From positions 1-64,000 of the forward strand of contig JACQVQ010000013.1 in assembly GCA_016209685.1 (NCBI GenBank): a stretch of DNA of 64,000 nucleotides, given 5' to 3'. Positions within the stretch are counted from its first letter, which is position 1. The number at the start of each line of letters is the position of its first letter. Positions 1 through 64,000 of this stretch are shown here, piece after piece. A program made the translations under genes and the position numbers. The notes below the pieces were generated by a model. That model saw nothing but the letters and a program-made list of their open reading frames with translations, was not told the origin of the DNA and ran no database searches. The DNA is from Planctomycetota bacterium. GTDB taxonomy: Bacteria; Planctomycetota; Brocadiia; Brocadiales; Bathyanammoxibiaceae.

Positions 1-24
1 AAAACGGTAACCGAAGGTTCAGCC

Positions 25-52
25 GTAGGGGCGAACGGCCGTTCGCCCCTAC
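25..52. repeat. GTAGGGGC palindrome (family A)
   Basis: Perfect 28-bp palindrome beginning GTAGGGGCGAAC and ending in its complement. An identical copy lies at 35604-35631, and about 20 relatives with the same outer 8 bp but other inner arms occur in the window. It is not followed by a T-run, so it does not look like a terminator here. Confidence 0.9.
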
Positions 53-70
53 AGTAGACTGATTCCAAGA

Positions 71-121
71 GGCCCGAAGGAAGACATAATATGCCTGTGT
101 CCCTTCCTTCGGGCCTTTTTA
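71..121 (+). terminator. Rho-independent terminator of a gene left of the window
   Basis: A 13-bp perfect stem (GGCCCGAAGGAAG at 71-83 with its complement at 103-115) encloses a 19-nt loop and is followed by TTTTTATTTT. The ATG at 91 lies in the loop, which argues against it as a start codon for the next gene. Confidence 0.85.
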
Positions 122-141
122 TTTTGACAGGAGACATACAC

Positions 142-621
142 ATGTTAGAAGACATCGTAAAACAAATAAGGGCAGTACTGCAGAACCAACTCCCCGGCAA
201 ACTGGACCAAATAGAACTAGAAAGGGCGGATGGGGTAACTCTGGATGACATTCAATATTTCTATCTCCAGGGAGGGCATAAAGATGGTCGTCATAATTAT
301 CCAAATATCATCATCTTGGGAGAGGCCGCCACTTGTACCAATGCCACCCTTCCTCCCTACCCCAAGAGGGAGCTGAGGCACAGGGTTTCCATATGGGTGG
401 CCGACAGGGTTGTATCCCCCGACAGTGAACTAGCCCAGACCAGGCTGTTGCGCTATGTAGAGGCAGTGGAGAGGGTATTGGCCCTTAACCCCACCCTGGG
501 AGGAAAGGCGATAGACTCTACAGTGGCCAATCATGATTATTACTTTAAGAGAGAAGATTTCGTAAAAAGGGCCCTCCTTACCTTAAACGTACTGGAGCGG
601 CCTTCCACGGCCAGCTACTAA
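142..621 (+). CDS. Phage tail-terminator-like protein (tentative)
   Basis: A 159-residue soluble protein starting at MLEDIVKQIRAVL. The start at 142 is chosen because AGGAG precedes it and the in-frame ATG at 91 lies inside a terminator hairpin. There is no signal peptide or membrane segment. The layout (N-terminal helix, strands ending in ELRHRVSIWVADRV, a helix with LLRYVEAVERVLALNPTLGG, then a final strand ALLTLNVLE) is like that of small phage tail-completion or terminator proteins. This is fold-level resemblance from memory, not a family match. The neighbouring small gene at 689 is on the same strand. It could be the edge of a prophage or tailocin left of the window, or a conserved hypothetical protein. 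Confidence 0.5.
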   Translation: MLEDIVKQIRAVLQNQLPGKLDQIELERADGVTLDDIQYFYLQGGHKDGRHNYPNIIILGEAATCTNATLPPYPKRELRHRVSIWVADRVVSPDSELAQTRLLRYVEAVERVLALNPTLGGKAIDSTVANHDYYFKREDFVKRALLTLNVLERPSTASY

Positions 622-688
622 GGACTTTTGTACCAAAGCCCAGGTAGCCCTACTAGGAATCAGAGGTAATGGAGGTCCTAACATACCC

Positions 689-970
689 ATGCATCACGTA
701 GGAGAATTAGTGCCAGTTCATGCCCCCGCCACTGGGAAAGTCTTCTGGTTCTGGGAGTCGTTTACGTATGATGAGGAGGGGAGGATAGAGATAGGGCCAG
801 ATGAGGTCTTGGGCTTTGTCAGGACCGATGATGGGGAGGAGTGGCTTATCCGTTCTCCCCTTGTAGGTGCTAAAGGCCTTCTTTTCTTGCTTCCTAAAGA
901 TTCCAGGGAGAGAGTTGGCATAACAGAACGCATAGCCTGGATAAAGATAACCGCAATTAAGAGTGCCTGA
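689..970 (+). CDS. Small protein, biotinyl/lipoyl-barrel-like hypothetical
   Basis: A 93-residue protein with a good ribosome site (TGGAGG, about 10 nt before the ATG). The pattern VPVHAPATGKVFWF, then IGPDEVLGFV, then IRSPLVGAKGLLFL, then VGITERIAWI repeats the strand-turn-strand rhythm of biotinyl/lipoyl-type barrels (an 'AP..G.V' hairpin twice, each followed by a 'G..V..G' turn). The attachment lysine motif of true biotin or lipoyl domains is absent, so it would be a non-acylated relative. No membrane segment. Co-oriented with the preceding gene (67-bp gap) and possibly co-transcribed. Function unknown. Confidence 0.55.
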   Translation: MHHVGELVPVHAPATGKVFWFWESFTYDEEGRIEIGPDEVLGFVRTDDGEEWLIRSPLVGAKGLLFLLPKDSRERVGITERIAWIKITAIKSA

Positions 971-994
971 GGAGGTTAATGCACCCTTTTTTAC

Positions 995-2506
995 TCAGGG
1001 GCAGAGGATTTTTGCCTGGACATTTGTATCCCGTACCGTTGCAGAGGTATCTATTGGAATTACGTTAATATCTCTGGTAATTCTGGTGACCCTGGTGGTA
1101 CTGCCTGTGGCAGTGCTATCTTTGCCAGAGATGCTGGTATCCCTTACAAAGTCGCAAGAGGGGACTATTGAACCATCAGGCCTGAGCTTTAAGACCCAAA
1201 TGTCCCCCTCTCCGGCACCGAAGGACCAGGTCTCGCCAGCCACTATGTACCCCCCATCGTCGGTCTCGCGGATGGAGTGGGCATGGTCCTCTTTAACCCC
1301 ACCGTAGGTCTTCTGCCACTCCACGGCACCATCTGCCCTGAGCTTAAATACCAATAGGTCAAAGTCCCCTGCACCGAAGGAGGCTGTACTACCGGCTACT
1401 ATGTACCCTCCATTCCTGGTCTCCTGGATACAACGAGCCCAATCCCAACCCTTACCCCCATAGGTCTTTTGCCATTCTATTATCCCATCAGGTCTCAACT
1501 TCAAAACCCAAAAGTCCCAAATCTCTCCTCCCCGTCCTTCTGTACCGAAGGACTGCGTCTTACCAACCACTATATATCCCCCATCTCCGGTCTGATGGAT
1601 AGATTCGGCTTCATCCCCGTTGGCTCCCCCATAGCCCTTCTGCCACTCAATAGTACCATCCGACCTGAGCTTCAAGACCCAGACGTCGTCTTCTCCAGCA
1701 CCAAAGGACGCCGTCCCACCAGCTACTATGTACCCCCCATCCCTTGTCTCGTGAATAGAATGGGCCTCATCCCACTTCTCTCCCCCATAGGTCTTCTCCC
1801 ACTCCACAGTACCATCAGCCCTGAGCTTTGAGACCCAGAGGTCGCTGGACCCAGGAGCAAAGGGTATCGTCTTGCCAGCCATTATGTACCCCCCATCCCT
1901 GGTCTCCTGGATGGACTCCACCACCTTAACATTCTCTCCCCAATAAGCCTTCTGCCACTCCACGCTACCATCCGCCCCGAGCTTCAAGACCCATAGGCTT
2001 CCAGCAACGAAGGACAGTGTCAAACCGGCCACTATATACCCCCCATCACCAGTCTGCTGGACACAATAGGCCTCATCCTCATTAGCTCCCCCATAGGTCT
2101 TCTGCCACTCTACGGCACCATCGGGCTTGAGTTTTAGTATCCAAACGTCCCTGTCCCTACCCTTAATCTTATCTACAGCGACGAAGGAGTCTGTCCAACC
2201 GGCCACTATGTACCCACCGTCACGGGTCTCCTGAATAGAATAAACCCTATCCATATTGGCCCCCCCATACGTGGCGGCCCATCCGCCTCCCTGAACCATG
2301 CCAGGTTCATGGTCTGAGGCGGACAAAGAGGGACAGGCAACAAAAAAGATAAACGCAGAAGACAGGAGACAGAATACAGGATACAGGTTACAGGGGACAG
2401 TGAACAGGGAACAGGAGACGAGGAGACGAAGATGCTCCTTCGCTTTGCTCAAGGCTCTAACCCGAAGGGACTCGCCTGCGGCGGGTCTATTTAGCATCTG
2501 CGGCAC
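995..2506 (-). CDS. Exported repeat protein with seven DGGYIVAG repeats
   Basis: After an uncertain N-terminus this protein consists of seven repeats of about 55 residues, each with the core [ST]I.[EQ]T.DGGYIVAG.T.SF followed by WVLKL..DG..EWQKTYGG. This is the propeller-like repeat of many secreted bacterial proteins with 'T9SS/SBBP/delta-60-like' annotations. The hydrophobic stretch before the repeats ends AFIFFVACPSLS, which could be a lipoprotein signal with Cys as the lipid site. The first 40 codons run through a CTGTCCCCTGT-type repeat tract (about 2340-2425), no ribosome site is visible, and the ORF overlaps the upstream gene by 20 bp, so the true start is unclear. The C-terminal 60 residues are Thr/Ser/Arg-rich without known motifs. 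Likely cell-surface or periplasmic; related to the protein at 4310-6814. Confidence 0.7.
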   Translation of the reverse strand: MPQMLNRPAAGESLRVRALSKAKEHLRLLVSCSLFTVPCNLYPVFCLLSSAFIFFVACPSLSASDHEPGMVQGGGWAATYGGANMDRVYSIQETRDGGYIVAGWTDSFVAVDKIKGRDRDVWILKLKPDGAVEWQKTYGGANEDEAYCVQQTGDGGYIVAGLTLSFVAGSLWVLKLGADGSVEWQKAYWGENVKVVESIQETRDGGYIMAGKTIPFAPGSSDLWVSKLRADGTVEWEKTYGGEKWDEAHSIHETRDGGYIVAGGTASFGAGEDDVWVLKLRSDGTIEWQKGYGGANGDEAESIHQTGDGGYIVVGKTQSFGTEGRGGEIWDFWVLKLRPDGIIEWQKTYGGKGWDWARCIQETRNGGYIVAGSTASFGAGDFDLLVFKLRADGAVEWQKTYGGVKEDHAHSIRETDDGGYIVAGETWSFGAGEGDIWVLKLRPDGSIVPSCDFVRDTSISGKDSTATGSTTRVTRITRDINVIPIDTSATVRDTNVQAKILCP

Positions 2507-3902
2507 AGCGGAAACCCACGGCCTTGTTCCTCTCGTCCGGCTTCCCCATAGACCTTTTTGAGCAACGGAGGAGATAAGCGGAATTTGCGAATAGGGAGCC
2601 GCCCCTTATGGCCCGTGTACCGGTGGGGGCCTCCGGACCTTTAGGATTGCTGTTGGGGGCCGTCTTGTAGTAATAGCGGTCAAACCAGTCACTGCACCAC
2701 TCCATTACCCCTCCCGCCATGTCATTGCCCCCGTAGACGCTGTTACCGGCCTCATAACTTCCCACGGATAAGCTCCCGGCAGCCCCCCAGTTTACCCTGC
2801 TGGCGCTGAAGACGTCTCCCCAGGGGAAACGCCTCCCATCCGTACCCCGTGCCGCCTTTTCCCACTCCGCCTCGGTGGGCAGTCGCTTCCCCGCCCAGGC
2901 CGCAAAGGCGTAGGCATCGTACCAGTCTATGCGTATGACCGCATAGTCAGGGTGGTCAAAGTATCTGTCCTCATACCATTTCTCAGGATAATGGTCCTTA
3001 TTCTTTGGTTCGCCCGGACAGCATTTGCCGTGGTCACCAGTCCTTTTTATGTAATCCAGGAACTCCCAGTAAAGGGCATTGGTAACCTCGTATTTGTCAA
3101 TATAGTAGGCGTCCAGGTAGACCTCCCTTTGAGGGGTCTCTTCCACCCTGGCATTCTGGCTTATTGTCTCGTAGGGGTCTGCCCCCATAGTAAAATTCCC
3201 CGCCGGGATGGGTACCATCTCTGTCCACTTCGCCCTATTCTTTTCCAGGGCCTCTTTCATCACCCTGGCCCTTTCTTCCTCCTTCTCCTGGAACCTCTTT
3301 TCCTTCTCCCATGGCTTCAGACCAATTTCTGCCTTCTCCAGTGAGGCAACGTACCGTTCTATGCCTTCCCGCTCCTTATGATTCGGAGGAATGAGGCCCA
3401 AGCACTTATCCAGATGCCTCAGGGCCTCCTTTTTATTGCCGAGTTGCCAGTACACGCCCCCTAGACTGTATTGTAGATTGGGGAGGTCGGGATAGGCCTT
3501 TTCCGCCTTTTTATACTCCTCCAGGGCCTCTTCAAACTGGGCCTCCTCCCTGAGCTTATCCCCCTTTTCAATAAACTTCTTGGCCAACTCCTTTGCCTGT
3601 TCCCCAGTAAGCCCTTCGGGGAGGGCCTCGGTTACCTCTGGCAATTGCGGTATTAGTAATTTTCCATGACGACGGCAGAATTTCTCCCCCGACTGCCCCT
3701 TTTCTCCACAATCCGGACAGACCATCTCCACCTCTACCTCTGCAAGCGATTTACCGTCCTTGCCGCAGAAGACGGTGTCTTCCATGTATATCTGGCCGCA
3801 CTCCGGGCACCTCCTGGCCTTGACGAGACCATAGACGTCTGCCTGTATCAGTCCTAACCACGCTGTGATACCAATAATGACCAGAGACAAGAATAACCTC
3901 AC
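2487..3902 (-). CDS. Zinc-ribbon/TPR protein with formylglycine-generating-enzyme (sulfatase-modifying) domain
   Basis: 471 residues. Order: an N-terminal hydrophobic helix (1-20, anchor or signal); two CxxC zinc ribbons (CPECGQIY near 32 and CPDCGEKG near 62, each with later Cys partners); a TPR-like helical region (about 100-190) and a charged coiled coil (about 195-225); then an FGE-sulfatase/SUMF1 domain from about 228 to the end. The domain shows the family hallmarks VPIPAGNFTMG, YIDKYEVTN, RLPTEAEWEKAARG, FPWGD, GGVMEWCSDW, AIRGGS and GFRCAAD. Such domains act in true formylglycine-generating enzymes but more often serve as carbohydrate- or peptide-binding modules in signalling and surface proteins; no sulfatase is seen nearby. 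It precedes the repeat protein at 995-2506 with a 20-bp overlap, suggesting one transcript. Confidence 0.85.
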   Translation of the reverse strand: MRLFLSLVIIGITAWLGLIQADVYGLVKARRCPECGQIYMEDTVFCGKDGKSLAEVEVEMVCPDCGEKGQSGEKFCRRHGKLLIPQLPEVTEALPEGLTGEQAKELAKKFIEKGDKLREEAQFEEALEEYKKAEKAYPDLPNLQYSLGGVYWQLGNKKEALRHLDKCLGLIPPNHKEREGIERYVASLEKAEIGLKPWEKEKRFQEKEEERARVMKEALEKNRAKWTEMVPIPAGNFTMGADPYETISQNARVEETPQREVYLDAYYIDKYEVTNALYWEFLDYIKRTGDHGKCCPGEPKNKDHYPEKWYEDRYFDHPDYAVIRIDWYDAYAFAAWAGKRLPTEAEWEKAARGTDGRRFPWGDVFSASRVNWGAAGSLSVGSYEAGNSVYGGNDMAGGVMEWCSDWFDRYYYKTAPNSNPKGPEAPTGTRAIRGGSLFANSAYLLRCSKRSMGKPDERNKAVGFRCAADAK

Positions 3903-4309
3903 CAGTCTACTCCTCCAAAGTTTGTCCGTGCGAAGCGAAGGGGCTATACGTCCTTTATAATAGCCTAAAAATATTTATTTTAGCACATTAACCCCAGAAA
4001 TCAACCTGTCATGTTGTAGTAAGTTTTCAAAACTGTGTGGGATTTTTGATGTAGTAGTAGGGGCACGTTGCAACGTGCCCCTACTTTGTAAGGGGGCAAG
4101 GCCCCTCACGCCACAGGCGGACTTACCACCCCCTAAAAAACAAGGGTTTAAAGGTTCAAGAGTTCAAGGGTTTAAGTTGTAGGGGCAGGGTTTACCCCTG
4201 CCCTACCCTACTTACAAAGGGAATCTTTGTAGCGTGCGAGTTTATCTCGCACGTTTAGCGTGCCAGACAAGTCCGCCAAAGGTTGAAAATCCTGTTGGAA
4301 ATCCTCTGC
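3903..4309. other. Intergenic repeat-rich region
   Basis: 407 bp between two minus-strand genes. It holds two GTAGGGGC-type palindromes (4057-4084 and 4179-4206), a TTTAAAGGTTCAAGAG-type 7-nt-periodic tract (4141-4176), and a GTAGCGTGCGAG...CTCGCACG hairpin (4231-4256). No gene is supported. A promoter for the gene ending at 2487 would have to lie in the AT-rich part around 3955-4020. Confidence 0.7.
4057..4084. repeat. GTAGGGGC palindrome (family A)
   Basis: Perfect 28-bp palindrome with inner arms CACGTTGCAACGTG. The same inner sequence recurs at 45250-45277 and, with one changed base in the left arm, at 31659-31686. Confidence 0.9.
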
Positions 4310-6814
4310 TTAATTCCCGTCCATATTCCCAGTAACCATCCTGCCCTCCCCAGGGCTATAGCCATAGATACGGGTCCAGCCGGTATAGGTACCATTATTG
4401 TGCAAGACGTTTATCCCCCAGGGAGAGCCGAAGTCCACTACCAGGTCTTTCTTCCCGCCTCCATCCATATCCCCTAGAGTCATCCTGCCTGAACCGGGGC
4501 CCCAATGGTGGCGGCTGGTCCAGGGGGCCGCATTATTATAATAGACATTGATACCGGCATTGAAGTCACCAAAGTCCACTATCAAATCAGCCTTCCCATT
4601 CCTATCCATATCACCTGTAACCATCCTATATGCCCCAGGGCCGTAGGGGTGGACGCTGGTCCAGGGGGCCGCATTGTTGTAATAAACATTTATGCCTGCA
4701 TTAAAATTGCCAAAGTCCACTATCAAATCAGCCTTCCCGTTTCCGTCCAGGTCGCCTGTTACCATCCTCCCCATACCAGGGCTGTAGGGGTGGATACTCG
4801 TCCAGGGGACGGCATTATTATAATAGACATTGATACCTGCATTGAAATTACCAAAATCCACTATCAAATCTTTCTTCCCGTTTCCATCCATATCTCCCAC
4901 TACCATCCTGCCCTGACCAGGGCCAAATGGATGGAGGCTGGTCCATGGCCCGCTATTATTGTAGTAGACGTTTATGCCGGCATTAAAATTGCCGAAGTCT
5001 ACTATCAGGTCATCCTGCCCGTTCCCATCCAGGTCGCCTACGACCATCCTGCCGGGGCCAGGGCTAAAGTTGTGGATACGGGTCCAGCTGGTAAAGGGAC
5101 CATTATTGTGCAAAACGTTTATACCCCAGGGATAGCCGAAGTCCACTATCAGGTCGGCCCTCCCGTTGCCGTCCAGGTCACCGATGACCATATTGTAAGC
5201 CCCGGGGCCCCAGTGGTGGAGACTGGTCCAGAGGGCGGCGTTGTTATAATAGACATTAATGCCATCATTAAAATTGCCAAAATCCACTATTAAATCGTCC
5301 CTGTTCCCTACCGCGCATAAGGTATCCATCACGCTAGCTGGGGTGGAGACAGTTACGCTCACATTTGCCACAGATACGTTAGGACTTGTCACGGTTGAAC
5401 TGATATTGTTCACTGTAAATGAGGGGGCATTCCCAGCCATCCCGACTGTGCCGAAGTTTAAACAGCCAGAGATATTCACATCTGCATCCAGTTTCATCAC
5501 CAGGGCATCATAGTTTCCTGCCCCGAAGGAGTTTGTGTAGCCAGCGAGTATATACCCCCCATCGCTGGTCTCCTGGATGCAATTGCCTGCATCATAACCT
5601 AATACACTTCCACCACCAGGTCCAGTTCCACCAAAGGTCCTTTGCTGTATCACGTTACCATTGGAATCCAGTTTCAGCAGTGTAGCGTCATAGTTCCTTA
5701 TTCCCCCGAAGGCCGTGCGGCCAGTGAGTGTATACCCCCCATCGCTGGTCTGCTGGATAGAATTGCTTTCATCGGCATTGCCTGTGCCTAATACCTTCTG
5801 CCAGACTATGTTACCGCTTGAATCCAGCCTCAGCACCGGGACGTCACCGCCCCCTGCCCCAAAGGAAGTTGTATTGCCAGTGAGTACGTATCCCCCATCA
5901 CTGGTCTGCTGGATGGAATAGCCGCGGTCATTACCATTAGATCCACCATAAGTTTTTTGCCAGACTATATTGCCGCTTGAGTCCAGCCTCAGTACCAGGA
6001 TATCCTCAAGTCCTGCCCCGAAGGAATTTGTGTAGCCAGTGAGTATGTATCCCCCATCGCTGGTCTGCTGGATGGAATAGCCCCAGTCATAATTACTTCC
6101 ACCAAGGGTTCTCTGCCAGACTATATTGCCGCTTGAGTCCAACCTCAGCACCAAGACATCAGTGGCCCCTACCGCAAAGGTGTATGTGTAGCCAGCAAGT
6201 ATGTACCCCCCATCACTCGTCTGCCAGATGGACTGGCCGTACTCATGACTACTTCCTCCAAAGGTCTTCTGCCAGACGATGTTACCGTTTGAATCCAGCC
6301 TTAGCACCAGGATGTCATCACCCCCTGCCCCTAAGGAACCTGTGTAGCCAGCAAGTATGTACCCCCCATCGCTGGTTTGCTGGATGGACCGGCCAACGTC
6401 ACCACTGGCTCCACCAAAGGTCTTCTGCCAGACTATGTTACCACTTGAATCCAGCCTTAGCACCAGAACGTCATCGCCCCCTGCCCCGAAGGAAGCTGTG
6501 TAGCCAGTAAGTATGTACCCCCCATCGCTGGTTTGCTGGATGGAATTGCCTACATCAGCACTGCTCCCACCGAGGGTCTTCGTCCACTGGGCCCAGGAAG
6601 GACGGCAAAGGGAGAAAAGTATTAGGGATATTACAAGGATCCTGTAGCCGCAGGTCGCCAGATTCGCTTCGCTCACTGCCTGCCTGGCGGGCAGACAGGC
6701 ATTTTGGAGTCCATTGATCCGCCTCAGGCGGACAATGGACAATATCCAGCGACATCCGCCTGAGGTGGACTGGACTCCATATAGTGAGAGAAATCTTGCG
6801 ATGCCCCTTTTCAT
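4310..6814 (-). CDS. Large exported protein: seven DGGYIL repeats followed by seven FG-GAP/VCBS-like repeats
   Basis: 834 residues. Seven N-terminal repeats carry the core SIQQTSDGGYIL[TA]GYT.SFGAG followed by VLRLDSSGNIVWQKTFGG. A linker of Val/Ser-rich strands follows (about 455-495), then seven repeats of about 47 residues with DLIVDFGNFNAGINVYYNN and MVTGDLDGNGKADL. The DxDGNGxxDL element is the calcium-binding loop of FG-GAP/VCBS beta-propellers. The protein stops inside the next such loop (GNMDGN), so the last blade is incomplete. A hydrophobic signal ILVISLILFSLCRPSWAQ ends at about residue 75 and is preceded by about 55 residues encoded by dispersed repeats (6655-6785). The start may therefore be misplaced or the signal peptide split by repeat insertion. 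Secreted or surface-attached, function unknown. Confidence 0.75.
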   Translation of the reverse strand: MKRGIARFLSLYGVQSTSGGCRWILSIVRLRRINGLQNACLPARQAVSEANLATCGYRILVISLILFSLCRPSWAQWTKTLGGSSADVGNSIQQTSDGGYILTGYTASFGAGGDDVLVLRLDSSGNIVWQKTFGGASGDVGRSIQQTSDGGYILAGYTGSLGAGGDDILVLRLDSNGNIVWQKTFGGSSHEYGQSIWQTSDGGYILAGYTYTFAVGATDVLVLRLDSSGNIVWQRTLGGSNYDWGYSIQQTSDGGYILTGYTNSFGAGLEDILVLRLDSSGNIVWQKTYGGSNGNDRGYSIQQTSDGGYVLTGNTTSFGAGGGDVPVLRLDSSGNIVWQKVLGTGNADESNSIQQTSDGGYTLTGRTAFGGIRNYDATLLKLDSNGNVIQQRTFGGTGPGGGSVLGYDAGNCIQETSDGGYILAGYTNSFGAGNYDALVMKLDADVNISGCLNFGTVGMAGNAPSFTVNNISSTVTSPNVSVANVSVTVSTPASVMDTLCAVGNRDDLIVDFGNFNDGINVYYNNAALWTSLHHWGPGAYNMVIGDLDGNGRADLIVDFGYPWGINVLHNNGPFTSWTRIHNFSPGPGRMVVGDLDGNGQDDLIVDFGNFNAGINVYYNNSGPWTSLHPFGPGQGRMVVGDMDGNGKKDLIVDFGNFNAGINVYYNNAVPWTSIHPYSPGMGRMVTGDLDGNGKADLIVDFGNFNAGINVYYNNAAPWTSVHPYGPGAYRMVTGDMDRNGKADLIVDFGDFNAGINVYYNNAAPWTSRHHWGPGSGRMTLGDMDGGGKKDLVVDFGSPWGINVLHNNGTYTGWTRIYGYSPGEGRMVTGNMDGN
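6655..6785. repeat. Composite dispersed repeat inside the N-terminal codons of the 834-residue protein
   Basis: Three repeat families are juxtaposed: AGCGAAGCGAATC (6659-6680, read on the minus strand), GCCTGCCTGGCGGGCAG, and a 70-bp element beginning TATGGAGTCCAGTCC on the minus strand and containing two CCGCCTGAGGCGG-like cores. The same 70-bp element lies in non-coding DNA at 42101-42172. In the coding copy the frame stays open. Confidence 0.8.
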
Positions 6815-7011
6815 GACTACCCCGCTCTTCCCTGTACGTGTGTTTTAGAAACGACGTTGTCCCACGCAGGCTAAAGTTCGCTCCGCCTAAGGCGGGCGAA
6901 TCTGCCTCAGGTCATGCCAAAGGCAGATACGCCTACGGCGTGACATGACCTGCGGCTACGCAAAGTTTAGAATATCTCAGTCAGATGTCAAGGAATATCC
7001 AGTAAAAGGAC

Positions 7012-7040
7012 TTGAAGACAAGGGGCTATTATGGTAAACT
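7012..7040 (+). promoter_or_regulatory. Candidate sigma-70 promoter for the multiheme cytochrome gene
   Basis: TTGAAG (7012-7017), a 17-bp spacer and TAAACT (7035-7040) lie 115 bp upstream of the cytochrome start. The DNA on both sides (6870-6990 and 7095-7140) is made of CCGCCTNAGGCGG-type repeats. Confidence 0.45.
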
Positions 7041-7154
7041 TCTCAGGCTTTTTGTTTATGGGAAAAACTGGGTAGAAAAGAGGAGACAAGTCTGCCCCGG
7101 GCCACTCCGCCTCAGGCGGGTGACCCTCTTGGGCAGACGAGAGGAGGGTTCTTA

Positions 7155-8345
7155 ATGATAGAGAGCCTTTTGCGCTTGATAGAGTGGGCACAGCAAAATA
7201 AAAGGACGGCCGGTATCGGCCTTGGCATATTCCTGCTAGTATTTATTATTGTCAACCTTCAGATGTATCACTATTCGGAGACCCCTGAGTTCTGTGGCAC
7301 ACTGTGCCACGAGATGGACGTCCACTACAGTTCGTTTAAGGCCTCACCACACCACAACAAACACGTCCACAATTGCCACGCCTGTCACGTAGGCCCTGGG
7401 ATAGGAGGCTTCCTGCACGCCAAGCTCAGCGATGGACTCCATGACACCAAGGAACACCTTAAAGGCACGTTTACCGACGGGCGTGTCATAGAGATTGCCG
7501 ACGACAGCGTCCCGGTCGTAAATATTAATTGTGTCAACTGCCACTCTAAGAAGGACTACACCAAAGACCCCACCCACCTGCCTGCAGTAGCCAAGAGCAC
7601 CAAGAAGCTGTCCGAAGGTATCTTCAAGGTACTCTGGTGTACCGAGTGTCATGCAGGGCTGGTGCACCCCCACATGCCCGGGGACCTCTTTAAGGCCTAT
7701 ACGGAGATGAAGAAGGCCCATCCGGAGGAGAAGATAGAACCTGTAGGCACTTTTAAGGACGTAGAGTGTCTGGGCTGTCACAAAAACGTTACGCCTCAAG
7801 TGGTGAAGGAGTGGACCAACGGACTCCATTCCCAAAAGGGCGTTACCTGCGACGCCTGCCACGGCAACGACCACACGGTTATCAAAGAGAGACGTGGACA
7901 GGTCCCAGCCAACACCTGTTCCCCTTGTCATGAAAAGGCCTATGGAGAGTTTGCTCAGACCAAACATGCGACAGGTCGCACGGTAGCCCAACTACCCCAC
8001 ACGACGGTAACTACCAAACAACTGAGCATGTACCTCTGTAAAGACTGCCACCGTTTCAGTCAGATTAGGCCCTGGGATGAGTCCGGGGTAGACTGCTACG
8101 CCTGTCACATGGGCCATACCTTCTCCAAGACCCAGGCCCAGGAGTCCAAGGCCTGTGAGAAGTGCCATATCGGTGGGCCGGACCATTCCCAGTTAGACAT
8201 GAAGGAGACCTCCCTGCACGGCAGGTTCTACTCCGAGTTAAGGGCCAAGACCGGAAAGGCGCCCAGTTGCCAGACCTGTCATGGGTCAGAAAAGACCCAT
8301 AACTTTGAGCACTACAAACTCCCTGAGGCCCTTAAAGGCATTTAA
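7155..8345 (+). CDS. Membrane-anchored 11-haem cytochrome c: NapC/NrfH-like N-terminus plus hydroxylamine-dehydrogenase-like C-terminus
   Basis: 396 residues. One transmembrane helix (about 20-36) is followed by eleven haem-binding motifs: an unusual CX3CH (CGTLCH, 47-52) and ten CX2CH (Cys at 74, 126, 162, 205, 232, 255, 295, 314, 334 and 372). The first half resembles NapC/NirT/NrfH quinol dehydrogenases. From about residue 200 the pattern GVTCDACHG, then C..CH.....F..TKHA, then C..CHIGGPDHSQLDMKETSLHG matches the octahaem hydroxylamine-dehydrogenase family. Only about 20 residues follow the last haem motif, so the C-terminal helix bearing the cross-linking Tyr of catalytic members is missing. 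This suggests an electron-transfer quinol-oxidising protein rather than a hydroxylamine oxidase. Good ribosome site (GAGGAGGG). It stands in front of the TCA genes. Confidence 0.88.
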   Translation: MIESLLRLIEWAQQNKRTAGIGLGIFLLVFIIVNLQMYHYSETPEFCGTLCHEMDVHYSSFKASPHHNKHVHNCHACHVGPGIGGFLHAKLSDGLHDTKEHLKGTFTDGRVIEIADDSVPVVNINCVNCHSKKDYTKDPTHLPAVAKSTKKLSEGIFKVLWCTECHAGLVHPHMPGDLFKAYTEMKKAHPEEKIEPVGTFKDVECLGCHKNVTPQVVKEWTNGLHSQKGVTCDACHGNDHTVIKERRGQVPANTCSPCHEKAYGEFAQTKHATGRTVAQLPHTTVTTKQLSMYLCKDCHRFSQIRPWDESGVDCYACHMGHTFSKTQAQESKACEKCHIGGPDHSQLDMKETSLHGRFYSELRAKTGKAPSCQTCHGSEKTHNFEHYKLPEALKGI

Positions 8346-8346
8346 A

Positions 8347-8385
8347 GTGGGGGCCATCCGCCTCAGGCGGATGGATTGCCCCTAC
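8347..8385. repeat. Composite palindrome (families A and B) upstream of aconitase
   Basis: GTGGGGGC and GCCCCTAC ends surround an ATCCGCCTCAGGCGGAT core, so a family B core occupies the variable centre of a family A element. The same nesting is seen at 28242-28279. Confidence 0.75.
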
Positions 8386-8398
8386 AATCTATCCGGGT

Positions 8399-10357
8399 AT
8401 GGGTAAAAACCTGGTACAGAAGATACTTCAGGCCCACCTGGTCTCAGGAGAGCTAAAAACAGGGTCAGAGATAGGCATCTCCATTGACCAGACCCTGACA
8501 CAGGATGCCACGGGTACCATGGTCTACCTCCAGTTTGAGTCCATCGGCATCCCCAGGGTGAAGACTAAACTCTCCGTAAGCTATGTGGACCATAACACCC
8601 TCCAGACCAGCCTTGAGAACAGCGACGACCACCTCTACCTCCAGACAGTAGCCGCAAGATACGGGATATACTATTCCAGGCCGGGCAATGGTATATGCCA
8701 CCAGGTACACCTGGAGCGTTTTGCCATCCCGGGCCAGACCCTCCTGGGCTCAGACAGCCACACGCCCACGTGTGGTGGCCTGGGCATGATTGCCATTGGG
8801 GCGGGGGGATTGGACGTGGCGGTGGCCATGTCGGGTTCTCCCTTCTTTATAGCTACCCCAAAGATAGTCCTGGTGAAATTACTAGGACACCTCAGACCCT
8901 GGGTCTCTGCCAAAGACGTTATCCTCCACCTCCTGCAGAGGCTTACCGTCAAGGGCGGGGTGGGAAAGATATTTGAGTACGGGGGGCCGGGTATAAGATG
9001 CCTGAGCATCCCCGAACGTTCCACTATTACCAACATGGGGGCAGAACTGGGGGCCACTACCTCCCTATTCCCCAGTGATGAGATTTCCCGTCAATTTCTA
9101 AAGACACAGCACAGGGAGAAGGACTGGATTGAGCAAGCTCCGGATAAGGACGCCCAGTACGAGGAGGAGCTAGAAGTTAATTTAAACAGCCTTGAGCCAC
9201 TTATCGCCCTCCCGCACAGCCCCGATAACGTCCGCACCGTGAAGGAAGTGGCCGGGACTAGACTCAGCCAGATATGCATAGGCAGTTGTACCAACTCCTC
9301 TTATAATGATTTAATGGTGGTAGCAAAGATTTTAAAGGGGAAGACCATCCCTCCCGAGGTAAGCGTTACTATAAGCCCGGGTTCCAGGCAGGTGCTGGAG
9401 AATATAGCCAGAGAAGGGGCACTGGAGGACCTCATCGGGGCCGGGGCCAGGGTATTAGAGCCTGCCTGCGGCCCATGTATAGGTATGGGCCAGGCGCCGC
9501 CCTCTGGGGGCGTATCCCTAAGGACGTTTAATCGCAACTTCCGTGGCAGGAGCGGTACCCCCGATGCCCAGGTCTATCTGGCCAGCGCAGAGACCGCCGC
9601 CGCCTCTGCCCTTACCGGGGTTATAACCGACCCCAGGGAGCTGGGGAAACCCATAAAGGTTAAACCCCTCCACAGGGCCATTATAGATGATAAACTCATA
9701 GTGCCCCCAGCCGTTGACCCGTCTAAGGTAGAAATTATCAGGGGGCCCAACATAAAAGAGATACCAAAGAGGGGGCCTATAGAAGACACCCTTGAGGGGG
9801 AGGTGCTGATAAAACTAAAGGACAACGTCAGCACGGACGACGTCTTGCCTGCCGGGACAAAGGTACTGGCCTTCCGTTCCAACATACCTGCAATCTCACG
9901 TTTTACCTTTGAATACGTTGACCCGGATTTCGTGAATAGGGCCAGGAAGAAAAAAGGCGGCTTCATCCTGGCAGGGAGCAATTACGGCCAGGGCTCCAGC
10001 AGGGAACATGCCGCCCTTGCGCCCATGCACCTGGGGGTAAAGGCCGTCCTGGCTAAATCCTTCGCAAGGATCCACAGGGTCAATCTAATCAATGCAGGAC
10101 TCCTCCCCCTTGTCCTGGAAGAGGAGGTCTCCTATGACCAGATAGACCAGGGAGACCGCCTGAGGCTTAAGGGACTAAGGGAGGCCATAAAGGCGGGGAA
10201 GGGCCTTACCGTTACGAATGTGACGAAGCAGAAGGAGATTTTAGTAAACCCGCAACTTACCCCCAGAGAGGCTGAAATCATACTGGCGGGCGGCTTACTG
10301 AATCATCAAGTAGAGACTGGCAGAAAACTTGTAAGCGCGGGGAATCGGAAGCCATGA
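8399..10357 (+). CDS. acn: Aconitate hydratase
   Basis: 652 residues, the short aconitase type of the aconitase/isopropylmalate-isomerase superfamily. It interconverts citrate and isocitrate in the TCA cycle using a [4Fe-4S] cluster. Visible markers are GSDSHTPTCGGLGMIAIGAGG (near 115), the cluster cysteines in ICIGSCTNSS (near 300) and EPACGPCIGMGQ (near 362), and the swivel domain signature GSNYGQGSSREHAALAP near 530. Start: ATG 8399, with no strong ribosome site because a repeat lies directly upstream. Its stop overlaps the mdh start (ATGA), so the two are translationally coupled. Homoaconitase or isopropylmalate isomerase are unlikely because large and swivel domains are fused and the neighbours are TCA genes. 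Confidence 0.93.
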   Translation: MGKNLVQKILQAHLVSGELKTGSEIGISIDQTLTQDATGTMVYLQFESIGIPRVKTKLSVSYVDHNTLQTSLENSDDHLYLQTVAARYGIYYSRPGNGICHQVHLERFAIPGQTLLGSDSHTPTCGGLGMIAIGAGGLDVAVAMSGSPFFIATPKIVLVKLLGHLRPWVSAKDVILHLLQRLTVKGGVGKIFEYGGPGIRCLSIPERSTITNMGAELGATTSLFPSDEISRQFLKTQHREKDWIEQAPDKDAQYEEELEVNLNSLEPLIALPHSPDNVRTVKEVAGTRLSQICIGSCTNSSYNDLMVVAKILKGKTIPPEVSVTISPGSRQVLENIAREGALEDLIGAGARVLEPACGPCIGMGQAPPSGGVSLRTFNRNFRGRSGTPDAQVYLASAETAAASALTGVITDPRELGKPIKVKPLHRAIIDDKLIVPPAVDPSKVEIIRGPNIKEIPKRGPIEDTLEGEVLIKLKDNVSTDDVLPAGTKVLAFRSNIPAISRFTFEYVDPDFVNRARKKKGGFILAGSNYGQGSSREHAALAPMHLGVKAVLAKSFARIHRVNLINAGLLPLVLEEEVSYDQIDQGDRLRLKGLREAIKAGKGLTVTNVTKQKEILVNPQLTPREAEIILAGGLLNHQVETGRKLVSAGNRKP

Positions 10358-11328
10358 GGACAAAGATAACCATAATCGGGGCTGGCAACGTAGGCGGCAC
10401 CACGGCCAATAGGTTAGCAGAAAAAGAACTGGGAGAAGAGATAGTGCTCCTGGACGCCTATGCCGGGATTGCCAAAGGCAAGGCCCTGGATATGGTTGAG
10501 GCTGGGCCCGTATGCGGCTACAGCACAAAGGTACTGGGTACTGATAATTTTGAGGATGTAAAAGACTCTTCTATTACCATAATAACGGCCGGCTTCCCCA
10601 GAAGGCCGGGGATGACAAGGGAGGAACTCCTTTTAACTAATGCAGAGGTCGTGAAGAAGATTGTCGTGGAGGTAGTAAGGGTAGCCCCAGAAACAATTAT
10701 AATCATGGTCACGAATCCTCTGGACGCCATGGCCTATCTTGCCTACAAGGTAAGTGGATTCCCCAGGGAGAGGGTTATAGGGATGGCAGGTGTCTTAGAC
10801 TCCGCACGCCTCCGAACCTTTGTCGCCATGGAACTGGGTATCTCTGCGGAAAACGTCCAGGCCATGGTCTTAGGGAGTCATGGCGAGACCATGGTAGCAG
10901 TACCAAGCCTTACCACCGTGGCAGGGGTGCCTGTGTCAGAGTTAATCCCTAAAGAGAGGCTTGACGCCGTCATTGAACGCACCAGAATGGGTGGACAGGA
11001 GATACTGGAACTCCTGAAGACCGGCAGTACCTTTTATGCCCCCTCGGCCGCCATAGCAAAGATGGTGGAGGCCATCCTGAAAGATAAAAAGGAGATACTC
11101 CCCTGTACCGCCTTCTGCCAGGGGGAATACGGGATAAGGGACATATTTATCGGTGTGCCAGTCAAACTCGGCCGCAGGGGGATGGAAGGGATAACCCCAC
11201 TGCCATTAACCCCGGAGGAACTAAAGGCACTGCAGAAATCAGCGGCCTCAATAAAACCCCAATGTGAAGAGATAGAGAGATTCCTCCAGGAAGTTAAGGC
11301 CTGTAGTGAGCGGAGCGAATCTATATGA
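10354..11328 (+). CDS. mdh: Malate dehydrogenase (LDH-like type)
   Basis: 324 residues. Oxidises malate to oxaloacetate with NAD. The Rossmann motif is GAGNVGGTTA (near 9), Asp after the second strand (LLDAYAG) favours NAD(H), the mobile loop GFPRRPGMTREELL carries the two substrate arginines, VTNPLD follows, and the catalytic His is in GSHGETMV (near 177). The last residues ACSERSESI are encoded by a dispersed AGTGAGCGGAGCGAATCT repeat (11302-11322) that also runs up to the next start codon. The start overlaps the acn stop and the stop overlaps the sdhD start (ATGA in both cases). Confidence 0.94.
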   Translation: MRTKITIIGAGNVGGTTANRLAEKELGEEIVLLDAYAGIAKGKALDMVEAGPVCGYSTKVLGTDNFEDVKDSSITIITAGFPRRPGMTREELLLTNAEVVKKIVVEVVRVAPETIIIMVTNPLDAMAYLAYKVSGFPRERVIGMAGVLDSARLRTFVAMELGISAENVQAMVLGSHGETMVAVPSLTTVAGVPVSELIPKERLDAVIERTRMGGQEILELLKTGSTFYAPSAAIAKMVEAILKDKKEILPCTAFCQGEYGIRDIFIGVPVKLGRRGMEGITPLPLTPEELKALQKSAASIKPQCEEIERFLQEVKACSERSESI

Positions 11329-11663
11329 ACACGCGAACCGGTCTCTGGCCCTGGCTACTACAGAGGCTCAGCGGGCTATTCCTCAGTGCAGGTGTGCTTA
11401 TCCATTTCTTGACGCTCCATAGTAGTAGCGGCCCCCCCTCTTATGCAGAGGTTGTGTCAAGGCTCACCTCACCTGGCTGGGTATCGTTTTATTTGATACT
11501 TCTGGCCATACTCATCTATCACGGTCTTAACGGCCTATGGGCCATATCCCTGGACTTTAATGCCCCCGGCCCCTTTAGAAAGGGGTTTAAGCTGACTCTC
11601 TATCTTGTAGGAATGGGTACGTTCCTCGTCGGCCTGATGATACTAAATTCTTTTAAACCTTGA
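11325..11663 (+). CDS. sdhD: Succinate dehydrogenase membrane subunit, SdhD-like
   Basis: 112 residues with three hydrophobic helices (about 17-30, 51-73 and 86-105). WLLQRLSGLFLSAGVLIHFL and LIYHGLNGLW match the 'QR.SG...H' and 'HG.NGLW' patterns of the small cytochrome b anchor subunit. With the next gene it should bind haem b and quinone and hold SdhAB to the membrane. The start codon overlaps the mdh stop. Assignment as SdhD rather than SdhC rests on the next protein carrying the clearer SdhC signature. Confidence 0.85.
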   Translation: MNTRTGLWPWLLQRLSGLFLSAGVLIHFLTLHSSSGPPSYAEVVSRLTSPGWVSFYLILLAILIYHGLNGLWAISLDFNAPGPFRKGFKLTLYLVGMGTFLVGLMILNSFKP

Positions 11664-11703
11664 ACTTTGAACCTTTGAGCCTTTGAACCCTTGAGTTTTT
11701 TAT
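11664..11703. repeat. TTTGAACCT 7-nt-periodic tract between sdhD and sdhC
   Basis: Degenerate tandem units of AACCTTTG/AACTTTG with a 7-8-nt period. A similar tract lies between sdhC and sdhA (12067-12107), and others lie at 4141-4176, 23483-23518 and, inside a coding sequence, 60573-60610. Confidence 0.8.
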
Positions 11704-12069
11704 ATGGGTATATTCGGAAGAATCATCAATGACATCCTGTGGAACCTGAATACCAGCATCTCCTCCTTTACCCTGCACAGGATTACGGGGATAGCGCTGG
11801 TACTATTCCTGTTCCTGCACGTCTGGACCCTCAGTGCAGTCTTCCAGGGGGTGGAGGGTTTTGAAAAGGCCGTGAGCAAGTTTAATAACCCCCTGGGCCA
11901 CGCCATGGAGTATACCCTGTTCCTTGCCGTTACCTTCCACTTATTGAATGGACTCAGGATAACCCTTGTGGAGTTTCTGGCCTTGGCACCCCAGCAGGAA
12001 AGACTCTTATGGGCAGGTCTTGTGGTTTTGAGCATTATGGGTATTTACGGTGTAATACTAATATTTTGA
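11704..12069 (+). CDS. sdhC: Succinate dehydrogenase cytochrome b556 subunit, SdhC-like
   Basis: 121 residues, three membrane helices. SSFTLHRITGIALVL is the SdhC family signature, with HRITG at the quinone site, and HLLNGLRITL carries the second conserved His. The axial haem ligand is probably the His of FLFLHVWTL or of HLLNGLR. The gene has no obvious ribosome site because a heptamer repeat tract fills the 40-bp gap after sdhD. Part of the mdh-sdhD-sdhC-sdhA-sdhB run. Confidence 0.87.
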   Translation: MGIFGRIINDILWNLNTSISSFTLHRITGIALVLFLFLHVWTLSAVFQGVEGFEKAVSKFNNPLGHAMEYTLFLAVTFHLLNGLRITLVEFLALAPQQERLLWAGLVVLSIMGIYGVILIF

Positions 12070-12111
12070 ACCTTTAAACCTTTGAACTTTTGAGCCTGGG
12101 CATTTGAGGGA

Positions 12112-13845
12112 GTGACCTTGCGATACCATGAGGTCATAGTGGTCGGTGGAGGGCTGGCTGGCCTGCGGGCGGCCATAGCCGTAAACGAGAGGAACGTAAG
12201 CGTTGCGGTACTCTCCAAGGTCCATCCCCTGAGGTCCCACACCGTAGCCGCCCAGGGAGGGGTCAACGCACCCCTGGGTAACCACCCTAGAGGACATTAC
12301 GATAACTGGGAAAAACACGCCTACGATACCATTAAAGGCAGTGACTTCCTTGCAGACCAGGACGCAGTGATAAGGATGACCAGGGAGGCCGCCGCCCGCA
12401 TACTGGAGATGGAACACTGGGGCTGTCCCTTCAGCCGCACCCCGGAGGGGAAGATTGCACAGAGGCCGTTCGGCGGGGCCGGTTTCCCGAGGACGTGCTA
12501 CGTGGCGGACACCACCGGTCATGCCTTGCTCCACACCGTTTATGAGCAGACCGTTAGATTCCAGCAGGCGGCGGAGAGGAAGGAGATGGTGCTCTATCCA
12601 GAGTGGTTGATAACCAACCTGGCGGTTGAAGGGGAGGAGTGCAGGGGACTGGTGGCCATGGAGATGGCTACCGGGAGACTGGAGACCTTTCTGGCCGAGG
12701 CGGTCATCTTTGCCACTGGAGGGGCAGGCAGGCTTTATGGGAATTCCACAAACGCCCTCATCAACACCGGCATGGGTATGGCCGTACCCTACTGGGCCGG
12801 GATACCTTTAAAGGACATGGAATTCATACAGTTCCACCCCACTACCCTTTACGGGAAGAACGTCCTCATTACAGAAGGGGCGAGGGGAGAGGGCGGGTTT
12901 CTGGTTAATAATAAAGGGGAGCGCTTCCTGGCCAACTATGCTGACTCCGGGAAGGCCATGGAGGTAGCCCCGAGGGATATTATATCCCGCAACATGACGA
13001 AGGAGATTACGGAAGGTAGGGGCTTTGAGGGGGGGTACTTGCACCTGGACCTCAGACACCTGGGCAGGGAAAAGATACTTGCCCGACTGCCAGGGATAAG
13101 GGAGATATGCCTGGAGTTCGCCGGGATAGACCCAATAGATGAACCCATCCCCGTCCAGCCAGGACAGCACTATACTATGGGTGGGATTGACTGTACGACG
13201 GAGTGTGAGACCAGGATAAAGGGGTTCTATGCGGCAGGGGAGGCCGCCTGCGTGAGCGTCCATGGGGCCAACCGGCTGGGGGGCAACTCCCTCCTTGAGA
13301 CGTTAGTATTCGGCCAGATAGCAGGAGACAGGGCGGCGGAATACGTCCAGACCAAGACCCAAAGGGAACAGGGAAAGAAGGCCCTTGAGGAGACCCTGGC
13401 AAGGACGGAAGAGAAGATAAAGAAGACCCTGAACTCCACAGGCAAAGAACACCCCTCAAAGATAAGAGACGCGATGCAGGACTTGATGGTGAAGGACGTT
13501 GGGATATTCCGCAACGGTCAGGGGCTAAAAGAGGCATCGGAAGGGCTTAGGGATTTGAAGGAGAGATGCAGGGATATAAAGATAAACTATAAGGGTAGGG
13601 CATGGAACCAGGCACTGGTCATTGCATTGGAACTGGAAGGCAGTCTGGACGTGGCGGAGGCCGTGGTAGCCGGGGCACTGGCACGTGAGGAGAGCCGCGG
13701 CTCCCATTCCCGCACAGATTTTTCAAAGAGGGACGACCAGAATTGGCTGAGGCATACCCTTTGCTTTTTTACCCCCGAAGGCCCCAGGCTGGAATATTCC
13801 GAGGTTAGACCTGGGCCGTTCAAGATAGCGGAGAGGAAGTATTAA
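12112..13845 (+). CDS. sdhA: Succinate dehydrogenase flavoprotein subunit
   Basis: 577 residues. Oxidises succinate to fumarate. It shows the FAD dinucleotide motif VVGGGLAGLRAA (10-21), the covalent-FAD histidine in RSHTVAAQGG (near 44), FATGGAGRLYG, the active-site stretch QFHPTTLYG, TEGARGEGG, PRD near 290, HYTMGGIDC and RLGGNSLLE. The start is either GTG 12112 or TTG 12118; GAGGG sits only 1 nt before the GTG but 7 nt before the TTG, so the TTG is a real alternative. The C-terminal helical region (about 400-577) is of normal length. Fumarate reductase cannot be excluded from sequence alone, but the acn-mdh context favours oxidative use. Confidence 0.94.
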   Translation: MTLRYHEVIVVGGGLAGLRAAIAVNERNVSVAVLSKVHPLRSHTVAAQGGVNAPLGNHPRGHYDNWEKHAYDTIKGSDFLADQDAVIRMTREAAARILEMEHWGCPFSRTPEGKIAQRPFGGAGFPRTCYVADTTGHALLHTVYEQTVRFQQAAERKEMVLYPEWLITNLAVEGEECRGLVAMEMATGRLETFLAEAVIFATGGAGRLYGNSTNALINTGMGMAVPYWAGIPLKDMEFIQFHPTTLYGKNVLITEGARGEGGFLVNNKGERFLANYADSGKAMEVAPRDIISRNMTKEITEGRGFEGGYLHLDLRHLGREKILARLPGIREICLEFAGIDPIDEPIPVQPGQHYTMGGIDCTTECETRIKGFYAAGEAACVSVHGANRLGGNSLLETLVFGQIAGDRAAEYVQTKTQREQGKKALEETLARTEEKIKKTLNSTGKEHPSKIRDAMQDLMVKDVGIFRNGQGLKEASEGLRDLKERCRDIKINYKGRAWNQALVIALELEGSLDVAEAVVAGALAREESRGSHSRTDFSKRDDQNWLRHTLCFFTPEGPRLEYSEVRPGPFKIAERKY

Positions 13846-13858
13846 TCCATGTACTACC

Positions 13859-13941
13859 TGTCATTCTGAGTGAGCCGAAGCCCTGAGCGAAGCGAAGGGG
13901 AAGCGAAGAATCTCTGAGACCCTTCGCTTCGCTCAGGGTGA
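13859..13941. mobile_element. MITE-like inverted repeat (family C) between sdhA and sdhB
   Basis: Starts GTCATTCTGAG and ends CTCAGGGTGAC, with internal AGCGAAGCGAAG arms, forming an imperfect 80-bp hairpin. Related copies are at 32709-32781, 40753-40889 and 43706-43826. It separates sdhA from sdhB by about 120 bp in an otherwise tightly packed gene run. No transposase is encoded. Confidence 0.8.
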
Positions 13942-13967
13942 CAATCCTGGAAAGTCATTGTAAACAG

Positions 13968-14678
13968 ATGGGCAAAATCACATTAGACATAGAACGCTAC
14001 GACCCCGATAAAAAGGCCCAGTTCTTCCAGTCCTTCCAGATACCCTGGGAGAAACGGGACATGACGGTGCTGGAGGGGTTGTTCTATATACAGGAGAATA
14101 TGGACGATTCTCTGTCGTTCCGCACCTCCTGCAGGTCAGCAGTCTGCGGCTCCTGCGCCATGCACATAAACGGTCAGCACAGACTGGCCTGCAACACCCT
14201 CTTTTCAGTGTTGAAGACTAATAAGGTCACTATCAGACCCCTCGCCCATCTGCCCGTCCAGAAAGACCTCTGCGTGGACATGTCCCCCTTCTGGGAGAAG
14301 TATGAGAAGACGATGCCCTACCTGATGCCAGGTTCCCCGCCTCCGGAGGAGGAGAGGATACAGAGCGAAGGCCAGAGGGCAGAGATAGATGTAGTCATTG
14401 ACTGCATACAGTGTGCCTGTTGTTATTCCTCCTGTCCGGTAACCCTGACGAGTAAGGATTATCTAGGCCCGGCGGCCTTGTTGAAGATAGATAGATTCCT
14501 GAAGGACTCCAGGGACGAGGCCAAGGGGAAGAGGCTAGAGACTGCGGATAGTCCATTTGGCGTCTGGCGATGCCACAACGTCTACAACTGCCAGCGCTCC
14601 TGCCCCAAGAAGCTAGACCCGCCCAGGTCTATTGTGAATATAAAGAGGGGAATACTGGGCAAGGAGCTACGGCCTTAG
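13968..14678 (+). CDS. sdhB: Succinate dehydrogenase iron-sulfur subunit
   Basis: 236 residues from MGKITLDIERYDPDKK. The earlier in-frame GTG at 13938 lies inside the MITE-like repeat and is rejected. The [2Fe-2S] ligands are CRSAVCGSCAM and a later Cys in HRLAC; CIQCACCYSSCP gives the [4Fe-4S] ligands; the [3Fe-4S] site uses CHNVYNCQRSCPK together with a Cys of the previous motif. It passes electrons from SdhA flavin to the quinone site. GGAAAG lies 13 nt upstream, a weak ribosome site. Confidence 0.94.
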   Translation: MGKITLDIERYDPDKKAQFFQSFQIPWEKRDMTVLEGLFYIQENMDDSLSFRTSCRSAVCGSCAMHINGQHRLACNTLFSVLKTNKVTIRPLAHLPVQKDLCVDMSPFWEKYEKTMPYLMPGSPPPEEERIQSEGQRAEIDVVIDCIQCACCYSSCPVTLTSKDYLGPAALLKIDRFLKDSRDEAKGKRLETADSPFGVWRCHNVYNCQRSCPKKLDPPRSIVNIKRGILGKELRP

Positions 14679-14750
14679 GGGCTAGGGATTAGGCCGTAAG
14701 TTGTAGTCGGGAAAAGGGGACACATCCCCAAAAAAAATTGTCCTAGTCTT

Positions 14751-14780
14751 GTAGGGTGCGTTTAAACGCACCCTATTTTC
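14751..14780. terminator. Hairpin after sdhB, probable bidirectional terminator
   Basis: GTAGGGTGCGTTTAAACGCACCCTA forms a 10-12-bp stem followed by TTTTC on the plus strand. It lies between the convergent sdhB and ppdK genes and looks like a family A palindrome used as a terminator. Confidence 0.55.
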
Positions 14781-14811
14781 TGAGAATCTCTCTTAGAGGG
14801 GGCATGACCTT

Positions 14812-17583
14812 TTAAACCGTACTGGCCGTTTCTGTCTTCTTGATATTCGCCTGGGCGGCGGCGAGGCGAGCTATTGGTACACGGAAGGGGGAACAGCTTA
14901 CGTAGTCCAGCCCTATCCTGTGGCAGAAGGCTATGCTTGAAGGGTCTCCGCCATGTTCCCCACAGATGCCTATCTTTAGGGCAGGTTTGGTGGAACGCCC
15001 CTTCTTTACCCCTATCTCTATGAGCATCCCGACGCCCTCCATATCAAGGGACTGGAAGGGGTCTTTAGGCAAAATACCCCTTTCAATGTATTCAGACAGG
15101 AAGTTACCGATGTCGTCCCGGCTGAAGCCAAAGGTCATCTGTGTTAGGTCGTTCGTGCCGAAGGAGAAGAAGTCGGACTGCCGGGCTATACGGTCTGCGG
15201 TAACGGCGGCCCTGGGTAGTTCTATCATCGTGCCGATGGTGTAATGAATCTCTACGCCCTTCTTTTTCATTATCTCCCCGGCCAATTGTAGGATGTTCTC
15301 TCTGAATATCTTTAGCTCCTTCTCCGTACCCACCAGGGGTATCATGATTTCGGGGTAGACCTCAAGTCCCTTCTTCTTTATGTTGCAGGCGGCCTCTATT
15401 ATGGCCCTGACCTGCATGTCGTATATCTCCTTATAGGTTATGCCCAATCGGCATCCACGGTGTCCCAGCATGGGGTTGAATTCGTGGAGCCTGGCCACCG
15501 TCCTCTGGATATCTTTTAGGCTTACCTTCATCTTTTTAGATATTAGGGTCTGGCTTGCCGCATCCTGGGGGAGGAACTCATGGAGGGGTGGGTCAAGGAG
15601 CCTGATGGTAACGGGAAGGCCGTCCATTACCGTCAATATTTTCTCAAAGTCGCCCCTCTGCATGGGGAGGAGGGCGTTCAGGGCCTTAGTGTACAGGGAT
15701 TGAGGGTGTTTAAGTTCTGCCTTAGTTTTTGTGATTTCCTTCCTTATGGCAGACTGCCTGTCACCTGGGGCCTTTTCAAGCTCGTCCTGGAGGGATAGGA
15801 GCTTGGCTTTCAGGTTCTTGGCATCAGCGGCCACCAGTATCATCTGCCTCACGTAATCAATGCGGTTTTCTCCAAAGAACATGTGTTCCGTGCGGCAAAG
15901 GCCGATGCCCTGGGCGCCGAACTCCCTGGCCTTCCTTGCGTCTTCCGGGGTATCTGCATTGGCCCTGACCTTAAGCCTTCTCACCTCATCGGCCCATTCC
16001 ATGATGGTGGCAAAGTCCCCGCTCAGAGAGGGCTCAACGGTAGAGACCCTTCCCAGGATTACCTCCCCGAGACTGCCATCCAGGGACATGTAATCCCCCC
16101 GCTTGACTACCTTCCCATTGACGCTGAAGCGCTGGGTCTTGTAGTCCACATCAATGGCGCAGGCCCCGACAATGCAGGGCTTGCCCATCCCCCTGGCTAC
16201 TACTGCGGCGTGGGAGGTCATGCCACCGCGGGTAGTGAGGATACCCTGGGCGGCGTACATCCCTGCTATATCCTCTGGAGAGGTCTCCTTCCTGACAAGG
16301 ATTACCTTCTCCTTCTTTGCGGCCAGGTGTTCCGCCTCCTCGGCGCTGAAGACCACCTTCCCTGTGGCCGCTCCGGGAGAGGCCGGTAGCCCGGTGGCTA
16401 TTACCTCCTTTTTGGCCATGGGATCAAAAACTGGATGCATGAGCTGGTCCAACTGGTGCGGGTCTATCCTGGCCAGGGCGGCGTTCTTATCTATCAGGCC
16501 TTCTCTTACCAGGTCTACGGCAATCTTTAGGGCGGCCTCAGCAGTCCGCTTACCGTTACGGCACTGCAGCATGTAGAGTTTATTTTCCTGGATGGTAAAC
16601 TCTATATCCTGCATATCCCTGTAGCGTTTTTCCAGTATATCTTTGTACTTAAGGAGTCCTTCATAGATATGTGGCATCAACCCCTTCAGGTCTTCTATAG
16701 GTTCGGGAGTACGAATACCTGCAACTACGTCCTCACCCTGGGCATTGATGAGGAATTCTCCGTAGAGGAGGTTTTTTCCAGTGGAAGGGTCCCTGGTGAA
16801 GCATACGCCTGTAGCCGAATGGTCTCCCATGTTGCCGAAGACCATAGACTGGACGTTTACGGCAGTCCCCAGGAGGCCCGTAATGTTATACAACTGTCTA
16901 TACTTTATAGCCCTTGGGTTATTCCAGGATTGGAAGACGGCGTTTATTGCCATATCCAACTGGGTTTCAGGGTCGGTAGGAAAATCACCCCCGGTCTCTT
17001 TCTCGTAGAGGGCCTTATATTTTTCTACCAGTTCCTGGAGGTGCTTTGTGGCAAGTCCCGTATCACCATTCGCCTTAACCCTTTTCTTTAGGGCGTCCAG
17101 GAGGGCCTCAAACTTCTCCCTCTCTATGCCCATAACTACATTGCCGAACATGGAGATGAACCTCCGGTAGGCATCCCAGACGAAACGTTCGTTATTGGTC
17201 TTTCTTACGAGACCCTGCAGGCTATCCGGGGTAAGCCCAAGATTAAGGACGGTGTCCATCATCCCAGGCATGGAGGCGGCGGCCCCGCTCCTGACAGAGA
17301 CCAGGAGGGGGTTCTCCGGGTCTCCCAGCCTTGCCTGCATGTTCTCTTCTAACTTCTTAAGGTTTTCTCTTATCTCTTCTCTCAGACCTTCGGGATATTG
17401 CCGGTTGTTTTTATAATAGAAGTCACAGACCTCTGCGCTGATAGTAAAACCGTGAGGGACAGGTAGTCCGAGGTTGCTCATCTCGGCCAGGTTTGCACCC
17501 TTGCCCCCTAATATGTTCCGCATCTCTGCGCTACCCTCGGCCTTCCCATTGCCGAAGGCAAAGACATACTTTCTCCCCGTCAT
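14812..17583 (-). CDS. ppdK: Pyruvate, phosphate dikinase
   Basis: 923 residues. Interconverts pyruvate, ATP and Pi with PEP, AMP and PPi. The N-terminal nucleotide-binding domain has VFAFGNGKAEG, GGKGANLAEM and VSVRSGAAASMPGMMDTVLN. The central phospho-histidine domain has the catalytic His in GGMTSHAAVVARGMGKPC. The C-terminal TIM barrel has CRTEHMFF, GHRGCRLG, GTNDLTQMTFG and CGEHGGDP. The family is usually about 870-890 residues; the surplus is a Lys/Glu-rich helical insert between ILVAADAKNL and LNALLPMQRGDF (about 580-635). Ribosome site AAAGGAG precedes the ATG; a candidate promoter lies at 17690-17718. Confidence 0.95.
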   Translation of the reverse strand: MTGRKYVFAFGNGKAEGSAEMRNILGGKGANLAEMSNLGLPVPHGFTISAEVCDFYYKNNRQYPEGLREEIRENLKKLEENMQARLGDPENPLLVSVRSGAAASMPGMMDTVLNLGLTPDSLQGLVRKTNNERFVWDAYRRFISMFGNVVMGIEREKFEALLDALKKRVKANGDTGLATKHLQELVEKYKALYEKETGGDFPTDPETQLDMAINAVFQSWNNPRAIKYRQLYNITGLLGTAVNVQSMVFGNMGDHSATGVCFTRDPSTGKNLLYGEFLINAQGEDVVAGIRTPEPIEDLKGLMPHIYEGLLKYKDILEKRYRDMQDIEFTIQENKLYMLQCRNGKRTAEAALKIAVDLVREGLIDKNAALARIDPHQLDQLMHPVFDPMAKKEVIATGLPASPGAATGKVVFSAEEAEHLAAKKEKVILVRKETSPEDIAGMYAAQGILTTRGGMTSHAAVVARGMGKPCIVGACAIDVDYKTQRFSVNGKVVKRGDYMSLDGSLGEVILGRVSTVEPSLSGDFATIMEWADEVRRLKVRANADTPEDARKAREFGAQGIGLCRTEHMFFGENRIDYVRQMILVAADAKNLKAKLLSLQDELEKAPGDRQSAIRKEITKTKAELKHPQSLYTKALNALLPMQRGDFEKILTVMDGLPVTIRLLDPPLHEFLPQDAASQTLISKKMKVSLKDIQRTVARLHEFNPMLGHRGCRLGITYKEIYDMQVRAIIEAACNIKKKGLEVYPEIMIPLVGTEKELKIFRENILQLAGEIMKKKGVEIHYTIGTMIELPRAAVTADRIARQSDFFSFGTNDLTQMTFGFSRDDIGNFLSEYIERGILPKDPFQSLDMEGVGMLIEIGVKKGRSTKPALKIGICGEHGGDPSSIAFCHRIGLDYVSCSPFRVPIARLAAAQANIKKTETASTV

Positions 17584-17689
17584 ACTTTAAGTTCTCCTTT
17601 CACCTGACTTGTATGGGGATGGACAATTAAAATTTAGTTCTTTGTGTAAGTTGCATATAAGAACATGGGGCCATATAAAATGGCCAATC

Positions 17690-17718
17690 AGTCTATCAAA
17701 AAGATTCTTTATTAGCAA
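17690..17718 (-). promoter_or_regulatory. Candidate ppdK promoter with downstream operator-like palindrome
   Basis: On the minus strand TTGCTA, a 17-bp spacer and TAGACT. Immediately downstream is a perfect palindrome GGCCATATAAAATGGCC (17669-17685) placed where a repressor would block initiation or where a leader hairpin would form. The regulator is unknown. Confidence 0.4.
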
Positions 17719-17827
17719 GAGTTTTCACAGAGGTAACTTTTCAATTGGTAGCATGAAAACTTGCTGGCATCTTTGTCCTTGAAATTTATTGCAATTACGG
17801 GTAGAAAAGGGAGAGTTTACCAAAAGG

Positions 17828-18160
17828 GTGTGGGATGCAGAAATGAAGGCATACGAAGAATTCCTGGATATTATAAAAGGTTCGGAGACCATCAGGCGCA
17901 TCGCCAGGACCCTGGGGAGTATATGTGAGTATTACCAGGCCACCCAGAAGTACAGCAACTTTGGTAGGCTGGGGGGACCATTCTACGACGTGGAGGCCTT
18001 GCTCAGTTCGGGCCTCCTTGAAGGGCAAAAGAGCTACGAGCTCAGTTCGGTCTTCTACGAGATAAAACCCTCAGAAAAAGGCCTCCAGATATACAAGAGG
18101 CTTAAGGAAGACGGCTTCTATAAAGAATTACCCTCTACCTCCCCCCCTGACCAGGTGTAA
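17828..18160 (+). CDS. Hypothetical protein, winged-helix-like
   Basis: About 110 residues. Two starts are possible: GTG 17828, chosen because GGGAG lies upstream, or ATG 17843. The reading frame is open from TTG 17789 without a ribosome site. The sequence has an N-terminal helix pair (IIKGSETIRRIARTL) and ends with a pattern LSSGLLEGQKSYELSSVFYEIKPSEKGLQIYKRLKEDGF. This is reminiscent of the wing and last helix of winged-helix or YwgA-like proteins. I do not recognise a specific family. It is divergent from ppdK and followed by a TAAATTTGAAATTT repeat. Confidence 0.55.
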   Translation: MWDAEMKAYEEFLDIIKGSETIRRIARTLGSICEYYQATQKYSNFGRLGGPFYDVEALLSSGLLEGQKSYELSSVFYEIKPSEKGLQIYKRLKEDGFYKELPSTSPPDQV

Positions 18161-18181
18161 GAGGTGGACTGATCAGGGATT

Positions 18182-18232
18182 GTAAATTGGAAATTTTAAA
18201 TTTGAAATTTCTAATTTACAATTTCCAATACA
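18182..18232. repeat. AATTTGAAATTT tract (family H)
   Basis: AT-rich 7-8-nt periodic, partly self-complementary tract (TGTAAATTGGAAATTTTAAA...). A close relative is at 52033-52091. Confidence 0.75.
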
Positions 18233-18249
18233 ATTTCCTCCGCTACCCC

Positions 18250-18483
18250 TTATCCCACTGGATCATGCCCCGACCCCCCCAGTGGGTGGCACCTCAAGAT
18301 ACGTCCTATCCCCTTTAAGGTACCAATCAGTATCCCCCTTTTTTCAATTGCCTCTGCCATATATTCCGAGCAACTCGGAGAGTAGCGGCAAGGTGACAGG
18401 GCCACTCCCGTCAGAGGGGACAACATCGGTCCAATAAAGTGCTGATATCCCCTGATGAGGGTGATAATGGCTCCCTTAATCAT
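18250..18483 (-). CDS. yidD: Membrane protein insertion efficiency factor YidD
   Basis: 77 residues. Family signature: [10 protein letters not shown]....[19 protein letters not shown], then [12 protein letters not shown]. An amphipathic N-terminal helix attaches it to the membrane, where it aids YidC-dependent insertion. It starts within the rnpA stop (ATGA overlap at 18480-18483), the usual rnpA-yidD order; yidC and rpmH are not in the window. Confidence 0.95.
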
Positions 18484-18932
18484 GTGCCAGCAGTGCCACC
18501 GTCTCTCTTTATCCTCGTTATTAATTTCTTGAACTCTTCTTCCACCTGTCTAAAATTAGCCCCACGGACCGTACGCCTGGTCCGCCCAGACATACCCTTG
18601 GACCCGCCTGAGGCGGAGGGGCGGGTACCACCTGGCCCAGTACCAGCAAGGTACGGGGCTGGCTTGGGTAGGAGTACCATGTCAATGCCTTCTCCTACAA
18701 GGCCCTTGTTCAATCTGTAAGATTCCCGGAGGAGTCGCTTGATACGGTTACGCTGTACCGCCCCACCGAACTTCCTTCCAACTACTATACCTATGCGAGG
18801 ATGTCCCAGGGAATTTCTGAGGACATAGGCATTGAAAATTGTCCCCTTGAAGGCCCTTCCCTCCTTGAAGACCTTGTCAATGTCTCTCCTCTTCCTCAAC
18901 CTCTCTTCCTTTGTGAAGGTTTTTTCCGGCAT
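18480..18932 (-). CDS. rnpA: Ribonuclease P protein component, with a repeat-encoded insert
   Basis: 150 residues; most members are about 110-130. It binds RNase P RNA and helps cut the 5' leader of pre-tRNA. The conserved parts are [47 protein letters not shown] (the RNR motif is intact) and the final helix [12 protein letters not shown]. Between the strand [10 protein letters not shown] and that helix sit about 30 extra residues including PSASGGS, encoded by a CCGCCTGAGGCGG repeat at 18603-18617. The insert lies after the RNR helix, where length may be tolerated. The expected rpmH neighbour is missing upstream. Confidence 0.92.
18603..18617. repeat. CCGCCTGAGGCGG core (family B) inside rnpA
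   Basis: Palindromic core read on the minus strand as Ser-Ala-Ser-Gly-Gly. The same pentapeptide arises from copies in four other genes or sites (44798, 57227, 58973, 61305 regions) and from a degenerate copy near 60942. Confidence 0.9.
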
Positions 18933-19017
18933 GTCTAGTCCTTTTTCATCATTATACCCAGTCCACTGCTTACTGCCTACTGTCTACTGCATACTCCCCC
19001 ACCTCTGGCGAACAATC

Positions 19018-19045
19018 TTGACAGCCCTCCTTTTCTTGATAGAAT
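19018..19045 (+). promoter_or_regulatory. Sigma-70 promoter for lysS
   Basis: TTGACA (19018-19023), a 16-bp spacer and TAGAAT (19040-19045). It lies 127 bp upstream of the lysS start, with a CCGCCTTAGGCGG repeat (19122-19136) in the leader. Confidence 0.65.
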
Positions 19046-19171
19046 GGCGAGGCACAGGAGTTTAGGAAAAACTTGTAATAGGTAGCTTCGGGTCTCCTGA
19101 CCCAAAGGATTTGGCAGGCCGGTCCGCCTTAGGCGGATGCTCCTACCCGAAGAAGTAACGAAGGACTGGTG

Positions 19172-20641
19172 ATGGAAAAATTTGAGCAAGACCGTCTTGA
19201 TAAGTTAGAAAAACTCAGGGCCATGGGGATAGACCCCTATGGTAAGAGGTATAATGGACAAAAAAGCCTGGTATCCATCATAGAAAATTATCATAATGAG
19301 GAAGGTAAACGTGTACGTGCCGCAGGCAGGATATCCAACCTCAGGCCCCACGGTAAGACCTCCTTTCTGGATATAAAGGATTGGACCGGGAAGGTCCAAC
19401 TATACATAAAACAGGATAAGGTTGGGGAAAGCAAATTTGAGGCGTTCAGACTCCTTGACCTGGGAGACATCATAGGCGTAGAGGGAACCCTGTTCAAGAC
19501 AAGGACGGGCGAGATTACCATCCAGGTAGAAGATTTCACTATCCTCTCTAAGGCCCTCCTGCCCCCACCCGAAAAGTGGCACGGATTGAGGGACGTGGAA
19601 CTCCGCCACAGACAGCGATACCTTGACCTTATCTCTAACCCTGAGACCATGAAGACCTCGCTGGACAGGGTAAAAATTATAAGGGGTGTCAGAAGATTCC
19701 TGGATGAAAGGGGCTACGTGGAGGTGGAGACCCCCATGATGCAGCCCATCCCGGGTGGGGCAGTAGCCAGGCCCTTCATCACCCACCATAACACACTTGA
19801 CCTAGACCTCTATCTGCGGATCGCCCCGGAACTCTATCTCAAGAGACTGCTGGTGGGGGGGATGGAGCGGGTCTATGAGATAAACCGCAACTTCCGCAAC
19901 GAGGGTATCTCTACCCGCCACAACCCAGAATTTACCATGCTTGAGGCCTATCAGGCCTATGCGGATTACAACGATATGATGGAACTCACGGAGGGTATGA
20001 TATCCTCCCTGACCATGGAACTCCACGGTTCGTATCAAATCCCCTATGGAGAAAAGACCGTGGATATGACCCCTCCGTGGAGGAGGAAGACCTTTGTGGA
20101 ACTACTTAAGGAATATGGGGGTGTAGATTTTTATGACCTTAGCAGCCTTGTAAAGAAGGCCGAGGGCCTTGAGCTGGGCACCCATGGGGGTGGCAAGACT
20201 ACTCCCGACAGGGACAAGATTGCTAATGGCCTCTTTGAGGAATTAGTGGAGCCGCAACTCCTGGCCCCCACTTTTGTCCTGGACTATCCGGCCTCCCTCT
20301 GTCCACTGACCAAGCTGTGCGAAGGCCGGCCCGAACTGGCCCAGCGTTTTGAGTTATACATCGCCTCAATGGAACTGGCCAATTCTTACACCGAACTCAA
20401 CGCCCCCCTGGAACAGCGCGATAGGTTCATGGAACAGGCTGGTACGGAGATGACTGCCGGGAAAGTAGATGAGGACTTTCTACTGGCGATGAAGTACGGG
20501 ATGCCCCCGGCAGGGGGACTGGGCATTGGAATAGACAGGCTTATAATGATACTGACTAATTGCACGTCTATCAGGGAGGTAATCCTGTTCCCCCTCCTCC
20601 GCCCAGGCACCAGAGTTACGGAGATGGATACAACTTCTTAG
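19172..20641 (+). CDS. lysS: Lysyl-tRNA synthetase, class II
   Basis: 489 residues. Charges tRNA-Lys. The N-terminal OB-fold anticodon domain has [20 protein letters not shown]. Class II motifs are [21 protein letters not shown] (motif 1), [26 protein letters not shown] (motif 2) and [14 protein letters not shown] (motif 3). ATG 19172 is preferred to the adjoining GTG 19169; AAGGA lies upstream. Confidence 0.96.
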
Positions 20642-20665
20642 CTTATTGTGGGCATAGCGAATCTA

Positions 20666-21403
20666 ATGAAAAAAAACAACGTCCTTATTTCTGCAAAGGA
20701 CGTCTTTAAAGAATACAAGATGGGTCGCAGCACGTTAAGGGTCCTTAATGGCATCACCCTGGAGGTGGCAAAAGGGGAGAGGCTTATTGTCGTGGGTCCT
20801 TCCGGGGCGGGCAAGAGCACCCTGCTCCATATACTGGGCCTCCTGGATACGCCCACCTCGGGGAAGGTCTTCTATAAAGGAGAGGATTTAGGCCAGCTTA
20901 GCCCTGGCAGGCAGGCGGAGACCAGGAATAAACATTTTGGTTTCGTCTTTCAGTTCTATCATCTGTTGCCAGATTTTATTGCCCTGGAGAACGTAATGCT
21001 CCCGAGACTTATCAGCCCAGGTGCTGGATGGTCCACCATGAAGAAGGAAGGCAGGGAAAAGGCCATGGAACTCCTGAGGTGTGTGGGGTTAGCAGACCGT
21101 GCCCACCACCGCCCTGACCAACTCTCTGGAGGTGAGAGACAGAGGGTGGCCTTTGCTCGGGCACTGATGAATGACCCGGACGTCCTCTTCTGTGACGAAC
21201 CGACGGGGAATCTGGACTCAGAGAACGCCGGGGGTATCTGGGAGCTTATTGTAAGGCTTAACGAGACTAACCAGCAGACCTTCGTAATCATTACCCATGA
21301 CGAACATTTTGCCAGTAGGGGCACCCGAACGGTTGGGATAACCGATGGCAGGATAGCAGAACAGAAACCAGGTGGCGGGGAGAGGAAAAGATACAGAATT
21401 TAG
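20666..21403 (+). CDS. lolD: ABC transporter ATP-binding protein, LolD/MacB type
   Basis: About 245 residues. Walker A GPSGAGKST, Q-loop in FGFVFQFYHLLPDF, signature LSGGERQRVAFARAL, Walker B DVLFCDEPTG and switch His in IITHDEHF. FYHLLPDF..LENVMLP is typical of LolD, the ATPase of the lipoprotein-release complex. ATG 20666 is preferred over GTG 20648 because the conserved part begins just after it; neither has a clear ribosome site. In many bacteria a LolC/E permease gene lies beside lolD, often just after lysS. Here lolD follows lysS directly and no permease is in the window, so its partner must be elsewhere or lost. Confidence 0.88.
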   Translation: MKKNNVLISAKDVFKEYKMGRSTLRVLNGITLEVAKGERLIVVGPSGAGKSTLLHILGLLDTPTSGKVFYKGEDLGQLSPGRQAETRNKHFGFVFQFYHLLPDFIALENVMLPRLISPGAGWSTMKKEGREKAMELLRCVGLADRAHHRPDQLSGGERQRVAFARALMNDPDVLFCDEPTGNLDSENAGGIWELIVRLNETNQQTFVIITHDEHFASRGTRTVGITDGRIAEQKPGGGERKRYRI

Positions 21404-21469
21404 TAGTCAGAATTCAGAATATTTTGTATATTCTTGATTCTGAATCTGGAATTCGGAAAAGGAGAGCAA

Positions 21470-22369
21470 ATGGCCCTAAAAGTTTATATTGATGGCAAGT
21501 TGTTCCCCCAGGACGAGGCAAAGGTCTCCGTCTTTGACCATGGGCTCCTTTACGGGGATGGGGTCTTTGAGGGTATCCGTTCTTATAACGGCAATGTCTT
21601 CAAACTTCAGGAACACATAGACCGCCTCTACGAATCTGCCAAGGCTATTGCCTTGCAAATCCCTATCAATAAGGAAGAGATGCAAGAGGCCCTTTATAAT
21701 ACCCTGAAGGCAAATAACCTAAAGGATTCTTACATAAGGTTAGTGGTTACAAGGGGGGTAGGCAAACTCGGGCTGGAACACACTAAATGCAAGATTCCTT
21801 CCATAATAATTATTACTGATTTCATAGAACTATATCCAAGCAGGCTCTATGAGGTGGGGATTGATGCCGTTACCGTCCGGACTATCCGCAACCACTTTGA
21901 GGCCCTGAACCCAAGGATAAAATGCCTCAATTACATGAACAACATCCTGGCCAAGATAGAGAGCCTGAATGCCGGGGCCTCAGAGGCCATTATGCTGAAT
22001 GCAGAGGGCTATGTGGCAGAGTGTACCGGGGAGAACATCTTTATTGTTAAGCATGGAGAACTCCTCACCCCTCCAGTTAATGCTGGTATCTTGAAAGGGA
22101 TTACGAGGGATACGGTCATTGAGCTGGCCAGGAAGGGCGGCATCAACGTCATGGAGGAACTCTTCACCCGATACGAACTCTATACTGCTGATGAATGCTT
22201 CCTAACCGGGACGGCCGCGGAGATAGTCCCTGTGGTAAAGATAGACGGGCGTGTGGTTGGCAACGGGAAGTGCGGCAGGATGACCCAATCTCTCCTGGCC
22301 AAATACAGGGAACTCACCCGTAGCCCAGAGACTGCCGGTGTTGCCACCCCGGTTACAGTAAAGACCTAA
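21470..22369 (+). CDS. ilvE: Branched-chain amino acid aminotransferase
   Basis: 299 residues from MALKVYIDGKLF, start chosen because GGAGAG lies 6 nt upstream and earlier codons are in a GAATTCAGAAT repeat tract. Class IV PLP aminotransferase: DHGLLYGDGVFEGIR is the substrate-binding N-terminal motif, the PLP lysine lies in NPRIKCLNYMNN, and EAIMLNAEGYVAECTGENIFIV is the class IV signature. Final step of Val/Leu/Ile synthesis and first step of degradation. The last residues converge with lspA, overlapping by 4 bp. Confidence 0.93.
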   Translation: MALKVYIDGKLFPQDEAKVSVFDHGLLYGDGVFEGIRSYNGNVFKLQEHIDRLYESAKAIALQIPINKEEMQEALYNTLKANNLKDSYIRLVVTRGVGKLGLEHTKCKIPSIIIITDFIELYPSRLYEVGIDAVTVRTIRNHFEALNPRIKCLNYMNNILAKIESLNAGASEAIMLNAEGYVAECTGENIFIVKHGELLTPPVNAGILKGITRDTVIELARKGGINVMEELFTRYELYTADECFLTGTAAEIVPVVKIDGRVVGNGKCGRMTQSLLAKYRELTRSPETAGVATPVTVKT

Positions 22370-22845
22370 CCAGACTTAGTGGGTTGCCCAGGGCTACCCG
22401 GAGCCAGGGTCTTCCAGGCCATAAGTCCCACCCCCACGCATATAAACACATCGGCCAGGTTAAAGGTAGGCCAGTGTCTCATACCTACGTGGAGGTCTAT
22501 AAAATCCCTTACATAGTTATATGCCAGCCTGTCTATAAGATTCCCCACAGCCCCGGCTAATACACATCCCATGGCCAGACTGGTAGAAAGTCTCCCTTTG
22601 TCAGAGCGTTCGTAGACCCACAAGAGCAGGAACAGGGCCAGGATGGAAAACAGTATGAAGAGGTAATTGGCCCCCTGGATAACGCCAAAGACCCCCCCCT
22701 TGTTGTGGCTTAAGACCAGGGAGAGAAAACAGGTAATGTCCCATCTCTGGGTAGTGGCAAGGTATTGGAAGACGGCCCACTTGAAGGATTGGTCCAGGAG
22801 TACGCCCGTAAGAGCTATTGCGGAAAGACGGCCGTAGGGTCCCAT
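22366..22845 (-). CDS. lspA: Lipoprotein signal peptidase
   Basis: 159 residues, four membrane helices. Cleaves signal peptides of prolipoproteins after lipidation. The catalytic aspartates lie in AGAVGNLIDRL and in FNLADVFICVG; NKGGVFGVI is the conserved N-terminal loop (usually N.GAAFG). It directly follows the DksA-like gene (3-bp gap), as in many bacteria. Confidence 0.94.
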   Translation of the reverse strand: MGPYGRLSAIALTGVLLDQSFKWAVFQYLATTQRWDITCFLSLVLSHNKGGVFGVIQGANYLFILFSILALFLLLWVYERSDKGRLSTSLAMGCVLAGAVGNLIDRLAYNYVRDFIDLHVGMRHWPTFNLADVFICVGVGLMAWKTLAPGSPGQPTKSG

Positions 22846-22848
22846 GCC

Positions 22849-23226
22849 CTAGCCAGCCTCTGATTCTTCCTTCCTCTGACATTCCAGACAGAGTCCGGCA
22901 TGAGGTAAGGCGGCGAGTCGGGCCTTGGGGATCTTTTTCCCACACACCTCGCAGACACCGAAGATGCCCTTCTCTATCCTTGCCAGGGCAGTATCTATGT
23001 TCCTCACGGCCTCCGTCTCATTCTCCATGAGGTGAATCATAATATCCCTCTCGTAATTGTCAGTACCCAGGTCTGCCATATGGAAGGGTACGTTAGAGAG
23101 GTCCCCCGCCGCATCCTGACGGTTCTTTCCCAGGGCCTCCCCCTGAAGGGAGTTTACGTTACCCACCAGTTTCTCCCTCAGGAAGAGGAGGGTCTTTTTG
23201 AAGCTTGCTAGTTCTTTTGCGTCCAT
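22849..23226 (-). CDS. DksA/TraR-type zinc-finger regulator
   Basis: 125 residues. N-terminal coiled-coil helices (1-75) and a C4 zinc finger CEVCGKKIPKARL....CLEC near the C-terminus, the DksA/TraR C4 family. The coiled-coil tip has NYERDIMIHLMENE instead of the DxxDxA of classical DksA, so it may bind RNA polymerase without the full DksA action. Co-transcribed with lspA, the dksA-like/lspA pairing seen in several phyla. Start ATG 23226. Confidence 0.9.
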   Translation of the reverse strand: MDAKELASFKKTLLFLREKLVGNVNSLQGEALGKNRQDAAGDLSNVPFHMADLGTDNYERDIMIHLMENETEAVRNIDTALARIEKGIFGVCEVCGKKIPKARLAALPHAGLCLECQRKEESEAG

Positions 23227-23622
23227 TTCTTAGTTACACTCAGGACATGCCTGTTCTTTAGGGGACTACTTCTATAAAGCAAAGACGCTCTATTAAAAAA
23301 GTATATCTTAAAGGAATTGGGCGAAAAGTCAAGAGTAAAGGTTCGCGTAAGTGTGGAGTATATGGACATGGGTAACACTTTCTGTCCTCTTTTAATTATT
23401 ATAGATGCAAGGGGGCTTTGCCCCTCGTGTTCGCCTGAGGCGAATCTGCCTATGGCATGACCTGAGGCGGATGCCCCTACTCTTGAACTCTTAACCCCTT
23501 AAATGCTTGAACCCTTTTCTCCCTCCAAATAGATTTGCAATCCGGGACGGTACTCTGTTATCATCTTAACCAAACCGTTTTGAATCCAGTCCCTTAATGC
23601 AGGAGGAAAGGCCCAGGTTGCG
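23227..23622. other. Divergent intergenic region with repeats
   Basis: 396 bp between the dksA-like gene and pntAA. It contains GTGGAGTATATGGACATG (23353-23370, a motif repeated at 38275 and 46983), GCCTGAGGCGAATCTGCC-type repeats (23425-23475) and a TTGAACTCTTAACC periodic tract (23483-23518). No ORF with a ribosome site. Promoters for both flanking genes must lie here, but I cannot place them confidently. Confidence 0.6.
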
Positions 23623-24768
23623 GTGAAGATTGGCATACCATGCGAGGTTAAAAAAGGGGAGACACGGGTGGCCCTCGTCCCGTCCATGGTAGGGGAACTA
23701 TCAGGATTAGACGCCCAGGTACTGGTTGAGAAGGGGGCAGGGAGTAAGGCCTGTTTTTCAGACCAGCAGTATCAGGATGCGGGTGCACAGATTGTCCCCG
23801 ATGCCACCAGCCTATATCAGCAAACTGACGTCGTAATCAAAGTGCAACCACCCACGTTCAATGAGACTCTGAAATCCCACGAATTGGACCTAATGCTGGA
23901 AGACATCACCCTGATTGGGTTCCTTTCCCCCACTACAAATCGGGAATTAGTGGAGAGGCTGTTGTCTAAAAGAATCACCGCCTTCTCCATGGAGTTGATA
24001 CCCCGCATCTCCCGCGCCCAGGGGATGGATGCCCTGAGCTCCATGAGCACCGTGGCCGGTTACAAGGCAGTACTGTTGGCAACCCAATATTCTGGCAAGT
24101 TTTTCCCGTTGTTAATGACGGCCGCAGGGACGATTCCCCCGTCCACCGTGCTGATAATCGGCGCCGGAGTGGCCGGCCTGCAGGCCATCGCCACGGCCAA
24201 GCGGTTGGGGGCCAGGGTGGAGGCCTTTGATACACGCCCGGCAGTGAAGGAACAGGTGGAAAGCCTGGGTGCCCGCTTTGTGGAGATGGAACTCCCCAAA
24301 GAAACGGAGACCGCTGGCGGCTATGCTAAGGAGATATCACCAGAGTTCATCAAAAAAGAGAGGGAGGCCATCGGCTCAAGACTCCTCAAGGCCGATGTGG
24401 TAGTCTCCACAGCCCTGGTCTTCGGCAAAAAGGCACCACTGCTCATTACAGAGGAGATGGTGAAGACTATGCATAAGGGCTCGGTGATTATAGACCTTGC
24501 CGCCGAACAGGGAGGAAATTGCGAATTAACCCAACCCGGCGAGGCGGTACAAAGACACGGCGTCACAATCTGCGGCCCGATTAATCTGCCATCTTCCATG
24601 CCGGTACACGCCAGCCTGATGTATTCCAGAAACATCACTAACCTGGTGAAACACCTCTACCAGAAAAAGGACCGCCAGTTGGATTTTACGGATGAAATTA
24701 CCAGGAGTTGTTGCGTCTGTAGTAACGGGGAGTTGCTGAGCGAGATTGTAAAGGGTGCGTTCTTGTGA
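23623..24768 (+). CDS. pntAA: NAD(P) transhydrogenase alpha subunit, soluble part (PntAA)
   Basis: 381 residues from GTG 23623. NAD(H)-binding domain I of the proton-translocating transhydrogenase, related to alanine dehydrogenase. Markers: GIPCEVKKGETRVALVPSMV, SAMEL-like motif FSMELIPRISRAQGMDALSSMSTVAGYKAVL, and the NAD site VLIIGAGVAGLQAIATAKRLGARVEAFDTRP. AGGAGG lies 16 nt before the GTG, longer than usual. The alpha subunit is split into PntAA and PntAB, as in Rhodospirillum and many others. Confidence 0.94.
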   Translation: MKIGIPCEVKKGETRVALVPSMVGELSGLDAQVLVEKGAGSKACFSDQQYQDAGAQIVPDATSLYQQTDVVIKVQPPTFNETLKSHELDLMLEDITLIGFLSPTTNRELVERLLSKRITAFSMELIPRISRAQGMDALSSMSTVAGYKAVLLATQYSGKFFPLLMTAAGTIPPSTVLIIGAGVAGLQAIATAKRLGARVEAFDTRPAVKEQVESLGARFVEMELPKETETAGGYAKEISPEFIKKEREAIGSRLLKADVVVSTALVFGKKAPLLITEEMVKTMHKGSVIIDLAAEQGGNCELTQPGEAVQRHGVTICGPINLPSSMPVHASLMYSRNITNLVKHLYQKKDRQLDFTDEITRSCCVCSNGELLSEIVKGAFL

Positions 24769-24798
24769 AACAAGACTTCTAGTGGAGGATAGCCCGGT

Positions 24799-25113
24799 AT
24801 GACTGGACCATTACTCATCTCTCTTTATATCTTTGTCCTGGCAATCTTTGTTGGGTTTGAGGTGATTACCAAGGTGCCGCCCCTCCTGCATACACCGCTC
24901 ATGTCCGGCGCCAACGCTATCTCGGGCATCACCGTCGTCGGCGCCCTTATCAGTGCCGGGGCAGGACACAGCGGTATCAGCACCCTGCTGGGGTTAATTG
25001 CAGTAACCCTAGCCACCATCAACGTGGTGGGAGGTTTCCTGGTAACTGACCGGATGCTGGAGATGTTCAAGAAAGAGGGTAGGGGCGACCGGCCGGTCGC
25101 CCCTACTATCTAA
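24799..25113 (+). CDS. pntAB: NAD(P) transhydrogenase alpha subunit, membrane part (PntAB), tail encoded by a palindromic repeat
   Basis: 104 residues with three to four membrane helices: LLISLYIFVLAIFVGFEVI, AISGITVVGALI and LLGLIAVTLATINVVGGFLVTDRMLEMF. With PntB it forms the proton channel. The last residues GRGDRPVAPTI are the translation of a 28-bp GTAGGGGCGACC palindrome (25079-25106). Homologues normally end soon after RMLxMF, so the repeat has been read into the C-terminus. Confidence 0.93.
   Translation: MTGPLLISLYIFVLAIFVGFEVITKVPPLLHTPLMSGANAISGITVVGALISAGAGHSGISTLLGLIAVTLATINVVGGFLVTDRMLEMFKKEGRGDRPVAPTI
25079..25106. repeat. GTAGGGGC palindrome (family A) at the pntAB-pntB junction
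   Basis: Perfect palindrome GTAGGGGCGACCGGCC and complement. It codes for the end of PntAB and ends 7 bp before the pntB ATG, in the place of a ribosome site. An identical copy is inside argS at 28005-28032. Confidence 0.93.
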
Positions 25114-26487
25114 ATGGTAACAATAACAAACCTTGCATATCTAATCTCGGCCATCCTCTTTATCCTTGGCTTGAAGGGTCTCTCTTCACCCAGGACTGCC
25201 AGACGGGGGAACCTATTGGCCGCGATGGGTATGCTCGTCGCCGTCGTCGTAACGCTATTTGACAGGCAGATTATTAATTTCACCTACATCATCGCCGGTA
25301 TAGCCATCGGTGGTTCCATCGGTGCCATCTCAGCCTGGCAGGTGCCGATGACGGCCATGCCCCAGATGGTGGCCGTCTTGAACGGTTCTGGTGGTGGTGC
25401 CTCGGCGATGGTGGCAGTGGCCGAGTTCCTACGCATGACGAGTCAACCCGGCGTGGACGTGAGCGTTACCCTGGTGCTCAGCCTGCTAATCGGTACGGTA
25501 ACTCTTACCGGCAGCCTCATCGCCGCCGGCAAACTGCAGGGGGTCTTGAGAGGGGCACCGGTAGTGTTCCCCTTCCAACAGACCTTGAGTTTAATCCTGT
25601 TATCCTGGGCCATAGTGTTAGGGGTCTTGTTCGTAATATCAACGCCCTCATTATCCAAGGTGGTTATAATTGCCCTTATCGGCGCGGTATTGGGGGTGCT
25701 GACGGTAATCCCAATCGGTGGGGCAGATATGCCGGTGGTGATTTCACTCTTGAACTCCTATTCAGGACTGGCGGCGGCCATGACGGGCTTTGTGCTCTCC
25801 AACAACGTACTCATCATAAGCGGCGCCCTGGTTGGTGCATCCGGCCTTATCCTGACCAATCTCATGTGCAAGGCCATGAACCGCAACCTGGGCAACGTCC
25901 TCTTTGGCAGGGTGGGGGTAGAAGAGGGCGGGCCGGCAGGTGTGGCTGAGCAACGGCGTGTGATTAGCCATACTGCCGAAGATGCGGCCACGCTACTGGG
26001 GATGGCCCACTCCGTAATAATCGTGCCAGGTTACGGCCTGGCAGTGGCACAGGCACAATACACCTTACAGGAATTAGCCGCACAGTTGGCTAAAAGGGGT
26101 ATTAACGTGAGATATGCCATCCATCCGGTGGCAGGGCGGATGCCGGGACACATGAACGTCCTCCTGGCCGAGGCCAACGTCCCGTACGACCTCCTCTACG
26201 AAATGGACGCCATCAACGATGACTTCCAGAGGACCGATGTGGCACTGGTGGTAGGTGCCAATGACGTCATCAACCCCGCCGCCCGCAACAAAAAGGGGTG
26301 CCCCCTCTACGGCATGCCCATATTGAACGTAGATAAGGCCAGGACTGTCATTATTTGTAAGCGAAGTCTGCGGCCAGGCTTTTCGGGAGAAGATAACGAG
26401 ATATTCTATCTGGAAAAGACCCTGATGGTCTTCGGCGACGCCAAGGATACGCTGACCAAAATTGTGAGTCTAGTTAAAGAGTCATAA
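25114..26487 (+). CDS. pntB: NAD(P) transhydrogenase beta subunit
   Basis: 457 residues. N-terminal membrane domain of about eight to nine helices, then the NADP(H)-binding domain III from about 285 (SVIIVPGYGLAVAQAQY, GRMPGHMNVLLAEANVPYD, LVVGANDVINPAA, MPILNVDKA). Couples hydride transfer between NADH and NADP to proton movement. The ATG follows the pntAB stop directly, so translation probably depends on coupling through the palindromic repeat. Confidence 0.95.
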   Translation: MVTITNLAYLISAILFILGLKGLSSPRTARRGNLLAAMGMLVAVVVTLFDRQIINFTYIIAGIAIGGSIGAISAWQVPMTAMPQMVAVLNGSGGGASAMVAVAEFLRMTSQPGVDVSVTLVLSLLIGTVTLTGSLIAAGKLQGVLRGAPVVFPFQQTLSLILLSWAIVLGVLFVISTPSLSKVVIIALIGAVLGVLTVIPIGGADMPVVISLLNSYSGLAAAMTGFVLSNNVLIISGALVGASGLILTNLMCKAMNRNLGNVLFGRVGVEEGGPAGVAEQRRVISHTAEDAATLLGMAHSVIIVPGYGLAVAQAQYTLQELAAQLAKRGINVRYAIHPVAGRMPGHMNVLLAEANVPYDLLYEMDAINDDFQRTDVALVVGANDVINPAARNKKGCPLYGMPILNVDKARTVIICKRSLRPGFSGEDNEIFYLEKTLMVFGDAKDTLTKIVSLVKES

Positions 26488-26508
26488 CAGCTGTCACCCA
26501 CAATACCT

Positions 26509-28230
26509 TTACATCTCCTCAGGCGTCTCCATGCCCAGGAGATGGAGTCCGTTCCTCAGTACCTGTCTCGTGCAATCGGCAAGCAAGACCCTAGCCCTGG
26601 TGAGTTCCTCGTTCTTGCTTATTATCCTGTGGTGATTATAGTAACGGTTAAAGAGGCTGGCCAGCTCTATGAGGTAGTTGCAGAGGACTACAGGCTCATA
26701 GGTCTCGGCCGCTGAGACTATACTCAGGGGGAAGGATTCTAACTTCCTCACTACTAGATACTCGTCCTTCTCCTTCAGGAGACTAAAATCTACCTTGCCT
26801 TCTACCGCCCCACCGTATTTCCTTATGACACTGCAGAGCCTGGCGTGGGTGTATTGGAGGTAGGGGCCTGTCTCACCGTCAAAGTTCAGCACCTCCTTCC
26901 AGTCAAAGAGGACGTCTCGGGTGCGGCGGCTGGAGAGGTCAGCAAAGATTACCGCCCCTATGCCCACCTGCCTGGCTATCTCCTCGGCCCTGGGCAAATC
27001 TGGGTTCTTTTCCTGTATAATCCCCCTGGCCCTCTCCACGGCCTCTTTCAGCACCTCCTCAAGGAGTATGATACGACCCGCCCTGGTGGACATCTTCCCT
27101 TCCTTGAATTTTATCAGCCCAAAGTCCACGTGGACGCAGTCCTTCACCCAGGGGTAGCCCATGAGTTCAAGTACCTTAAAGAATTGCCTGAAGTGGAGCC
27201 TCTGCTCAGAGCCTACCACGTAGAGCATCCGGGAGAAACCAAATTCCCTGGCCCTGTATTCGGCCGCACAGACGTCCCGTGTGGCGTACAGGCTGGCCTC
27301 GTCCTTCTTCTTGAGGAGGCAGGGGGGCATGCCGTACTGCTCCAGGTTGACCACCAGGGCCTCCTCGCTCATAGTGGCAAGGCCGGCCTTCTTCAGCCTC
27401 TCCACGGTATCGTTGAGCATCTCGTTGTAGAAACTTTCCCCGGTGTAGTAATCAAACTTTATCCCCAGGGCATGATAGACCTTGTTAAATTCCTTGAGGC
27501 TCACCTCCTTGAAGTGTTCCCAGAGGCGGCGGGCCTCTGGGTCTCCTTCCTCAAGTGCCTTGAAGGCCAGTCGGGCCTGGTCTTCCAGGGAGGGGTCGTT
27601 TTTGGCCTCCTGATGGAACTTTACGTAGAGACCGTGTAAGGCATCCACCGGGTCTTCCTTCAGTGCCTCCTCATTTCCCCATTTCCTGTAGGCCACTATG
27701 AGTTGTCCGAACTGGGTGCCCCAGTCCCCCAGGTGGTTTATCCCTATGCAGTGGTAGCCCAGGGCCTTGTATAACCTGTAAAGGGCGTTGCCGATGACGG
27801 CACTGCGGAGGTGGTGGACGGCCAGATGTTTCGCAATATTGGGGGAGGAGTAATCTATGACCACGGTCTTGCCCTTGCCAATGATGGCGTGTCCATAGCC
27901 ATTGCCCTCCTTGTGTACCCTCTCCAGTACCCAACGGGACAGCTCGTCATGCTTGACAAAAAAGTTGAGGTAAGCCCCCTCGGCCTTTACACTGGTTATA
28001 AGCTGTAGGGGCGACCGGCCGGTCGCCCCTACCAGGGACTGGGCCAGTTCCTGGGCAATCTGGTTTGGCGGTTTATGGAGCCTTGCCTTTAAAGGATAGC
28101 AGGGGAGGGTATAATCCCCCATATCAGGGTTAGGGGGCTGGTCTATGAGGGGATATACGTCTTTCTCCTCCAGCCCGGCGTGGGCCTTCAGGTGGTGGGC
28201 GATTTCTTTAAGGAATGGGTTTTCTTTCAT
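26509..28230 (-). CDS. argS: Arginyl-tRNA synthetase, with a repeat-encoded insert
   Basis: 573 residues. Class I enzyme. The HIGH-type motif is in SPNIAKHLAVHHLRSAVIGNAL, the KMSKS-type motif is KEGKMSTRAG, and the C-terminal DALR anticodon domain ends ARVLLADCTRQVLRNGLHLLGMETPEEM. In the N-terminal domain, between the helix NQIAQELAQS and the strand KAEGAYLNFF, about ten residues (LVGATGRSPL) are encoded by the 28-bp palindrome at 28005-28032. The insert lies in the linker before a conserved strand, and the frame continues. Confidence 0.94.
   Translation of the reverse strand: MKENPFLKEIAHHLKAHAGLEEKDVYPLIDQPPNPDMGDYTLPCYPLKARLHKPPNQIAQELAQSLVGATGRSPLQLITSVKAEGAYLNFFVKHDELSRWVLERVHKEGNGYGHAIIGKGKTVVIDYSSPNIAKHLAVHHLRSAVIGNALYRLYKALGYHCIGINHLGDWGTQFGQLIVAYRKWGNEEALKEDPVDALHGLYVKFHQEAKNDPSLEDQARLAFKALEEGDPEARRLWEHFKEVSLKEFNKVYHALGIKFDYYTGESFYNEMLNDTVERLKKAGLATMSEEALVVNLEQYGMPPCLLKKKDEASLYATRDVCAAEYRAREFGFSRMLYVVGSEQRLHFRQFFKVLELMGYPWVKDCVHVDFGLIKFKEGKMSTRAGRIILLEEVLKEAVERARGIIQEKNPDLPRAEEIARQVGIGAVIFADLSSRRTRDVLFDWKEVLNFDGETGPYLQYTHARLCSVIRKYGGAVEGKVDFSLLKEKDEYLVVRKLESFPLSIVSAAETYEPVVLCNYLIELASLFNRYYNHHRIISKNEELTRARVLLADCTRQVLRNGLHLLGMETPEEM
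28005..28032. repeat. GTAGGGGC palindrome (family A) inside argS
   Basis: Identical 28-bp sequence to the copy at the pntAB-pntB junction. It is read in frame without a stop. Confidence 0.93.
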
Positions 28231-28241
28231 CTAGTAAAGTG

Positions 28242-28279
28242 GTAGGGGCATCCGCCTCAGGCGGACGACGTGCCCTTAC
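28242..28279. repeat. Composite palindrome between argS and trpS
   Basis: GTAGGGGCA end, central TCCGCCTCAGGCGGA, and a right end TGCCCTTAC. It overlaps the trpS stop region, so the last trpS codons are read through the repeat. Confidence 0.75.
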
Positions 28280-29264
28280 TTGTTGAGACCCGTAGTCCAA
28301 TAGCCTCCTTCACCTCTTGCATGGTCTTGCGGGCCATCTCCTGACAGCGTTCCGCCCCAGCCTTTAGGACCTCTACCACGTAAGCTTGGTCTTCAAAGAG
28401 GGCCAATGCCTTTTCCCTGATGGGCTTGAGTTCTTTTACAATATTGTCTGACAGGCATTTCTTGCATTCCAGGCACCCAATCCCTGCCGTCCTGCACCCA
28501 TTGGCCGACCAGTCTATCTCTTCGGGACTAGAAAAATGCTTGTGCAGGGAGTAGATGTTACAATTTTCGGGGTTTCCAGGGTCACTCCGCTTCTTGCGGT
28601 TCTCATCGGTTACGGCCACGGAGAGCTTCTTCCAGATGCCCTCCGGGGACTCGGTAAGGGATATGTAATTGTTCAGGCTCTTACTCATCTTGGTCTTACC
28701 GTCAAGGCCCATAATCCTGGGGGCCGTGGAGAGGAGTTCCTGGGGTTCGGGGAAGAGGTTGCCGTAGCGGGCGTTGAATTTCCTGGTTATCTCCCTGGCG
28801 AGTTCTATGTGCTGTACTTGATCCTCCCCTACCGGCACCACCTCCGCCTTGTAGAGCAGTATATCAGCGGCCTGCAGGATAGGGTAACTGAAGAGGCCTG
28901 CATTGATGTTTTCCCTGTGCTGGCGGGCCTTGTCCTTGAACTGGGTCATCCTCTCCAGATGGCCCAGGGGGGTAAGGGTGTGGAATATCCAGGCCAGTTC
29001 CGTGTGTTCTGGTACCTGGGACTGCAGGAAGATGATGGAACGCCTGGGGTCAAGACCTGCCGCAATGTTCACCGTGGCCACGTGGAGTATCTGCTGAGGC
29101 ATGGCCTTTGGGTCCTGGGGGACGGTGATGGCGTGATAGTCTACTATGGAAAAGATGCACTCGTAGGAGTCAAGTAGGCTTGCCCAATTCTTTATTGCCC
29201 CCAGATAGTTGCCTATATGTACCTCACCGGTGGGCTGGATTCCGCTAAAGAGACGCTTTTTCAT
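28257..29264 (-). CDS. trpS: Tryptophanyl-tRNA synthetase
   Basis: 335 residues from MKKRLFSGIQPTGEVHIGN. The start at 29264 is chosen because upstream codons read a TAGACATTAGAC repeat tract. Class I: HIGH-type GEVHIGNYLGAIKNW near the N-terminus and KMSKS in KTKMSKSLNNYI; the GEDQ motif is VPVGEDQVQHIELARE. A Cys-rich segment CRTAGIGCLECKKC (about 245-258) is the optional zinc-like site of this family. The C-terminal RVSTSKGTSSA is repeat-derived. Confidence 0.93.
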   Translation of the reverse strand: MKKRLFSGIQPTGEVHIGNYLGAIKNWASLLDSYECIFSIVDYHAITVPQDPKAMPQQILHVATVNIAAGLDPRRSIIFLQSQVPEHTELAWIFHTLTPLGHLERMTQFKDKARQHRENINAGLFSYPILQAADILLYKAEVVPVGEDQVQHIELAREITRKFNARYGNLFPEPQELLSTAPRIMGLDGKTKMSKSLNNYISLTESPEGIWKKLSVAVTDENRKKRSDPGNPENCNIYSLHKHFSSPEEIDWSANGCRTAGIGCLECKKCLSDNIVKELKPIREKALALFEDQAYVVEVLKAGAERCQEMARKTMQEVKEAIGLRVSTSKGTSSA

Positions 29265-29487
29265 TAGACCTTGGACCTTAGACATTAGACTGTAGACCAT
29301 AGACTATAGACAAAAAACCTAGAGTCTACGGCCCACAGTCCAGGCAATTCTATCAAATAAGCTCAACCTTTCAAGTACTCACACCTAGGATGGAGGGGGA
29401 GGGGCTAGATTCAGAATACAGAATTCAGAATACAGAATATTTTGAATTCTGACTACTGAATTCTGTATTCCTTCTTCTCGCTAATCC
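29265..29487. repeat. Octamer-type tracts between trpS and the old yellow enzyme gene
   Basis: Two 7-8-nt periodic tracts: TTAGACATTAGACTGTAG (29270-29345) and GAATTCAGAATACAGAAT (29406-29472). No gene is visible. Confidence 0.75.
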
Positions 29488-30597
29488 CTAATCCCTGTCC
29501 CCTAGCCCCTGTTTTTTTGCCAGTTGGGCACAGCGGATGCCTTTGGGATGCCAGCACTGATTGCAGGAGATACAGGAGGCCTTCTCAGCGAGGCCCTTTT
29601 TGAGTCTCTCCACCAAATCAGGTTCACGGATGAAGGGGCGGCTCATGGAGACCATATCGGCCTTCTTTGTGCTAATAATTGACTCCATGACCTCCCTTGA
29701 CCTGATACCCCCCACGCAGATGACGGGTACCGAAATGGCCTTTTTTATCTTCTGGGCGTTGGTAGCAAAATAGGCCTCCTTCCCTGGAGAGTCTACGTCT
29801 GAACGACAGGCACTGGGGAAAGAATCCCCTATCCCACCGCTTACCTCCACAGCATCAATACCGGCCTTACCTAACATGGAAGCAATCTTCACCGCATCTT
29901 CTATCTTTAGTCCATCCCCTATACAATCGTCAGAGTTGAGCTTTATCAGGATAGGGAACTCCTTCCCTACCTCCTTACGACACGCCTTTAGCACCTCCAG
30001 GAGTATCCTCGCACGGTTTTCTACACCCCCGCCCCATGTATCCTTCCGCTTATTAGTGAATGGGGATACGAACTGACTGAGGAGGTAGCCATGGGCGGAG
30101 TGGAGTTGAACCCCGTGGAAGCCCGCCTCCCTGGACCTCCTGGCCGCCTGGGCGAAGCAATGGATAATCTCTTTTATGTCCCCCTCCGTCATCTCCCTTG
30201 GGGTGAGCTTTGTTACAGGATAGGGGACAGGGGAAGGGGCTGTGGGACTGCCATTACACGCAGAAGGGATTGACTGCCGTCCACCATGGGCTATCTGGAG
30301 GACTATCCTGGTAGGGTAGGGCCTTAGCCTTTCTATTATTTTTTTGTAGGCTGGAACAAATTTATCGTCATATATGGCCGCCTGGGAGGTACTGCTTTTG
30401 CCGTCTGGTCTAACGTAGGCGTACCCCGTTATAATAAGCCCCACGCCGCCCCTCGCCAGGGCCTCATAGAGGTCTGCCAATCTATCCGTTACATAATCCC
30501 CCTTATCCGTAAGGCATTCATTGGTTGCAGAGCGTACGAAGCGGTTGGGTACCTGCATGGTACCAAGTCTGATGGGTTTGAAAAGCTCAGCCCGCAT
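29488..30597 (-). CDS. Old yellow enzyme family flavin oxidoreductase, single domain
   Basis: 369 residues. FMN-binding TIM barrel: LFKPIRLGTMQVPNRFVRSAT, QIAHGGRQ, GFHGVQLHSAHGYLLSQF, WGGGVENRARIL and VICVGGIRS with ADMVSMSRPFIREP. The C-terminus has CISCNQCWHPKGIRC, the [4Fe-4S] cysteines of 2,4-dienoyl-CoA-reductase/trimethylamine-dehydrogenase-type members, but the second flavin/NAD domain of those enzymes is absent. The substrate cannot be read from sequence. Residues SPVPYPVTK (about 119-127) and the end QGLGDRD are encoded by ACAGGGGACAGG-type tracts, so this gene too carries repeat-derived segments. Start ATG 30597. Confidence 0.85.
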   Translation of the reverse strand: MRAELFKPIRLGTMQVPNRFVRSATNECLTDKGDYVTDRLADLYEALARGGVGLIITGYAYVRPDGKSSTSQAAIYDDKFVPAYKKIIERLRPYPTRIVLQIAHGGRQSIPSACNGSPTAPSPVPYPVTKLTPREMTEGDIKEIIHCFAQAARRSREAGFHGVQLHSAHGYLLSQFVSPFTNKRKDTWGGGVENRARILLEVLKACRKEVGKEFPILIKLNSDDCIGDGLKIEDAVKIASMLGKAGIDAVEVSGGIGDSFPSACRSDVDSPGKEAYFATNAQKIKKAISVPVICVGGIRSREVMESIISTKKADMVSMSRPFIREPDLVERLKKGLAEKASCISCNQCWHPKGIRCAQLAKKQGLGDRD

Positions 30598-30654
30598 GGG
30601 ACTTCTGCCACCCTCAAGAGAATGACAACGGACTACGTGCTACAAAATTTTAAG

Positions 30655-30972
30655 TCACGCATTAGGGTTATAGGGAGGCTCGCCTTTATACTTTTTCTGA
30701 TTAGGCTGGGAAAAGGCCGCTTTCCCAAACAAGACGGAGGCAAATACACAATATACCAAACCACCAATAAACGGGAGCATAAATGGAAGCGTAAGAACGG
30801 CCACGTTCGTATCTGCCAGTGTCGCACACAAGACCCCGTTGAACAGTGCAAGCTCGGCAATAAAGAAATTGTAACCCTTGCTCTGCCCAACTCTTGTAAA
30901 AAAGATTAACGAGAAGAATATGACAAAGAGACCGGTTAACACAAAGACCACTATTTTCACGGACCCGAGCAT
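30655..30972 (-). CDS. Small membrane protein, unknown
   Basis: 105 residues with three predicted membrane helices (about 4-24, 34-52 and 60-82) and a polar C-terminus. AAAGGAG lies 7 nt upstream of the ATG, which supports the call. No recognised domain. Not obviously linked to its neighbours. Confidence 0.65.
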   Translation of the reverse strand: MLGSVKIVVFVLTGLFVIFFSLIFFTRVGQSKGYNFFIAELALFNGVLCATLADTNVAVLTLPFMLPFIGGLVYCVFASVLFGKAAFSQPNQKKYKGEPPYNPNA

Positions 30973-31286
30973 GGGTTCTCCTTTTTCTAAAGGACTGTAT
31001 TCTTAAACCGTAAAAGTTTACAACTAACTAGCACATCAAAGCAAGAATTTTCTCATGTATCCGTATGCGTGTCAGCAGTTAAGCAAATCCGGTTCTTACC
31101 ATCAAATACTGGTACGATGTACCCAGTTGTTGCCCTCTGGCTTCGTATCGGAATTCTTGGCCCTTGCCATCTTAATCATCTCCTCTTTATTGCCAATATA
31201 TTTGGCAAATTCCAACCACCGTGCGACACAAAAGGTCGCACGCTACAATCTCACCCCCCAGCGACACGGTCGCTGGACTCCATAAA
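30973..31286. other. Intergenic region with hairpins and a possible gene remnant
   Basis: 314 bp. On the minus strand an open frame 31215-31102 (TTG start) reads 37 residues beginning LEFAKYIGNKEEMIKMA and ending WVHRTSI; its composition looks protein-like but there is no ribosome site, and it is cut off by a GTGCGACACAAAGGTCGCAC hairpin (31222-31241). A second hairpin, CAGCGACACGGTCGCTG, is at 31259-31275. I take the frame for a decayed gene end. Confidence 0.4.
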
Positions 31287-31637
31287 CTACAAATGACACT
31301 TATCCTTACTGGGTATCAGACAGAGGATGGTGAAGGGTTCATGGCCATTGTTTTTAAACTGGTGGGCCTCTCCTCCTGGGATAAAGACTACGTTGCCGGG
31401 CCTTAGTGCCGTCTCTCCTTTTGCATTGCCTACGGCCCCATAGCCGCTGAGGATGAACAGTTCATGCTCCCAGGGGTGGCTGTGTAGTGGGGTGTGGCCC
31501 TGGGGGGCAATCTCAAAGTGTCTCATAACAAAGTTCCTGGCCCCCGTAGTCTCCTTTATCAACCAGCGGATCTTGACTCCAACGGCACCCTCAAGCCCGC
31601 CCTGGGGTTCTACCTCGGTGTAGTGTTTGATGTCCAT
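31287..31637 (-). CDS. Cupin-domain metal-binding protein
   Basis: 116 residues, one cupin barrel. Motif 1 is GHTPLHSHPWEHELFILSG (metal ligands His, His and Glu in HSHPWEHE) and motif 2 is PGNVVFIPGGEAHQFKN (last ligand His). Small single-cupin proteins of this type may bind Fe, Mn or Zn and act as isomerases, dioxygenases or sensors; nothing here fixes the reaction. Strong ribosome site AAAGGAGG. Confidence 0.85.
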   Translation of the reverse strand: MDIKHYTEVEPQGGLEGAVGVKIRWLIKETTGARNFVMRHFEIAPQGHTPLHSHPWEHELFILSGYGAVGNAKGETALRPGNVVFIPGGEAHQFKNNGHEPFTILCLIPSKDKCHL

Positions 31638-31658
31638 AAGGCACCTCCTTTTACACCA

Positions 31659-31686
31659 GTAGGGACACGTTGCAACGTGCCCCTAC
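31659..31686. repeat. GTAGGGAC palindrome (family A)
   Basis: Same inner arms (CACGTTGCAACGTG) as 4057-4084 and 45250-45277, with one mismatch in the left arm. Lies between the cupin gene and dprA and overlaps the dprA stop. Confidence 0.85.
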
Positions 31687-32639
31687 AAAAGATTAGTCAC
31701 ACATTCTTCTAGCTCCTTGAAATTAGTTAGTGGTATTGCTCCCCTCTCTAGTAAGAGTTGATTCCCCCTGGCCGTTGGGGGTGTGTTTCTGTAGCGTAGG
31801 GTAAAGATTTTTCTCCCGAGCCCCCTGGCGAATTCGGCCGTGTAGATGGCGCCGCCCCCAACCTCCGTCTCCACTACGAGGACTGCCCTGCTCAGGCAGG
31901 CTATGAGGCGGTTCCTGGACATGGCGGCCCCTACGTGCCAGCCCTCGGTAGGAAAAGAATCTGAGAGGATGAGGTAGGCATCGGTGGATTTTATGTAGGG
32001 CTTGAACTCCCCTCTCCACAAAAATCTCAATATTCCAGTGGGTAAGGCCAGTATGGTCCTGCCCCCCGCCTCCAGTGCCCCCAGATGGGCGGCCGTGTCT
32101 ATCCCCCTGGCATAACCGCTCACGATGGTGTAACCCATCTCCACCAATCTCCTGGCCGATTCCCTGGCTATCCAGAGGCCCTTCTCGGTGGGCCTTGTAG
32201 TCCCCACGATGGCCACCGCCCTCTCATCCACTTGAGGCCTTGCGGAATTTGGAATGCGGAATTGGGAATTTTTAAATTCCGCACTCCGCATTCCACACTC
32301 CGAATTCGGAATCAGGTATCTCCCCCTGGCGTAGAGGACTACAGGGGAATTTTTCATTTCTTTAAGAGGGGCAGGGTAGTCCTCCTCGCCCCGAATTATT
32401 ACACTTATACCATTTTTGTTAAGGATTTTTAATAGTCTTTTTGTATCCTCCAGGCGTCCCCTACCCTGCACTATGCCCCTGATGACAGAATCGCTGAGGC
32501 CACGTACAGAAATAAGCTCCCTCCTGGGGGCCTCCATAGCCGCCTTTGGCCCAGGGAACCTATCCAGTATGAGCCTGAAGGTGGCAGGCCCCACCCCTTC
32601 TACGCCGTGCAGGGCTATCCAGTAAAGGGGGTCATCCAT
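31683..32639 (-). CDS. dprA: DNA-processing protein DprA/Smf, with a repeat-encoded insert
   Basis: 318 residues. N-terminal helix-hairpin-helix region (GVEGVGPATFRLIL) and the DprA Rossmann fold with VAIVGTTRPTEKG, TIVSGYARGIDTAAHLGAL, AAMSRNRLIACLSRAVLVVET and SAxET-type AIYTAEFA. Binds single-stranded DNA and loads RecA during natural transformation; in non-competent bacteria its role is less clear. Residues of about 108-135 (LIPNSECGMRSAEF and following to ARPQ) are the translation of a GGAATGCGGAATT repeat tract at 32242-32316, placed exactly before the Rossmann strand. The C-terminal winged helix of longer members is absent. Confidence 0.9.
   Translation of the reverse strand: MDDPLYWIALHGVEGVGPATFRLILDRFPGPKAAMEAPRRELISVRGLSDSVIRGIVQGRGRLEDTKRLLKILNKNGISVIIRGEEDYPAPLKEMKNSPVVLYARGRYLIPNSECGMRSAEFKNSQFRIPNSARPQVDERAVAIVGTTRPTEKGLWIARESARRLVEMGYTIVSGYARGIDTAAHLGALEAGGRTILALPTGILRFLWRGEFKPYIKSTDAYLILSDSFPTEGWHVGAAMSRNRLIACLSRAVLVVETEVGGGAIYTAEFARGLGRKIFTLRYRNTPPTARGNQLLLERGAIPLTNFKELEECVTNLL
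32242..32316. repeat. GAATTCGGAATGCGG tract (family F) inside dprA
   Basis: Seven- to eight-nt periodic, partly self-complementary tract, of the same kind as intergenic tracts at 21401-21440, 29406-29472 and 38337-38360. Open in the dprA frame for its full length. Confidence 0.88.
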
Positions 32640-32839
32640 GTAACAGTACCACTCCCTACAAATACAAGGAAAAGTCTTTACCCGCCAAAGTAAAGCTGTT
32701 ACTATTCACCCTGTCATTCTGAGCGAAGCGAAGAATCTCGGCGTGGGGAACTAGACCCTTCGCTACGCTCAGGGTGACCGCTAAATTTTAGTGGTTTTGA
32801 GGTCTTATGCAATAGTTTATTGAACAGGAGAAAAAAAAC
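32640..32839. mobile_element. Intergenic region with MITE-like element (family C, 32709-32781)
   Basis: The element begins GTCATTCTGAGCGAAGCG and ends CTACGCTCAGGGTGAC; the arms pair with a few mismatches around a short loop. It lies in the divergent promoter region of dprA and tmk. Confidence 0.75.
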
Positions 32840-33514
32840 ATGCCAGGCAAACTTATCGCTATTGAGGGCATTGATGGTAGTGGAAAGACGGTGCAAGCCC
32901 ACCTGCTCCTGGAGAGGCTCACCAAGGCAGGACGCCCGGCTGAGACCATCAAGTTCCCCCGCCGTGGGGAGACCTTCTTCGGCAGGATGGTGGAGAGGTA
33001 CCTCCATGGAGAGTTTGGCAGTGCCAGAGACGTAAGCCCTTATCTGGCGGCCGTACTGTATGCAGGCGACCGCTTTGAGGAAAAGGGGAGGATAAACCAG
33101 TGGCTAGAGGACGGCAAGACCGTCATTGCCCGACGCTACGTGGACTCCAACAAGGCCCACCAGGGGGGGAAGTTTGACGACCCCAAACAGAGGGGACATT
33201 TCTTTGACTGGCTGGAGGAACTGGAGTACAAAGTCCTGGGCAACCCCCGTCCCCATCTGAGCCTGTATCTGGACGTCCCGGCCAGGGTATCCTGCGATTT
33301 GATAAAAAAGAGGCATAAGGAACTGCCGAGGGAGGAGGCACGCAAGAAAGACATCCATGAGGAGGACGTCCGCCACCTGGAGGCCGCCGAGAGGGCCTAC
33401 AAGGAGCTTGCCCAGGGCGGCGGTTGGGCCATCATCCAGTGCGTCCAGGACGGCAAGATGCTCCACGAGGGGGAGATTGCGGAGAAGGTGTGGGAGGCAG
33501 TTAAAAGACAGTAG
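32840..33514 (+). CDS. tmk: Thymidylate kinase
   Basis: 224 residues. Phosphorylates dTMP to dTDP. P-loop IEGIDGSGKTVQA, substrate motif DRFEEKGRI, ARRYVDSN (the DR[YF] motif variant) and a lid region with RHKELPREEARKKDIHE. The ATG has CAGGAG upstream. The final residues WEAVKRQ and the stop codon are part of a 30-bp sequence that also ends mazG (29 of 30 bases identical). Confidence 0.93.
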   Translation: MPGKLIAIEGIDGSGKTVQAHLLLERLTKAGRPAETIKFPRRGETFFGRMVERYLHGEFGSARDVSPYLAAVLYAGDRFEEKGRINQWLEDGKTVIARRYVDSNKAHQGGKFDDPKQRGHFFDWLEELEYKVLGNPRPHLSLYLDVPARVSCDLIKKRHKELPREEARKKDIHEEDVRHLEAAERAYKELAQGGGWAIIQCVQDGKMLHEGEIAEKVWEAVKRQ

Positions 33515-33602
33515 ACAGTAGCAAGTAGATAGTAGCTAGTAGTCAGTAGCCAGGGTTGAATTTTTCCCCCCTGGCTACTAGCTACTGGCTACTTGCTACT
33601 TG
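33489..33602. repeat. CAGTAGACAGTAG tract (family G) joining tmk and deoA ends
   Basis: Begins inside the tmk C-terminal codons, supplies its TAG stop, continues as 8-nt periodic AGTAGCAAGTAGATAG units, and after a short spacer its complement supplies the stop of the convergent phosphorylase gene. Related tracts: 18963-18996, 41983-42030, 62659-62690. Confidence 0.85.
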
Positions 33603-34901
33603 TTCCAGCGTCTCGTAAACAAGGGGTAAGGGGGTGGGTCTTTCCGTGGAAAAGCTGTAAGCACTGAGGAGGAGATTCCGAGCCTCTTCCAGGCTTGCCT
33701 TGTCTTTGTAAAAGATTTTCAGTAGGGGTTGTCCCTTCTCTACCCTATCCCCCAGTTTTGCAAGGACCTCGTAGCCTACGGACGGGTCTATCTTATCCCC
33801 AAGTCTTCTTCTGCCTGCCCCGAGGGCTATGGCGGCCTGGCCCATCTTCCGGGTATCAATGGTATTTACATAGCCATGGGTCTGTGATGTAACCACGTAT
33901 ACTTTCTTTGAAATAAGCCTATGAAAGTCCTCAAGGCATCTTAACCTGCCTCCCTGGCAGGCCACCAATTCCTTAAACTTTCTCCAGGCACTGCCATCTT
34001 CCAATGCAGACTTTAATTGTCTCCTGGCATCCTCCCTGTTCTGGCATAACCCAGCTAACCTGAGCATCTGATGTCCCAGCTCCAGGGTTAGTTCAACCAC
34101 ATCAGGGGGGCCGCCGCCATGCAGGATTTCCATGGCCTCCTGCACCTCTGTGGCATTCCCCACCATCCGCCCCAGGGGCTGGTTCATATCCGTGATAAGG
34201 GCCACAGCGGGTTTACCCATCCTCCAGGCCGTTTGTATAAGGCTCCTGGCAAGAGACCTTGCCTCCTCAAGACCCTTCATAAATGCACCGCTACCCGTCT
34301 TCACGTCCAGCACAAGGCCGTCTATCCCCTCCACAAATTTCTTGGAGAGTATGCTGGCCGTTATAAGTGGAATACTCTCCACCGTAGAGGTAACATCTCT
34401 CAGGGCATACAGTTTATTATCCACGGGGACGAGTTCTCTTGTTGGCCCAATTATTGACAGGCCCATCTTTTCAATATTACGTTTAAACTCTCTCAGGGAT
34501 AGCTGGGTCTTGAACCCGGGGATGGATTCCAGCTTGTCCAGTGTGCCCCCGGTATGCCCCAGGGACCTACCCGATATCATAGGCACCTTCACCCCAAGAC
34601 TGGCTACCAGGGGGGCCAGCACCAGACTGACCTTATCCCCCACCCCCCCTGTGCTGTGCTTATCAACCTTTGGCCCTGGGATTTCCTCTGGACGTATGAC
34701 CTCTCCAGAACGCAGCATCTCTTCAGTCAGAGAGGCCGTCTCTTCGTCGTCCATCCCACGACAGCATATCGCCATGAGGAGGGCAGACATCTGATAGTCG
34801 GGTATCTCTCCACATGTGTAGCCCTTTACGATGAAGGCTATCTCCTGGGGGCTGAGGTGTTGCCCCTCCCTCTTTTTTCTCAGGATGTCAAGAAAGTCCA
34901 T
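33582..34901 (-). CDS. deoA: Thymidine/pyrimidine-nucleoside phosphorylase
   Basis: 439 residues. Cleaves pyrimidine nucleosides with phosphate. It has the full family signature: N-terminal helical domain (IAFIVKGYTCGEIPDYQMSALL), KHSTGGVGDKVSLVLAPLVASLG, SGRSLGHTGGTLDKLESI, KLYALRDVTSTVESIPLITASILSKK (the family PROSITE region) and KTGSGAFM. The C-terminal domain carries ALGAGR. Thymidine versus broad pyrimidine specificity cannot be separated here. Its neighbourhood with tmk fits dTMP salvage and turnover. The last residues QVASSQ are repeat-encoded. Confidence 0.9.
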   Translation of the reverse strand: MDFLDILRKKREGQHLSPQEIAFIVKGYTCGEIPDYQMSALLMAICCRGMDDEETASLTEEMLRSGEVIRPEEIPGPKVDKHSTGGVGDKVSLVLAPLVASLGVKVPMISGRSLGHTGGTLDKLESIPGFKTQLSLREFKRNIEKMGLSIIGPTRELVPVDNKLYALRDVTSTVESIPLITASILSKKFVEGIDGLVLDVKTGSGAFMKGLEEARSLARSLIQTAWRMGKPAVALITDMNQPLGRMVGNATEVQEAMEILHGGGPPDVVELTLELGHQMLRLAGLCQNREDARRQLKSALEDGSAWRKFKELVACQGGRLRCLEDFHRLISKKVYVVTSQTHGYVNTIDTRKMGQAAIALGAGRRRLGDKIDPSVGYEVLAKLGDRVEKGQPLLKIFYKDKASLEEARNLLLSAYSFSTERPTPLPLVYETLEQVASSQ

Positions 34902-34926
34902 GCCTCTTTACTCCCCACTCCCTGGG

Positions 34927-35532
34927 CTAGGTTGCCGCAAGACCTATCATGGCCATAACGCCCTTCCTTATCAGCATCACGGCAATTGCCCCAAGCAGTA
35001 TAGAGGCCACCTTCGCAAAGGCCAGACAACCACCCTCCCCCACAAGACCGCTAATCCTCGTGGAATGACGGAACACCGTCCAGACTATAAGCATATTAAG
35101 GACGATGGAGACCATGGTAGGAACGTAACCATAACTGTCCACACAGAGGAGTATGGCAGAGAGGACGGCAGGACCCACCAGCAGAGGGGTGCCCAGGGGG
35201 ACAATACCTATATTATCCAGGGTGGGGGACCCAGGGGGTTTGTGACCGTAAAGCAGGTCGTGGATGGCAAAGACCAGCAGGATTAGTCCCCCTGCCACCT
35301 GGAAGTCGTACACCCCTACGCCCAGGACGGAAAAGACCAGCTTCCCGACAAAGAGGAACCCCAGGGCTATGGAAAGGGCAGTAAAAACAGATTGCCTTAC
35401 TATCCGGCCCCTTTCTTCATGGGCCAGCCTCTGGGTGAGGGCCAGGAAGATGGGAAGCCCCCCTATGACGTCTATGGCCACAAAGATTGGGATGAAGGCC
35501 AGGAGGTAGTCTTTTAAATTGCCTATAGTCAT
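34927..35532 (-). CDS. MarC-family membrane protein
   Basis: 201 residues, six membrane helices. IFVAIDVIGGLPIFLALTQRL and the later GTPLLVGPAVLSAILL match the two half-repeats of the MarC/YhcE (UPF0056) family. Function unknown; an antibiotic-resistance role proposed for the name-giving member was not upheld. ATG 35532. Confidence 0.88.
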   Translation of the reverse strand: MTIGNLKDYLLAFIPIFVAIDVIGGLPIFLALTQRLAHEERGRIVRQSVFTALSIALGFLFVGKLVFSVLGVGVYDFQVAGGLILLVFAIHDLLYGHKPPGSPTLDNIGIVPLGTPLLVGPAVLSAILLCVDSYGYVPTMVSIVLNMLIVWTVFRHSTRISGLVGEGGCLAFAKVASILLGAIAVMLIRKGVMAMIGLAAT

Positions 35533-35644
35533 GGTAACACTGCACTAGGCACTAAGGACTACACACTAGGAACTAAGAAAAGAGGTTCTGCTTAGTGCTT
35601 GGTGTAGGGGCGAACGGCCGTTCGCCCCTACGAGTGCTTAGTGC
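35533..35644. repeat. ACTAGGCACTAAG tract with an embedded family A palindrome
   Basis: 8-nt periodic CACTAGGCACTAAGGACTAC units flank the perfect palindrome at 35604-35631 (identical to 25-52). The right half TAGTGCCTAAG overlaps the stop of the next gene. Confidence 0.8.
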
Positions 35645-36910
35645 CTAAGCCCAGACCAGCCAGAGGAACACAGAGGCAGTGCCCACTGCCACTACGGTAA
35701 AGGGTAACCCTACCTTGACAAATTCCATAAAGGATACGGGGGTACCACTCTTATGCAAGAGTCCGATAGCCACTATGTTAGCCGAGGCACCTACTGGGGT
35801 GATATTACCCCCCAGGCACGAGCCCACCAACAACCCAAATACGAGGAGTACCACGGAGGAGTGCCCCATGTCCTCCCCCACGTACTGTACCACCGGTATG
35901 ATAGCCACCAGGTAGGGCACATTATCTACAAAGGCAGAAAGGATAACGGAGAGCCAGACTATAAGGAGGAACGTCTTGAGCAAGTCCTCCCCGCAAAACC
36001 CCTCCAAGAGATGGGAGGCATGGGTAATCCATCCCGTATGGGTCAACCCTCCCACTACGACAAAGACACCGGGGAGGAAGAGGGCGGTATCCCAGTCAAG
36101 GGCCTTCAAGAACTTTCTAACCTCCCCATCCAGGGCAAACTCATACCAGACTATCCCAAATATGCCGAAGGTTATGCAGATGATGCCTGCTATCCTCACC
36201 CCGGGGATAATGAGAGAGGCGACTGCCAGACAGGTGATGAGCAATGCCAGCATCCAGGTCGGTACCCATGAGACAACCTCTTCTATCTCCACGGGCTCAA
36301 CGGCCTGGTTGTACTTCCTGAAGAGGAAATACAGGACAAGAAAAGAGGTCAGGGCGCCAACCTCAACGGCAAAAAATATGCTGGGCTTACCATGATAAAA
36401 GAAGAAATCATCAAAGCCCATCCCCATATAACCAGCAAGGATGATACTGGGAGAATCCCCTATCATGGTAGCCGTACCCTGCAGGTTAGAACACATAGCT
36501 ATAGATATAAGCAACAGGGTAGGGGGTACATTCAGACGCCTAGCAATGGCAAAGGCCACAGGGGCAACGACAAGTACTGTGGCTACGTTTTCCATAAAGG
36601 CCGAAATAAAACTGGTCAAGACGCATAAGATTAACATAGCCTCCCCGGTGCTCCTCGCCCTGCTTACCAGGGACTCTGCAAGGAAGACAGGCATCCTGGA
36701 AATCATCAGGAGTTCTGCCATCACCAGAGTACCCACAAAGATACCCATGACGTTCCAGTTGATGGACCAGAAGGCCTCGTGAGGGGTAAGTACGCCTAAA
36801 AGGAGTAGTAAGGTGGCCCCACCGCAGGCACAATAGGCACGCCAGGTGGGTATGGCAATAAACCCTATGTAGCAACCTATGAATACAGCAAGGGATACGT
36901 ATTTCTCCAC
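35645..36910 (-). CDS. ArsB/NhaD-type ion transporter
   Basis: 421 residues, about 11 to 12 membrane helices. The two inverted repeats are marked by SAFMENVATVLVVAPVAFAI and SAFVDNVPYLVAIIPVV, each with the Asn/Asp hairpin-tip residues of the ion transporter (IT) superfamily, and by GTATMIGDSPSIIL and GGNITPVGASANIV. NhaD-like Na+/H+ exchange or oxyanion transport are both possible. ATG 36910 lies downstream of the terminator of the Cys-rich peptide genes. Confidence 0.85.
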   Translation of the reverse strand: MEKYVSLAVFIGCYIGFIAIPTWRAYCACGGATLLLLLGVLTPHEAFWSINWNVMGIFVGTLVMAELLMISRMPVFLAESLVSRARSTGEAMLILCVLTSFISAFMENVATVLVVAPVAFAIARRLNVPPTLLLISIAMCSNLQGTATMIGDSPSIILAGYMGMGFDDFFFYHGKPSIFFAVEVGALTSFLVLYFLFRKYNQAVEPVEIEEVVSWVPTWMLALLITCLAVASLIIPGVRIAGIICITFGIFGIVWYEFALDGEVRKFLKALDWDTALFLPGVFVVVGGLTHTGWITHASHLLEGFCGEDLLKTFLLIVWLSVILSAFVDNVPYLVAIIPVVQYVGEDMGHSSVVLLVFGLLVGSCLGGNITPVGASANIVAIGLLHKSGTPVSFMEFVKVGLPFTVVAVGTASVFLWLVWA

Positions 36911-36948
36911 GAGTACTGGCAGTACCTCTAATGTGTAATGTGATAAAA

Positions 36949-36990
36949 AAAGGAGGCCTCCGTCTCAATTTACTAGACAGATAGCCTCCT
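36949..36990 (-). terminator. Terminator of the Cys-rich peptide operon
   Basis: On the minus strand AGGAGGC pairs with GCCTCCT, with further TCTGTCT/AGACGGA pairing inside, followed by TTTTTTT. It is 50 bp after the last peptide gene and separates it from the transporter gene. Confidence 0.7.
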
Positions 36991-36998
36991 GGATAGAC

Positions 36999-37027
36999 GT
37001 AGGGGCACGACATCGTCGTGCCCCTAC
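36999..37027. repeat. GTAGGGGC palindrome (family A)
   Basis: 29 bp, inner arms CACGAC/GTCGTG around ATC. Lies between the last Cys-rich gene and its terminator. Confidence 0.9.
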
Positions 37028-37040
37028 TAGACCCTTCTGG

Positions 37041-37220
37041 TTAGTACTTAGGGCACTTGCACTCCGTAGATTTCCCACTGCAATGGTCGCACTTGCAACC
37101 CTGCTTGCAAGTGCACTTTTCCGCATAGGCTATGCCAGCGTTTTGAGAAATCCAACTAGCAGGCGCCATACCAACCACAAGCACTACCACAGAAACAGTA
37201 AGTAGAGCTCTTTTCAGCAT
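37041..37220 (-). CDS. Tiny secreted Cys-rich peptide, distal member
   Basis: 59 residues: MLKRALLTVSVVVLVVGM signal, AYA|EKC-type cleavage site near 34, then a mature part of about 25 residues with seven Cys in CTCKQGCKCDHC and ECKCPKY. GGAGGA precedes the ATG. The CxC and CxxC density is metallothionein-like; export suggests metal binding or redox work outside the cytoplasm. It is the last of four genes and the most diverged: its mature part is not alignable Cys-for-Cys with the other three, although the leader and spacing are similar. Confidence 0.78.
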   Translation of the reverse strand: MLKRALLTVSVVVLVVGMAPASWISQNAGIAYAEKCTCKQGCKCDHCSGKSTECKCPKY

Positions 37221-37231
37221 TTAGTCCTCCC

Positions 37232-37420
37232 TTACTTCTTCTGGCAGTCAGGGCACTTCTTGCAACCGTCGGGACCACCTGGACACTTCTCATGCTTGCA
37301 CTTATCACACTTGGCGGCGGCCATTACTACACCATCAGTAACCAGGCTCACGCCCAGGGGGCCAGTGGCCACTACTACCGCAACTAGAAGACCTGCTACC
37401 AGAACTAAGCTCTTAAGCAT
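37232..37420 (-). CDS. Tiny secreted Cys-rich peptide, copy 3
   Basis: 62 residues: MLKSLVLVAGLLVAVVVATG signal, VVMAAAKC cleavage region, mature part with six Cys (KCDKCKHEKC then GCKKCPDCQKK). Only a few positions differ from the next two copies (AAAKC for AASKC, PGGPD for EGGAD). GGAGGA ribosome site. I know no named family; a metal- or haem-handling periplasmic peptide is an inference from Cys content. Confidence 0.82.
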   Translation of the reverse strand: MLKSLVLVAGLLVAVVVATGPLGVSLVTDGVVMAAAKCDKCKHEKCPGGPDGCKKCPDCQKK

Positions 37421-37508
37421 TTTGTCCTCCTAAAGGTTTAGAAATTAGAAACTTACACAAAATTAAACCCCTACTCTCCAGAAGGGGAATTAAGGGAAAT
37501 TATATTCC

Positions 37509-37697
37509 CTACTTCTTCTGGCAGTCGGGGCACTTCTTGCAACCATCAGCGCCACCTTCACACTTCTCATGCTTGCACTTGTCACACTTGGAGGCGGCCA
37601 TTACTACACCATCGGTGACCAGGCTTACGCCCAAGGGGCCAGTGGCCACTGCTACGGCAACCAGAAGACCTGCTACCAGAACCAAGCTCTTAAACAT
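37509..37697 (-). CDS. Tiny secreted Cys-rich peptide, copy 2
   Basis: 62 residues, MFKSLVLVAGLLVAVAVATG signal, mature KCDKCKHEKCEGGADGCKK and CPDCQKK. Its protein differs from copy 1 by one signal-peptide residue (GLLVA versus GILVA). The intergenic stretch with AAAGGTTTAGAAATTAGAAAC is also conserved, so the duplication unit of about 270 bp included the untranslated DNA. Confidence 0.85.
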   Translation of the reverse strand: MFKSLVLVAGLLVAVAVATGPLGVSLVTDGVVMAASKCDKCKHEKCEGGADGCKKCPDCQKK

Positions 37698-37776
37698 TTT
37701 ACTCCTCCTAAAGGTTTAGAAATTAGAAACTTACGCAAAATTAAACCCCTACTCCCCAGAAGGGAAACTATATCCC

Positions 37777-37965
37777 CTACTTCTTCTGGCAGTCGGGGCA
37801 CTTCTTGCAGCCATCAGCGCCACCTTCACACTTCTCATGCTTGCACTTGTCACACTTGGAGGCGGCCATTACTACACCATCGGTGACCAGGCTTACGCCC
37901 AAGGGGCCAGTGGCCACTGCTACAGCAACCAGAATACCTGCTACCAGAACTAAGCTCTTAAACAT
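37777..37965 (-). CDS. Tiny secreted Cys-rich peptide, copy 1 (promoter-proximal)
   Basis: 62 residues. The frame opens at ATG 37977, but that ATG overlaps the ribosome site (TGGAGGGT) for MFKSLVLVAGIL at 37965, which is the likely start and gives the same length as the other copies. Mature six-Cys part is identical to copy 2. First gene of the four-gene run; the promoter candidate at 38226-38254 lies about 260 bp upstream. Confidence 0.85.
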   Translation of the reverse strand: MFKSLVLVAGILVAVAVATGPLGVSLVTDGVVMAASKCDKCKHEKCEGGADGCKKCPDCQKK

Positions 37966-38225
37966 TTTACCCTCCATAAAGGCTTAGAAATTAAAAACAT
38001 ACACTAAGATTAAACCCATACTCCCAATCTCCCCTCTTTCTCCTCCTTTCCTCCCCTACGACCATAGCCATAAGGGAAGCACAGAAATTTCCAGGATGCT
38101 GGAGTATCGGTGAAGAGCTAGCTAGAGAAGACTCCCTAAATAGGGGTTATTATCGTGAGGCAATCTTTGCAGATTTTATCCATAAGTTACCCTGAAACCA
38201 CGTCCAGGAAACCTGATAGCGGAAG
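37966..38225 (-). other. Long 5' leader of the Cys-rich peptide operon
   Basis: About 250 nt between the likely transcription start and the first peptide gene, free of the dispersed repeats that fill most gaps. It contains a 15-codon minus-strand ORF MDKICKDCLTIITPI with a CxxC motif (38143-38190) and an ACCCC...GGGG-type hairpin. A leader-encoded peptide or metal-responsive element is possible; I do not recognise a known riboswitch. Confidence 0.4.
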
Positions 38226-38254
38226 AAAATAGCAAAAACACGAATAAATGTCAA
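38226..38254 (-). promoter_or_regulatory. Sigma-70 promoter of the Cys-rich peptide operon
   Basis: Minus strand TTGACA (38254-38249), a 17-bp spacer and TATTTT (38231-38226). Nothing else in the 500-bp gap fits as well for minus-strand transcription. Confidence 0.6.
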
Positions 38255-38364
38255 GAACAAAATTTAGAAGGTAAGTGGAGTATATAGACATGTGTCCTTA
38301 CTTAGAGGCCAGGGGTTGGGGGCCAGGGAAAGAATAAGTAGTCAGAATTCAGAATACTAAAAGA

Positions 38365-38392
38365 GTAGGGGCAATTCATGAATTGCCCCTAC
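38365..38392. repeat. GTAGGGGC palindrome (family A)
   Basis: 28 bp with inner arms AATTCATGAATT, flanked by GAATTCAGAATAC periodic repeats (38337-38360 and 38395-38412). Confidence 0.9.
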
Positions 38393-38420
38393 AGCTGAAT
38401 TCTTAATTCTTGTATATCCT

Positions 38421-38448
38421 TTGACACGGCCCTCTCGTTTGTTATAAT
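38421..38448 (+). promoter_or_regulatory. Sigma-70 promoter for purH
   Basis: Consensus TTGACA (38421-38426), a 16-bp spacer and consensus TATAAT (38443-38448), 35 bp before the purH ATG. Confidence 0.8.
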
Positions 38449-38482
38449 CTATTTTTAATTTGCATGTAAGAACAGGAACTAT

Positions 38483-40069
38483 ATGGCTAAGATAAGTAGA
38501 GCCCTTATAAGTGTTTATGACAAGGGGGGCATAGTAAGTTTTGCTGCCGTACTCAGGCGTATGGGGGTGGAACTTATCTCCTCAGGGGGGACAGCAAGAC
38601 TTCTGAGGGACGAGGGGTTGGAGGTCGTTGAGGTGTCTCAGTATACGGGTTTCCCGGAGGTCATGGACGGGAGGGTCAAGACCCTGCACCCCAAGATTCA
38701 CGGAGGGCTTCTGGCCATAAGGGATAACCCCTCCCATCTCAAGCAGATGAAGGAACTGGGTATCCTCCCCATTGACATGGTGGTGGTCAACCTCTACCCA
38801 TTTGAGAAGGTAGCGGCCAGGAAGGCCCCTCTTGAGGAAGTGGTGGAAAACATAGACGTAGGCGGGCCTGGCATGATTCGGGCCGCCGCAAAGAATTATA
38901 AACACGTAGCAGTGGTAGTGGAGCCAGGACAGTACGAGGAGGTCTTAAGGAGGCTGGAAGAGGGCCGTGGAGAGTTATCGGAGGAGTTTTGCTTTGGGCT
39001 GGCCCGGGAGGCCTTTAGAAGGACGTCCCAGTACGATAGGGCCATTGCCGATTTCTTTACCGCCAGAGGCGGATTACCCAGTCATGGGCAACCCTTCCCA
39101 TCCCGTCTTACCCTGGAGTTTGTCAAGAGGCAAGACCTACGCTACGGCGAGAATCCCCACCAGTCTGCCGCCTTCTACGTAGAGGAGGGACAGGGACCCA
39201 CCTCAGGTGGGGGTGTCTCCAGCCTCAAGCAACTCAGCGGAAAGGAACTCTCCTTTAATAATATCCTGGACCTGGATGCCTCCCTGGAACTGGTAAGGGA
39301 ATTTGAGGAGCCCGGGGCCGTGATAGTAAAGCATACGAACCCCTGTGGCGTAGGCTGTGCTAGTACCCTTGTAGAGGCCTTCCGCAGGGCCTACAGTGGA
39401 GACCCCGTATCGGCCTTCGGGTGTATAATTGGGTTCAACCGGGAGGTGGATGAGGAGACGGCGGAGGAGGTTACTTCCCCGGGGCATTTCGTGGAGGCAA
39501 TTACAGCCCCGTCTTTCTCACGAGAGGCCCTGGAAGTCCTGAGGACCCGCAGGAAGTGGGGGCAGGACTTACGGCTACTGGAAATAGGACCCCTGTCAAG
39601 GCCCACGCCTTCATTGGACATAAAGAGGGTCGGAGGGGGCATCCTGGTTCAAACGAGGGACATAGATGACCAGAAGTACACTGCAGACGGAAAGGTCGTT
39701 ACCACGGCCAGCCCTGCCATTGAAGATATGCGGGACATGAGGTTTGCATGGATTGTGGCAAAACACGTGAAGTCCAATGCCATTGTGCTGGCCAGGGAGG
39801 GGACCGTAGTGGGGGTAGGGGCGGGGCAGATGAGCAGGGTGGATGCCGTGGAGATAGCCCTGAAAAAGGCAGGCCCAAGGGTCCGGGGCGCAGTTATGGC
39901 CTCCGATGCATTCTTCCCTTTCAGAGACAGCATTGACCTTGCGGCCAGGGCAGGGGTGAAGGCCGTAATCCAGCCAGGCGGGTCCACAAAGGACGAAGAG
40001 GTTATCAAGGCGGCGGAGGAGCACGGCCTCGCCATGGTCTTCACGGGTCGCCGCCATTTCAGGCACTGA
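38483..40069 (+). CDS. purH: Bifunctional AICAR formyltransferase / IMP cyclohydrolase
   Basis: 528 residues. Last two steps of IMP synthesis. N-terminal cyclohydrolase (MGS-like) domain: ALISVYDKGGIVSFAAVL, STGGTA-type ISSGGTARLL, FPEVMDGRVKTLHPKIHGGLL and VVVNLYPFE. The C-terminal formyltransferase has LRYGENPHQSAAFY, GKELSFNNILDLDA, VKHTNPCGVG with the catalytic Lys-His, and SDAFFPFRDSIDLAA. Overlaps trpF by one base. Confidence 0.96.
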   Translation: MAKISRALISVYDKGGIVSFAAVLRRMGVELISSGGTARLLRDEGLEVVEVSQYTGFPEVMDGRVKTLHPKIHGGLLAIRDNPSHLKQMKELGILPIDMVVVNLYPFEKVAARKAPLEEVVENIDVGGPGMIRAAAKNYKHVAVVVEPGQYEEVLRRLEEGRGELSEEFCFGLAREAFRRTSQYDRAIADFFTARGGLPSHGQPFPSRLTLEFVKRQDLRYGENPHQSAAFYVEEGQGPTSGGGVSSLKQLSGKELSFNNILDLDASLELVREFEEPGAVIVKHTNPCGVGCASTLVEAFRRAYSGDPVSAFGCIIGFNREVDEETAEEVTSPGHFVEAITAPSFSREALEVLRTRRKWGQDLRLLEIGPLSRPTPSLDIKRVGGGILVQTRDIDDQKYTADGKVVTTASPAIEDMRDMRFAWIVAKHVKSNAIVLAREGTVVGVGAGQMSRVDAVEIALKKAGPRVRGAVMASDAFFPFRDSIDLAARAGVKAVIQPGGSTKDEEVIKAAEEHGLAMVFTGRRHFRH

Positions 40070-40689
40070 TGGTAAAGGTAAAGATATGCGGTATAACGAG
40101 CATGACAGACGCCAGGACGGCCGTAGAGTTGGGGACGGATGCCCTGGGTTTCGTCTTTGCCCCAAGTCCTCGTCAAATTTCTCCCAATAGGGCCAGAGAC
40201 ATAATCAAACGGCTCCCACCCTTTGTCACCCCGGTAGGGGTCTTTGTGGATGAGGCGATAGGACGGGTGCTGGACGTTGCCACCTACACGGGCCTTAAGG
40301 CCGTGCAACTCCACGGCAGTGAGACACCCGGCTACGTGAGAGATGTAATGGGACAATTCTGGGCCATTAAGGCCATCAGGGTGAGGACACGGAGGGATTT
40401 GACAAGATTAGGGAGATACGAGGCCCATGCCTTCCTACTGGATAGTTACGTGCGGGAACGGTTAGGGGGTACAGGCAAGCCCTTCCCTTGGGAACTGGCC
40501 AGGGAGGCCAGGCAATTGGGCACCATTATTCTGGCGGGGGGTTTGAACCCTGAAAATGTACAAACGGCAATACGTACGGTGAGACCCTATGCAGTAGACG
40601 TCTCTTCCGGTGTGGAGTCCAGCCCTGGGAAGAAGGATAGGCAGTTGGTTAGGGAATTCATCCAGGCGGTCAAATGCGGCAAGATGTAG
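40069..40689 (+). CDS. trpF: Phosphoribosylanthranilate isomerase
   Basis: 206 residues, TIM barrel. VKICGITSMTDARTAVELG carries the catalytic Cys, GFVFAPSPRQISPNRA the phosphate-binding part, VGVFVDE and LKAVQLHGSE follow, LLDS carries the catalytic Asp, and LAGGLNPENV and VDVSSGVESSPGKKD close the phosphate site. Tryptophan synthesis. Coupled to purH by a 1-bp overlap, a pairing without metabolic logic other than use of PRPP-derived ribose phosphates. No other trp genes are present. Confidence 0.94.
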   Translation: MVKVKICGITSMTDARTAVELGTDALGFVFAPSPRQISPNRARDIIKRLPPFVTPVGVFVDEAIGRVLDVATYTGLKAVQLHGSETPGYVRDVMGQFWAIKAIRVRTRRDLTRLGRYEAHAFLLDSYVRERLGGTGKPFPWELAREARQLGTIILAGGLNPENVQTAIRTVRPYAVDVSSGVESSPGKKDRQLVREFIQAVKCGKM

Positions 40690-40752
40690 AGGTTTAGCTA
40701 TCGTTGGCTATTATTCACATAATCAGAGAAAAAATAGCCAGGAGGGAGTACG

Positions 40753-40889
40753 AGTTGAGACCTCTACAAAAGCCATCACCGCACTGTTTGTCATTCTGAG
40801 CGAAGCGAAGAATCTAGTTTTTTAAGAGATTCTTCGGTCGCTCCGCTCCCTCAGAATGACAGCGCATGGACTTTTGCAGAGGTCTCAGC
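40753..40889. mobile_element. MITE-like element (family C, full length)
   Basis: About 137 bp. Outer inverted repeats TGAGACCTCTACAAAAG and CTTTTGCAGAGGTCTCA enclose inner ones GTCATTCTGAGCG and CTCAGAATGAC. A second full copy is at 43706-43826. It ends 22 bp before the YgiT-type gene. No coding capacity. Confidence 0.85.
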
Positions 40890-40910
40890 TTACTTGTTGG
40901 AGAAATAAGA

Positions 40911-41189
40911 ATGAAGAAAAAGATACCAGGATATGATTATGGGGAATGTGAAATTTGCGATACCCCTATGCAAGAGAAGCTTATAAAGCAAGATTTTTGG
41001 GTTAAGGGGGAACTTATTGTTGTGGAGGGCGTGCCAGCAGGGGTTTGCCCGCAGTGTGGCAAAAAGATTGTGAAGGCCAACGTGGGACAATGGATTGCTA
41101 AGTTAATAAAGAATTCTGCGAGGATTAAGAAGGCCACAAAGATTTCCGTACCTACAATTAAATTTGATGCAAAAGAAGTTAAGGTCTAA
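40911..41189 (+). CDS. YgiT-type zinc-finger protein (orphan antitoxin-like)
   Basis: 92 residues from MKKKIPGYDYGECEICDTPM; start chosen by TTGGAG 10 nt upstream, since the earlier ATG lies in the MITE-like repeat. CEIC and CPQC form the zinc finger, with VKGELIVVEGVPAGVCPQCG as the YgiT/MqsA family signature. Such proteins are usually antitoxins encoded next to a small toxin (MqsR-like, or DUF4258). Here the upstream partner position is taken by the MITE-like element and the downstream gene is mazG, so no toxin is visible. The C-terminal tail IKKATKISVPTIKFDAKEV is basic; the helix-turn-helix of full MqsA is absent. Confidence 0.85.
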   Translation: MKKKIPGYDYGECEICDTPMQEKLIKQDFWVKGELIVVEGVPAGVCPQCGKKIVKANVGQWIAKLIKNSARIKKATKISVPTIKFDAKEVKV

Positions 41190-41207
41190 ACACACTCGTA
41201 GATAAAA

Positions 41208-42008
41208 ATGCAAGACAACAACCTCTTTCAGGAATTGGTAGCCCTCATGGAGAGGCTGAGAGGGGCTGGGGGATGCCCCTGGGATAAGGAGCAGACCCAT
41301 GAGTCCCTGAAGCCCTACCTCGTGGAGGAGACCTATGAGGTAATAGATGCCATAGATTCAGGGGAACCTGCGAAACTCAAGGAAGAACTGGGGGACCTCC
41401 TGTTCCAGGTAATCTTTCATGCCCAGATTGCAAAGGAAAACAATGCCTTTGACATTGCCGGGGTCTTGAGGGGGTGTCTGGAGAAGATGACCTCCAGGCA
41501 CCCCCACGTATTTGGGGAAGAGCAGTTGAAGACGGCAGAGGAGGTGTTGAGGGCGTGGCATAAGATAAAACACAAAGAGTCCGGGGGGAAGGAGAAATCT
41601 ATAATAGGAAGTCTGCCCAGGCACATGCCTGCCTTACAGAAGGCCTTCAAGGTGCAGAAGAAGGCCGCCAGGGTAGGGTTTGACTGGGAAAAGGTAGAGG
41701 ACGTCATAGCCAAGATGGAGGAGGAGCTAAGAGAGGTAAGACAGGCCCTGGCCAAAAGACAGGAGACAGGGGACAGGGGACAGGGGGCAAGGGAACTGAA
41801 GGAGGAACTGGGAGACCTGCTTTTCGCCGCCGCAAACCTCTCCAGGTTCTTGAAGGTAAACCCTGAAGAGGCCCTGGAAAAGGCGACAAAGAAATTCATA
41901 GAGCGTTTTAGACGTGTAGAGGCCAGATTGGCCGCCCACGGTAAGGATATTGAGCACTGCACCCTGGAAGAGTTGGATAGGTTGTGGGAGGCAGTTAAGA
42001 GACAGTAG
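41208..42008 (+). CDS. mazG: Nucleoside triphosphate pyrophosphohydrolase MazG, with a repeat-encoded insert
   Basis: 266 residues, two MazG domains. CPWDKEQTHESLKPYLVEETYEVIDAI and LKEELGDLLFQVIFHAQIA are the first-domain EExxE...ExxD metal motif; the second repeat is EEELREVRQA and LKEELGDLLFAAANLSRFL. Hydrolyses NTPs to NMP and PPi. In the second domain, between helices REVRQALAKR and LKEELGD, about 12 residues (QETGDRGQGARE) are the translation of a GACAGGGGACAGG repeat tract (41754-41793). WEAVKRQ and the stop are shared with tmk at DNA level. Confidence 0.93.
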   Translation: MQDNNLFQELVALMERLRGAGGCPWDKEQTHESLKPYLVEETYEVIDAIDSGEPAKLKEELGDLLFQVIFHAQIAKENNAFDIAGVLRGCLEKMTSRHPHVFGEEQLKTAEEVLRAWHKIKHKESGGKEKSIIGSLPRHMPALQKAFKVQKKAARVGFDWEKVEDVIAKMEEELREVRQALAKRQETGDRGQGARELKEELGDLLFAAANLSRFLKVNPEEALEKATKKFIERFRRVEARLAAHGKDIEHCTLEELDRLWEAVKRQ

Positions 42009-42030
42009 ACAGCAGTCAGCAGTCAGCAAT
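41983..42030. repeat. Family G tract overlapping the mazG stop
   Basis: 41983-42012 matches 33489-33518 (tmk end) in 29 of 30 bases and then continues as CAGTCAGCAGTCAG 8-nt-type units. Confidence 0.88.
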
Positions 42031-42100
42031 CAGGGTAACTTTTAGTTGCCGTTTTGTCTTCAAAAAGGTGTAGGGACAGGGCTTCAGCCCTGTCCTGCTT

Positions 42101-42172
42101 TATGGAGTCCAGTCCGCCTCAGGTGGATCTCGCTGGAATAAAGTCCATTGACGCAGTCAATGGACTCCATAT
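42101..42172. repeat. TATGGAGTCCAGTCC 70-bp element
   Basis: Inverted ends TATGGAGTCC and GGACTCCATA, internal TCCGCCTCAGGTGG and GTCCATTG...CAATGGAC. The coding relative is at about 6710-6785 within the 834-residue protein gene. Confidence 0.82.
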
Positions 42173-42207
42173 AAAAAAACAGGGGCACAGCGTCGCCGTG
42201 CCCCTGA
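42172..42207 (-). terminator. Terminator of amt1, formed by a family A-type palindrome
   Basis: Minus strand CAGGGGCACGGCG and its complement make a 12-bp stem followed by TTTTTTTATA, 27 bp after the amt1 stop. Confidence 0.82.
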
Positions 42208-42233
42208 GTACTTCTGTCGTCCAGCATCTACGC

Positions 42234-43637
42234 TTACGATCTAATTGAATTAGTCTCCGGTTCCATAAGATGGTAAGCAATTTCCCTATGCTGGCTAATG
42301 TCCATACCAGCCACTTCCTCTGCCTCAGGTGCTCTAATACCTTTAGTTACTGCCTTTATGAAAAGGATGAGTACCGCGGTGCAGGCACAAGCGTATCCCC
42401 ATGCACACACGACGCCTACAAATTGTTCCAACATCTGGGCAGGGTTTCCGTAAAATAGGCCATCGTCACCAGCGGGGTTTACAAGCTTGCTGGCAAAGAG
42501 ACCTGTTGCAAGGGCCCCAAAGCTCCCGCCCATTGCGTGTATCCCTACCACGTCCAGGGCATCATCATAACCCAGGGCCCTCTTCATCCATTTTACGCAG
42601 GAGTAACACAAGAACCCTGCACCGGCCCCTATGGCAAGGGATGGCATAACTGCTACAAAACCTGAGGCAGGTGTAATGGCCACCAGCCCTGCTACTGCAC
42701 CTGAGCAAGTGCCAATCAGAGTGGGTTTCCTGTCAAATATCCACTCCATTACGTTCCATGTAAAGGCGGCGGTAGCGGTGGCTGTGTTGGTGACTGCCCA
42801 GGCGCTGGCGGCAAGTCCATTGGCGGCGACTGCACTACCTGCGTTAAAGCCGAACCACCCAAACCACAGGAGGGCGGCACCTATCATCGTAAAAGGTACA
42901 TTATGCGGGGGCTTTATACTCTTGCGTCTGCCTAGAAACAGACAAAATACCAGGGCCGCAGCACCAGATTGGATATGCACGACCGTTCCGCCAGCAAAAT
43001 CCAATGCACCAAACTTATATAACCACCCATCCGTGGCCCACACCCAATGGGCTATCACTGGATAGCATCCACTCATCCACAAGAGGGCAAAGAGGAGCCA
43101 GGAAACGAATTTGAGCCTCTCTACAATGGCGCCTGTTACAAGGGCAAGGGTAATAGCGGCAAATGTTAACTGGAACATACAGAAAGTTAGGTGGGGTATG
43201 GTCGTTGCGTAAAGGGTGCTAGGCAATTGCCCTACGTAGTCCGCTGGGTCCGCACGCCCTGCTCCCAGGACGGCCCACTGAAGGCCCCCAATAAACCCGT
43301 TGGAGGGGGAAAAGGCCAGGCTATAAGACCAGAGCACCCACATCATGCTGGTGATGCAGAAGGCAATCCAGTTCATCCATATGGTATTACCCACGTTCTT
43401 TGCCCTTGTCATCCCTCCATAAAAGAGGGCAAGACCAGGGATGGTCATAGCCAACACCAGGGCAGAGGAGGTCATCATCCATGCATTATCCCCTGTATCA
43501 ATCGTGGGGGGTGGTGGGGGCACCTCAGCGACCACCGCCACAACTACTTCTTCCGCCATTGCCTTCAGTGCAAATAGCGCTAACATCGGCAGTACAGAAA
43601 ACAAGGAGATACCTAAATGGTACCTTCTTCTCATCAT
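42234..43637 (-). CDS. amt: Ammonium transporter (first of three Amt proteins)
   Basis: 467 residues: signal peptide MMRRRYHLGISLFSVLPML...AMAEE, then 11 membrane helices. The twin histidines of the pore are H221 (GGTVVHIQSG) and H367 (VVGIHAMGG); ALDFAGGTVVH is the Amt signature and FNAGSAVAAN follows the fifth half. The C-terminal tail (PEAEEVAGMDISQHREIAYHL) is of the length that P-II proteins control. Ribosome site GGGAGGG. A full MITE-like element (43706-43826) lies directly upstream, so its promoter is probably inside or beyond the element; no sigma-54 site is visible here. Confidence 0.93.
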   Translation of the reverse strand: MMRRRYHLGISLFSVLPMLALFALKAMAEEVVVAVVAEVPPPPPTIDTGDNAWMMTSSALVLAMTIPGLALFYGGMTRAKNVGNTIWMNWIAFCITSMMWVLWSYSLAFSPSNGFIGGLQWAVLGAGRADPADYVGQLPSTLYATTIPHLTFCMFQLTFAAITLALVTGAIVERLKFVSWLLFALLWMSGCYPVIAHWVWATDGWLYKFGALDFAGGTVVHIQSGAAALVFCLFLGRRKSIKPPHNVPFTMIGAALLWFGWFGFNAGSAVAANGLAASAWAVTNTATATAAFTWNVMEWIFDRKPTLIGTCSGAVAGLVAITPASGFVAVMPSLAIGAGAGFLCYSCVKWMKRALGYDDALDVVGIHAMGGSFGALATGLFASKLVNPAGDDGLFYGNPAQMLEQFVGVVCAWGYACACTAVLILFIKAVTKGIRAPEAEEVAGMDISQHREIAYHLMEPETNSIRS

Positions 43638-43705
43638 CTTTCCCTCCCTCTCTCTCTTTTAACTTTTAAGCAGGCTGTTTTTCACTAGACGGGACAACAA
43701 CTCTA

Positions 43706-43826
43706 AGACCTCTGCAAAAGTCACTGCACTACTTCGTGTCATTCTGAGCGAAGCGAAGAATCTGAGATTCTTCGGTCGTTTCACTCCCTCAGAATGACAT
43801 CTTGTGGGGTTTTTCAGAGGCCCCAC
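43706..43826. mobile_element. MITE-like element (family C) upstream of amt
   Basis: Outer ends TAAGACCTCTGCAAAAG and TTTTTCAGAGGCC, inner ends GTCATTCTGAGCG and CTCAGAATGAC, about 121 bp. Occupies the promoter region of amt. A GCCCCCGCGCGGGGGC hairpin and a family A palindrome (43910-43937) follow. Confidence 0.82.
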
Positions 43827-43909
43827 TCTACGAATCTAAGTTTATCCTATTTGTAATCACCCCTCCTTTGGGGTTTGTTTCAACCCACGCCCCCGCGCGG
43901 GGGCGCCCT

Positions 43910-43937
43910 GTAGGGGCGGTTCGCGAACCGCCCCTAC
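43910..43937. repeat. GTAGGGGC palindrome (family A) at the end of the diheme cytochrome gene
   Basis: GTAGGGGCGGTTCGCGAACC...; its last four bases overlap the stop codon region of the minus-strand cytochrome gene. Confidence 0.88.
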
Positions 43938-45046
43938 TGCTTAGATGGTCTGAGCCTCGTCTCCCACAAGAAGCTGGCCAGTCTATCCGTGTCTGTCCGA
44001 AGGAAGAGAGACGGTTCCTTTTCCTTCATTCGGTCAATAATACTCTTACACCTCTGCTTGGAATACAGTAACGTAATATCCGTCATCTTTGACGGGCTGT
44101 GGCAGGGTACGCAGTTGTTCATGTATACGCCTTCTGTAACGTCTATTACGTCCTTCCTCCCAATCTGCCTCAGTGTCTTGAACTCGGCCAGTTTTTCTTT
44201 ATCAACCGTACCCCTCTGGTATTCCTTAAATAAATTAATTATCCTCTGTTCATTCTCTGTGAAGCTTTCTTCTTTTTCCATCTGCATACGGTTGAATGCG
44301 TGTAGTATGTCTTCCTCAGACCAGTTTTTGTGGGAAAATACGTATTCCAGTACGTGGCACTGTCCACACTTCTTACCCAGGGTCTCTTCCATACCGGCTT
44401 CAGAATGTATTATCGTGTCCGGAATCCATTGGTTGTTCTTATTTAATGAGACCAAGAGCTTGGCATCTGTGGGGGAACTCAATATCCTTACACCGTCGGC
44501 CAGGGCAATATAGGGCATAAAACCCAGGAAACTCTTCCTCCTTCCTATCTCTATCTCAGTGTTGCCTCTATAACAAAAAATACGATTACTTACATCGTCA
44601 TAAACTACTTCCTCGGGCAGTAAAAACAAGAGATGTTTGTATCTTTCACGTTCTGAAATTTTCCTGGAACCCTGGTCAATTAATAATTGGATGTAGACCC
44701 GCTTGTCTTTAATGGCCAGAGATTCCTTGCGTATAACACTGTCTTTAATGGTGGTCTCCTGTCCCTTTAGATTCGCCCCCCCTTTGCTGGCTACCTCTCC
44801 GCCTGAGGCGGATACAGGACCAGATGCGCCCTCTCTAACTGGGGACAGAGCCCCAGCACTATATTTTTCGCTCGCCCCAGGGCTTTGGCTTACTGCAGGG
44901 TTTTCTAAGGTACCATTAATCACGTAGGTCTGAGAAAATACGGGGGAAGATAATAGGCCGTTGATGAAAAATGCTATCACGAAACAGAGATGGAGTCTGT
45001 GGTCAGGCGTAACACCAAGCAGGAGATTTAAACTATTCAGACCCAT
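43934..45046 (-). CDS. Exported diheme cytochrome c-like protein
   Basis: 370 residues. N-terminal signal segment HLCFVIAFFINGLLSSPVFSQ. Two CxxCH haem motifs: KCGQCHVLEYVFS (near 236) and NCVPCHSPSKMTD (near 319). The last 100 residues have the length of a small c-type cytochrome domain with SKQRCKSIIDRMKEKEP. The region 40-105 is low-complexity and contains VSASGG from a CCGCCTGAGGCGG repeat (44798-44812). Residues 105-230 form an alpha/beta part without recognised motifs. Located between amt and a porin; electron transfer in the periplasm or anammoxosome-like compartment is an inference. The start lacks a strong ribosome site. Confidence 0.78.
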   Translation of the reverse strand: MGLNSLNLLLGVTPDHRLHLCFVIAFFINGLLSSPVFSQTYVINGTLENPAVSQSPGASEKYSAGALSPVREGASGPVSASGGEVASKGGANLKGQETTIKDSVIRKESLAIKDKRVYIQLLIDQGSRKISERERYKHLLFLLPEEVVYDDVSNRIFCYRGNTEIEIGRRKSFLGFMPYIALADGVRILSSPTDAKLLVSLNKNNQWIPDTIIHSEAGMEETLGKKCGQCHVLEYVFSHKNWSEEDILHAFNRMQMEKEESFTENEQRIINLFKEYQRGTVDKEKLAEFKTLRQIGRKDVIDVTEGVYMNNCVPCHSPSKMTDITLLYSKQRCKSIIDRMKEKEPSLFLRTDTDRLASFLWETRLRPSKQ

Positions 45047-45292
45047 CGTATCCCAGTGTCCAAAAGGGCCAGCGTTCGGGCAGTCCGCCTCAGGCGGATA
45101 CCCCTACCTTCTTCTCCCCCATCCCTTTGTCCCACCCAGGACAGGCCATTCTCTGCCTGGGACGGATAAAGGGTAGGCAAGGGGGAATCCGCTCCGCCTA
45201 AGGCGGACGGATTTACAACAAGGGGGAGGGATAGTCTCCCTCCCCGCAAGTAGGGGCACGTTGCAACGTGCCCCTACATACTAGAATACCCT
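45047..45292. other. Repeat-filled gap
   Basis: Contains CCGCCTCAGGCGG (45088-45100), CCGCCTAAGGCGG (45196-45208) and the palindrome 45250-45277. No gene or clear promoter. Confidence 0.65.
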
Positions 45293-46819
45293 CTAGAACT
45301 CATAGGTAGCGGCTGCGGAAAAGGTAGCGTTGCCGTTGTGGTTATCAAACTGATTAAAACTGGTGTTGGGGCCAGTGGCACCTGTAATCTTATCGTATCT
45401 TATCTCTGGCCTTATCATCAGCTTGTCCCTGACTTTGATGTTAACGGTGCCGGTAACCTCTGCAATGGATACGCCTATTGGAAGTCCAGCAGTGGCGGTA
45501 CGACCCCGAGGTACTATGGCAACGTTCCTTGCGGCCTCCCTATCCCAGAAATACTCCCCCCTCAGGGCGAAGTTTATCCGATTCTGGGGGAAGAACTGGA
45601 ATATCTGGGCCACACCCCACCAGTCACGGCGTCTCCTGTTGTCGCCCACCATTACGGTGGCACCAAAACCTCCTGCGAATCCCCTCTCAAACCGTTCCGT
45701 ACCGTAGTCAAAGTTGGTATTGGACCTCAGCCAGGTCGTGGGGTCAAACTGGATGATAAGGTCAAAGAAGTGTCTCCAGTTACCCTCACTGCCACGGTTT
45801 TTAGCATAGACGTCGTCCCCAGTCATAATCAGCCCATCGGGGCCCGGACCTGTCAGGTTCTTTCTACTCTGCTCTGGGCCGTGGCTGGTGTTCAGCATCA
45901 CAAAGGCATTGTGCATGATGGGTATATTGGGGATAGTGTACTTTGTCTGGGTACCGAAGGTCTTGCTCCTGTTGTTATCAACAAAGGTATCCCAGCCGTT
46001 TACGAGGAAAAAGGTAAAGTACAGGTTATCCAGTACAGGATAGCCCAGGCTAGCCCCGACGTGGGTGAAGGGTATGGAGTTCTGGTAAAGGAGTGAGCGG
46101 GAGAAGTTGGGGTTCCATGGGGACTCCCAGACCTCTGCCCCAATCCAGGTGGCAAACTTTCCAAACTTGAAGTCTACGCCCTTGCCCAGGGGTATCCTCC
46201 ACCAGGTGTAACCCTCACCCACAGTGAAATCGTCATCGTCCACCCTGCCATCTGTTGGTACAAAGGTGAGGCGGTGGGCCTGCTCCCCGTAAAGGGTGGT
46301 TATCCTGAAACCTATAGGAGAGTCCTCTGTGGGCTCCTTGTAGAGGTGGAGTTCTATATTATTGAGGGTAAAGGAGTCATCTTCCCTATCAAAGGCCCTT
46401 ATCTCAAGCATGTTCCTGGCTGGCCCACCAGTGGGGATAGCGCCCCTTCTACCGCTAGGGCCTGTGCCCCTCTCGTGGCCAGGCTTCACGGAGTTATACT
46501 GGTAAAAGTTCTCTACAAACCCGCTGAACTTTACCCCCTTAAAGACGTTGAAGAAGTCCCTGATTCCCGTGATTTCATCGTCATTGAGTTGTGCGGCCGG
46601 TGCCTTGGCAGGCATCGGTGGCACCTCGCGGGCCTTCAGGAGTTCCTTTAATGCACCGACATCCTCAGCGCTGAGCTCGGCACCGGGCTTAGTCTTGAGG
46701 AGGTCCTTCAGTGCGGCAACTTCTTCCTTAGAGAGTTCCTCTGCCCCCACCCAATTTACACGTACAGCCCCCAGGAAAAACACAAAACAGGCAATTAACG
46801 CAAGGCTTAAAAGCCTCAT
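45293..46819 (-). CDS. Outer-membrane beta-barrel porin (OmpL-like/BBP2 type)
   Basis: 508 residues. Signal peptide MRLLSLALIACFVFFLGAVR...VGAEE, a helical/coiled-coil periplasmic part with two repeats of LSxEDVxALKxLLKxx (about 28-68), then a barrel with alternating aromatic strands: FSGFVENFYQYN, FTLNNIELHLYKE, FKFGKFATWIGAEVWESPWNPNFSRSLLYQ, FTHVGASLGYP and a terminal strand ending AATYEF with the C-terminal Phe typical of outer-membrane proteins. The ESPxNxxFSRSxLYxxxIPFTHxG region is the family hallmark. Strong ribosome site GGAGGGAGG and a good promoter at 46934-46962. Probably a solute pore, perhaps for ammonium or nitrite given the neighbours (inference). Confidence 0.87.
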   Translation of the reverse strand: MRLLSLALIACFVFFLGAVRVNWVGAEELSKEEVAALKDLLKTKPGAELSAEDVGALKELLKAREVPPMPAKAPAAQLNDDEITGIRDFFNVFKGVKFSGFVENFYQYNSVKPGHERGTGPSGRRGAIPTGGPARNMLEIRAFDREDDSFTLNNIELHLYKEPTEDSPIGFRITTLYGEQAHRLTFVPTDGRVDDDDFTVGEGYTWWRIPLGKGVDFKFGKFATWIGAEVWESPWNPNFSRSLLYQNSIPFTHVGASLGYPVLDNLYFTFFLVNGWDTFVDNNRSKTFGTQTKYTIPNIPIMHNAFVMLNTSHGPEQSRKNLTGPGPDGLIMTGDDVYAKNRGSEGNWRHFFDLIIQFDPTTWLRSNTNFDYGTERFERGFAGGFGATVMVGDNRRRRDWWGVAQIFQFFPQNRINFALRGEYFWDREAARNVAIVPRGRTATAGLPIGVSIAEVTGTVNIKVRDKLMIRPEIRYDKITGATGPNTSFNQFDNHNGNATFSAAATYEF

Positions 46820-46933
46820 GACCTCCCTCCTTTCTAGATAGATAGGCCAATCTAGAGTAATGAGCCAACCCCTACCAATCTTATCCTCCTACCCCCTCCT
46901 GCCATAATTGGATATATTGGTTATATTTGGAAG

Positions 46934-46962
46934 GAATTACCATAAGTCCTTTTGATTGTCAA
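46934..46962 (-). promoter_or_regulatory. Sigma-70 promoter for the porin gene
   Basis: Minus strand TTGACA (46962-46957), a 17-bp spacer and TAATTC (46939-46934), 115 bp before the ATG. Confidence 0.65.
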
Positions 46963-47049
46963 CAAGATTTTTAAAAAAAATTGTGGGGTATATAGACTGG
47001 GGAGTGTTTTTTAGTAGGGGCGGGGTAACCCCGCCCCTACCCTAACCCC

Positions 47050-47085
47050 TCAAAAAATTAGGGGCGACCTACTAGGTCGCCCCTT
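47050..47085 (-). terminator. Terminator of the P-II/amt2 run, family A-type palindrome
   Basis: Minus strand AAGGGGCGACCTAGTAGGTC forms the 12-bp stem with GTCGCCCCTA, followed by ATTTTTTG. It lies about 50 bp after the amt2 stop. Confidence 0.75.
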
Positions 47086-47133
47086 GCTTTGGGTCTTTAG
47101 CATTGGGAGGGAAGGGCAATTCGCGAATTGCCC

Positions 47134-48651
47134 CTACTCTTTTAGTGAACCCTGGCTGACTGGTTTGCCCTTCCTTACGACTACCTGGGGCATCTCCTCC
47201 TCGGCCTCTTCCACCTCGTAGACGCCGATATGCCTCCTTATTACTTTTTCCAGTTCACCAACATACCTCTCCTCGGCAGGATAACACTCTACGCCGTGGG
47301 TATGGAGGTCAAGGCCTTCCAGTTCTACGTACTCCGGGACCCTGAGGCCAAGCGAGTACTTCAGGCCAAGGAATATGGCAAAACCAGCGGCTGAGGCCCA
47401 GGCTATGGCAGTAACCATGGCAATAAACTGCGCCAGGAGTTGATAACCGGAACCTGTTATGAGTCCATTTACACCACCGTAGGAGCCGTCAGCGAAGATC
47501 CCAACGGCCAGGAGTCCCCAGAGGCCATTAGCCCCGTGGACCGAGACTGCACCCAGTGGGTCGTCTACCTTGAATACGCACTCCACAAACCAGACGCAAC
47601 CTCTCATGAGAAGGCCAGCCAGCAGGCCGATGACTACCGAGGCCCATATAGGCACATAGGCGCATGGGCCGGTAATGGCTACAAGGCCAGCCAGGGCACC
47701 GTTACACGCCATCATAATATCAGGCTTCTTAGTAGTGGCATAGGAGAGCCACATTACTACGGCGGCACCGGCAGAGGCGGCAAGGAAGGTGTTGGTGGCT
47801 ATGATTGAGATCCTCAAGTCTGTGGCGGCCAGCGTACTCCCTGCGTTAAAGCCGAACCAGCCGAAGACAAGGATGAGGGTCCCTACTACTACAAAGGTAA
47901 GGTTGTGACCAGGTATGGCACTGGGGGTGCCGTCTTTTAGATATTTTCCAATCCTGGGACCGACTGCCCACGCCCCTATCAGGGCCATTATCCCCCCCAC
48001 GGCGTGGACTACCCCCGAACCTGCAAAATCCCTGGCTCCCACACCAAAGGGCAGGGTGCCCAGCCATCCGCCTCCCCACATCCAGTGTCCATAGATGGGA
48101 TACACCACACCGCAGACTAACATACTGTAAATCAGATAGGCCGCCCAACGGGTCCTCTCTGCCACTGCCCCGGCAATGATGGAGACGGCCTTCGTGGCAA
48201 ACATGACCTGGAAGAGCCACAGGACTACCGTGTTTACGTCATAGGACGGGCCTATGAGGAGGAAGCCACTCCAGCCCACCATGGTATCTCCCTTGTCCAA
48301 CCCGGAGGCGAGCTGTGAACCTCCGAACATCAATGCAAAACCAAAGAGCCAGAAGACCAGGGCCCCCACCGTAGTATCCATGAAACAGTGGGACATGTAA
48401 TTCAGCATGTGCTTTGGTCTCAGGAACCCCCCTAAGAGGGCAAACCCTGCCTGCATGATAAACACCAGAAAGGCCCCTATAAGTACCCAGGTAAAATTGA
48501 CGGAGTACTTCAACCCCGGTACGGTGTCGGAATAGGTCCCCGCACCACTGGGGTCTGCCGCTTCAAGAACCCTACCGAACAATAGAATGGCTAACCCGAT
48601 TAGCGGTAGCGCCACGAGCGAAAAATGAGATGTCTTTAGCATTTTATTCAC
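47134..48651 (-). CDS. amt: Ammonium transporter (second Amt)
   Basis: 505 residues from GTG 48651 (GGGAG 5 nt upstream); ATG 48642 is a possible alternative. N-terminal signal-like helix, then 11 membrane helices. Pore histidines in GSGVVHAVGG and VSVHGANGLWG, plus AGxRTRWAAYL-type loop AVAERTRWAAYL and FNAGSTLAATDL. It is closer to the Amt domain of the sensor kinase than to the first amt (shared GPRIGKY.KDG loop and DDPLGAVSVHG). The long acidic C-tail (YEVEEAEEEMPQVVVRKG) could meet the adjacent P-II proteins. Same transcript as the two P-II genes under the sigma-54 site at 49714-49730. Confidence 0.92.
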   Translation of the reverse strand: MNKMLKTSHFSLVALPLIGLAILLFGRVLEAADPSGAGTYSDTVPGLKYSVNFTWVLIGAFLVFIMQAGFALLGGFLRPKHMLNYMSHCFMDTTVGALVFWLFGFALMFGGSQLASGLDKGDTMVGWSGFLLIGPSYDVNTVVLWLFQVMFATKAVSIIAGAVAERTRWAAYLIYSMLVCGVVYPIYGHWMWGGGWLGTLPFGVGARDFAGSGVVHAVGGIMALIGAWAVGPRIGKYLKDGTPSAIPGHNLTFVVVGTLILVFGWFGFNAGSTLAATDLRISIIATNTFLAASAGAAVVMWLSYATTKKPDIMMACNGALAGLVAITGPCAYVPIWASVVIGLLAGLLMRGCVWFVECVFKVDDPLGAVSVHGANGLWGLLAVGIFADGSYGGVNGLITGSGYQLLAQFIAMVTAIAWASAAGFAIFLGLKYSLGLRVPEYVELEGLDLHTHGVECYPAEERYVGELEKVIRRHIGVYEVEEAEEEMPQVVVRKGKPVSQGSLKE

Positions 48652-48680
48652 GGTGACTCCCCTTGTCTTTCCCAGAACCC

Positions 48681-48752
48681 TCAAAAAAATACTATAGTAA
48701 TGTTAATAGCAACCAAGACCACCACAACCAACAGAAAGAATGGGTCATCCAT
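48681..48752 (-). CDS. Possible 23-residue single-helix membrane peptide between glnB and amt
   Basis: ATG 48752 to TGA 48681 encodes MDDPFFLLVVVVLVAINITI plus VFF: two acids at the N-terminus and an uninterrupted hydrophobic helix. It fills the glnB-amt2 gap in the transcription direction and ends 29 bp before the amt2 GTG. The ribosome site is weak (GGGAAAAAC too far upstream). GTTCTGGGAAARACAA occurs once before this ORF and once before amt2, suggesting duplicated initiation regions. It could be a small Amt partner or a chance frame. Confidence 0.45.
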   Translation of the reverse strand: MDDPFFLLVVVVLVAINITIVFF

Positions 48753-48811
48753 GGCAATAGGCTTTTTGTTTTTCCCAGAACTCTAAAAAGTAACTACAGA
48801 GAGTACAAAGT

Positions 48812-49228
48812 TTAGGCTACTTCGTACTCTAGCTGTTCTGCCTCTTCAGCAACGCCAGCCTTGCGTGTTATCTCTACCAACCTGCCGGGGGCAATAACGT
48901 CTTCTCCCCTCTTTCCGTCCCGTATGCGTATGACCTCTTCCACGGGTTCAACAAATATCCTGCCGTCTCCAATCCTGCCTGTCCTTGCGGCCCCACAGAT
49001 AGTATCTGCTATCTTGAGGACATCCATGTCAGGGGCTACTACCTCAAGCTTTACGCGGGGTACAAGCTCCTCCTGGTGGCGGTGTCCCCTCCACTGGAGG
49101 ATTATGCCCTTTTCAGCACCGGCCCCTGAGACAGGGGTTACGGTCATGCCCCGGAAACCCTCTCTCTCCAGGGAGCCTTTAACCACGCTAAGCTTTTCTA
49201 ACCTTACAACAGCCACTACCTTTTTCAT
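48812..49228 (-). CDS. glnB: P-II family nitrogen regulator
   Basis: 138 residues. The B-loop TGRIGDGRIFVEPVEE and C-loop IRIRDGKRGED that bind ATP/ADP and 2-oxoglutarate are intact. The T-loop GAEKGIILQWRGHRHQEELVPRVK has the family length but lacks Tyr at the uridylylation position (His instead), so covalent control as in proteobacteria is unlikely. A 25-residue tail (EITRKAGVAEEAEQLEYEVA) extends beyond the usual end. Lies 26 bp after the second P-II-like gene and 160 bp before amt2, whose channel it probably gates. Confidence 0.92.
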   Translation of the reverse strand: MKKVVAVVRLEKLSVVKGSLEREGFRGMTVTPVSGAGAEKGIILQWRGHRHQEELVPRVKLEVVAPDMDVLKIADTICGAARTGRIGDGRIFVEPVEEVIRIRDGKRGEDVIAPGRLVEITRKAGVAEEAEQLEYEVA

Positions 49229-49254
49229 TTTTTGGATACCTCCAGTTAGGCCAG

Positions 49255-49659
49255 TTAGGCCCTAATTTCTATGACCTCTAATTCTTCATCATGAGCCTGG
49301 GTCTCACGAGCGGGGGACATCCTCACCCATCTTCCACCCTTGTTATGGCTCCCTATATCCTCACTCTTTAGCCTCAGGGCAAACTCTGCCTCCTCGCCCA
49401 GTGGCAGGCTGGTGGGGGTAACCCTCACGACCTCGGTTATCCTGCTTACTACCTTCTCCACGTCGGTATCGGCCACTATTACTTCCATCCTGGCCTTGGG
49501 TAAGAGCTCTACAACGTATGTCTTCCCCTGCCAGGTAATCTCCTTTACGGAGGGGCCTTTTATGTAAGAATACCGTGCATCGTCATAACCAAACCCCGAC
49601 ATGCATTCCTTAATTGCATCCAGTCTTCTAGGCTTAAAAAATGCTACTATCTTCTTCAT
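49255..49659 (-). CDS. Divergent P-II-like protein lacking the nucleotide-binding B-loop
   Basis: 134 residues. The N-terminal half follows P-II (MKKIVAFFKPRRLDAIKECM, then LLPKARMEVIVADTDVEKVVSRITEVVR), but the T-loop is shortened (IKGPSVKEITWQGKTYVVELL) and TGxxGDGKIF is replaced by TPTSLPLGEEAEFALRL; the C-loop basic motif is missing. It may sense another ligand or form mixed trimers with the following P-II. First gene after the sigma-54 promoter at 49714-49730. Distinct from a duplicate of its neighbour: the two share only the core fold pattern. Confidence 0.85.
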   Translation of the reverse strand: MKKIVAFFKPRRLDAIKECMSGFGYDDARYSYIKGPSVKEITWQGKTYVVELLPKARMEVIVADTDVEKVVSRITEVVRVTPTSLPLGEEAEFALRLKSEDIGSHNKGGRWVRMSPARETQAHDEELEVIEIRA

Positions 49660-49713
49660 CTTATTGTCTCCATATTAGTTGTGAATTTGGTGTTTCCACA
49701 CCTTGCCATGATT

Positions 49714-49730
49714 CGCAACTAATGTGCCTA
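49714..49730 (-). promoter_or_regulatory. Sigma-54 promoter for the P-II/P-II/amt2 run
   Basis: Minus strand TAGGCACATTAGTTGCG: GG at 49728-49727, exactly ten bases, then GC at 49716-49715, near-consensus (TGGCAC-N5-TTGC). Predicted start near 49703, 44 nt before the ATG at 49659. An NtrC-type activator gene lies just upstream. Confidence 0.75.
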
Positions 49731-49827
49731 ATTTTCAGGCATAGCAGAAAGATTCTATTATTTATTGTAATGTTTTGTGTTGCATATATTTATACTAACA
49801 CTGTGAACTATTAAATCGTTTCTAAGG

Positions 49828-49848
49828 TGCCTCAGGTATTTTAGGGCA
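49828..49848. promoter_or_regulatory. Possible activator site upstream of the sigma-54 promoter
   Basis: TGCC-N13-GGCA inverted repeat within an AT-rich stretch, about 125-145 bp upstream of the predicted start, the usual distance for an enhancer-binding protein. Support is spacing and symmetry only. Confidence 0.3.
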
Positions 49849-49997
49849 TTTTTGTCCTATAAATCGCATTATTTGCTCAACTGGTTGCGTACAAGTAGTT
49901 TATTGATTGGAACTTTTTTGAGAATCCTGAAAATAAGGCAATCTTGTCCCGTTTTCAGAGGTGGATGTATAGATGTATAAAGGTGGGGGTATCGGGG

Positions 49998-50054
49998 GTA
50001 GGGGCAGACCTATGTGTCTGCCCAACGGGGGCGAACACATAGGTTCGCCCCTAC
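49998..50054. repeat. Composite family A element at the end of the ntrC-type gene
   Basis: GTAGGGGCAGAC...GTCTGCCC followed by GGGGGCGAACACATAGGTTCGCCCCTAC: two hairpins back to back, sharing the ACCTATGTGT motif. It overlaps the stop of the regulator gene. Confidence 0.75.
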
Positions 50055-51466
50055 TCTTCCGGTGTTGTCTTAAAGGCTTTCTTGGTAAGGAGATACTTCT
50101 TCATCTTCCTGTAAAGGGTCTTGGGGTCTACCGCAGCCTCATTGGCAGATTGGTCTATCTTGCCTTTGTTCTTTTCCAGGAGTTTCTCAATGTATGTCTT
50201 TTCACAGCCATCCAGAAACTCCTCCATGGGTAGTTCCATTATCTTGTTGTCGCTGAAGTCAATATGTACCTCTTTAGTGGGAGTGGTTTCCAGCCCGGTC
50301 TTTGGGAGGTCTATGTAGGTAATGGTGTCTCCCCTGGCCATAATCACTGCCCTTTCCATTAGGTTTTCTAATTCCCTGACGTTGCCCGGCCAGTGGTACC
50401 CCATCATGGTATTTAAGACGTCCTGTGAGATTTCCCTTATCTCCTTCTTCATGGCCTTGCTATATTTTTCCAGAAAGGAGGTGGCAAGGAGGGGTATATC
50501 CTCCTTCCTCTCTCTTAATGGGGGTAAGGTTATGGGGAAGACGTTCAGGCGGTAGAAGAGGTCTTCTCTGAACCTCCCTTCCGCCAGCTCTTTTTTTAAG
50601 TCTTTATTAGTGGCGGCGATAACCCTTACATCCACCTTGATAACCTCGTTGCCTCCTACCCTCTCCAACTCCCTTTCCTGTAAGACCCGGAGGAGTTTGG
50701 ACTGGATGGAGGGGGACATGTTGGAGGTCTCGTCAAAGAATATGGTCCCATTGTTTGCAAATTCAAACTTGCCTACCCGCCTGCTGGTGGCCCCCGTGAA
50801 GGCCCCTTTTTCGTAGCCGAAGAGTTCGCTCTCCAGGAGGCTTTCTGGCATGGCGCTACAGTTTACTGCCACAAAGGGTTTCCCCTTTCTGTTGCTGTGC
50901 ATGTGGATGGTCCTGGCTACCAGCTCTTTCCCCGTGCCCGTCTCTCCTGTGATAAGGACGGTGGCATCGGCCTGGGAGACGGTAAGGATTAGGTCGTAGA
51001 CCTCTTGCATCTTAGGGCTTTTCCCTATGATGCGGTTCAGGCTGTACCTTTGCTCTAGTTCCTGGCGTAACGCCTTTATTTCCCTTATCAGTTTTTGTTT
51101 CTCTAATACCTTCTGGACGGCCAGTTTAATCTCCTCGGCGGAGATAGGTTTGGTGATATAGTCTGAGGCGCCCGACCTCATGGCCTCTACGGCATTCTGT
51201 ATACTCCCAAAGGCGGTCATCATTATTACCATAGTATCCGGGGAGAACTTTTTTAATCCCTTTAGCACCTGTATGCCGTCCATCCCTGGCATCTTCAGGT
51301 CTATAATGGCCAGGTCAAACTGCTCCTTCTGGCAGGTGTTGAGGGCAAGTTCACCGTTAGTGGCAGTGCTGACGGCATATCCGTCCTTTGAGAGCAACAT
51401 GTGGACACTGCCAAGGACGTACTCATCGTCTTCAACGATAAGGATCTTCTTTCTTGTGGCTTCCAT
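50051..51466 (-). CDS. Sigma-54-dependent response regulator, NtrC/AtoC type
   Basis: 471 residues. Receiver domain 1-120 with phospho-acceptor D56 (LAIIDLKMPGMDG) and acidic pocket VEDDE; linker coiled coil 120-140; AAA+ domain 145-385 with Walker A GETGTGKE (174-181), the sigma-54 contact loop GAFTGA (221-226) and Walker B TIFFDE (241-246); C-terminal Fis-type helix-turn-helix (KIDQSANEAAVDPKTLYRKMKKY). Activates sigma-54 RNA polymerase. It is encoded 0.6 kb downstream of the Amt-fused kinase on the same strand, and both sigma-54 promoter candidates nearby are likely targets. A weaker sigma-54-like site (51518-51534) precedes it. Confidence 0.94.
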   Translation of the reverse strand: MEATRKKILIVEDDEYVLGSVHMLLSKDGYAVSTATNGELALNTCQKEQFDLAIIDLKMPGMDGIQVLKGLKKFSPDTMVIMMTAFGSIQNAVEAMRSGASDYITKPISAEEIKLAVQKVLEKQKLIREIKALRQELEQRYSLNRIIGKSPKMQEVYDLILTVSQADATVLITGETGTGKELVARTIHMHSNRKGKPFVAVNCSAMPESLLESELFGYEKGAFTGATSRRVGKFEFANNGTIFFDETSNMSPSIQSKLLRVLQERELERVGGNEVIKVDVRVIAATNKDLKKELAEGRFREDLFYRLNVFPITLPPLRERKEDIPLLATSFLEKYSKAMKKEIREISQDVLNTMMGYHWPGNVRELENLMERAVIMARGDTITYIDLPKTGLETTPTKEVHIDFSDNKIMELPMEEFLDGCEKTYIEKLLEKNKGKIDQSANEAAVDPKTLYRKMKKYLLTKKAFKTTPEE

Positions 51467-51515
51467 AACGTTCTACCTTTACTCCGTACCAAATATTATT
51501 ATAAGGTACAGGGGC

Positions 51516-51545
51516 TTGACAAAACCCTTGCCAAAGCGGTATGCT
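51516..51545 (+). promoter_or_regulatory. Overlapping divergent promoters
   Basis: Plus strand: TTGACA (51516-51521), 18-bp spacer, TATGCT (51540-51545), serving the gene at 51614. The same DNA on the minus strand reads TTGGCAAGGGTTTTGTC (51534-51518), sigma-54-like with GT instead of GC at -12, facing the NtrC-type gene. Binding of one polymerase would exclude the other. Confidence 0.45.
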
Positions 51546-51613
51546 ATTTGCACTCCTCTCTAGTGGATGTTTTAGTTAATTTTATACCATTCTACCAGGG
51601 TAAGGCAAGGACT

Positions 51614-51997
51614 ATGACCACTAACAGACTAGAGCAATATCCTGTGACCTACGAACACCACGAGGTCTATGGTGAACCCTATCTAGTAGTAGACAAACTA
51701 CTTGACAAAAAGAGATACCGTTACTGCAGCTTCCCGGTAACCCATCCCGTGTATAAGGGCATCGTTACTACGGCAAAGAAGTGGAAGGAGGGGAAGATTA
51801 CCCAGGAAGAGGCCCTCCTGGAATTAGAGTTCTTAGCCCTGCCCTTTGAACGATGGCTCTTTGAGATTATACGTGACATGGGCAACGACCCCACCCACCT
51901 GAAGAACGTTGTCTTTGACGACGCCCATAAAGAGGTACAGTACATCGCCTTCGTACAGCACGGGGAGGAACGGTACTACAACATCCGCTACAGATAA
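51614..51997 (+). CDS. Conserved-looking hypothetical protein
   Basis: 127 residues from MTTNRLEQYPVTYEHHEVYG. The start is chosen over the upstream frame (open from 51401) because AAGGCAAGG precedes it and a good promoter ends at 51545. Soluble, rich in Tyr, His and Glu: VVDKLLDKKRYRYCSFPVTHPVYKG, a helical middle KKWKEGKITQEEALLELEFLALPFERWLFEIIRDMG, then strands VVFDDAHKEVQYIAFVQHGEERYYNIRY. I do not recognise the family. It lies on the opposite strand between the Amt-kinase and its regulator. Confidence 0.65.
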   Translation: MTTNRLEQYPVTYEHHEVYGEPYLVVDKLLDKKRYRYCSFPVTHPVYKGIVTTAKKWKEGKITQEEALLELEFLALPFERWLFEIIRDMGNDPTHLKNVVFDDAHKEVQYIAFVQHGEERYYNIRYR

Positions 51998-52032
51998 GGT
52001 TACAGGGGACAGGGAATAGGGAGGGAAAAGAA

Positions 52033-52091
52033 TTGGAAATTGTAAACTGTAAATTTCAAATTTTAAATTTCCAATTTCCAATTTCCAATTA
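52033..52091. repeat. AATTTCCAATTT tract (family H)
   Basis: 8-nt-type AATTTCCAATTTCC units plus ACAGGGGACAGGG (52001-52018), between the convergent hypothetical gene and the Amt-kinase. Confidence 0.75.
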
Positions 52092-52103
52092 TCCTGTTAC
52101 CTG

Positions 52104-55100
52104 TTAGAGGTCCCGGGCCAAGAGTGAAGGTATGGGTAACTGTACGGATATGGTGGTGCCCTTTCCCTCCTTGCTCTTTACTTCTATAGTGCCTTTGTGG
52201 GCCTTTACGATGTTGTAGGAGACGAAGAGCCCTAGTCCGGTCCCTGCCCCCCCTTTTGTGCTGAAGAAGGGTTCAAATATCTTTCCCAGGTCTTTTTCTG
52301 GTATTCCAGAACCCGTATCAGAAAAATCTATCTTGACCCACTCGCCTCTAACCCCCGTCTTTATCTTGAGGTCCCCTCCTTCGGTCATGGCGTCTGAGGC
52401 GTTTATGATGATGTTGGTAAAGACCTGCTCCAGTTGATGTGGGTCGCAGTACACGGGGGGGAGGTGGGCGTCTAACTCCTGGAGCAGGTTTATGTTGCTT
52501 AGTCTTAATTTGCTCTCCAGGAAGTTTACCACGTTGCGGATAGAGAGGTTTACGTCCTGGCTGACCTTGCCTTCAAAGACCTGTTGGTGTGATTCAAGGA
52601 GCCTCTTTACTATCCCTGCTATCCGGTTGCAACCCCTTATCGCCAGGTCCAGATACTTTTTCTTGTCTTCCTCCTTTGTCTCTTCTGCGTGGAGGTGGAG
52701 GTAGTTTATTATCCCTGCCAGGGGGTTGTTAATCTCGTGGGCGACGCTGGCCACAAGCCTGCCCGTAGAGGCGAGTTTTTCCATAGAGATGAGTTGATCC
52801 TCCAGCCTCTTTTTGGCGGTAATGTCTCTAAAGACGCACCGTATGGCCACCACGTTGCCCTTGTCGTCGTAGATGGGGTTATCGTTAAGGCCGACGTCTA
52901 TGACGCTCCCGTCCTTTTTCAGCAGTTGTAATTCTAATCCCTCAATGTGCAGACCTGAGAAGCGTCTGGGTAGTAAGGTCGCATAGGTCTCTCGTACCCC
53001 GGGGGGCTGGGAGTCGGAGATGGGCCTGCCCACCAGTTCTTCTTTATGGTTGTAGCCGAGCATCTTTGCACCGCTCAGGTTGCAGTCCAGGATTATGCCC
53101 TGGTTGTCATGGGTAAGATAGATGTCCGGGGCGTTGTCGTAGAGGTCCTTGTACTTCTTTTCCGATTCTCTTATCTTGATAAAGAGCCTGATGTTTTCTA
53201 TGGCTATGGCCAGTTGGGGGGCTATCTGCGTAAGGATACGGAAGTGTCTCTCTGAGAAGTTGCGGGGTCTCTTACTGGCGAAGTTAATGGTCCCGATAAC
53301 GGAACCCTTGTACTCCAGGGGATAGCCGAGCCTTGACCGTATGCCTTCCTTAAGGAGTACCTCATCAGACCAGAACTCCTTCTCCACGGTATCTTGTACA
53401 ATGTAGGGGCGGGCGGTGGTGTAGACCCTTTCCAGCAGGCTCCCCTCTCTCAAGAAGCTGTAACCCTCCCTTATGCCTGTGTCCTTGTAATCAGTATTCA
53501 GGGCAAAGACCTCAAACCTCTGTCCATCTTCCCCCATCAGGGCTATGCTTATCCTGTCAAAGTTTATTACGTTCTTTAACTCCGAACCCACGGCCTTAAA
53601 GACGTCTGTCAGGAAGCTGGAAGAGACTACCTTGTTTATGTTGTAGACAATCTCCTTTTCCGATTCTAACCTCTTCTGCTCGGTGGTATCCGTTATCACC
53701 CCCACTACACCTACGGTGTCGTTGTTACTGTCCCGTAGCGGAAAGAACCTGCTGGAGGTATAACCCTCTCTACCCCTGAGGGTGGTGTAGGGTACGTTTT
53801 CTGCCGTAGAAAATTCCCCGATTGAGGCGTAACCGATAAGCCCCTTCAGTTCTTGTCCCATGAGTTGGGGATAGACCTCCAGGACGTCCTTGCCCAGTAC
53901 CTCTTGACGGCCAACCCCTGAAATCTCCTCCATCCTCCTGTTCCAGTAGGCTATCCTATTGTCCTTATGCAGTACTACCAGGCCGTCGTACAGGGTATTT
54001 ACCACGTCCTCAAATTTCCTCTTCTGTTCTTCCAGTTCCCGTGTCCTGGCTTTTACCTTAAGTTCCAGGCCTCCCCTGGCCGCTTTGAGTTCTTCAATGA
54101 GGTGGGTGGTCTCCCGCATGTCTCTGGCTATGGTAACTGCCCCCGTTATCCCTCCCGCCTCGTCCCTCATTATAGAGCCATTGACGTTAACGGGGAGCTT
54201 CTGACCCTCCTTGGTGAAGTAATAGTTGTCAAACCCCTTGAGGAGGCCCTCCCGCAGGAGTTTCTGCAATCGGTCTTGAAAGACCGACTGTTCTTCCGCC
54301 ACCAACATGCTCAGGGGTTTGCCCACTAGCTCCTGTTTTTTAAACCCCAGGAGGCCCTCGGCAGAGGGGTTAAGGGTGAGTATCTTTCCCTGGGGGTCGG
54401 TGACCACCAGGACGTCTTGCAGGCTGTCTATAATAGCCTGCGTGTAGCTCTTCGCCTTCAGGAGTTCACTCGTCCTTTCCTTTACCTTTTGTTCCAGGAC
54501 GGCATTAACGTCTTGAAGGCGGTTAATCCTTGTAAAGTTGAGCCAGGAGGCCGTATCCTCGTACTCGGCGAGGTTTAGACCCATTATCTCTTCCTCTCGC
54601 CCCACCCTGAGCCGTGCCACCTTGTTACCTGCCCAGAAGAAAAACATGGATAGGCCGAAGGCCCAGGCAAAGGCCACAGTGACGCCAAGGAACTGGATGC
54701 CTACCTGTGAGAGCCTGTCCCCGGTCGGGAGGGTAGATAGGGGGCAGAAGAGGGCCAGGGCTATTGTGCCTATGGCCCCGCATACTCCATGGACAGAGAT
54801 GGCGGCCACGGGGTCGTCTATCTTCAAGACTTTTTCAAAGAGGTCTCTTGCCAGGAGTACCAGTACCCCTGCTAACACCCCCACCACAGCGGCCCCCCAG
54901 GGGTGGAGTCTGTTAGAACCAGCGGTTACGGCCACAAGGCCACCCAGTACCCCTATAAGTACGTCCACACCATCCAGTCTCTTATTTCTGACCCAACTAT
55001 AGAGGATGGCCGAACAACCGGCCGCCCCAGCGGCAATATTGGTGTTGGAGATCACCAGGGCAATCTTTACATCTGCCCTGAGCATAGACCCCCCATTAAA

Positions 55101-55895
55101 CCCGAACCAGCCAAACCACAAGAAGAAGGTCCCTATGGTGGCAATGGGGATGTTATGCTGGCCCATCCGGTTAACCGTCCCGTCCTTGTTGTACTTACCT
55201 ATCCTGGGACCCACTAATATGGCCCCCGCCAGGGCTACCCACCCCCCTATAGAATGGACTACTGTGGAACCGGCAAAGTCAACAAAGCCCATCCTGCCCA
55301 GCCATCCCGCCTGGTCATGTATCCATATATTCCCCCAGACCCAGTGACCAAATATGGGATAAATCACGCACACCATCACGACCGTGCACCATATATGGAC
55401 GAACATCCGCGTCCTCTCGGCCATGGCCCCGGTAAATATAGTGGCGGCCGTCCCAGCGAATACTACCTGGAAGAAGGCGAAGGCGAAGCCCAGAGGGACC
55501 TTATCCACGTCCATAAAGCAGAAGTGACTGGCGCCTACAAGCCCTGCCTGGCTATCCCCGAACATCAGGCCAAAACCAGCGAGGAAGTAGGCTACTGAGG
55601 CTATTATGAACACTACGATGTTCTTTATGGAGATGTTTATGGCATTCTTCGCCTGGACGAAACCGGCCTCCAGGGCCGTAAAGCCTACCTGCATAAAGAA
55701 GACCATGCAGGCCGCCACGACCAGCCATACGACGTCCGGATTTCTTCCCTCAGGAGGAGTGGCCCCACCACCCATGGAAAGGCCGCCCCCCTGGGCATAG
55801 GCACTCTCTGGCGATAGTGTAGCCCCCGTTGCCAGCCAACAAAGGGTCAGCAGTAGTGGGAGGGGCGTTAGCAGGATATATTTTCTATCAGACAT
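52104..55895 (-). CDS. Ammonium-sensing hybrid: Amt channel domain fused to PAS-PAS-GAF-PAS histidine kinase
   Basis: 1263 residues. Signal peptide 1-34 (ends ESAYA), Amt domain about 54-440 with both pore histidines (H214 in STVVHSIGG, H369 in ISVHGVCG), coiled-coil link 445-482, PAS 482-596, coiled coil 600-625, PAS 626-742, GAF 755-900, PAS 912-1028, HisKA with phospho-acceptor H1053 (VAHEINNPLAG), HATPase 1145-1258 (N-box NIIINASDAM, DTGSGIP, GTGLGL). Anammox bacteria encode Amt-kinase fusions; Ks-Amt5 of Kuenenia was shown to be an ammonium sensor. This version has an unusually long cytoplasmic input section: three PAS and one GAF. Output is presumably the adjacent NtrC-type regulator. 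The ATG has no ribosome site and lies only about 3 nt after the predicted sigma-54 start. Confidence 0.94.
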   Translation of the reverse strand: MSDRKYILLTPLPLLLTLCWLATGATLSPESAYAQGGGLSMGGGATPPEGRNPDVVWLVVAACMVFFMQVGFTALEAGFVQAKNAINISIKNIVVFIIASVAYFLAGFGLMFGDSQAGLVGASHFCFMDVDKVPLGFAFAFFQVVFAGTAATIFTGAMAERTRMFVHIWCTVVMVCVIYPIFGHWVWGNIWIHDQAGWLGRMGFVDFAGSTVVHSIGGWVALAGAILVGPRIGKYNKDGTVNRMGQHNIPIATIGTFFLWFGWFGFNGGSMLRADVKIALVISNTNIAAGAAGCSAILYSWVRNKRLDGVDVLIGVLGGLVAVTAGSNRLHPWGAAVVGVLAGVLVLLARDLFEKVLKIDDPVAAISVHGVCGAIGTIALALFCPLSTLPTGDRLSQVGIQFLGVTVAFAWAFGLSMFFFWAGNKVARLRVGREEEIMGLNLAEYEDTASWLNFTRINRLQDVNAVLEQKVKERTSELLKAKSYTQAIIDSLQDVLVVTDPQGKILTLNPSAEGLLGFKKQELVGKPLSMLVAEEQSVFQDRLQKLLREGLLKGFDNYYFTKEGQKLPVNVNGSIMRDEAGGITGAVTIARDMRETTHLIEELKAARGGLELKVKARTRELEEQKRKFEDVVNTLYDGLVVLHKDNRIAYWNRRMEEISGVGRQEVLGKDVLEVYPQLMGQELKGLIGYASIGEFSTAENVPYTTLRGREGYTSSRFFPLRDSNNDTVGVVGVITDTTEQKRLESEKEIVYNINKVVSSSFLTDVFKAVGSELKNVINFDRISIALMGEDGQRFEVFALNTDYKDTGIREGYSFLREGSLLERVYTTARPYIVQDTVEKEFWSDEVLLKEGIRSRLGYPLEYKGSVIGTINFASKRPRNFSERHFRILTQIAPQLAIAIENIRLFIKIRESEKKYKDLYDNAPDIYLTHDNQGIILDCNLSGAKMLGYNHKEELVGRPISDSQPPGVRETYATLLPRRFSGLHIEGLELQLLKKDGSVIDVGLNDNPIYDDKGNVVAIRCVFRDITAKKRLEDQLISMEKLASTGRLVASVAHEINNPLAGIINYLHLHAEETKEEDKKKYLDLAIRGCNRIAGIVKRLLESHQQVFEGKVSQDVNLSIRNVVNFLESKLRLSNINLLQELDAHLPPVYCDPHQLEQVFTNIIINASDAMTEGGDLKIKTGVRGEWVKIDFSDTGSGIPEKDLGKIFEPFFSTKGGAGTGLGLFVSYNIVKAHKGTIEVKSKEGKGTTISVQLPIPSLLARDL

Positions 55896-55909
55896 GGTCT
55901 AGAAGTATG

Positions 55910-55924
55910 GCAATTGGTGTGCCA
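55910..55924 (-). promoter_or_regulatory. Sigma-54 promoter in front of the Amt-kinase gene
   Basis: Minus strand TGGCACACCAATTGC: GG at 55923-55922, ten bases, GC at 55911-55910, an excellent match to TGGCAC-N5-TTGC. Predicted transcription start near 55898, next to the ATG at 55895. Confidence 0.75.
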
Positions 55925-56175
55925 CTGATTTAACATTATTGCAATTTTATCAGTTTGAAGTGCTTATGTCAAAAGGGCTGTGCTGGGTAAATTTTTAATC
56001 AGGTGTAGTTGGATGGATAAGAGTACATTGTATAGGGAAAGGCAGGGGTATGTAAGGGGGCCTTGCCCCTCGTGCCTGAAGCAGAAATCCGCCTCAGGCG
56101 GATGACTTTACAAACAACCCAAATTGTCAAGTTTGATTTAAACTAGGACAATTCTTTTGTTGCTCTCCAAATCAA

Positions 56176-56523
56176 TTAATTACCTTGCAAATCCTTTAAG
56201 GCCTTTAGCAAAAGCGGTCTTATGTGAGGTATATCTTCTTTTACCACTGCCCATACCTTTGTTAAATTTACTCCAAAATAAAAATGTATGACCTTATCCC
56301 TCATGCCGGCAATGTCTCTCCATGGTATCTCTGGGTATTTCTTGCGTGTATCTTCTGAAATGCACTTTGCAGCCTCCCCCATAATCTCAATGCATCTTAT
56401 TACCGCAAACCCCGTCTTTTCATCCTTGGCGAAATCCTCACAGCTAATTCCTTTAATAAATCTTTCAGCCCTATCCATATTTTCTATGATGTCCTTTAGA
56501 TAGAGGGTAACGTTACGCTTCAT
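56176..56523 (-). CDS. hepT: HepT-type HEPN toxin
   Basis: 115 residues, all-helical HEPN/DUF86 fold. The RNase motif R-x4-H is in AGMRDKVIHFYFGVN with the following Tyr that MntA-type partners modify. Also EIMGEAAKCISE, the conserved second helix. Paired with the nucleotidyltransferase gene (4-bp ATGA overlap). HEPN toxins of this group cut RNA and are silenced by oligo-AMPylation of the RxxxxHxY tyrosine by MntA. Confidence 0.93.
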   Translation of the reverse strand: MKRNVTLYLKDIIENMDRAERFIKGISCEDFAKDEKTGFAVIRCIEIMGEAAKCISEDTRKKYPEIPWRDIAGMRDKVIHFYFGVNLTKVWAVVKEDIPHIRPLLLKALKDLQGN

Positions 56524-56825
56524 AGATAGACCGTCTCCGCAAGGATAATTTCTTTTAACTCGTCTCTTATATCTTCCTTGGGGATAAGGTCTACCCTTAC
56601 TCCCAGAAGGTCGGTCAGGTAGTTCTCAACCCTCACAACCCATAGGAGACTCACAGGCCCTTCAAACTCAACCAATAAGTCCACATCGCTTGCCTTTTTT
56701 TGCTCTTCTCTGATGAATGAGCCAAAAATGCCTATCTCTTTCACCTTGAATCTTTTCCTTAATTCCTCCTTATGTTGTTTCAGTAAGGTCTTTATTTTCT
56801 TAAGGGTTTTCATATTTACATCCAC
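56520..56825 (-). CDS. mntA: MntA-type minimal nucleotidyltransferase antitoxin
   Basis: 101 residues. GIFGSFIREEQKKASDVDLLVEFEG is the GSx10DxD signature of the minimal nucleotidyltransferase fold; the third acidic residue is in VRVDLIPKE. First gene of the hepT/mntA toxin-antitoxin pair. Start at 56825 (MDVNMK) or 56813 (MKTLKK). Confidence 0.92.
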   Translation of the reverse strand: MDVNMKTLKKIKTLLKQHKEELRKRFKVKEIGIFGSFIREEQKKASDVDLLVEFEGPVSLLWVVRVENYLTDLLGVRVDLIPKEDIRDELKEIILAETVYL

Positions 56826-56947
56826 TCAAAAGTCCAGGGTCCTAAAAACAATCTCTGCCTTTTATAGCGTTTGTTCCAGGGGCATTTTATCACAAGGGCG
56901 GTCCTTTTCACAGAATTAAAAACTGGCTGGACAGTAGGGGTATTGCG

Positions 56948-59341
56948 TTACTTCTTATTATCTACTACTGACAATTCCACCAATACCTTGCCACTGCCAA
57001 TATTCCCCTCTGCGTCAGTGGCATTAATTATTATAGTATGCTCTCCTTGAGATAGGCCCTCCACGATGAATTGGAAATCTTCTTCCCTGGAATCAAAGAT
57101 ATTATCCCTGGGGAAGATGGCCTTCCAGTCCCCTGCGTCTACGGAGTACTCTATCCTGGTTATATTGGAGAGTTCGTCTCTGGCCAGGCCTGAGACTATT
57201 GCCTTTTCCGCCTGAGGCGGATTTGGTCCGCCTGAGGCGGAGGAGGCCGTAGCCTTTGGCTCTACAAGTAAGGGCCTTGTGTTGTCTACCAGGAAGGGTT
57301 CTGAGACCTTTTCCGCGCTCAGGGTTATGTCCGAGGGGTTGTCAGGTTCATCGCTAACGACCAATCTCGCCAGGTATTCTCCATCCGGGACCCTGGTAGT
57401 CTGCCAGTAGAAGGAGTCTCCCTTAATCTCCTCCTTGGTCACGGGTTTCCAATCCCTCTCGTTACGTCCCTTGTAAAAGAGTTGGTACCTCATGGAATCC
57501 CCGTTGGGGTCAGTGGCCTTCCAGTTAATATGTTTTGTCTCACGGTTGCCCATCCCGGGACGTGGCACACGAGAGGCCTCCTCAGGGGTGCCTGGTTCTT
57601 GTCCCCTAACGGGAGGTGAAAGCCTGGGGAACCTTTCCCTCTGATTGAGCGGCAGGGCCTGGCCGACTGATAGAGAGAGGATATCCGGGGCCTGGTTCTG
57701 GGGCAGGTAGGCCAGGGAGACCCTCTGGAGCAGTGGCGCCTCCTGAGGTCTTGTGGTAACGAGCCTTGCCCTGTACTGTATAAAACGGGAGTCTGGACTC
57801 TGAACCTTATGCAGGGGTGGCCCGGCGGTTAGTCCATATCCCTGGTATTCTTCGGACCAGGGACTCCACGTGTTGTCCGGTTTCTTGCTATTGCCTGTTC
57901 GGGTAGAAAGGGTTAGTTTGGTGCCCTCCGGTGTATTCCCTTCCCAGGACAGATTCCCCCACGTGGTGATAAATTTGGCGTCAAATACCTCAGATTCAAA
58001 GCTCCCCTCACGGCAGTAGGTGTTAGAGGCCAGAAAGAGCCGTCCTGCGTTGCCTGTACCATAGAAGAACCCCCCCTCCTCCTCACCTAAGAGGCATAAC
58101 ACCTGGGTCTCCTCCGCATCTAACAAGGTGCACGTCTCTCCTCTGGTATCCAGCTTATAGATTCTTGCCTCACTGCCCGTCCCTACCAGGACGTTGCCCC
58201 TGTGGTCTACCGACAGGCTAAAGACGAGGGCCTGGGGGACTTCTAACACCTTTTTTACGGTGCCATTGGGGGTAATCCTGTAGACGAAATTAGTAATCTT
58301 TGGCAGGTATGGAGGGACTGCGGGCCTTTCGGCCTCTCTGGGCCTGAGTCCTTCCTCAGGGGTGGCCCTGGGGATGGGTGGAGGGGGTGGGGGCTCCTGG
58401 AGGGAGGAGTTGGAGCTGATTGGGGATGGGGTAGGTTCCATGGGAGAGGGGGGTCTGAGGATGGGTGGCACCGGTGGGGGGGGAACCATAGGGACCCTGG
58501 GTCTTGCCCCCGAGGCTGTGCCTGCATATAGTTGCCCAAGGCTATCCATGGCCAGGCAATGCACCTCTCCCTCCTCGGCATCGTAGAGTATAAAGGCCTG
58601 GCCCTGTGGATTTATCTTATAAATAAGGCCGTTTGGTTCACTGCAGGCGTAAAGGTTTGACTCCTTATCCGGTATCAAATCCAGCAGGTGCGTCTCCGAA
58701 GAGTCAAAAAATACGTCTGCCTTGCCCTCCGCGGATATCTTGTAGATAACCCCATCGGGTCCGGTAGCCGCATAAAGATTTCCCCTGGCGTCAAAGACCA
58801 GCTTCCAGACATAATTGGCAGGGAGGTCACAGAATAGGTTTACCTCGCCTTGTGGAGAGATACGGTAGACGTGCCCCTGTGGGGAGGTGCCGGCATATAT
58901 CTCCCCTGATGGGGAGACCGCCAGGGTGTGGACGTGTAGTTCAGTGGAACGGAATAGCAGCTGGAGCCTGCCTCCGCCTGAGGCGGATGGGTCCAGCTTA
59001 TATACGCTACCAGGGTCTCCCGTACCTACGTAAATTTGTCCCTTTGTCGTGAGCAACCCCGACACCGTGTCCCTGACCAGGGTCCATACATAAGGTTCGG
59101 TTATGCCCTCTATGCGGAGCACTTCGGGGGAGAGCGTAATGCCCCTGGGCGTAACGGAGGTATTATTTTTCTTGCCGGCCTCAGACCAGAGGGTGGCAGA
59201 CTGGGTCCAGACCTGTGTATTAACGCCGCTTGACTCTTTACTACAGAAGAGCACAAGGGAAAAAAGACACAGGTAGCAAGCAATACCGAGGGTAGGGGGA
59301 AGCAATCTTTTCCCCCCCGTTCTTGTCTCAGTTTTCTTCAT
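56948..59341 (-). CDS. Exported beta-propeller protein with Pro-rich linker and Ig/fibronectin-like domains
   Basis: 797 residues. N-terminal hydrophobic segment with LVLFCSKESS, possibly a lipoprotein signal. Propeller about 65-290 and 340-440 built of repeats ending GxIYxGTxxxGxVYKI; a Pro-rich linker (PPPPVPPILRPPSPMEPTP and following, about 283-335) interrupts it. After that an FESEVFDAKFITTWGNLSW domain and fibronectin/bacterial Ig-like parts (NWKATDPNGDSMRYQLFYKG, DGEYLARLVVSDEPDNP, TIIINATDAEGNIG). Three CCGCCTGAGGCGG copies are translated in it: PSASGGG near 118 and SSASGGPNPPQAEK near 710. Likely surface or periplasmic and co-transcribed with the S55 protein (48-bp gap). Function unknown. 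Confidence 0.8.
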   Translation of the reverse strand: MKKTETRTGGKRLLPPTLGIACYLCLFSLVLFCSKESSGVNTQVWTQSATLWSEAGKKNNTSVTPRGITLSPEVLRIEGITEPYVWTLVRDTVSGLLTTKGQIYVGTGDPGSVYKLDPSASGGGRLQLLFRSTELHVHTLAVSPSGEIYAGTSPQGHVYRISPQGEVNLFCDLPANYVWKLVFDARGNLYAATGPDGVIYKISAEGKADVFFDSSETHLLDLIPDKESNLYACSEPNGLIYKINPQGQAFILYDAEEGEVHCLAMDSLGQLYAGTASGARPRVPMVPPPPVPPILRPPSPMEPTPSPISSNSSLQEPPPPPPIPRATPEEGLRPREAERPAVPPYLPKITNFVYRITPNGTVKKVLEVPQALVFSLSVDHRGNVLVGTGSEARIYKLDTRGETCTLLDAEETQVLCLLGEEEGGFFYGTGNAGRLFLASNTYCREGSFESEVFDAKFITTWGNLSWEGNTPEGTKLTLSTRTGNSKKPDNTWSPWSEEYQGYGLTAGPPLHKVQSPDSRFIQYRARLVTTRPQEAPLLQRVSLAYLPQNQAPDILSLSVGQALPLNQRERFPRLSPPVRGQEPGTPEEASRVPRPGMGNRETKHINWKATDPNGDSMRYQLFYKGRNERDWKPVTKEEIKGDSFYWQTTRVPDGEYLARLVVSDEPDNPSDITLSAEKVSEPFLVDNTRPLLVEPKATASSASGGPNPPQAEKAIVSGLARDELSNITRIEYSVDAGDWKAIFPRDNIFDSREEDFQFIVEGLSQGEHTIIINATDAEGNIGSGKVLVELSVVDNKK
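57207..57241. repeat. Tandem pair of CCGCCTGAGGCGG cores in coding DNA
   Basis: Two cores 20 bp apart. On the minus strand the first is read as SASGG and the second, shifted by the spacer, as NPPQAE, so one repeat yields two different peptides here. Confidence 0.88.
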
Positions 59342-59389
59342 TTCTTTTTGCCAATCCCTACCCCCTACTCCCTAACCCCTGGTTCCCGG

Positions 59390-61378
59390 CTAGCTCCCCT
59401 CTTTTACGGTTAGCGTAAAATTTTGTGAGCCCTGGAGGATCCAGTCCACTGGTCTCTTGCTGACGAGCTCCTCCGTGAGACGGCCAATCCCGCTCTGATT
59501 GGGGAAGGACATTATTGAGAGGAGGGAGGAGGGGAGGGAGGGGAGGGGCTTGCCTCTATATGTAATCCCTCTCTTTGGGAGTACGGCCCTTACTATGAGG
59601 TTGGTATTGGGTTCTGCATCCTCCAGTATTTTTATCAGGTGCTCCAGACTTGTTGGGAGGAATTTCTCCGGCGCCCTGGAGCGCTCCAGGGCCTGGCTGG
59701 TATCTGCGTTACAGGCGTCCACCGTTATGGTACTCCCAGGGGAGACGTCCAGTGGTATCTGAAGAGGTACGGTTATTACTACAGGTTCCTTGCCGAAGGG
59801 TCTGATAGTCACGAATAACTGGACCGTTTCTCCCGGCCCGACCTCTCTGGTTTCTACCTTTATATCCTCAATATAGGCCAGTCTCCTTTCATCCGAGACC
59901 TTAGCCTCTAGGGATATCCTCTTAATACTCGCCTCCTGGAACGGATTGTTCATTATCAGGGCAATGGGCTGGGTGATATGATAGACCGGGAACCAGGTGG
60001 GATGTGGTTCGTAGTAGATGTTCTCTACCTTTACTGGTCTATCCCGCCCTTCCATCTCTATGGAGAGGGAGAGCCTTACGGTCTTATCGCCGGCCTGTCT
60101 CTCTGTGGCAAGGAGGGCGCTCTCTGAGGCCCATTGGATGAGGTTTTGTGTCAGGAATCTGTCCTTCACCACCTCAAAGTTGTACTCTACCTCCTGGTTA
60201 CCCGCCACTTTTATGGTGCAGGGTATCAGGGCTGAAAACTGGCCCAGGGTGCCTGCCAGGGCCGCCTTACTGTCCTGGAATATCCTCCCCATGATTCTCG
60301 TGGGACTGGCAAGTTTTAACGAGGTGCTCTGGATGGGTATAACGGCGTGGACGTGGGCCCCAGCCAGGGGTATATCGGTCTTGCCCGCCTGGATGAAGGG
60401 ATGTCCAAAGGCCAGGATGCTGTCCCCCAGGCGATAGGTAAGGGTACCAACGGCCGAGGCGTTTATATCCCCCCTGGACAGGATAGTGGCTATGGCCGCC
60501 CCTGGTGCCATATTTTCTGCCTCTATCTGGAGCGTCCCCGCCTGCCCCCCTTCTGCCGTAAGAGGCCCGGCCATTTGAACTTTTGAACCGTTAAACCCTT
60601 GAACTTCTGTTGTTTCGTCCCCCATCGGTATGGGGCCATGGGGTGTAACCCCCCCTCCCTGCACGGGGAAGAGGCCGTACCTCTCTAACCCTTCCGACAT
60701 CTGCTTGAGGACTCGCTGGTCAAAGCCACCCACCATCAAAGGCGTCTTTATTGGGACCATCCTCAGGATGGGCTGTTTACTCGGGTCCGATGGGAATGAC
60801 CACCCTTCCCGGGCCAGGGCCTCTTTTACGTTCATTTCATGTGGTCCCAGGGGCGATTCCCAGACTGCTGGGGGCATATATCTGCCTGGGGCGGAAGCAA
60901 GTTCTTTCTCTCCCTTTTTGGCGCCAGGTCCACCTGAGGCGGAAGTCGCCTCTCCGGCCTCCAGCACCTTTAGCATCTCCTTGATGGGTGTCACCCCCGC
61001 TATGGCCTCCTTTGCAAAACCCCATCCATAAGAGACTGCGCCAATAACCTTGTCCTCCACGTACACCGGGCTGCCGCTCATCCCCGAAATGACGCCTGTC
61101 TTTTCCAGGGGCCCACCCGAGAGCTTCACCAGTATCATGTCGTTCTTGGTTTCCCAGTTCTTCAGGACCCCCAATATTTCTACGTCAAACTCCTCTATTT
61201 TGTCTCCGGAGAAGACCGTCTTGCCATATCCCTTCATCCCGGGCCGCAATTCGTCCACATCAAGGAACACGTTGCCAGTATCATAAGCCCCCACGGCCAA
61301 CCCCCCTGAGGCGGACCAGGTAATTGAGGCAAATAATAATATAGTGTAGTAAACGTTATTCCTATTTAAGTAAGGCAT
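59390..61378 (-). CDS. SpoIVB-type (S55) peptidase domain protein
   Basis: 662 residues. Signal segment YYTILLFASITWS, then DELRPGMKGYGKTVFSGDKIEEFDVEILG and SGGPLEKTGVISGMSGSPVYVEDKVIGAVSYGW; the Ser of GMSGSP is the S55-type catalytic residue. GDSILAFGHPFIQAG and the long beta-rich C-terminus are found in the planctomycete and deltaproteobacterial S55 proteins. Three translated repeats: SASGG at the signal peptide end, SASGG near 148, and VQGFNGSKVQM (about 257-267) from a TTTGAACTTTTGAACC tract. All lie between conserved blocks. A protease role is known for SpoIVB; in this branch it is not established. Confidence 0.85.
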   Translation of the reverse strand: MPYLNRNNVYYTILLFASITWSASGGLAVGAYDTGNVFLDVDELRPGMKGYGKTVFSGDKIEEFDVEILGVLKNWETKNDMILVKLSGGPLEKTGVISGMSGSPVYVEDKVIGAVSYGWGFAKEAIAGVTPIKEMLKVLEAGEATSASGGPGAKKGEKELASAPGRYMPPAVWESPLGPHEMNVKEALAREGWSFPSDPSKQPILRMVPIKTPLMVGGFDQRVLKQMSEGLERYGLFPVQGGGVTPHGPIPMGDETTEVQGFNGSKVQMAGPLTAEGGQAGTLQIEAENMAPGAAIATILSRGDINASAVGTLTYRLGDSILAFGHPFIQAGKTDIPLAGAHVHAVIPIQSTSLKLASPTRIMGRIFQDSKAALAGTLGQFSALIPCTIKVAGNQEVEYNFEVVKDRFLTQNLIQWASESALLATERQAGDKTVRLSLSIEMEGRDRPVKVENIYYEPHPTWFPVYHITQPIALIMNNPFQEASIKRISLEAKVSDERRLAYIEDIKVETREVGPGETVQLFVTIRPFGKEPVVITVPLQIPLDVSPGSTITVDACNADTSQALERSRAPEKFLPTSLEHLIKILEDAEPNTNLIVRAVLPKRGITYRGKPLPSLPSSLLSIMSFPNQSGIGRLTEELVSKRPVDWILQGSQNFTLTVKEGS
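60573..60610. repeat. TTTGAACC periodic tract (family D) inside the S55 gene
   Basis: CATTTGAACTTTTGAACCGT and further TTAAACCCTTGAACTTC, the same unit as the sdhD-sdhC and sdhC-sdhA spacers, read in frame. Confidence 0.88.
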
Positions 61379-61525
61379 ATCATCCTGTAAGGGGACCGGT
61401 TACAGGGAACAGATAACGGGTAAAAATCTTTTCCCCCATATCCTGTCTCCTATTACCTGTAACCTTGTCTAGCCGGCGGAGTCTATCAGTTCCCACGCCT
61501 TTTGTCAAACCTTACCCCGTGCAGG

Positions 61526-61554
61526 TTGATATTAGCCCTATGAACTGGTATAAT
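61526..61554 (+). promoter_or_regulatory. Sigma-70 promoter for the tsaC/ywlC gene
   Basis: TTGATA (61526-61531), 17-bp spacer, TATAAT (61549-61554); predicted start near 61561, 12 nt before the ATG at 61573. Confidence 0.75.
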
Positions 61555-61572
61555 CTTTTCGTTGAAAAAACA

Positions 61573-62223
61573 ATGAATATGAGACTACTGGACGTAAAAG
61601 ATAAAGACAGATACCGGGAATACCTCCAGGAAGCGGCCGAGGCCCTCAGGTCTGGAGAGATTGTGGCCTTCCCTACTGAGACGGTTTACGGCCTCGGGGT
61701 TAATGCCCAGGATGAAAAGGCCGTAAAGAATTTATACGCCGTAAAACAGAGACCCCAGGAAAAAGAATTTGCAAGGATTATCTGCAACCTGGAGGAGATA
61801 GATTGGCTCCTGGGGCAGGTGGAAGACCCCGTCCACCAACTAATTGAGCGCTTTTGGCCAGGGCCTCTTACCATCGTCTTTTCAGGATACGATAAAAAAG
61901 ATATAGGGGTTAGATTCCCTGACCACAAAGTAGCACAGGACCTGGTCAGGCTCTCCGGGGTACCAGTGCTTGCCACCAGCGTCAATATCTCTGGTGGCCC
62001 GCCTGCTACCAGTGCCGGGGAGGTGATGGCAACGATGGGTGGGAAGATAAGACTTGTCTTGGATGGCGGCCCTTGCCGCCTGGAGACCCCTTCCACCGTA
62101 GTTAAAATCTCTAAGGGTTCTTACCAAATCCTCCGTATTGGGGCCATCCCAGAAGAGGCCATAAACGAATGTCTGGTGGCGAGGGCCACTCCCGACAAAA
62201 AGGGACACCTGATAATACAATGA
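61573..62223 (+). CDS. ywlC: Threonylcarbamoyl-AMP synthase (Sua5/YwlC/YrdC)
   Basis: 216 residues from MNMRLLDVKDKDRY; the promoter position excludes the longer frame from 61465. Makes threonylcarbamoyl-AMP for t6A37 of ANN-decoding tRNAs. Signature: GEIVAFPTETVYGLGVNA, KQRPQEKEFARIIC (usual KxRPxxxPL), RFWPGPLTIVF, GVRFPDH, LATSVNISGGPPATSAGEV and ETPSTVVKIS. Short YrdC form with a brief C-terminal extension, no Sua5 domain. Its stop overlaps the rpiB start. Confidence 0.92.
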   Translation: MNMRLLDVKDKDRYREYLQEAAEALRSGEIVAFPTETVYGLGVNAQDEKAVKNLYAVKQRPQEKEFARIICNLEEIDWLLGQVEDPVHQLIERFWPGPLTIVFSGYDKKDIGVRFPDHKVAQDLVRLSGVPVLATSVNISGGPPATSAGEVMATMGGKIRLVLDGGPCRLETPSTVVKISKGSYQILRIGAIPEEAINECLVARATPDKKGHLIIQ

Positions 62224-62660
62224 AGATTGCCATTGCTTCCGACCACAGGGGTTTTGAGTTCAAGCAGAAGATAGCCCACCTCCTCTCCGAGGGAGGGCAC
62301 ACCGTAGTGGACTTCGGTACCGATGATGGGGAGAAGTCGGTAGATTACCCTGACTATGGCTCCAAGGCGGCCGTGGCAGTGGCCAGGGGGGAGTGTGAGA
62401 GGGCAATCCTTATCTGCGGTACGGGGATAGGGATGTCCCTGACCGCCAACAAGATAAAGGGTATCCGTGCGGCGGTAGGAAATGACCTCTATAGTACGGA
62501 GATGAGCCGCCGGCATAACGACTCTAACGTCCTGTGCGTAGGGGCTGACCTTTTACCTCCCGGACCGCTGGTCAAAAAGATACTGAACGTATGGCTCTCT
62601 ACCCCCTTTGAGGGGGAGAGACATACCCGCAGGATAAAGAAGATTCATGAACTGGAGTAG
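62220..62660 (+). CDS. rpiB: Ribose-5-phosphate isomerase B
   Basis: 146 residues from MKIAIASDHRGFEFK; the ATG at 62220 overlaps the previous stop (ATGA). RpiB/LacAB family: DHRGFE, FGTDDGEKSVDYPDYG, ILICGTGIGMSLTANKIKGIRAA with the catalytic Cys, and SRRHNDSNVLCVGA. Pentose phosphate pathway. It ends in a family G repeat (stop codon TAG at its edge). Confidence 0.94.
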   Translation: MKIAIASDHRGFEFKQKIAHLLSEGGHTVVDFGTDDGEKSVDYPDYGSKAAVAVARGECERAILICGTGIGMSLTANKIKGIRAAVGNDLYSTEMSRRHNDSNVLCVGADLLPPGPLVKKILNVWLSTPFEGERHTRRIKKIHELE

Positions 62661-62714
62661 GCAAAAGACGGTAGGCAGTATGCACTTACTTCTAACTATT
62701 GAAATGGAGTAGTC

Positions 62715-63503
62715 ATGACTGGACCCGTCCAGGGTAAGTCGGTCATCAGTGCCCCTGAAGGCGCCCACCTCAAGGTAACGCTCCTGGCCCACACCCCTGA
62801 GCCTGAAAAGGTGGTGGCCCAGGCCGCAAAACTCTGCTACAGCCCCGCCACCGTTGAAGAACTCCACGAGACCATCTATAAGACCGACCAGGAAAAGTTC
62901 ATAAAGAAACTCCTCTCCATGGGGCACATGTCTCCCATAGAGCATATCTCCTTCACCTTCGGCGTAGAAGGCATCTCAAGGGCCTGCACCCATCAACTCG
63001 TAAGACACCGCCTCGCCTCCTACAGCCAGCAGAGCCAGCGCTACGTTGGCAAAAACAGCAGTAAGACAGGCAAGGTCTTTGACTTCATCGTCCCCCCCAG
63101 TGTTGTCCAGTCCGGCAAGAAGGAGTGGTTCGTAGAAAAGATGTCAGAGCTACAGCGCTGGTACGATGAACTCGTAGACGCCCTGGGGACAATAGTACCG
63201 CCTGGCGACAAGATGGAGTCCATTTACGAAGACGCACGATTCATCCTCCCCAACGCCGCCGAGACCAAGATAGTCATCACCATGAACGCCAGGGAACTCC
63301 TACATTTCTTCCGTGTCAGGGGCTGTAACCGCGCCCAGTGGGAGATAAGGGAGATGTCCATAGAGATGCTCCGCCAGGTAAGACCCATCGCCCCGGCCAT
63401 ATTCGGCACAGCCGGCCCCGCCTGCGTCAGAGGCCACTGCAGTGAAGGCTCTTATACGTGCGGGAAGATAGAGGAGGTGAGGGCAAGGTTTAAAAAATTG
63501 TAG
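62715..63503 (+). CDS. thyX: Flavin-dependent thymidylate synthase
   Basis: 262 residues. Methylates dUMP using methylene-THF and FAD. The ThyX motif RHR-x7-S is in VRHRLASYSQQSQRYV; MSPIEHISFTFGVEGISRACTHQLVRHR and LPNAAETKIVITMNARELLHFFRVRGCNRAQWEIR are family blocks. The C-terminus ACVRGHCSEGSYTCGKIEEVRARF has extra Cys like the longer ThyX forms. GGAG ribosome site. With tmk and the phosphorylase it completes dTMP supply. Confidence 0.95.
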   Translation: MTGPVQGKSVISAPEGAHLKVTLLAHTPEPEKVVAQAAKLCYSPATVEELHETIYKTDQEKFIKKLLSMGHMSPIEHISFTFGVEGISRACTHQLVRHRLASYSQQSQRYVGKNSSKTGKVFDFIVPPSVVQSGKKEWFVEKMSELQRWYDELVDALGTIVPPGDKMESIYEDARFILPNAAETKIVITMNARELLHFFRVRGCNRAQWEIREMSIEMLRQVRPIAPAIFGTAGPACVRGHCSEGSYTCGKIEEVRARFKKL

Positions 63504-63689
63504 TGGCCGAGCTTGCTCGGCATGGCACGATTGGGCAGAGCTCTGCCACTACGTTTACTACTACTAATAGAATGAAGGAAAATGGGACGGTTCTATTTTC
63601 CTGGCCCTGTCCTTGAGCGTAGCGAAGGAATGGAAAAGGAAATAATTAGAACCGTCCCCTTTTTGCTCTTTTTACGGGAATTTTAAGAC
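63504..63689. repeat. Repeat-rich gap after thyX with a long hairpin
   Basis: 63503-63552 holds two short palindromes (GGCCGAGCTTGCTCGGC and GGGCAGAGCTCTGCC) between GTAGTGG/CCACTAC ends. 63586-63660 holds GGGACGGTTCTA paired with TAGAACCGTCCC around a 50-nt loop containing CTTGAGCGTAGCGAAGG, followed by CTTTTTGCTCTTTTT; it may terminate thyX. No gene. Confidence 0.65.
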
Positions 63690-64000
63690 ATGACCCTAGC
63701 TTTTATATCTGATTACTACCGCGCATTGCAAAAACAGGTTCAGGAACAAATTCTCGGAGAAAAAGACGAGGTTATTTTACATTCTAATACTGATGAGCTT
63801 GTTGAATATTATTTCGCTTATAACAGCCTTTCACCGATAGAGTTTGATCCCAATCGGGATCAAACTCTTGAGCATAAAAAAGAAATGAGAGTGGTTCCGG
63901 CTCGCCGTCGTGAAGAGTCTTATAGGTATGAAGGAGACTTGAATTTTGAATATGAAAGTATTGTTGTTACGTTTCCCATACTACCCAATAAGAAGATCCA
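63690..64000 (+). CDS. Partial CDS of unknown, low-GC gene
   Basis: ATG 63690, open for 103 codons to the window edge. It begins MTLAFISDYYRALQKQVQEQ and contains EKDEVILHSNTDELVEYYF, SPIEFDPNRDQTLEHKKEMR, VVPARRREESYRYEG and FEYESIVVTFPILP. GC is clearly below the neighbourhood and codons are AT-ended, suggesting recent acquisition. I do not recognise the family; the mix of charged helices and a strand-rich end could be the first part of a larger accessory protein such as those in defence islands, but this is a guess. Confidence 0.7.
   Translation, partial: MTLAFISDYYRALQKQVQEQILGEKDEVILHSNTDELVEYYFAYNSLSPIEFDPNRDQTLEHKKEMRVVPARRREESYRYEGDLNFEYESIVVTFPILPNKKI

What the first reader, a model, noticed from the sequence alone, without database searches (positions are those of the whole stretch)
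37041..37977. Four tandem genes for exported Cys-rich mini-proteins
Three near-identical 62-residue peptides and a diverged 59-residue one, each a signal peptide plus about 25 residues with 6-7 Cys (KCDKCKHEKC, CPDC; CTCKQGCKCDHC). The unit duplicated with its upstream DNA. No known family comes to mind; export makes an ordinary metallothionein unlikely. Possible metal scavenger, haem or copper relay, or disulfide-rich toxin/signal.
Basis: partly seen in the sequence, partly recalled or inferred. Interest (0 to 1): 0.68.

Follow-up and report, generated by a model that had tools for sequence, protein, structure and literature searches.

The report
Exported metallothionein-like peptides in anammox bacterium
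An anammox bacterium carries four small genes for exported, cysteine-packed peptides that look like a bacterial counterpart of metal-binding metallothioneins, and relatives of one of them are attached to metal-binding proteins encoded beside copper-efflux pumps.

Summary
Four intact minus-strand genes encode a signal peptide plus about 25 residues with 6 Cys (three copies, module B) or 7 Cys (one copy, module A). They are under purifying selection, and no curated family matches them. One correction: the 59-residue peptide is not a diverged copy but a different module. A relative genome fuses A and B in one exported protein.

Module A, CxC-x3-CxCxHCxG-x4-CxC, occurs in only 31 places in 257 Gb of genomes, nearly all in anammox Brocadiales. 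It also forms the C-terminal tail of exported YHS-domain proteins throughout the order. Seven of 30 such genes lie within 5 kb of a CusA/CzcA heavy-metal pump gene (0.33 expected). It occurs in lipoproteins, and five times in tandem in a Nitrospirae protein. Its spacing contains the CxC-x3-CxC-x2-C core of fungal copper-thioneins.

Best explanation: extracytoplasmic, metallothionein-like thiolate sponges for soft metals, most likely Cu(I). Metal binding, metal identity and expression are inferred, not shown. A conserved leader of about 250 nt precedes the cluster, a possible regulatory RNA.

The parts
37041..37220 (-). module-A mini-protein, 59 aa: signal peptide (AYA) + EKCTCKQGCKCDHCSGKSTECKCPKY, 7 Cys + 1 His
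   Evidence: motif scan; orthologues in G001, G002, G006 and most Brocadiaceae-like genomes
37053..37115 (-). the 63-nt A motif CxC-x3-CxCxHCxG-x4-CxC
   Evidence: 1 match, 0 in 100 shuffles; 31 stretches in 257 Gb
37232..37420 (-). module-B mini-protein copy 1, 62 aa, 6 Cys + 1 His (CDKCKHEKCPGGPDGCKKCPDC)
   Evidence: identical in protein to its G002 orthologue with 10 synonymous changes
37509..37697 (-). module-B mini-protein copy 2, 62 aa
37777..37965 (-). module-B mini-protein copy 3, 62 aa (alternative in-frame ATG at 37977); first gene of the cluster
37215..37472 (-). 258-nt direct repeat, copy 1 (gene B1 with its proximal upstream DNA)
   Evidence: 78% identical to the reference copy
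37492..37749 (-). 258-nt direct repeat, copy 2 (reference)
37760..38017 (-). 258-nt direct repeat, copy 3
   Evidence: 93% identical
37966..38225 (-). long conserved 5' leader upstream of the cluster; candidate cis-regulatory RNA (function unproven)
   Evidence: 91-93% identical to G001/G002 and 68% to G006, versus 61-71% for the intergenic DNA beyond the promoter; no Rfam match
38226..38254 (-). promoter-like site TTGACA-17-TATTTT (extended -10), hexamers identical in G000, G001 and G002
35645..36910 (-). ArsB/NhaD/CitMHS-type permease directly downstream; conserved neighbour in 5 genomes, but present without the mini-genes in 2 others, so probably not an obligate partner

Best explanation
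The four genes encode small peptides that are exported across the inner membrane and, after signal-peptide cleavage, act as metallothionein-like thiolate sponges for soft metal ions, most likely Cu(I) (or Ag(I)), less likely Zn/Cd. The mature A peptide (7 Cys, 1 His) would hold a single Cu-thiolate cluster of about five or six ions. The B peptide (6 Cys, 1 His) would hold a Cu4S6-like or Zn2Cys6-like cluster. They would buffer metal outside the cytoplasm (periplasm-like paryphoplasm, or possibly the anammoxosome) next to P-type ATPase and CusCBA-type efflux, whose own accessory YHS proteins and lipoproteins carry the same or a similar module. Tandem copies raise the dose. Shown: the genes, their selection, the modules, their fusions and their genomic neighbourhoods. 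Inferred: export, metal binding, metal identity, compartment and physiological role.
For: Purifying selection keeps every Cys. Module A is invariant at 7 Cys + His + Gly across 17 diverse sequences, and B at 6 Cys + His. A signal-type N-terminus with an AXA site just before the Cys block occurs in 23 of 26 short A-type proteins. Versions with a lipobox by inspection exist in Myxococcales (L102, L104) and at the end of the Cus cluster of G004, so the module is extracytoplasmic. A is fused to the metal-binding YHS domain (Pfam PF04945, E 8e-16 and 3e-15) across the order. Seven of 30 YHS-A genes lie within 5 kb of CusA/CzcA, 0.33 expected, none of 20,000 simulations as high. G001 and G003 clusters are CopA-type ATPase, outer-membrane factor, CusB, CusA and YHS-A. 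The window's own genome ends its Cus operon with a Cys-rich lipoprotein. A and B occur side by side in one exported 118-aa protein at the same locus, upstream of the same permease, in G004. A Nitrospirae protein carries five tandem A-type modules plus a YtkA domain, as modular copper-thioneins of Tremellales fungi do. The published fungal 7-Cys pattern [CXC]-X5-[CXC]-X3-[CXC]-X2-C (PMC4755600) shares the CXC-X3-CXC-X2-C core of A.
Against: No metal-binding, expression or localisation data exist for these proteins. The window's own cluster is not next to copper genes. The stand-alone A and B genes are not within 5 kb of CusA anywhere; five A genes are 7.5-8.6 kb away, and B genes none within 15 kb. 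The proximity test treats related loci as independent. The downstream permease is of the ArsB/NhaD type, which would fit arsenite or other ions. The Cys-rich tail is Lys-rich, so an uncleaved, cytoplasm-facing tail cannot be formally excluded from sequence. The AlphaFold model is poor (pLDDT 62), as expected for an apo-metallothionein, and so gives no support.
Confidence: 0.6

Rival explanations
1. The modules are structural or buffering Zn(II)/Cd(II) sites rather than copper sponges. B in particular (CxxC-x4-C-x2..6-CxxC-x2-C plus His) would form a two-zinc Cys6-type cluster, and A a Cys/His zinc cluster as in cyanobacterial metallothioneins.
For: An invariant His in both modules, as bacterial zinc metallothioneins have. 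Weak, non-significant profile matches of B to zinc-ribbon and Zn2Cys6 chains. In Brocadiaceae a B-type protein with a His-rich N-terminus has a metal ABC binding-protein-like gene about 5 kb away.
Against: CusA/CzcA, CopA-type ATPase, YHS and (near one B gene) a NosL-like neighbour point more to Cu/Ag. The CxC-rich 7-Cys arrangement of A resembles copper-thioneins.
Confidence: 0.2
2. Secreted disulfide-rich peptide: toxin, bacteriocin or signal between cells.
For: Small, exported, Cys-rich, tandem copies with some sequence change between them.
Against: Orthologues at a fixed locus across three genera of the family and, for A, next to rplM-rpsI across Brocadiaceae-like genera. Purifying selection on the mature part. 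Closely spaced CxC motifs, and fusion to YHS and YtkA domains. No immunity or processing genes seen nearby.
Confidence: 0.05
3. Regulatory leader peptides: translation of the exported Cys-rich ORFs senses extracytoplasmic metal and controls the downstream permease, as proposed for copper-sensing nascent exported proteins (PMC9973294, abstract seen).
For: Conserved order B-B-A-permease in the genus and A- or AB-permease in two further genera, and a long conserved 5' leader before the first mini-gene.
Against: Three tandem full-length copies are not needed for a leader. Homologues elsewhere precede unrelated genes such as rplM. G003 and G005 have the permease without the mini-genes.
Confidence: 0.1
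4. Membrane-anchored Cys-rich peptides (signal peptide not cleaved), with the thiolate tail serving as an oxidative-stress or redox buffer rather than as a metal store.
For: A hydrophobic stretch of 16-19 residues that could be an anchor. Anammox machinery is oxygen-sensitive.
Against: AXA sites conserved right before the Cys block. Lipoprotein and YHS versions with normal signal sequences. An invariant Cys/His geometry is not needed for a redox buffer.
Confidence: 0.1

Closest known systems
Fungal family-8 copper-thioneins (Neurospora crassa and Agaricus MT; modular Cryptococcus and Tremella MTs; PMC4755600)
   Same: About 25-residue unit with 7 Cys, CXC motifs, the CXC-X3-CXC-X2-C core, and tandem amplification of the unit (five units in the Nitrospirae protein)
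   Different: The last CXC follows instead of precedes the core (a cyclic permutation of spacing); an invariant His and Gly; exported; bacterial; no sequence homology shown
Bacterial metallothioneins SmtA/BmtA/PmtA (Pfam PF02069)
   Same: Small, Cys-rich with His, presumed metal-thiolate cluster
   Different: No Pfam hit at E up to 10; classical ones lack a signal peptide (PmtA has been seen on the cell surface by an unknown route, PMC11237414); no treble-clef-like region
Csp1-type exported copper storage proteins (PMC7558416, PMC12510493)
   Same: Extracytoplasmic thiolate-rich protein as a Cu(I) store or buffer (as proposed here)
   Different: Csp1 is a Tat-exported four-helix bundle binding 13-15 Cu(I); these peptides are about 25 residues, CXC-rich and predicted unfolded
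YHS-domain proteins of metal efflux clusters (PF04945)
   Same: The A module is the C-terminal tail of many exported YHS proteins in this order
   Different: The window peptides have no YHS domain, only the tail module

Membership tests
Prokaryotic metallothionein, Pfam PF02069 | Match to the curated profile | tested here: not met
   hmmscan at E up to 10 gives no metallothionein family for any of the three proteins tested; none in NCBIfam either
Metallothionein in the functional sense | Small protein, very high Cys content in CXC/CXXC motifs, few aromatics | tested here: met
   Mature parts have 6-7 Cys in about 25 residues, CXC or CXXC spacing, only a terminal Tyr as aromatic
Metallothionein in the functional sense | Binds several soft metal ions as thiolate clusters | not testable with these tools
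   Needs a metal titration and mass spectrometry
Fungal family-8 copper-thionein | Cys order [CXC]-X5-[CXC]-X3-[CXC]-X2-C | tested here: not met
   A is [CXC]-X3-[CXC]-X2-C-X6-[CXC]; it shares the core but is permuted relative to the pattern in PMC4755600
Csp1 copper storage protein | Tat signal and four-helix bundle with about 13 inward Cys | tested here: not met
   No twin arginine in the signal, 59-62 aa in all, 6-7 Cys in a tail predicted as coil
YHS-domain protein | Match to PF04945 | tested here: not met
   No YHS hit for the window peptides; the tail module of YHS proteins is shared
c-type cytochrome or haem relay | CXXCH haem attachment motif | tested here: not met
   No CXXCH in any of the four peptides; B has CxxCxH and A has CxHC
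Exported protein (Sec signal peptide) | Positive start, hydrophobic core, small residues at -3/-1 | tested here: met
   Hydrophobic maximum near residues 6-24, AXA before the Cys block in 23 of 26 A-type proteins; judged by rule, no trained predictor available

The most novel reading that the evidence does not exclude
A new, unnamed extracytoplasmic metallothionein system of anammox bacteria. Two distinct thiolate modules (A and B), used singly, fused to each other, fused to YHS or repeated, form a Cu(I) buffer and hand-over line to Cus efflux, with expression set by a conserved leader RNA of about 250 nt that responds to metal.
Probability: 0.15. Interest if true: 0.75.

Novelty: new variant of a known kind. 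Interest (0 to 1): 0.52.

Why it matters
Well-described bacterial metallothioneins are small and cytoplasmic, and exported thiolate copper stores are known mainly as the four-helix Csp1 type. A conserved family of exported, metallothionein-like mini-proteins in the anammox order, with a module shared with YHS proteins in copper-type efflux clusters, would add a second way in which bacteria hold soft metals outside the cytoplasm. It would also give a handle on copper sensitivity of anammox bacteria, which matters in wastewater treatment. The YHS tail gives a testable role to a module that has no curated family.

Tried and rejected
Pfam, NCBIfam and PHROGs scans of the peptides: nothing above noise. 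Solved structures by profile: none for A, only chance-level hits for B. Viral contigs: no relatives of B and no A motif. Plasmids: no match to the five-module protein; only the YHS part of YHS-A matched, mainly annotated as heavy-metal ATPases. A-motif hits L085, L092 and L110 are not in a listed reading frame and are taken as chance. The match in G000:C6 is a gyrase-region frame and was discarded. A CopY/BlaI-type operator TACANNTGTA is absent from the window. The leader does not fold better than shuffles (z -0.8), and its four-genome covariation is too thin to claim a structure. AlphaFold of A: low confidence. The idea that the permease is an obligate partner was dropped because G003 and G005 lack the mini-genes. 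Literature searches joining YHS with metallothionein, or naming a periplasmic metallothionein, returned nothing in the held library.

Full report
OBSERVATION. The four ORFs exist as described on the minus strand: 37041-37220 (59 aa), 37232-37420, 37509-37697 and 37777-37965 (62 aa each). The finding's end coordinate, 37977, is an alternative in-frame ATG; the start at 37965 is the one preceded by the conserved ribosome-binding site in the relatives. The three 62-aa genes lie in a 258-nt direct repeat with 277- and 268-nt spacing. Only about 55 nt of upstream DNA belong to the repeat, so the cluster has one promoter-like site, TTGACA-17-TATTTT at 38254-38226, and reads as one operon. Selection shows that the ORFs are real genes. 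Against the closest orthologue the whole first B gene has 10 synonymous and 0 non-synonymous changes, and the mature part of the 59-aa gene has 4 and 0, while the signal part changes more freely.

TWO MODULES, NOT ONE. The 59-aa peptide is not a diverged copy. Aligning relatives gives two distinct patterns. A is CxC-x3-CxCxHCxG-x4-CxC, with seven Cys, His and Gly invariant in 17 sequences. B is CxxCxHxxC-x2..6-CxxCxxC, with six Cys and His invariant in 14 sequences. In genome G004 both modules follow one another in a single exported protein of 118 aa at the same chromosomal place, upstream of the same permease. In Brocadiaceae-like genomes B occurs as a double module of about 105 aa with a His-rich N-terminus, and A as stand-alone peptides of 55-67 aa.

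ORGANISM. The genome (2.02 Mb, 14 contigs) carries hydrazine synthase alpha, so it is an anammox bacterium.

DISTRIBUTION. An exact scan for the A motif over 257 billion bases of 84,980 species gave 31 stretches, most of them Brocadiales. Three (L085, L092, L110) are not in a listed reading frame and are likely chance; the others include three Myxococcales- or Proteobacteria-type MAGs and one Nitrospirae MAG. Profile searches of 392 and 294 Planctomycetota genomes hit only Brocadiales for both modules, apart from two marginal A matches at E about 0.01. Viral contigs had none. No curated family covers either module.

FUSIONS AND NEIGHBOURS. Module A also forms the C-terminal tail of exported YHS-domain proteins (PF04945) in most families of the order, including two in the window's own genome. 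Several sit in metal-efflux clusters. G004 has CusB with YHS, CusA/CzcA (TIGR00914), YHS-A, and a lipoprotein with an A-like module. G001 and G003 have a CopA-type ATPase, outer-membrane factor, CusB, CusA and YHS-A. G022 has a CsoR-type repressor, CusA and YHS-A. G042 has CusA and two YHS-A genes. Counting all loci, 7 of 30 YHS-A genes are within 5 kb of a CusA/CzcA gene against 0.33 expected, with none of 20,000 simulations reaching it. This treats loci as independent, and two of the genomes are congeners. The window's own Cus operon ends with a 60-aa Cys-rich lipoprotein-like ORF ending in ...CQCDCVEREGECHC.... A Nitrospirae protein of 306 aa has five tandem CxC-x3-CxCxHC units followed by a YtkA-like domain.

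STAND-ALONE GENES. These are less clearly tied to copper. None lies within 5 kb of CusA, although five A genes lie 7.5-8.6 kb away, near a BlaI-type repressor, an M56 peptidase and an outer-membrane factor in one locus. In Bathyanammoxibiaceae the mini-genes sit directly upstream of an ArsB/NhaD/CitMHS-type permease in five genomes. Two other genomes have that permease without the mini-genes, so it is a stable neighbour rather than a proven partner.

EXPORT. The N-termini have one to three basic residues, a hydrophobic core and, in 23 of 26 A-type proteins, AXA just before the Cys block. Lipoprotein versions exist by inspection. This is rule-based; no trained predictor was available.

MECHANISM. 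The best reading is an extracytoplasmic metallothionein-like thiolate sponge, most likely for Cu(I). The spacing of A contains the CXC-X3-CXC-X2-C core of the fungal 7-Cys copper-thionein pattern [CXC]-X5-[CXC]-X3-[CXC]-X2-C, which binds about five Cu(I) per unit and was multiplied in tandem in Cryptococcus and Tremella (PMC4755600). Here the remaining CXC comes after the core, a cyclic permutation of spacing; this is an analogy, not shown homology. Exported thiolate copper buffers have a precedent of a different fold, Csp1 (PMC7558416; PMC12510493). What is shown is the genes, selection, fusions and neighbourhoods. Export, metal binding, metal identity and role are inferred. Haem relay is excluded by the absence of CXXCH. 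Toxin or signal is unlikely.

LEADER. About 250 nt between the promoter-like site and the first B gene are as conserved as the coding genes: 91-93% in the genus and 68% in another genus, against 61-71% for the intergenic DNA beyond the promoter. The element occurs once per genome, only in front of this cluster. It matches no Rfam family, and structure support is weak. It is recorded as a candidate regulatory leader.

VERDICT. Observation confirmed; interpretation partly supported and sharpened; a new variant of a known kind.

Noticed in passing
window 37966-38225 (minus): Long 5' leader as conserved as coding sequence across three species and recognisable in another genus, single copy, no Rfam match; possible novel cis-regulatory RNA.
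   Followed up: partly
window ~37000-37028 and 38365-38392: Two perfect or near-perfect hairpins with the same ends (GTAGGGGC...GCCCCTAC) flank the cluster; they look like a dispersed palindromic repeat or mobile hairpin element.
   Followed up: no
L153:5221-5403 (G000:C5): 60-aa Cys-rich lipoprotein-like ORF after CusA in the window genome's own Cus operon, tail CQCDCVEREGECHC.
   Followed up: partly
L109:2371-3291: Nitrospirae protein of 306 aa with five tandem CxC-x3-CxCxHC modules and a YtkA-like domain; a bacterial look-alike of modular fungal metallothioneins.
   Followed up: partly
L073:5435-5596, L074:5550-5711, L091:4177-4338: A further Cys-rich exported 53-aa peptide (CGCPK...CKC) next to the A gene in Brocadiaceae-like genomes.
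   Followed up: no
L064, L063, L014: A third exported Cys-rich mini-protein type in Brocadiaceae-like genomes (CDKCGH...CKCECH), in tandem in G057.
   Followed up: no
window 42234-43637, 47134-48684, 52104-55895: Three ammonium-transporter-like genes in one window, one of them apparently fused to PAS/GAF and histidine-kinase domains (1263 aa), judged by eye from the translation.
   Followed up: no
L061, L062, L080, L072: Double-B proteins of Brocadiaceae-like genomes lie near DUF1326 and, in some loci, NosL-like, cytochrome c' and sulfide-oxidation-like genes.
   Followed up: partly
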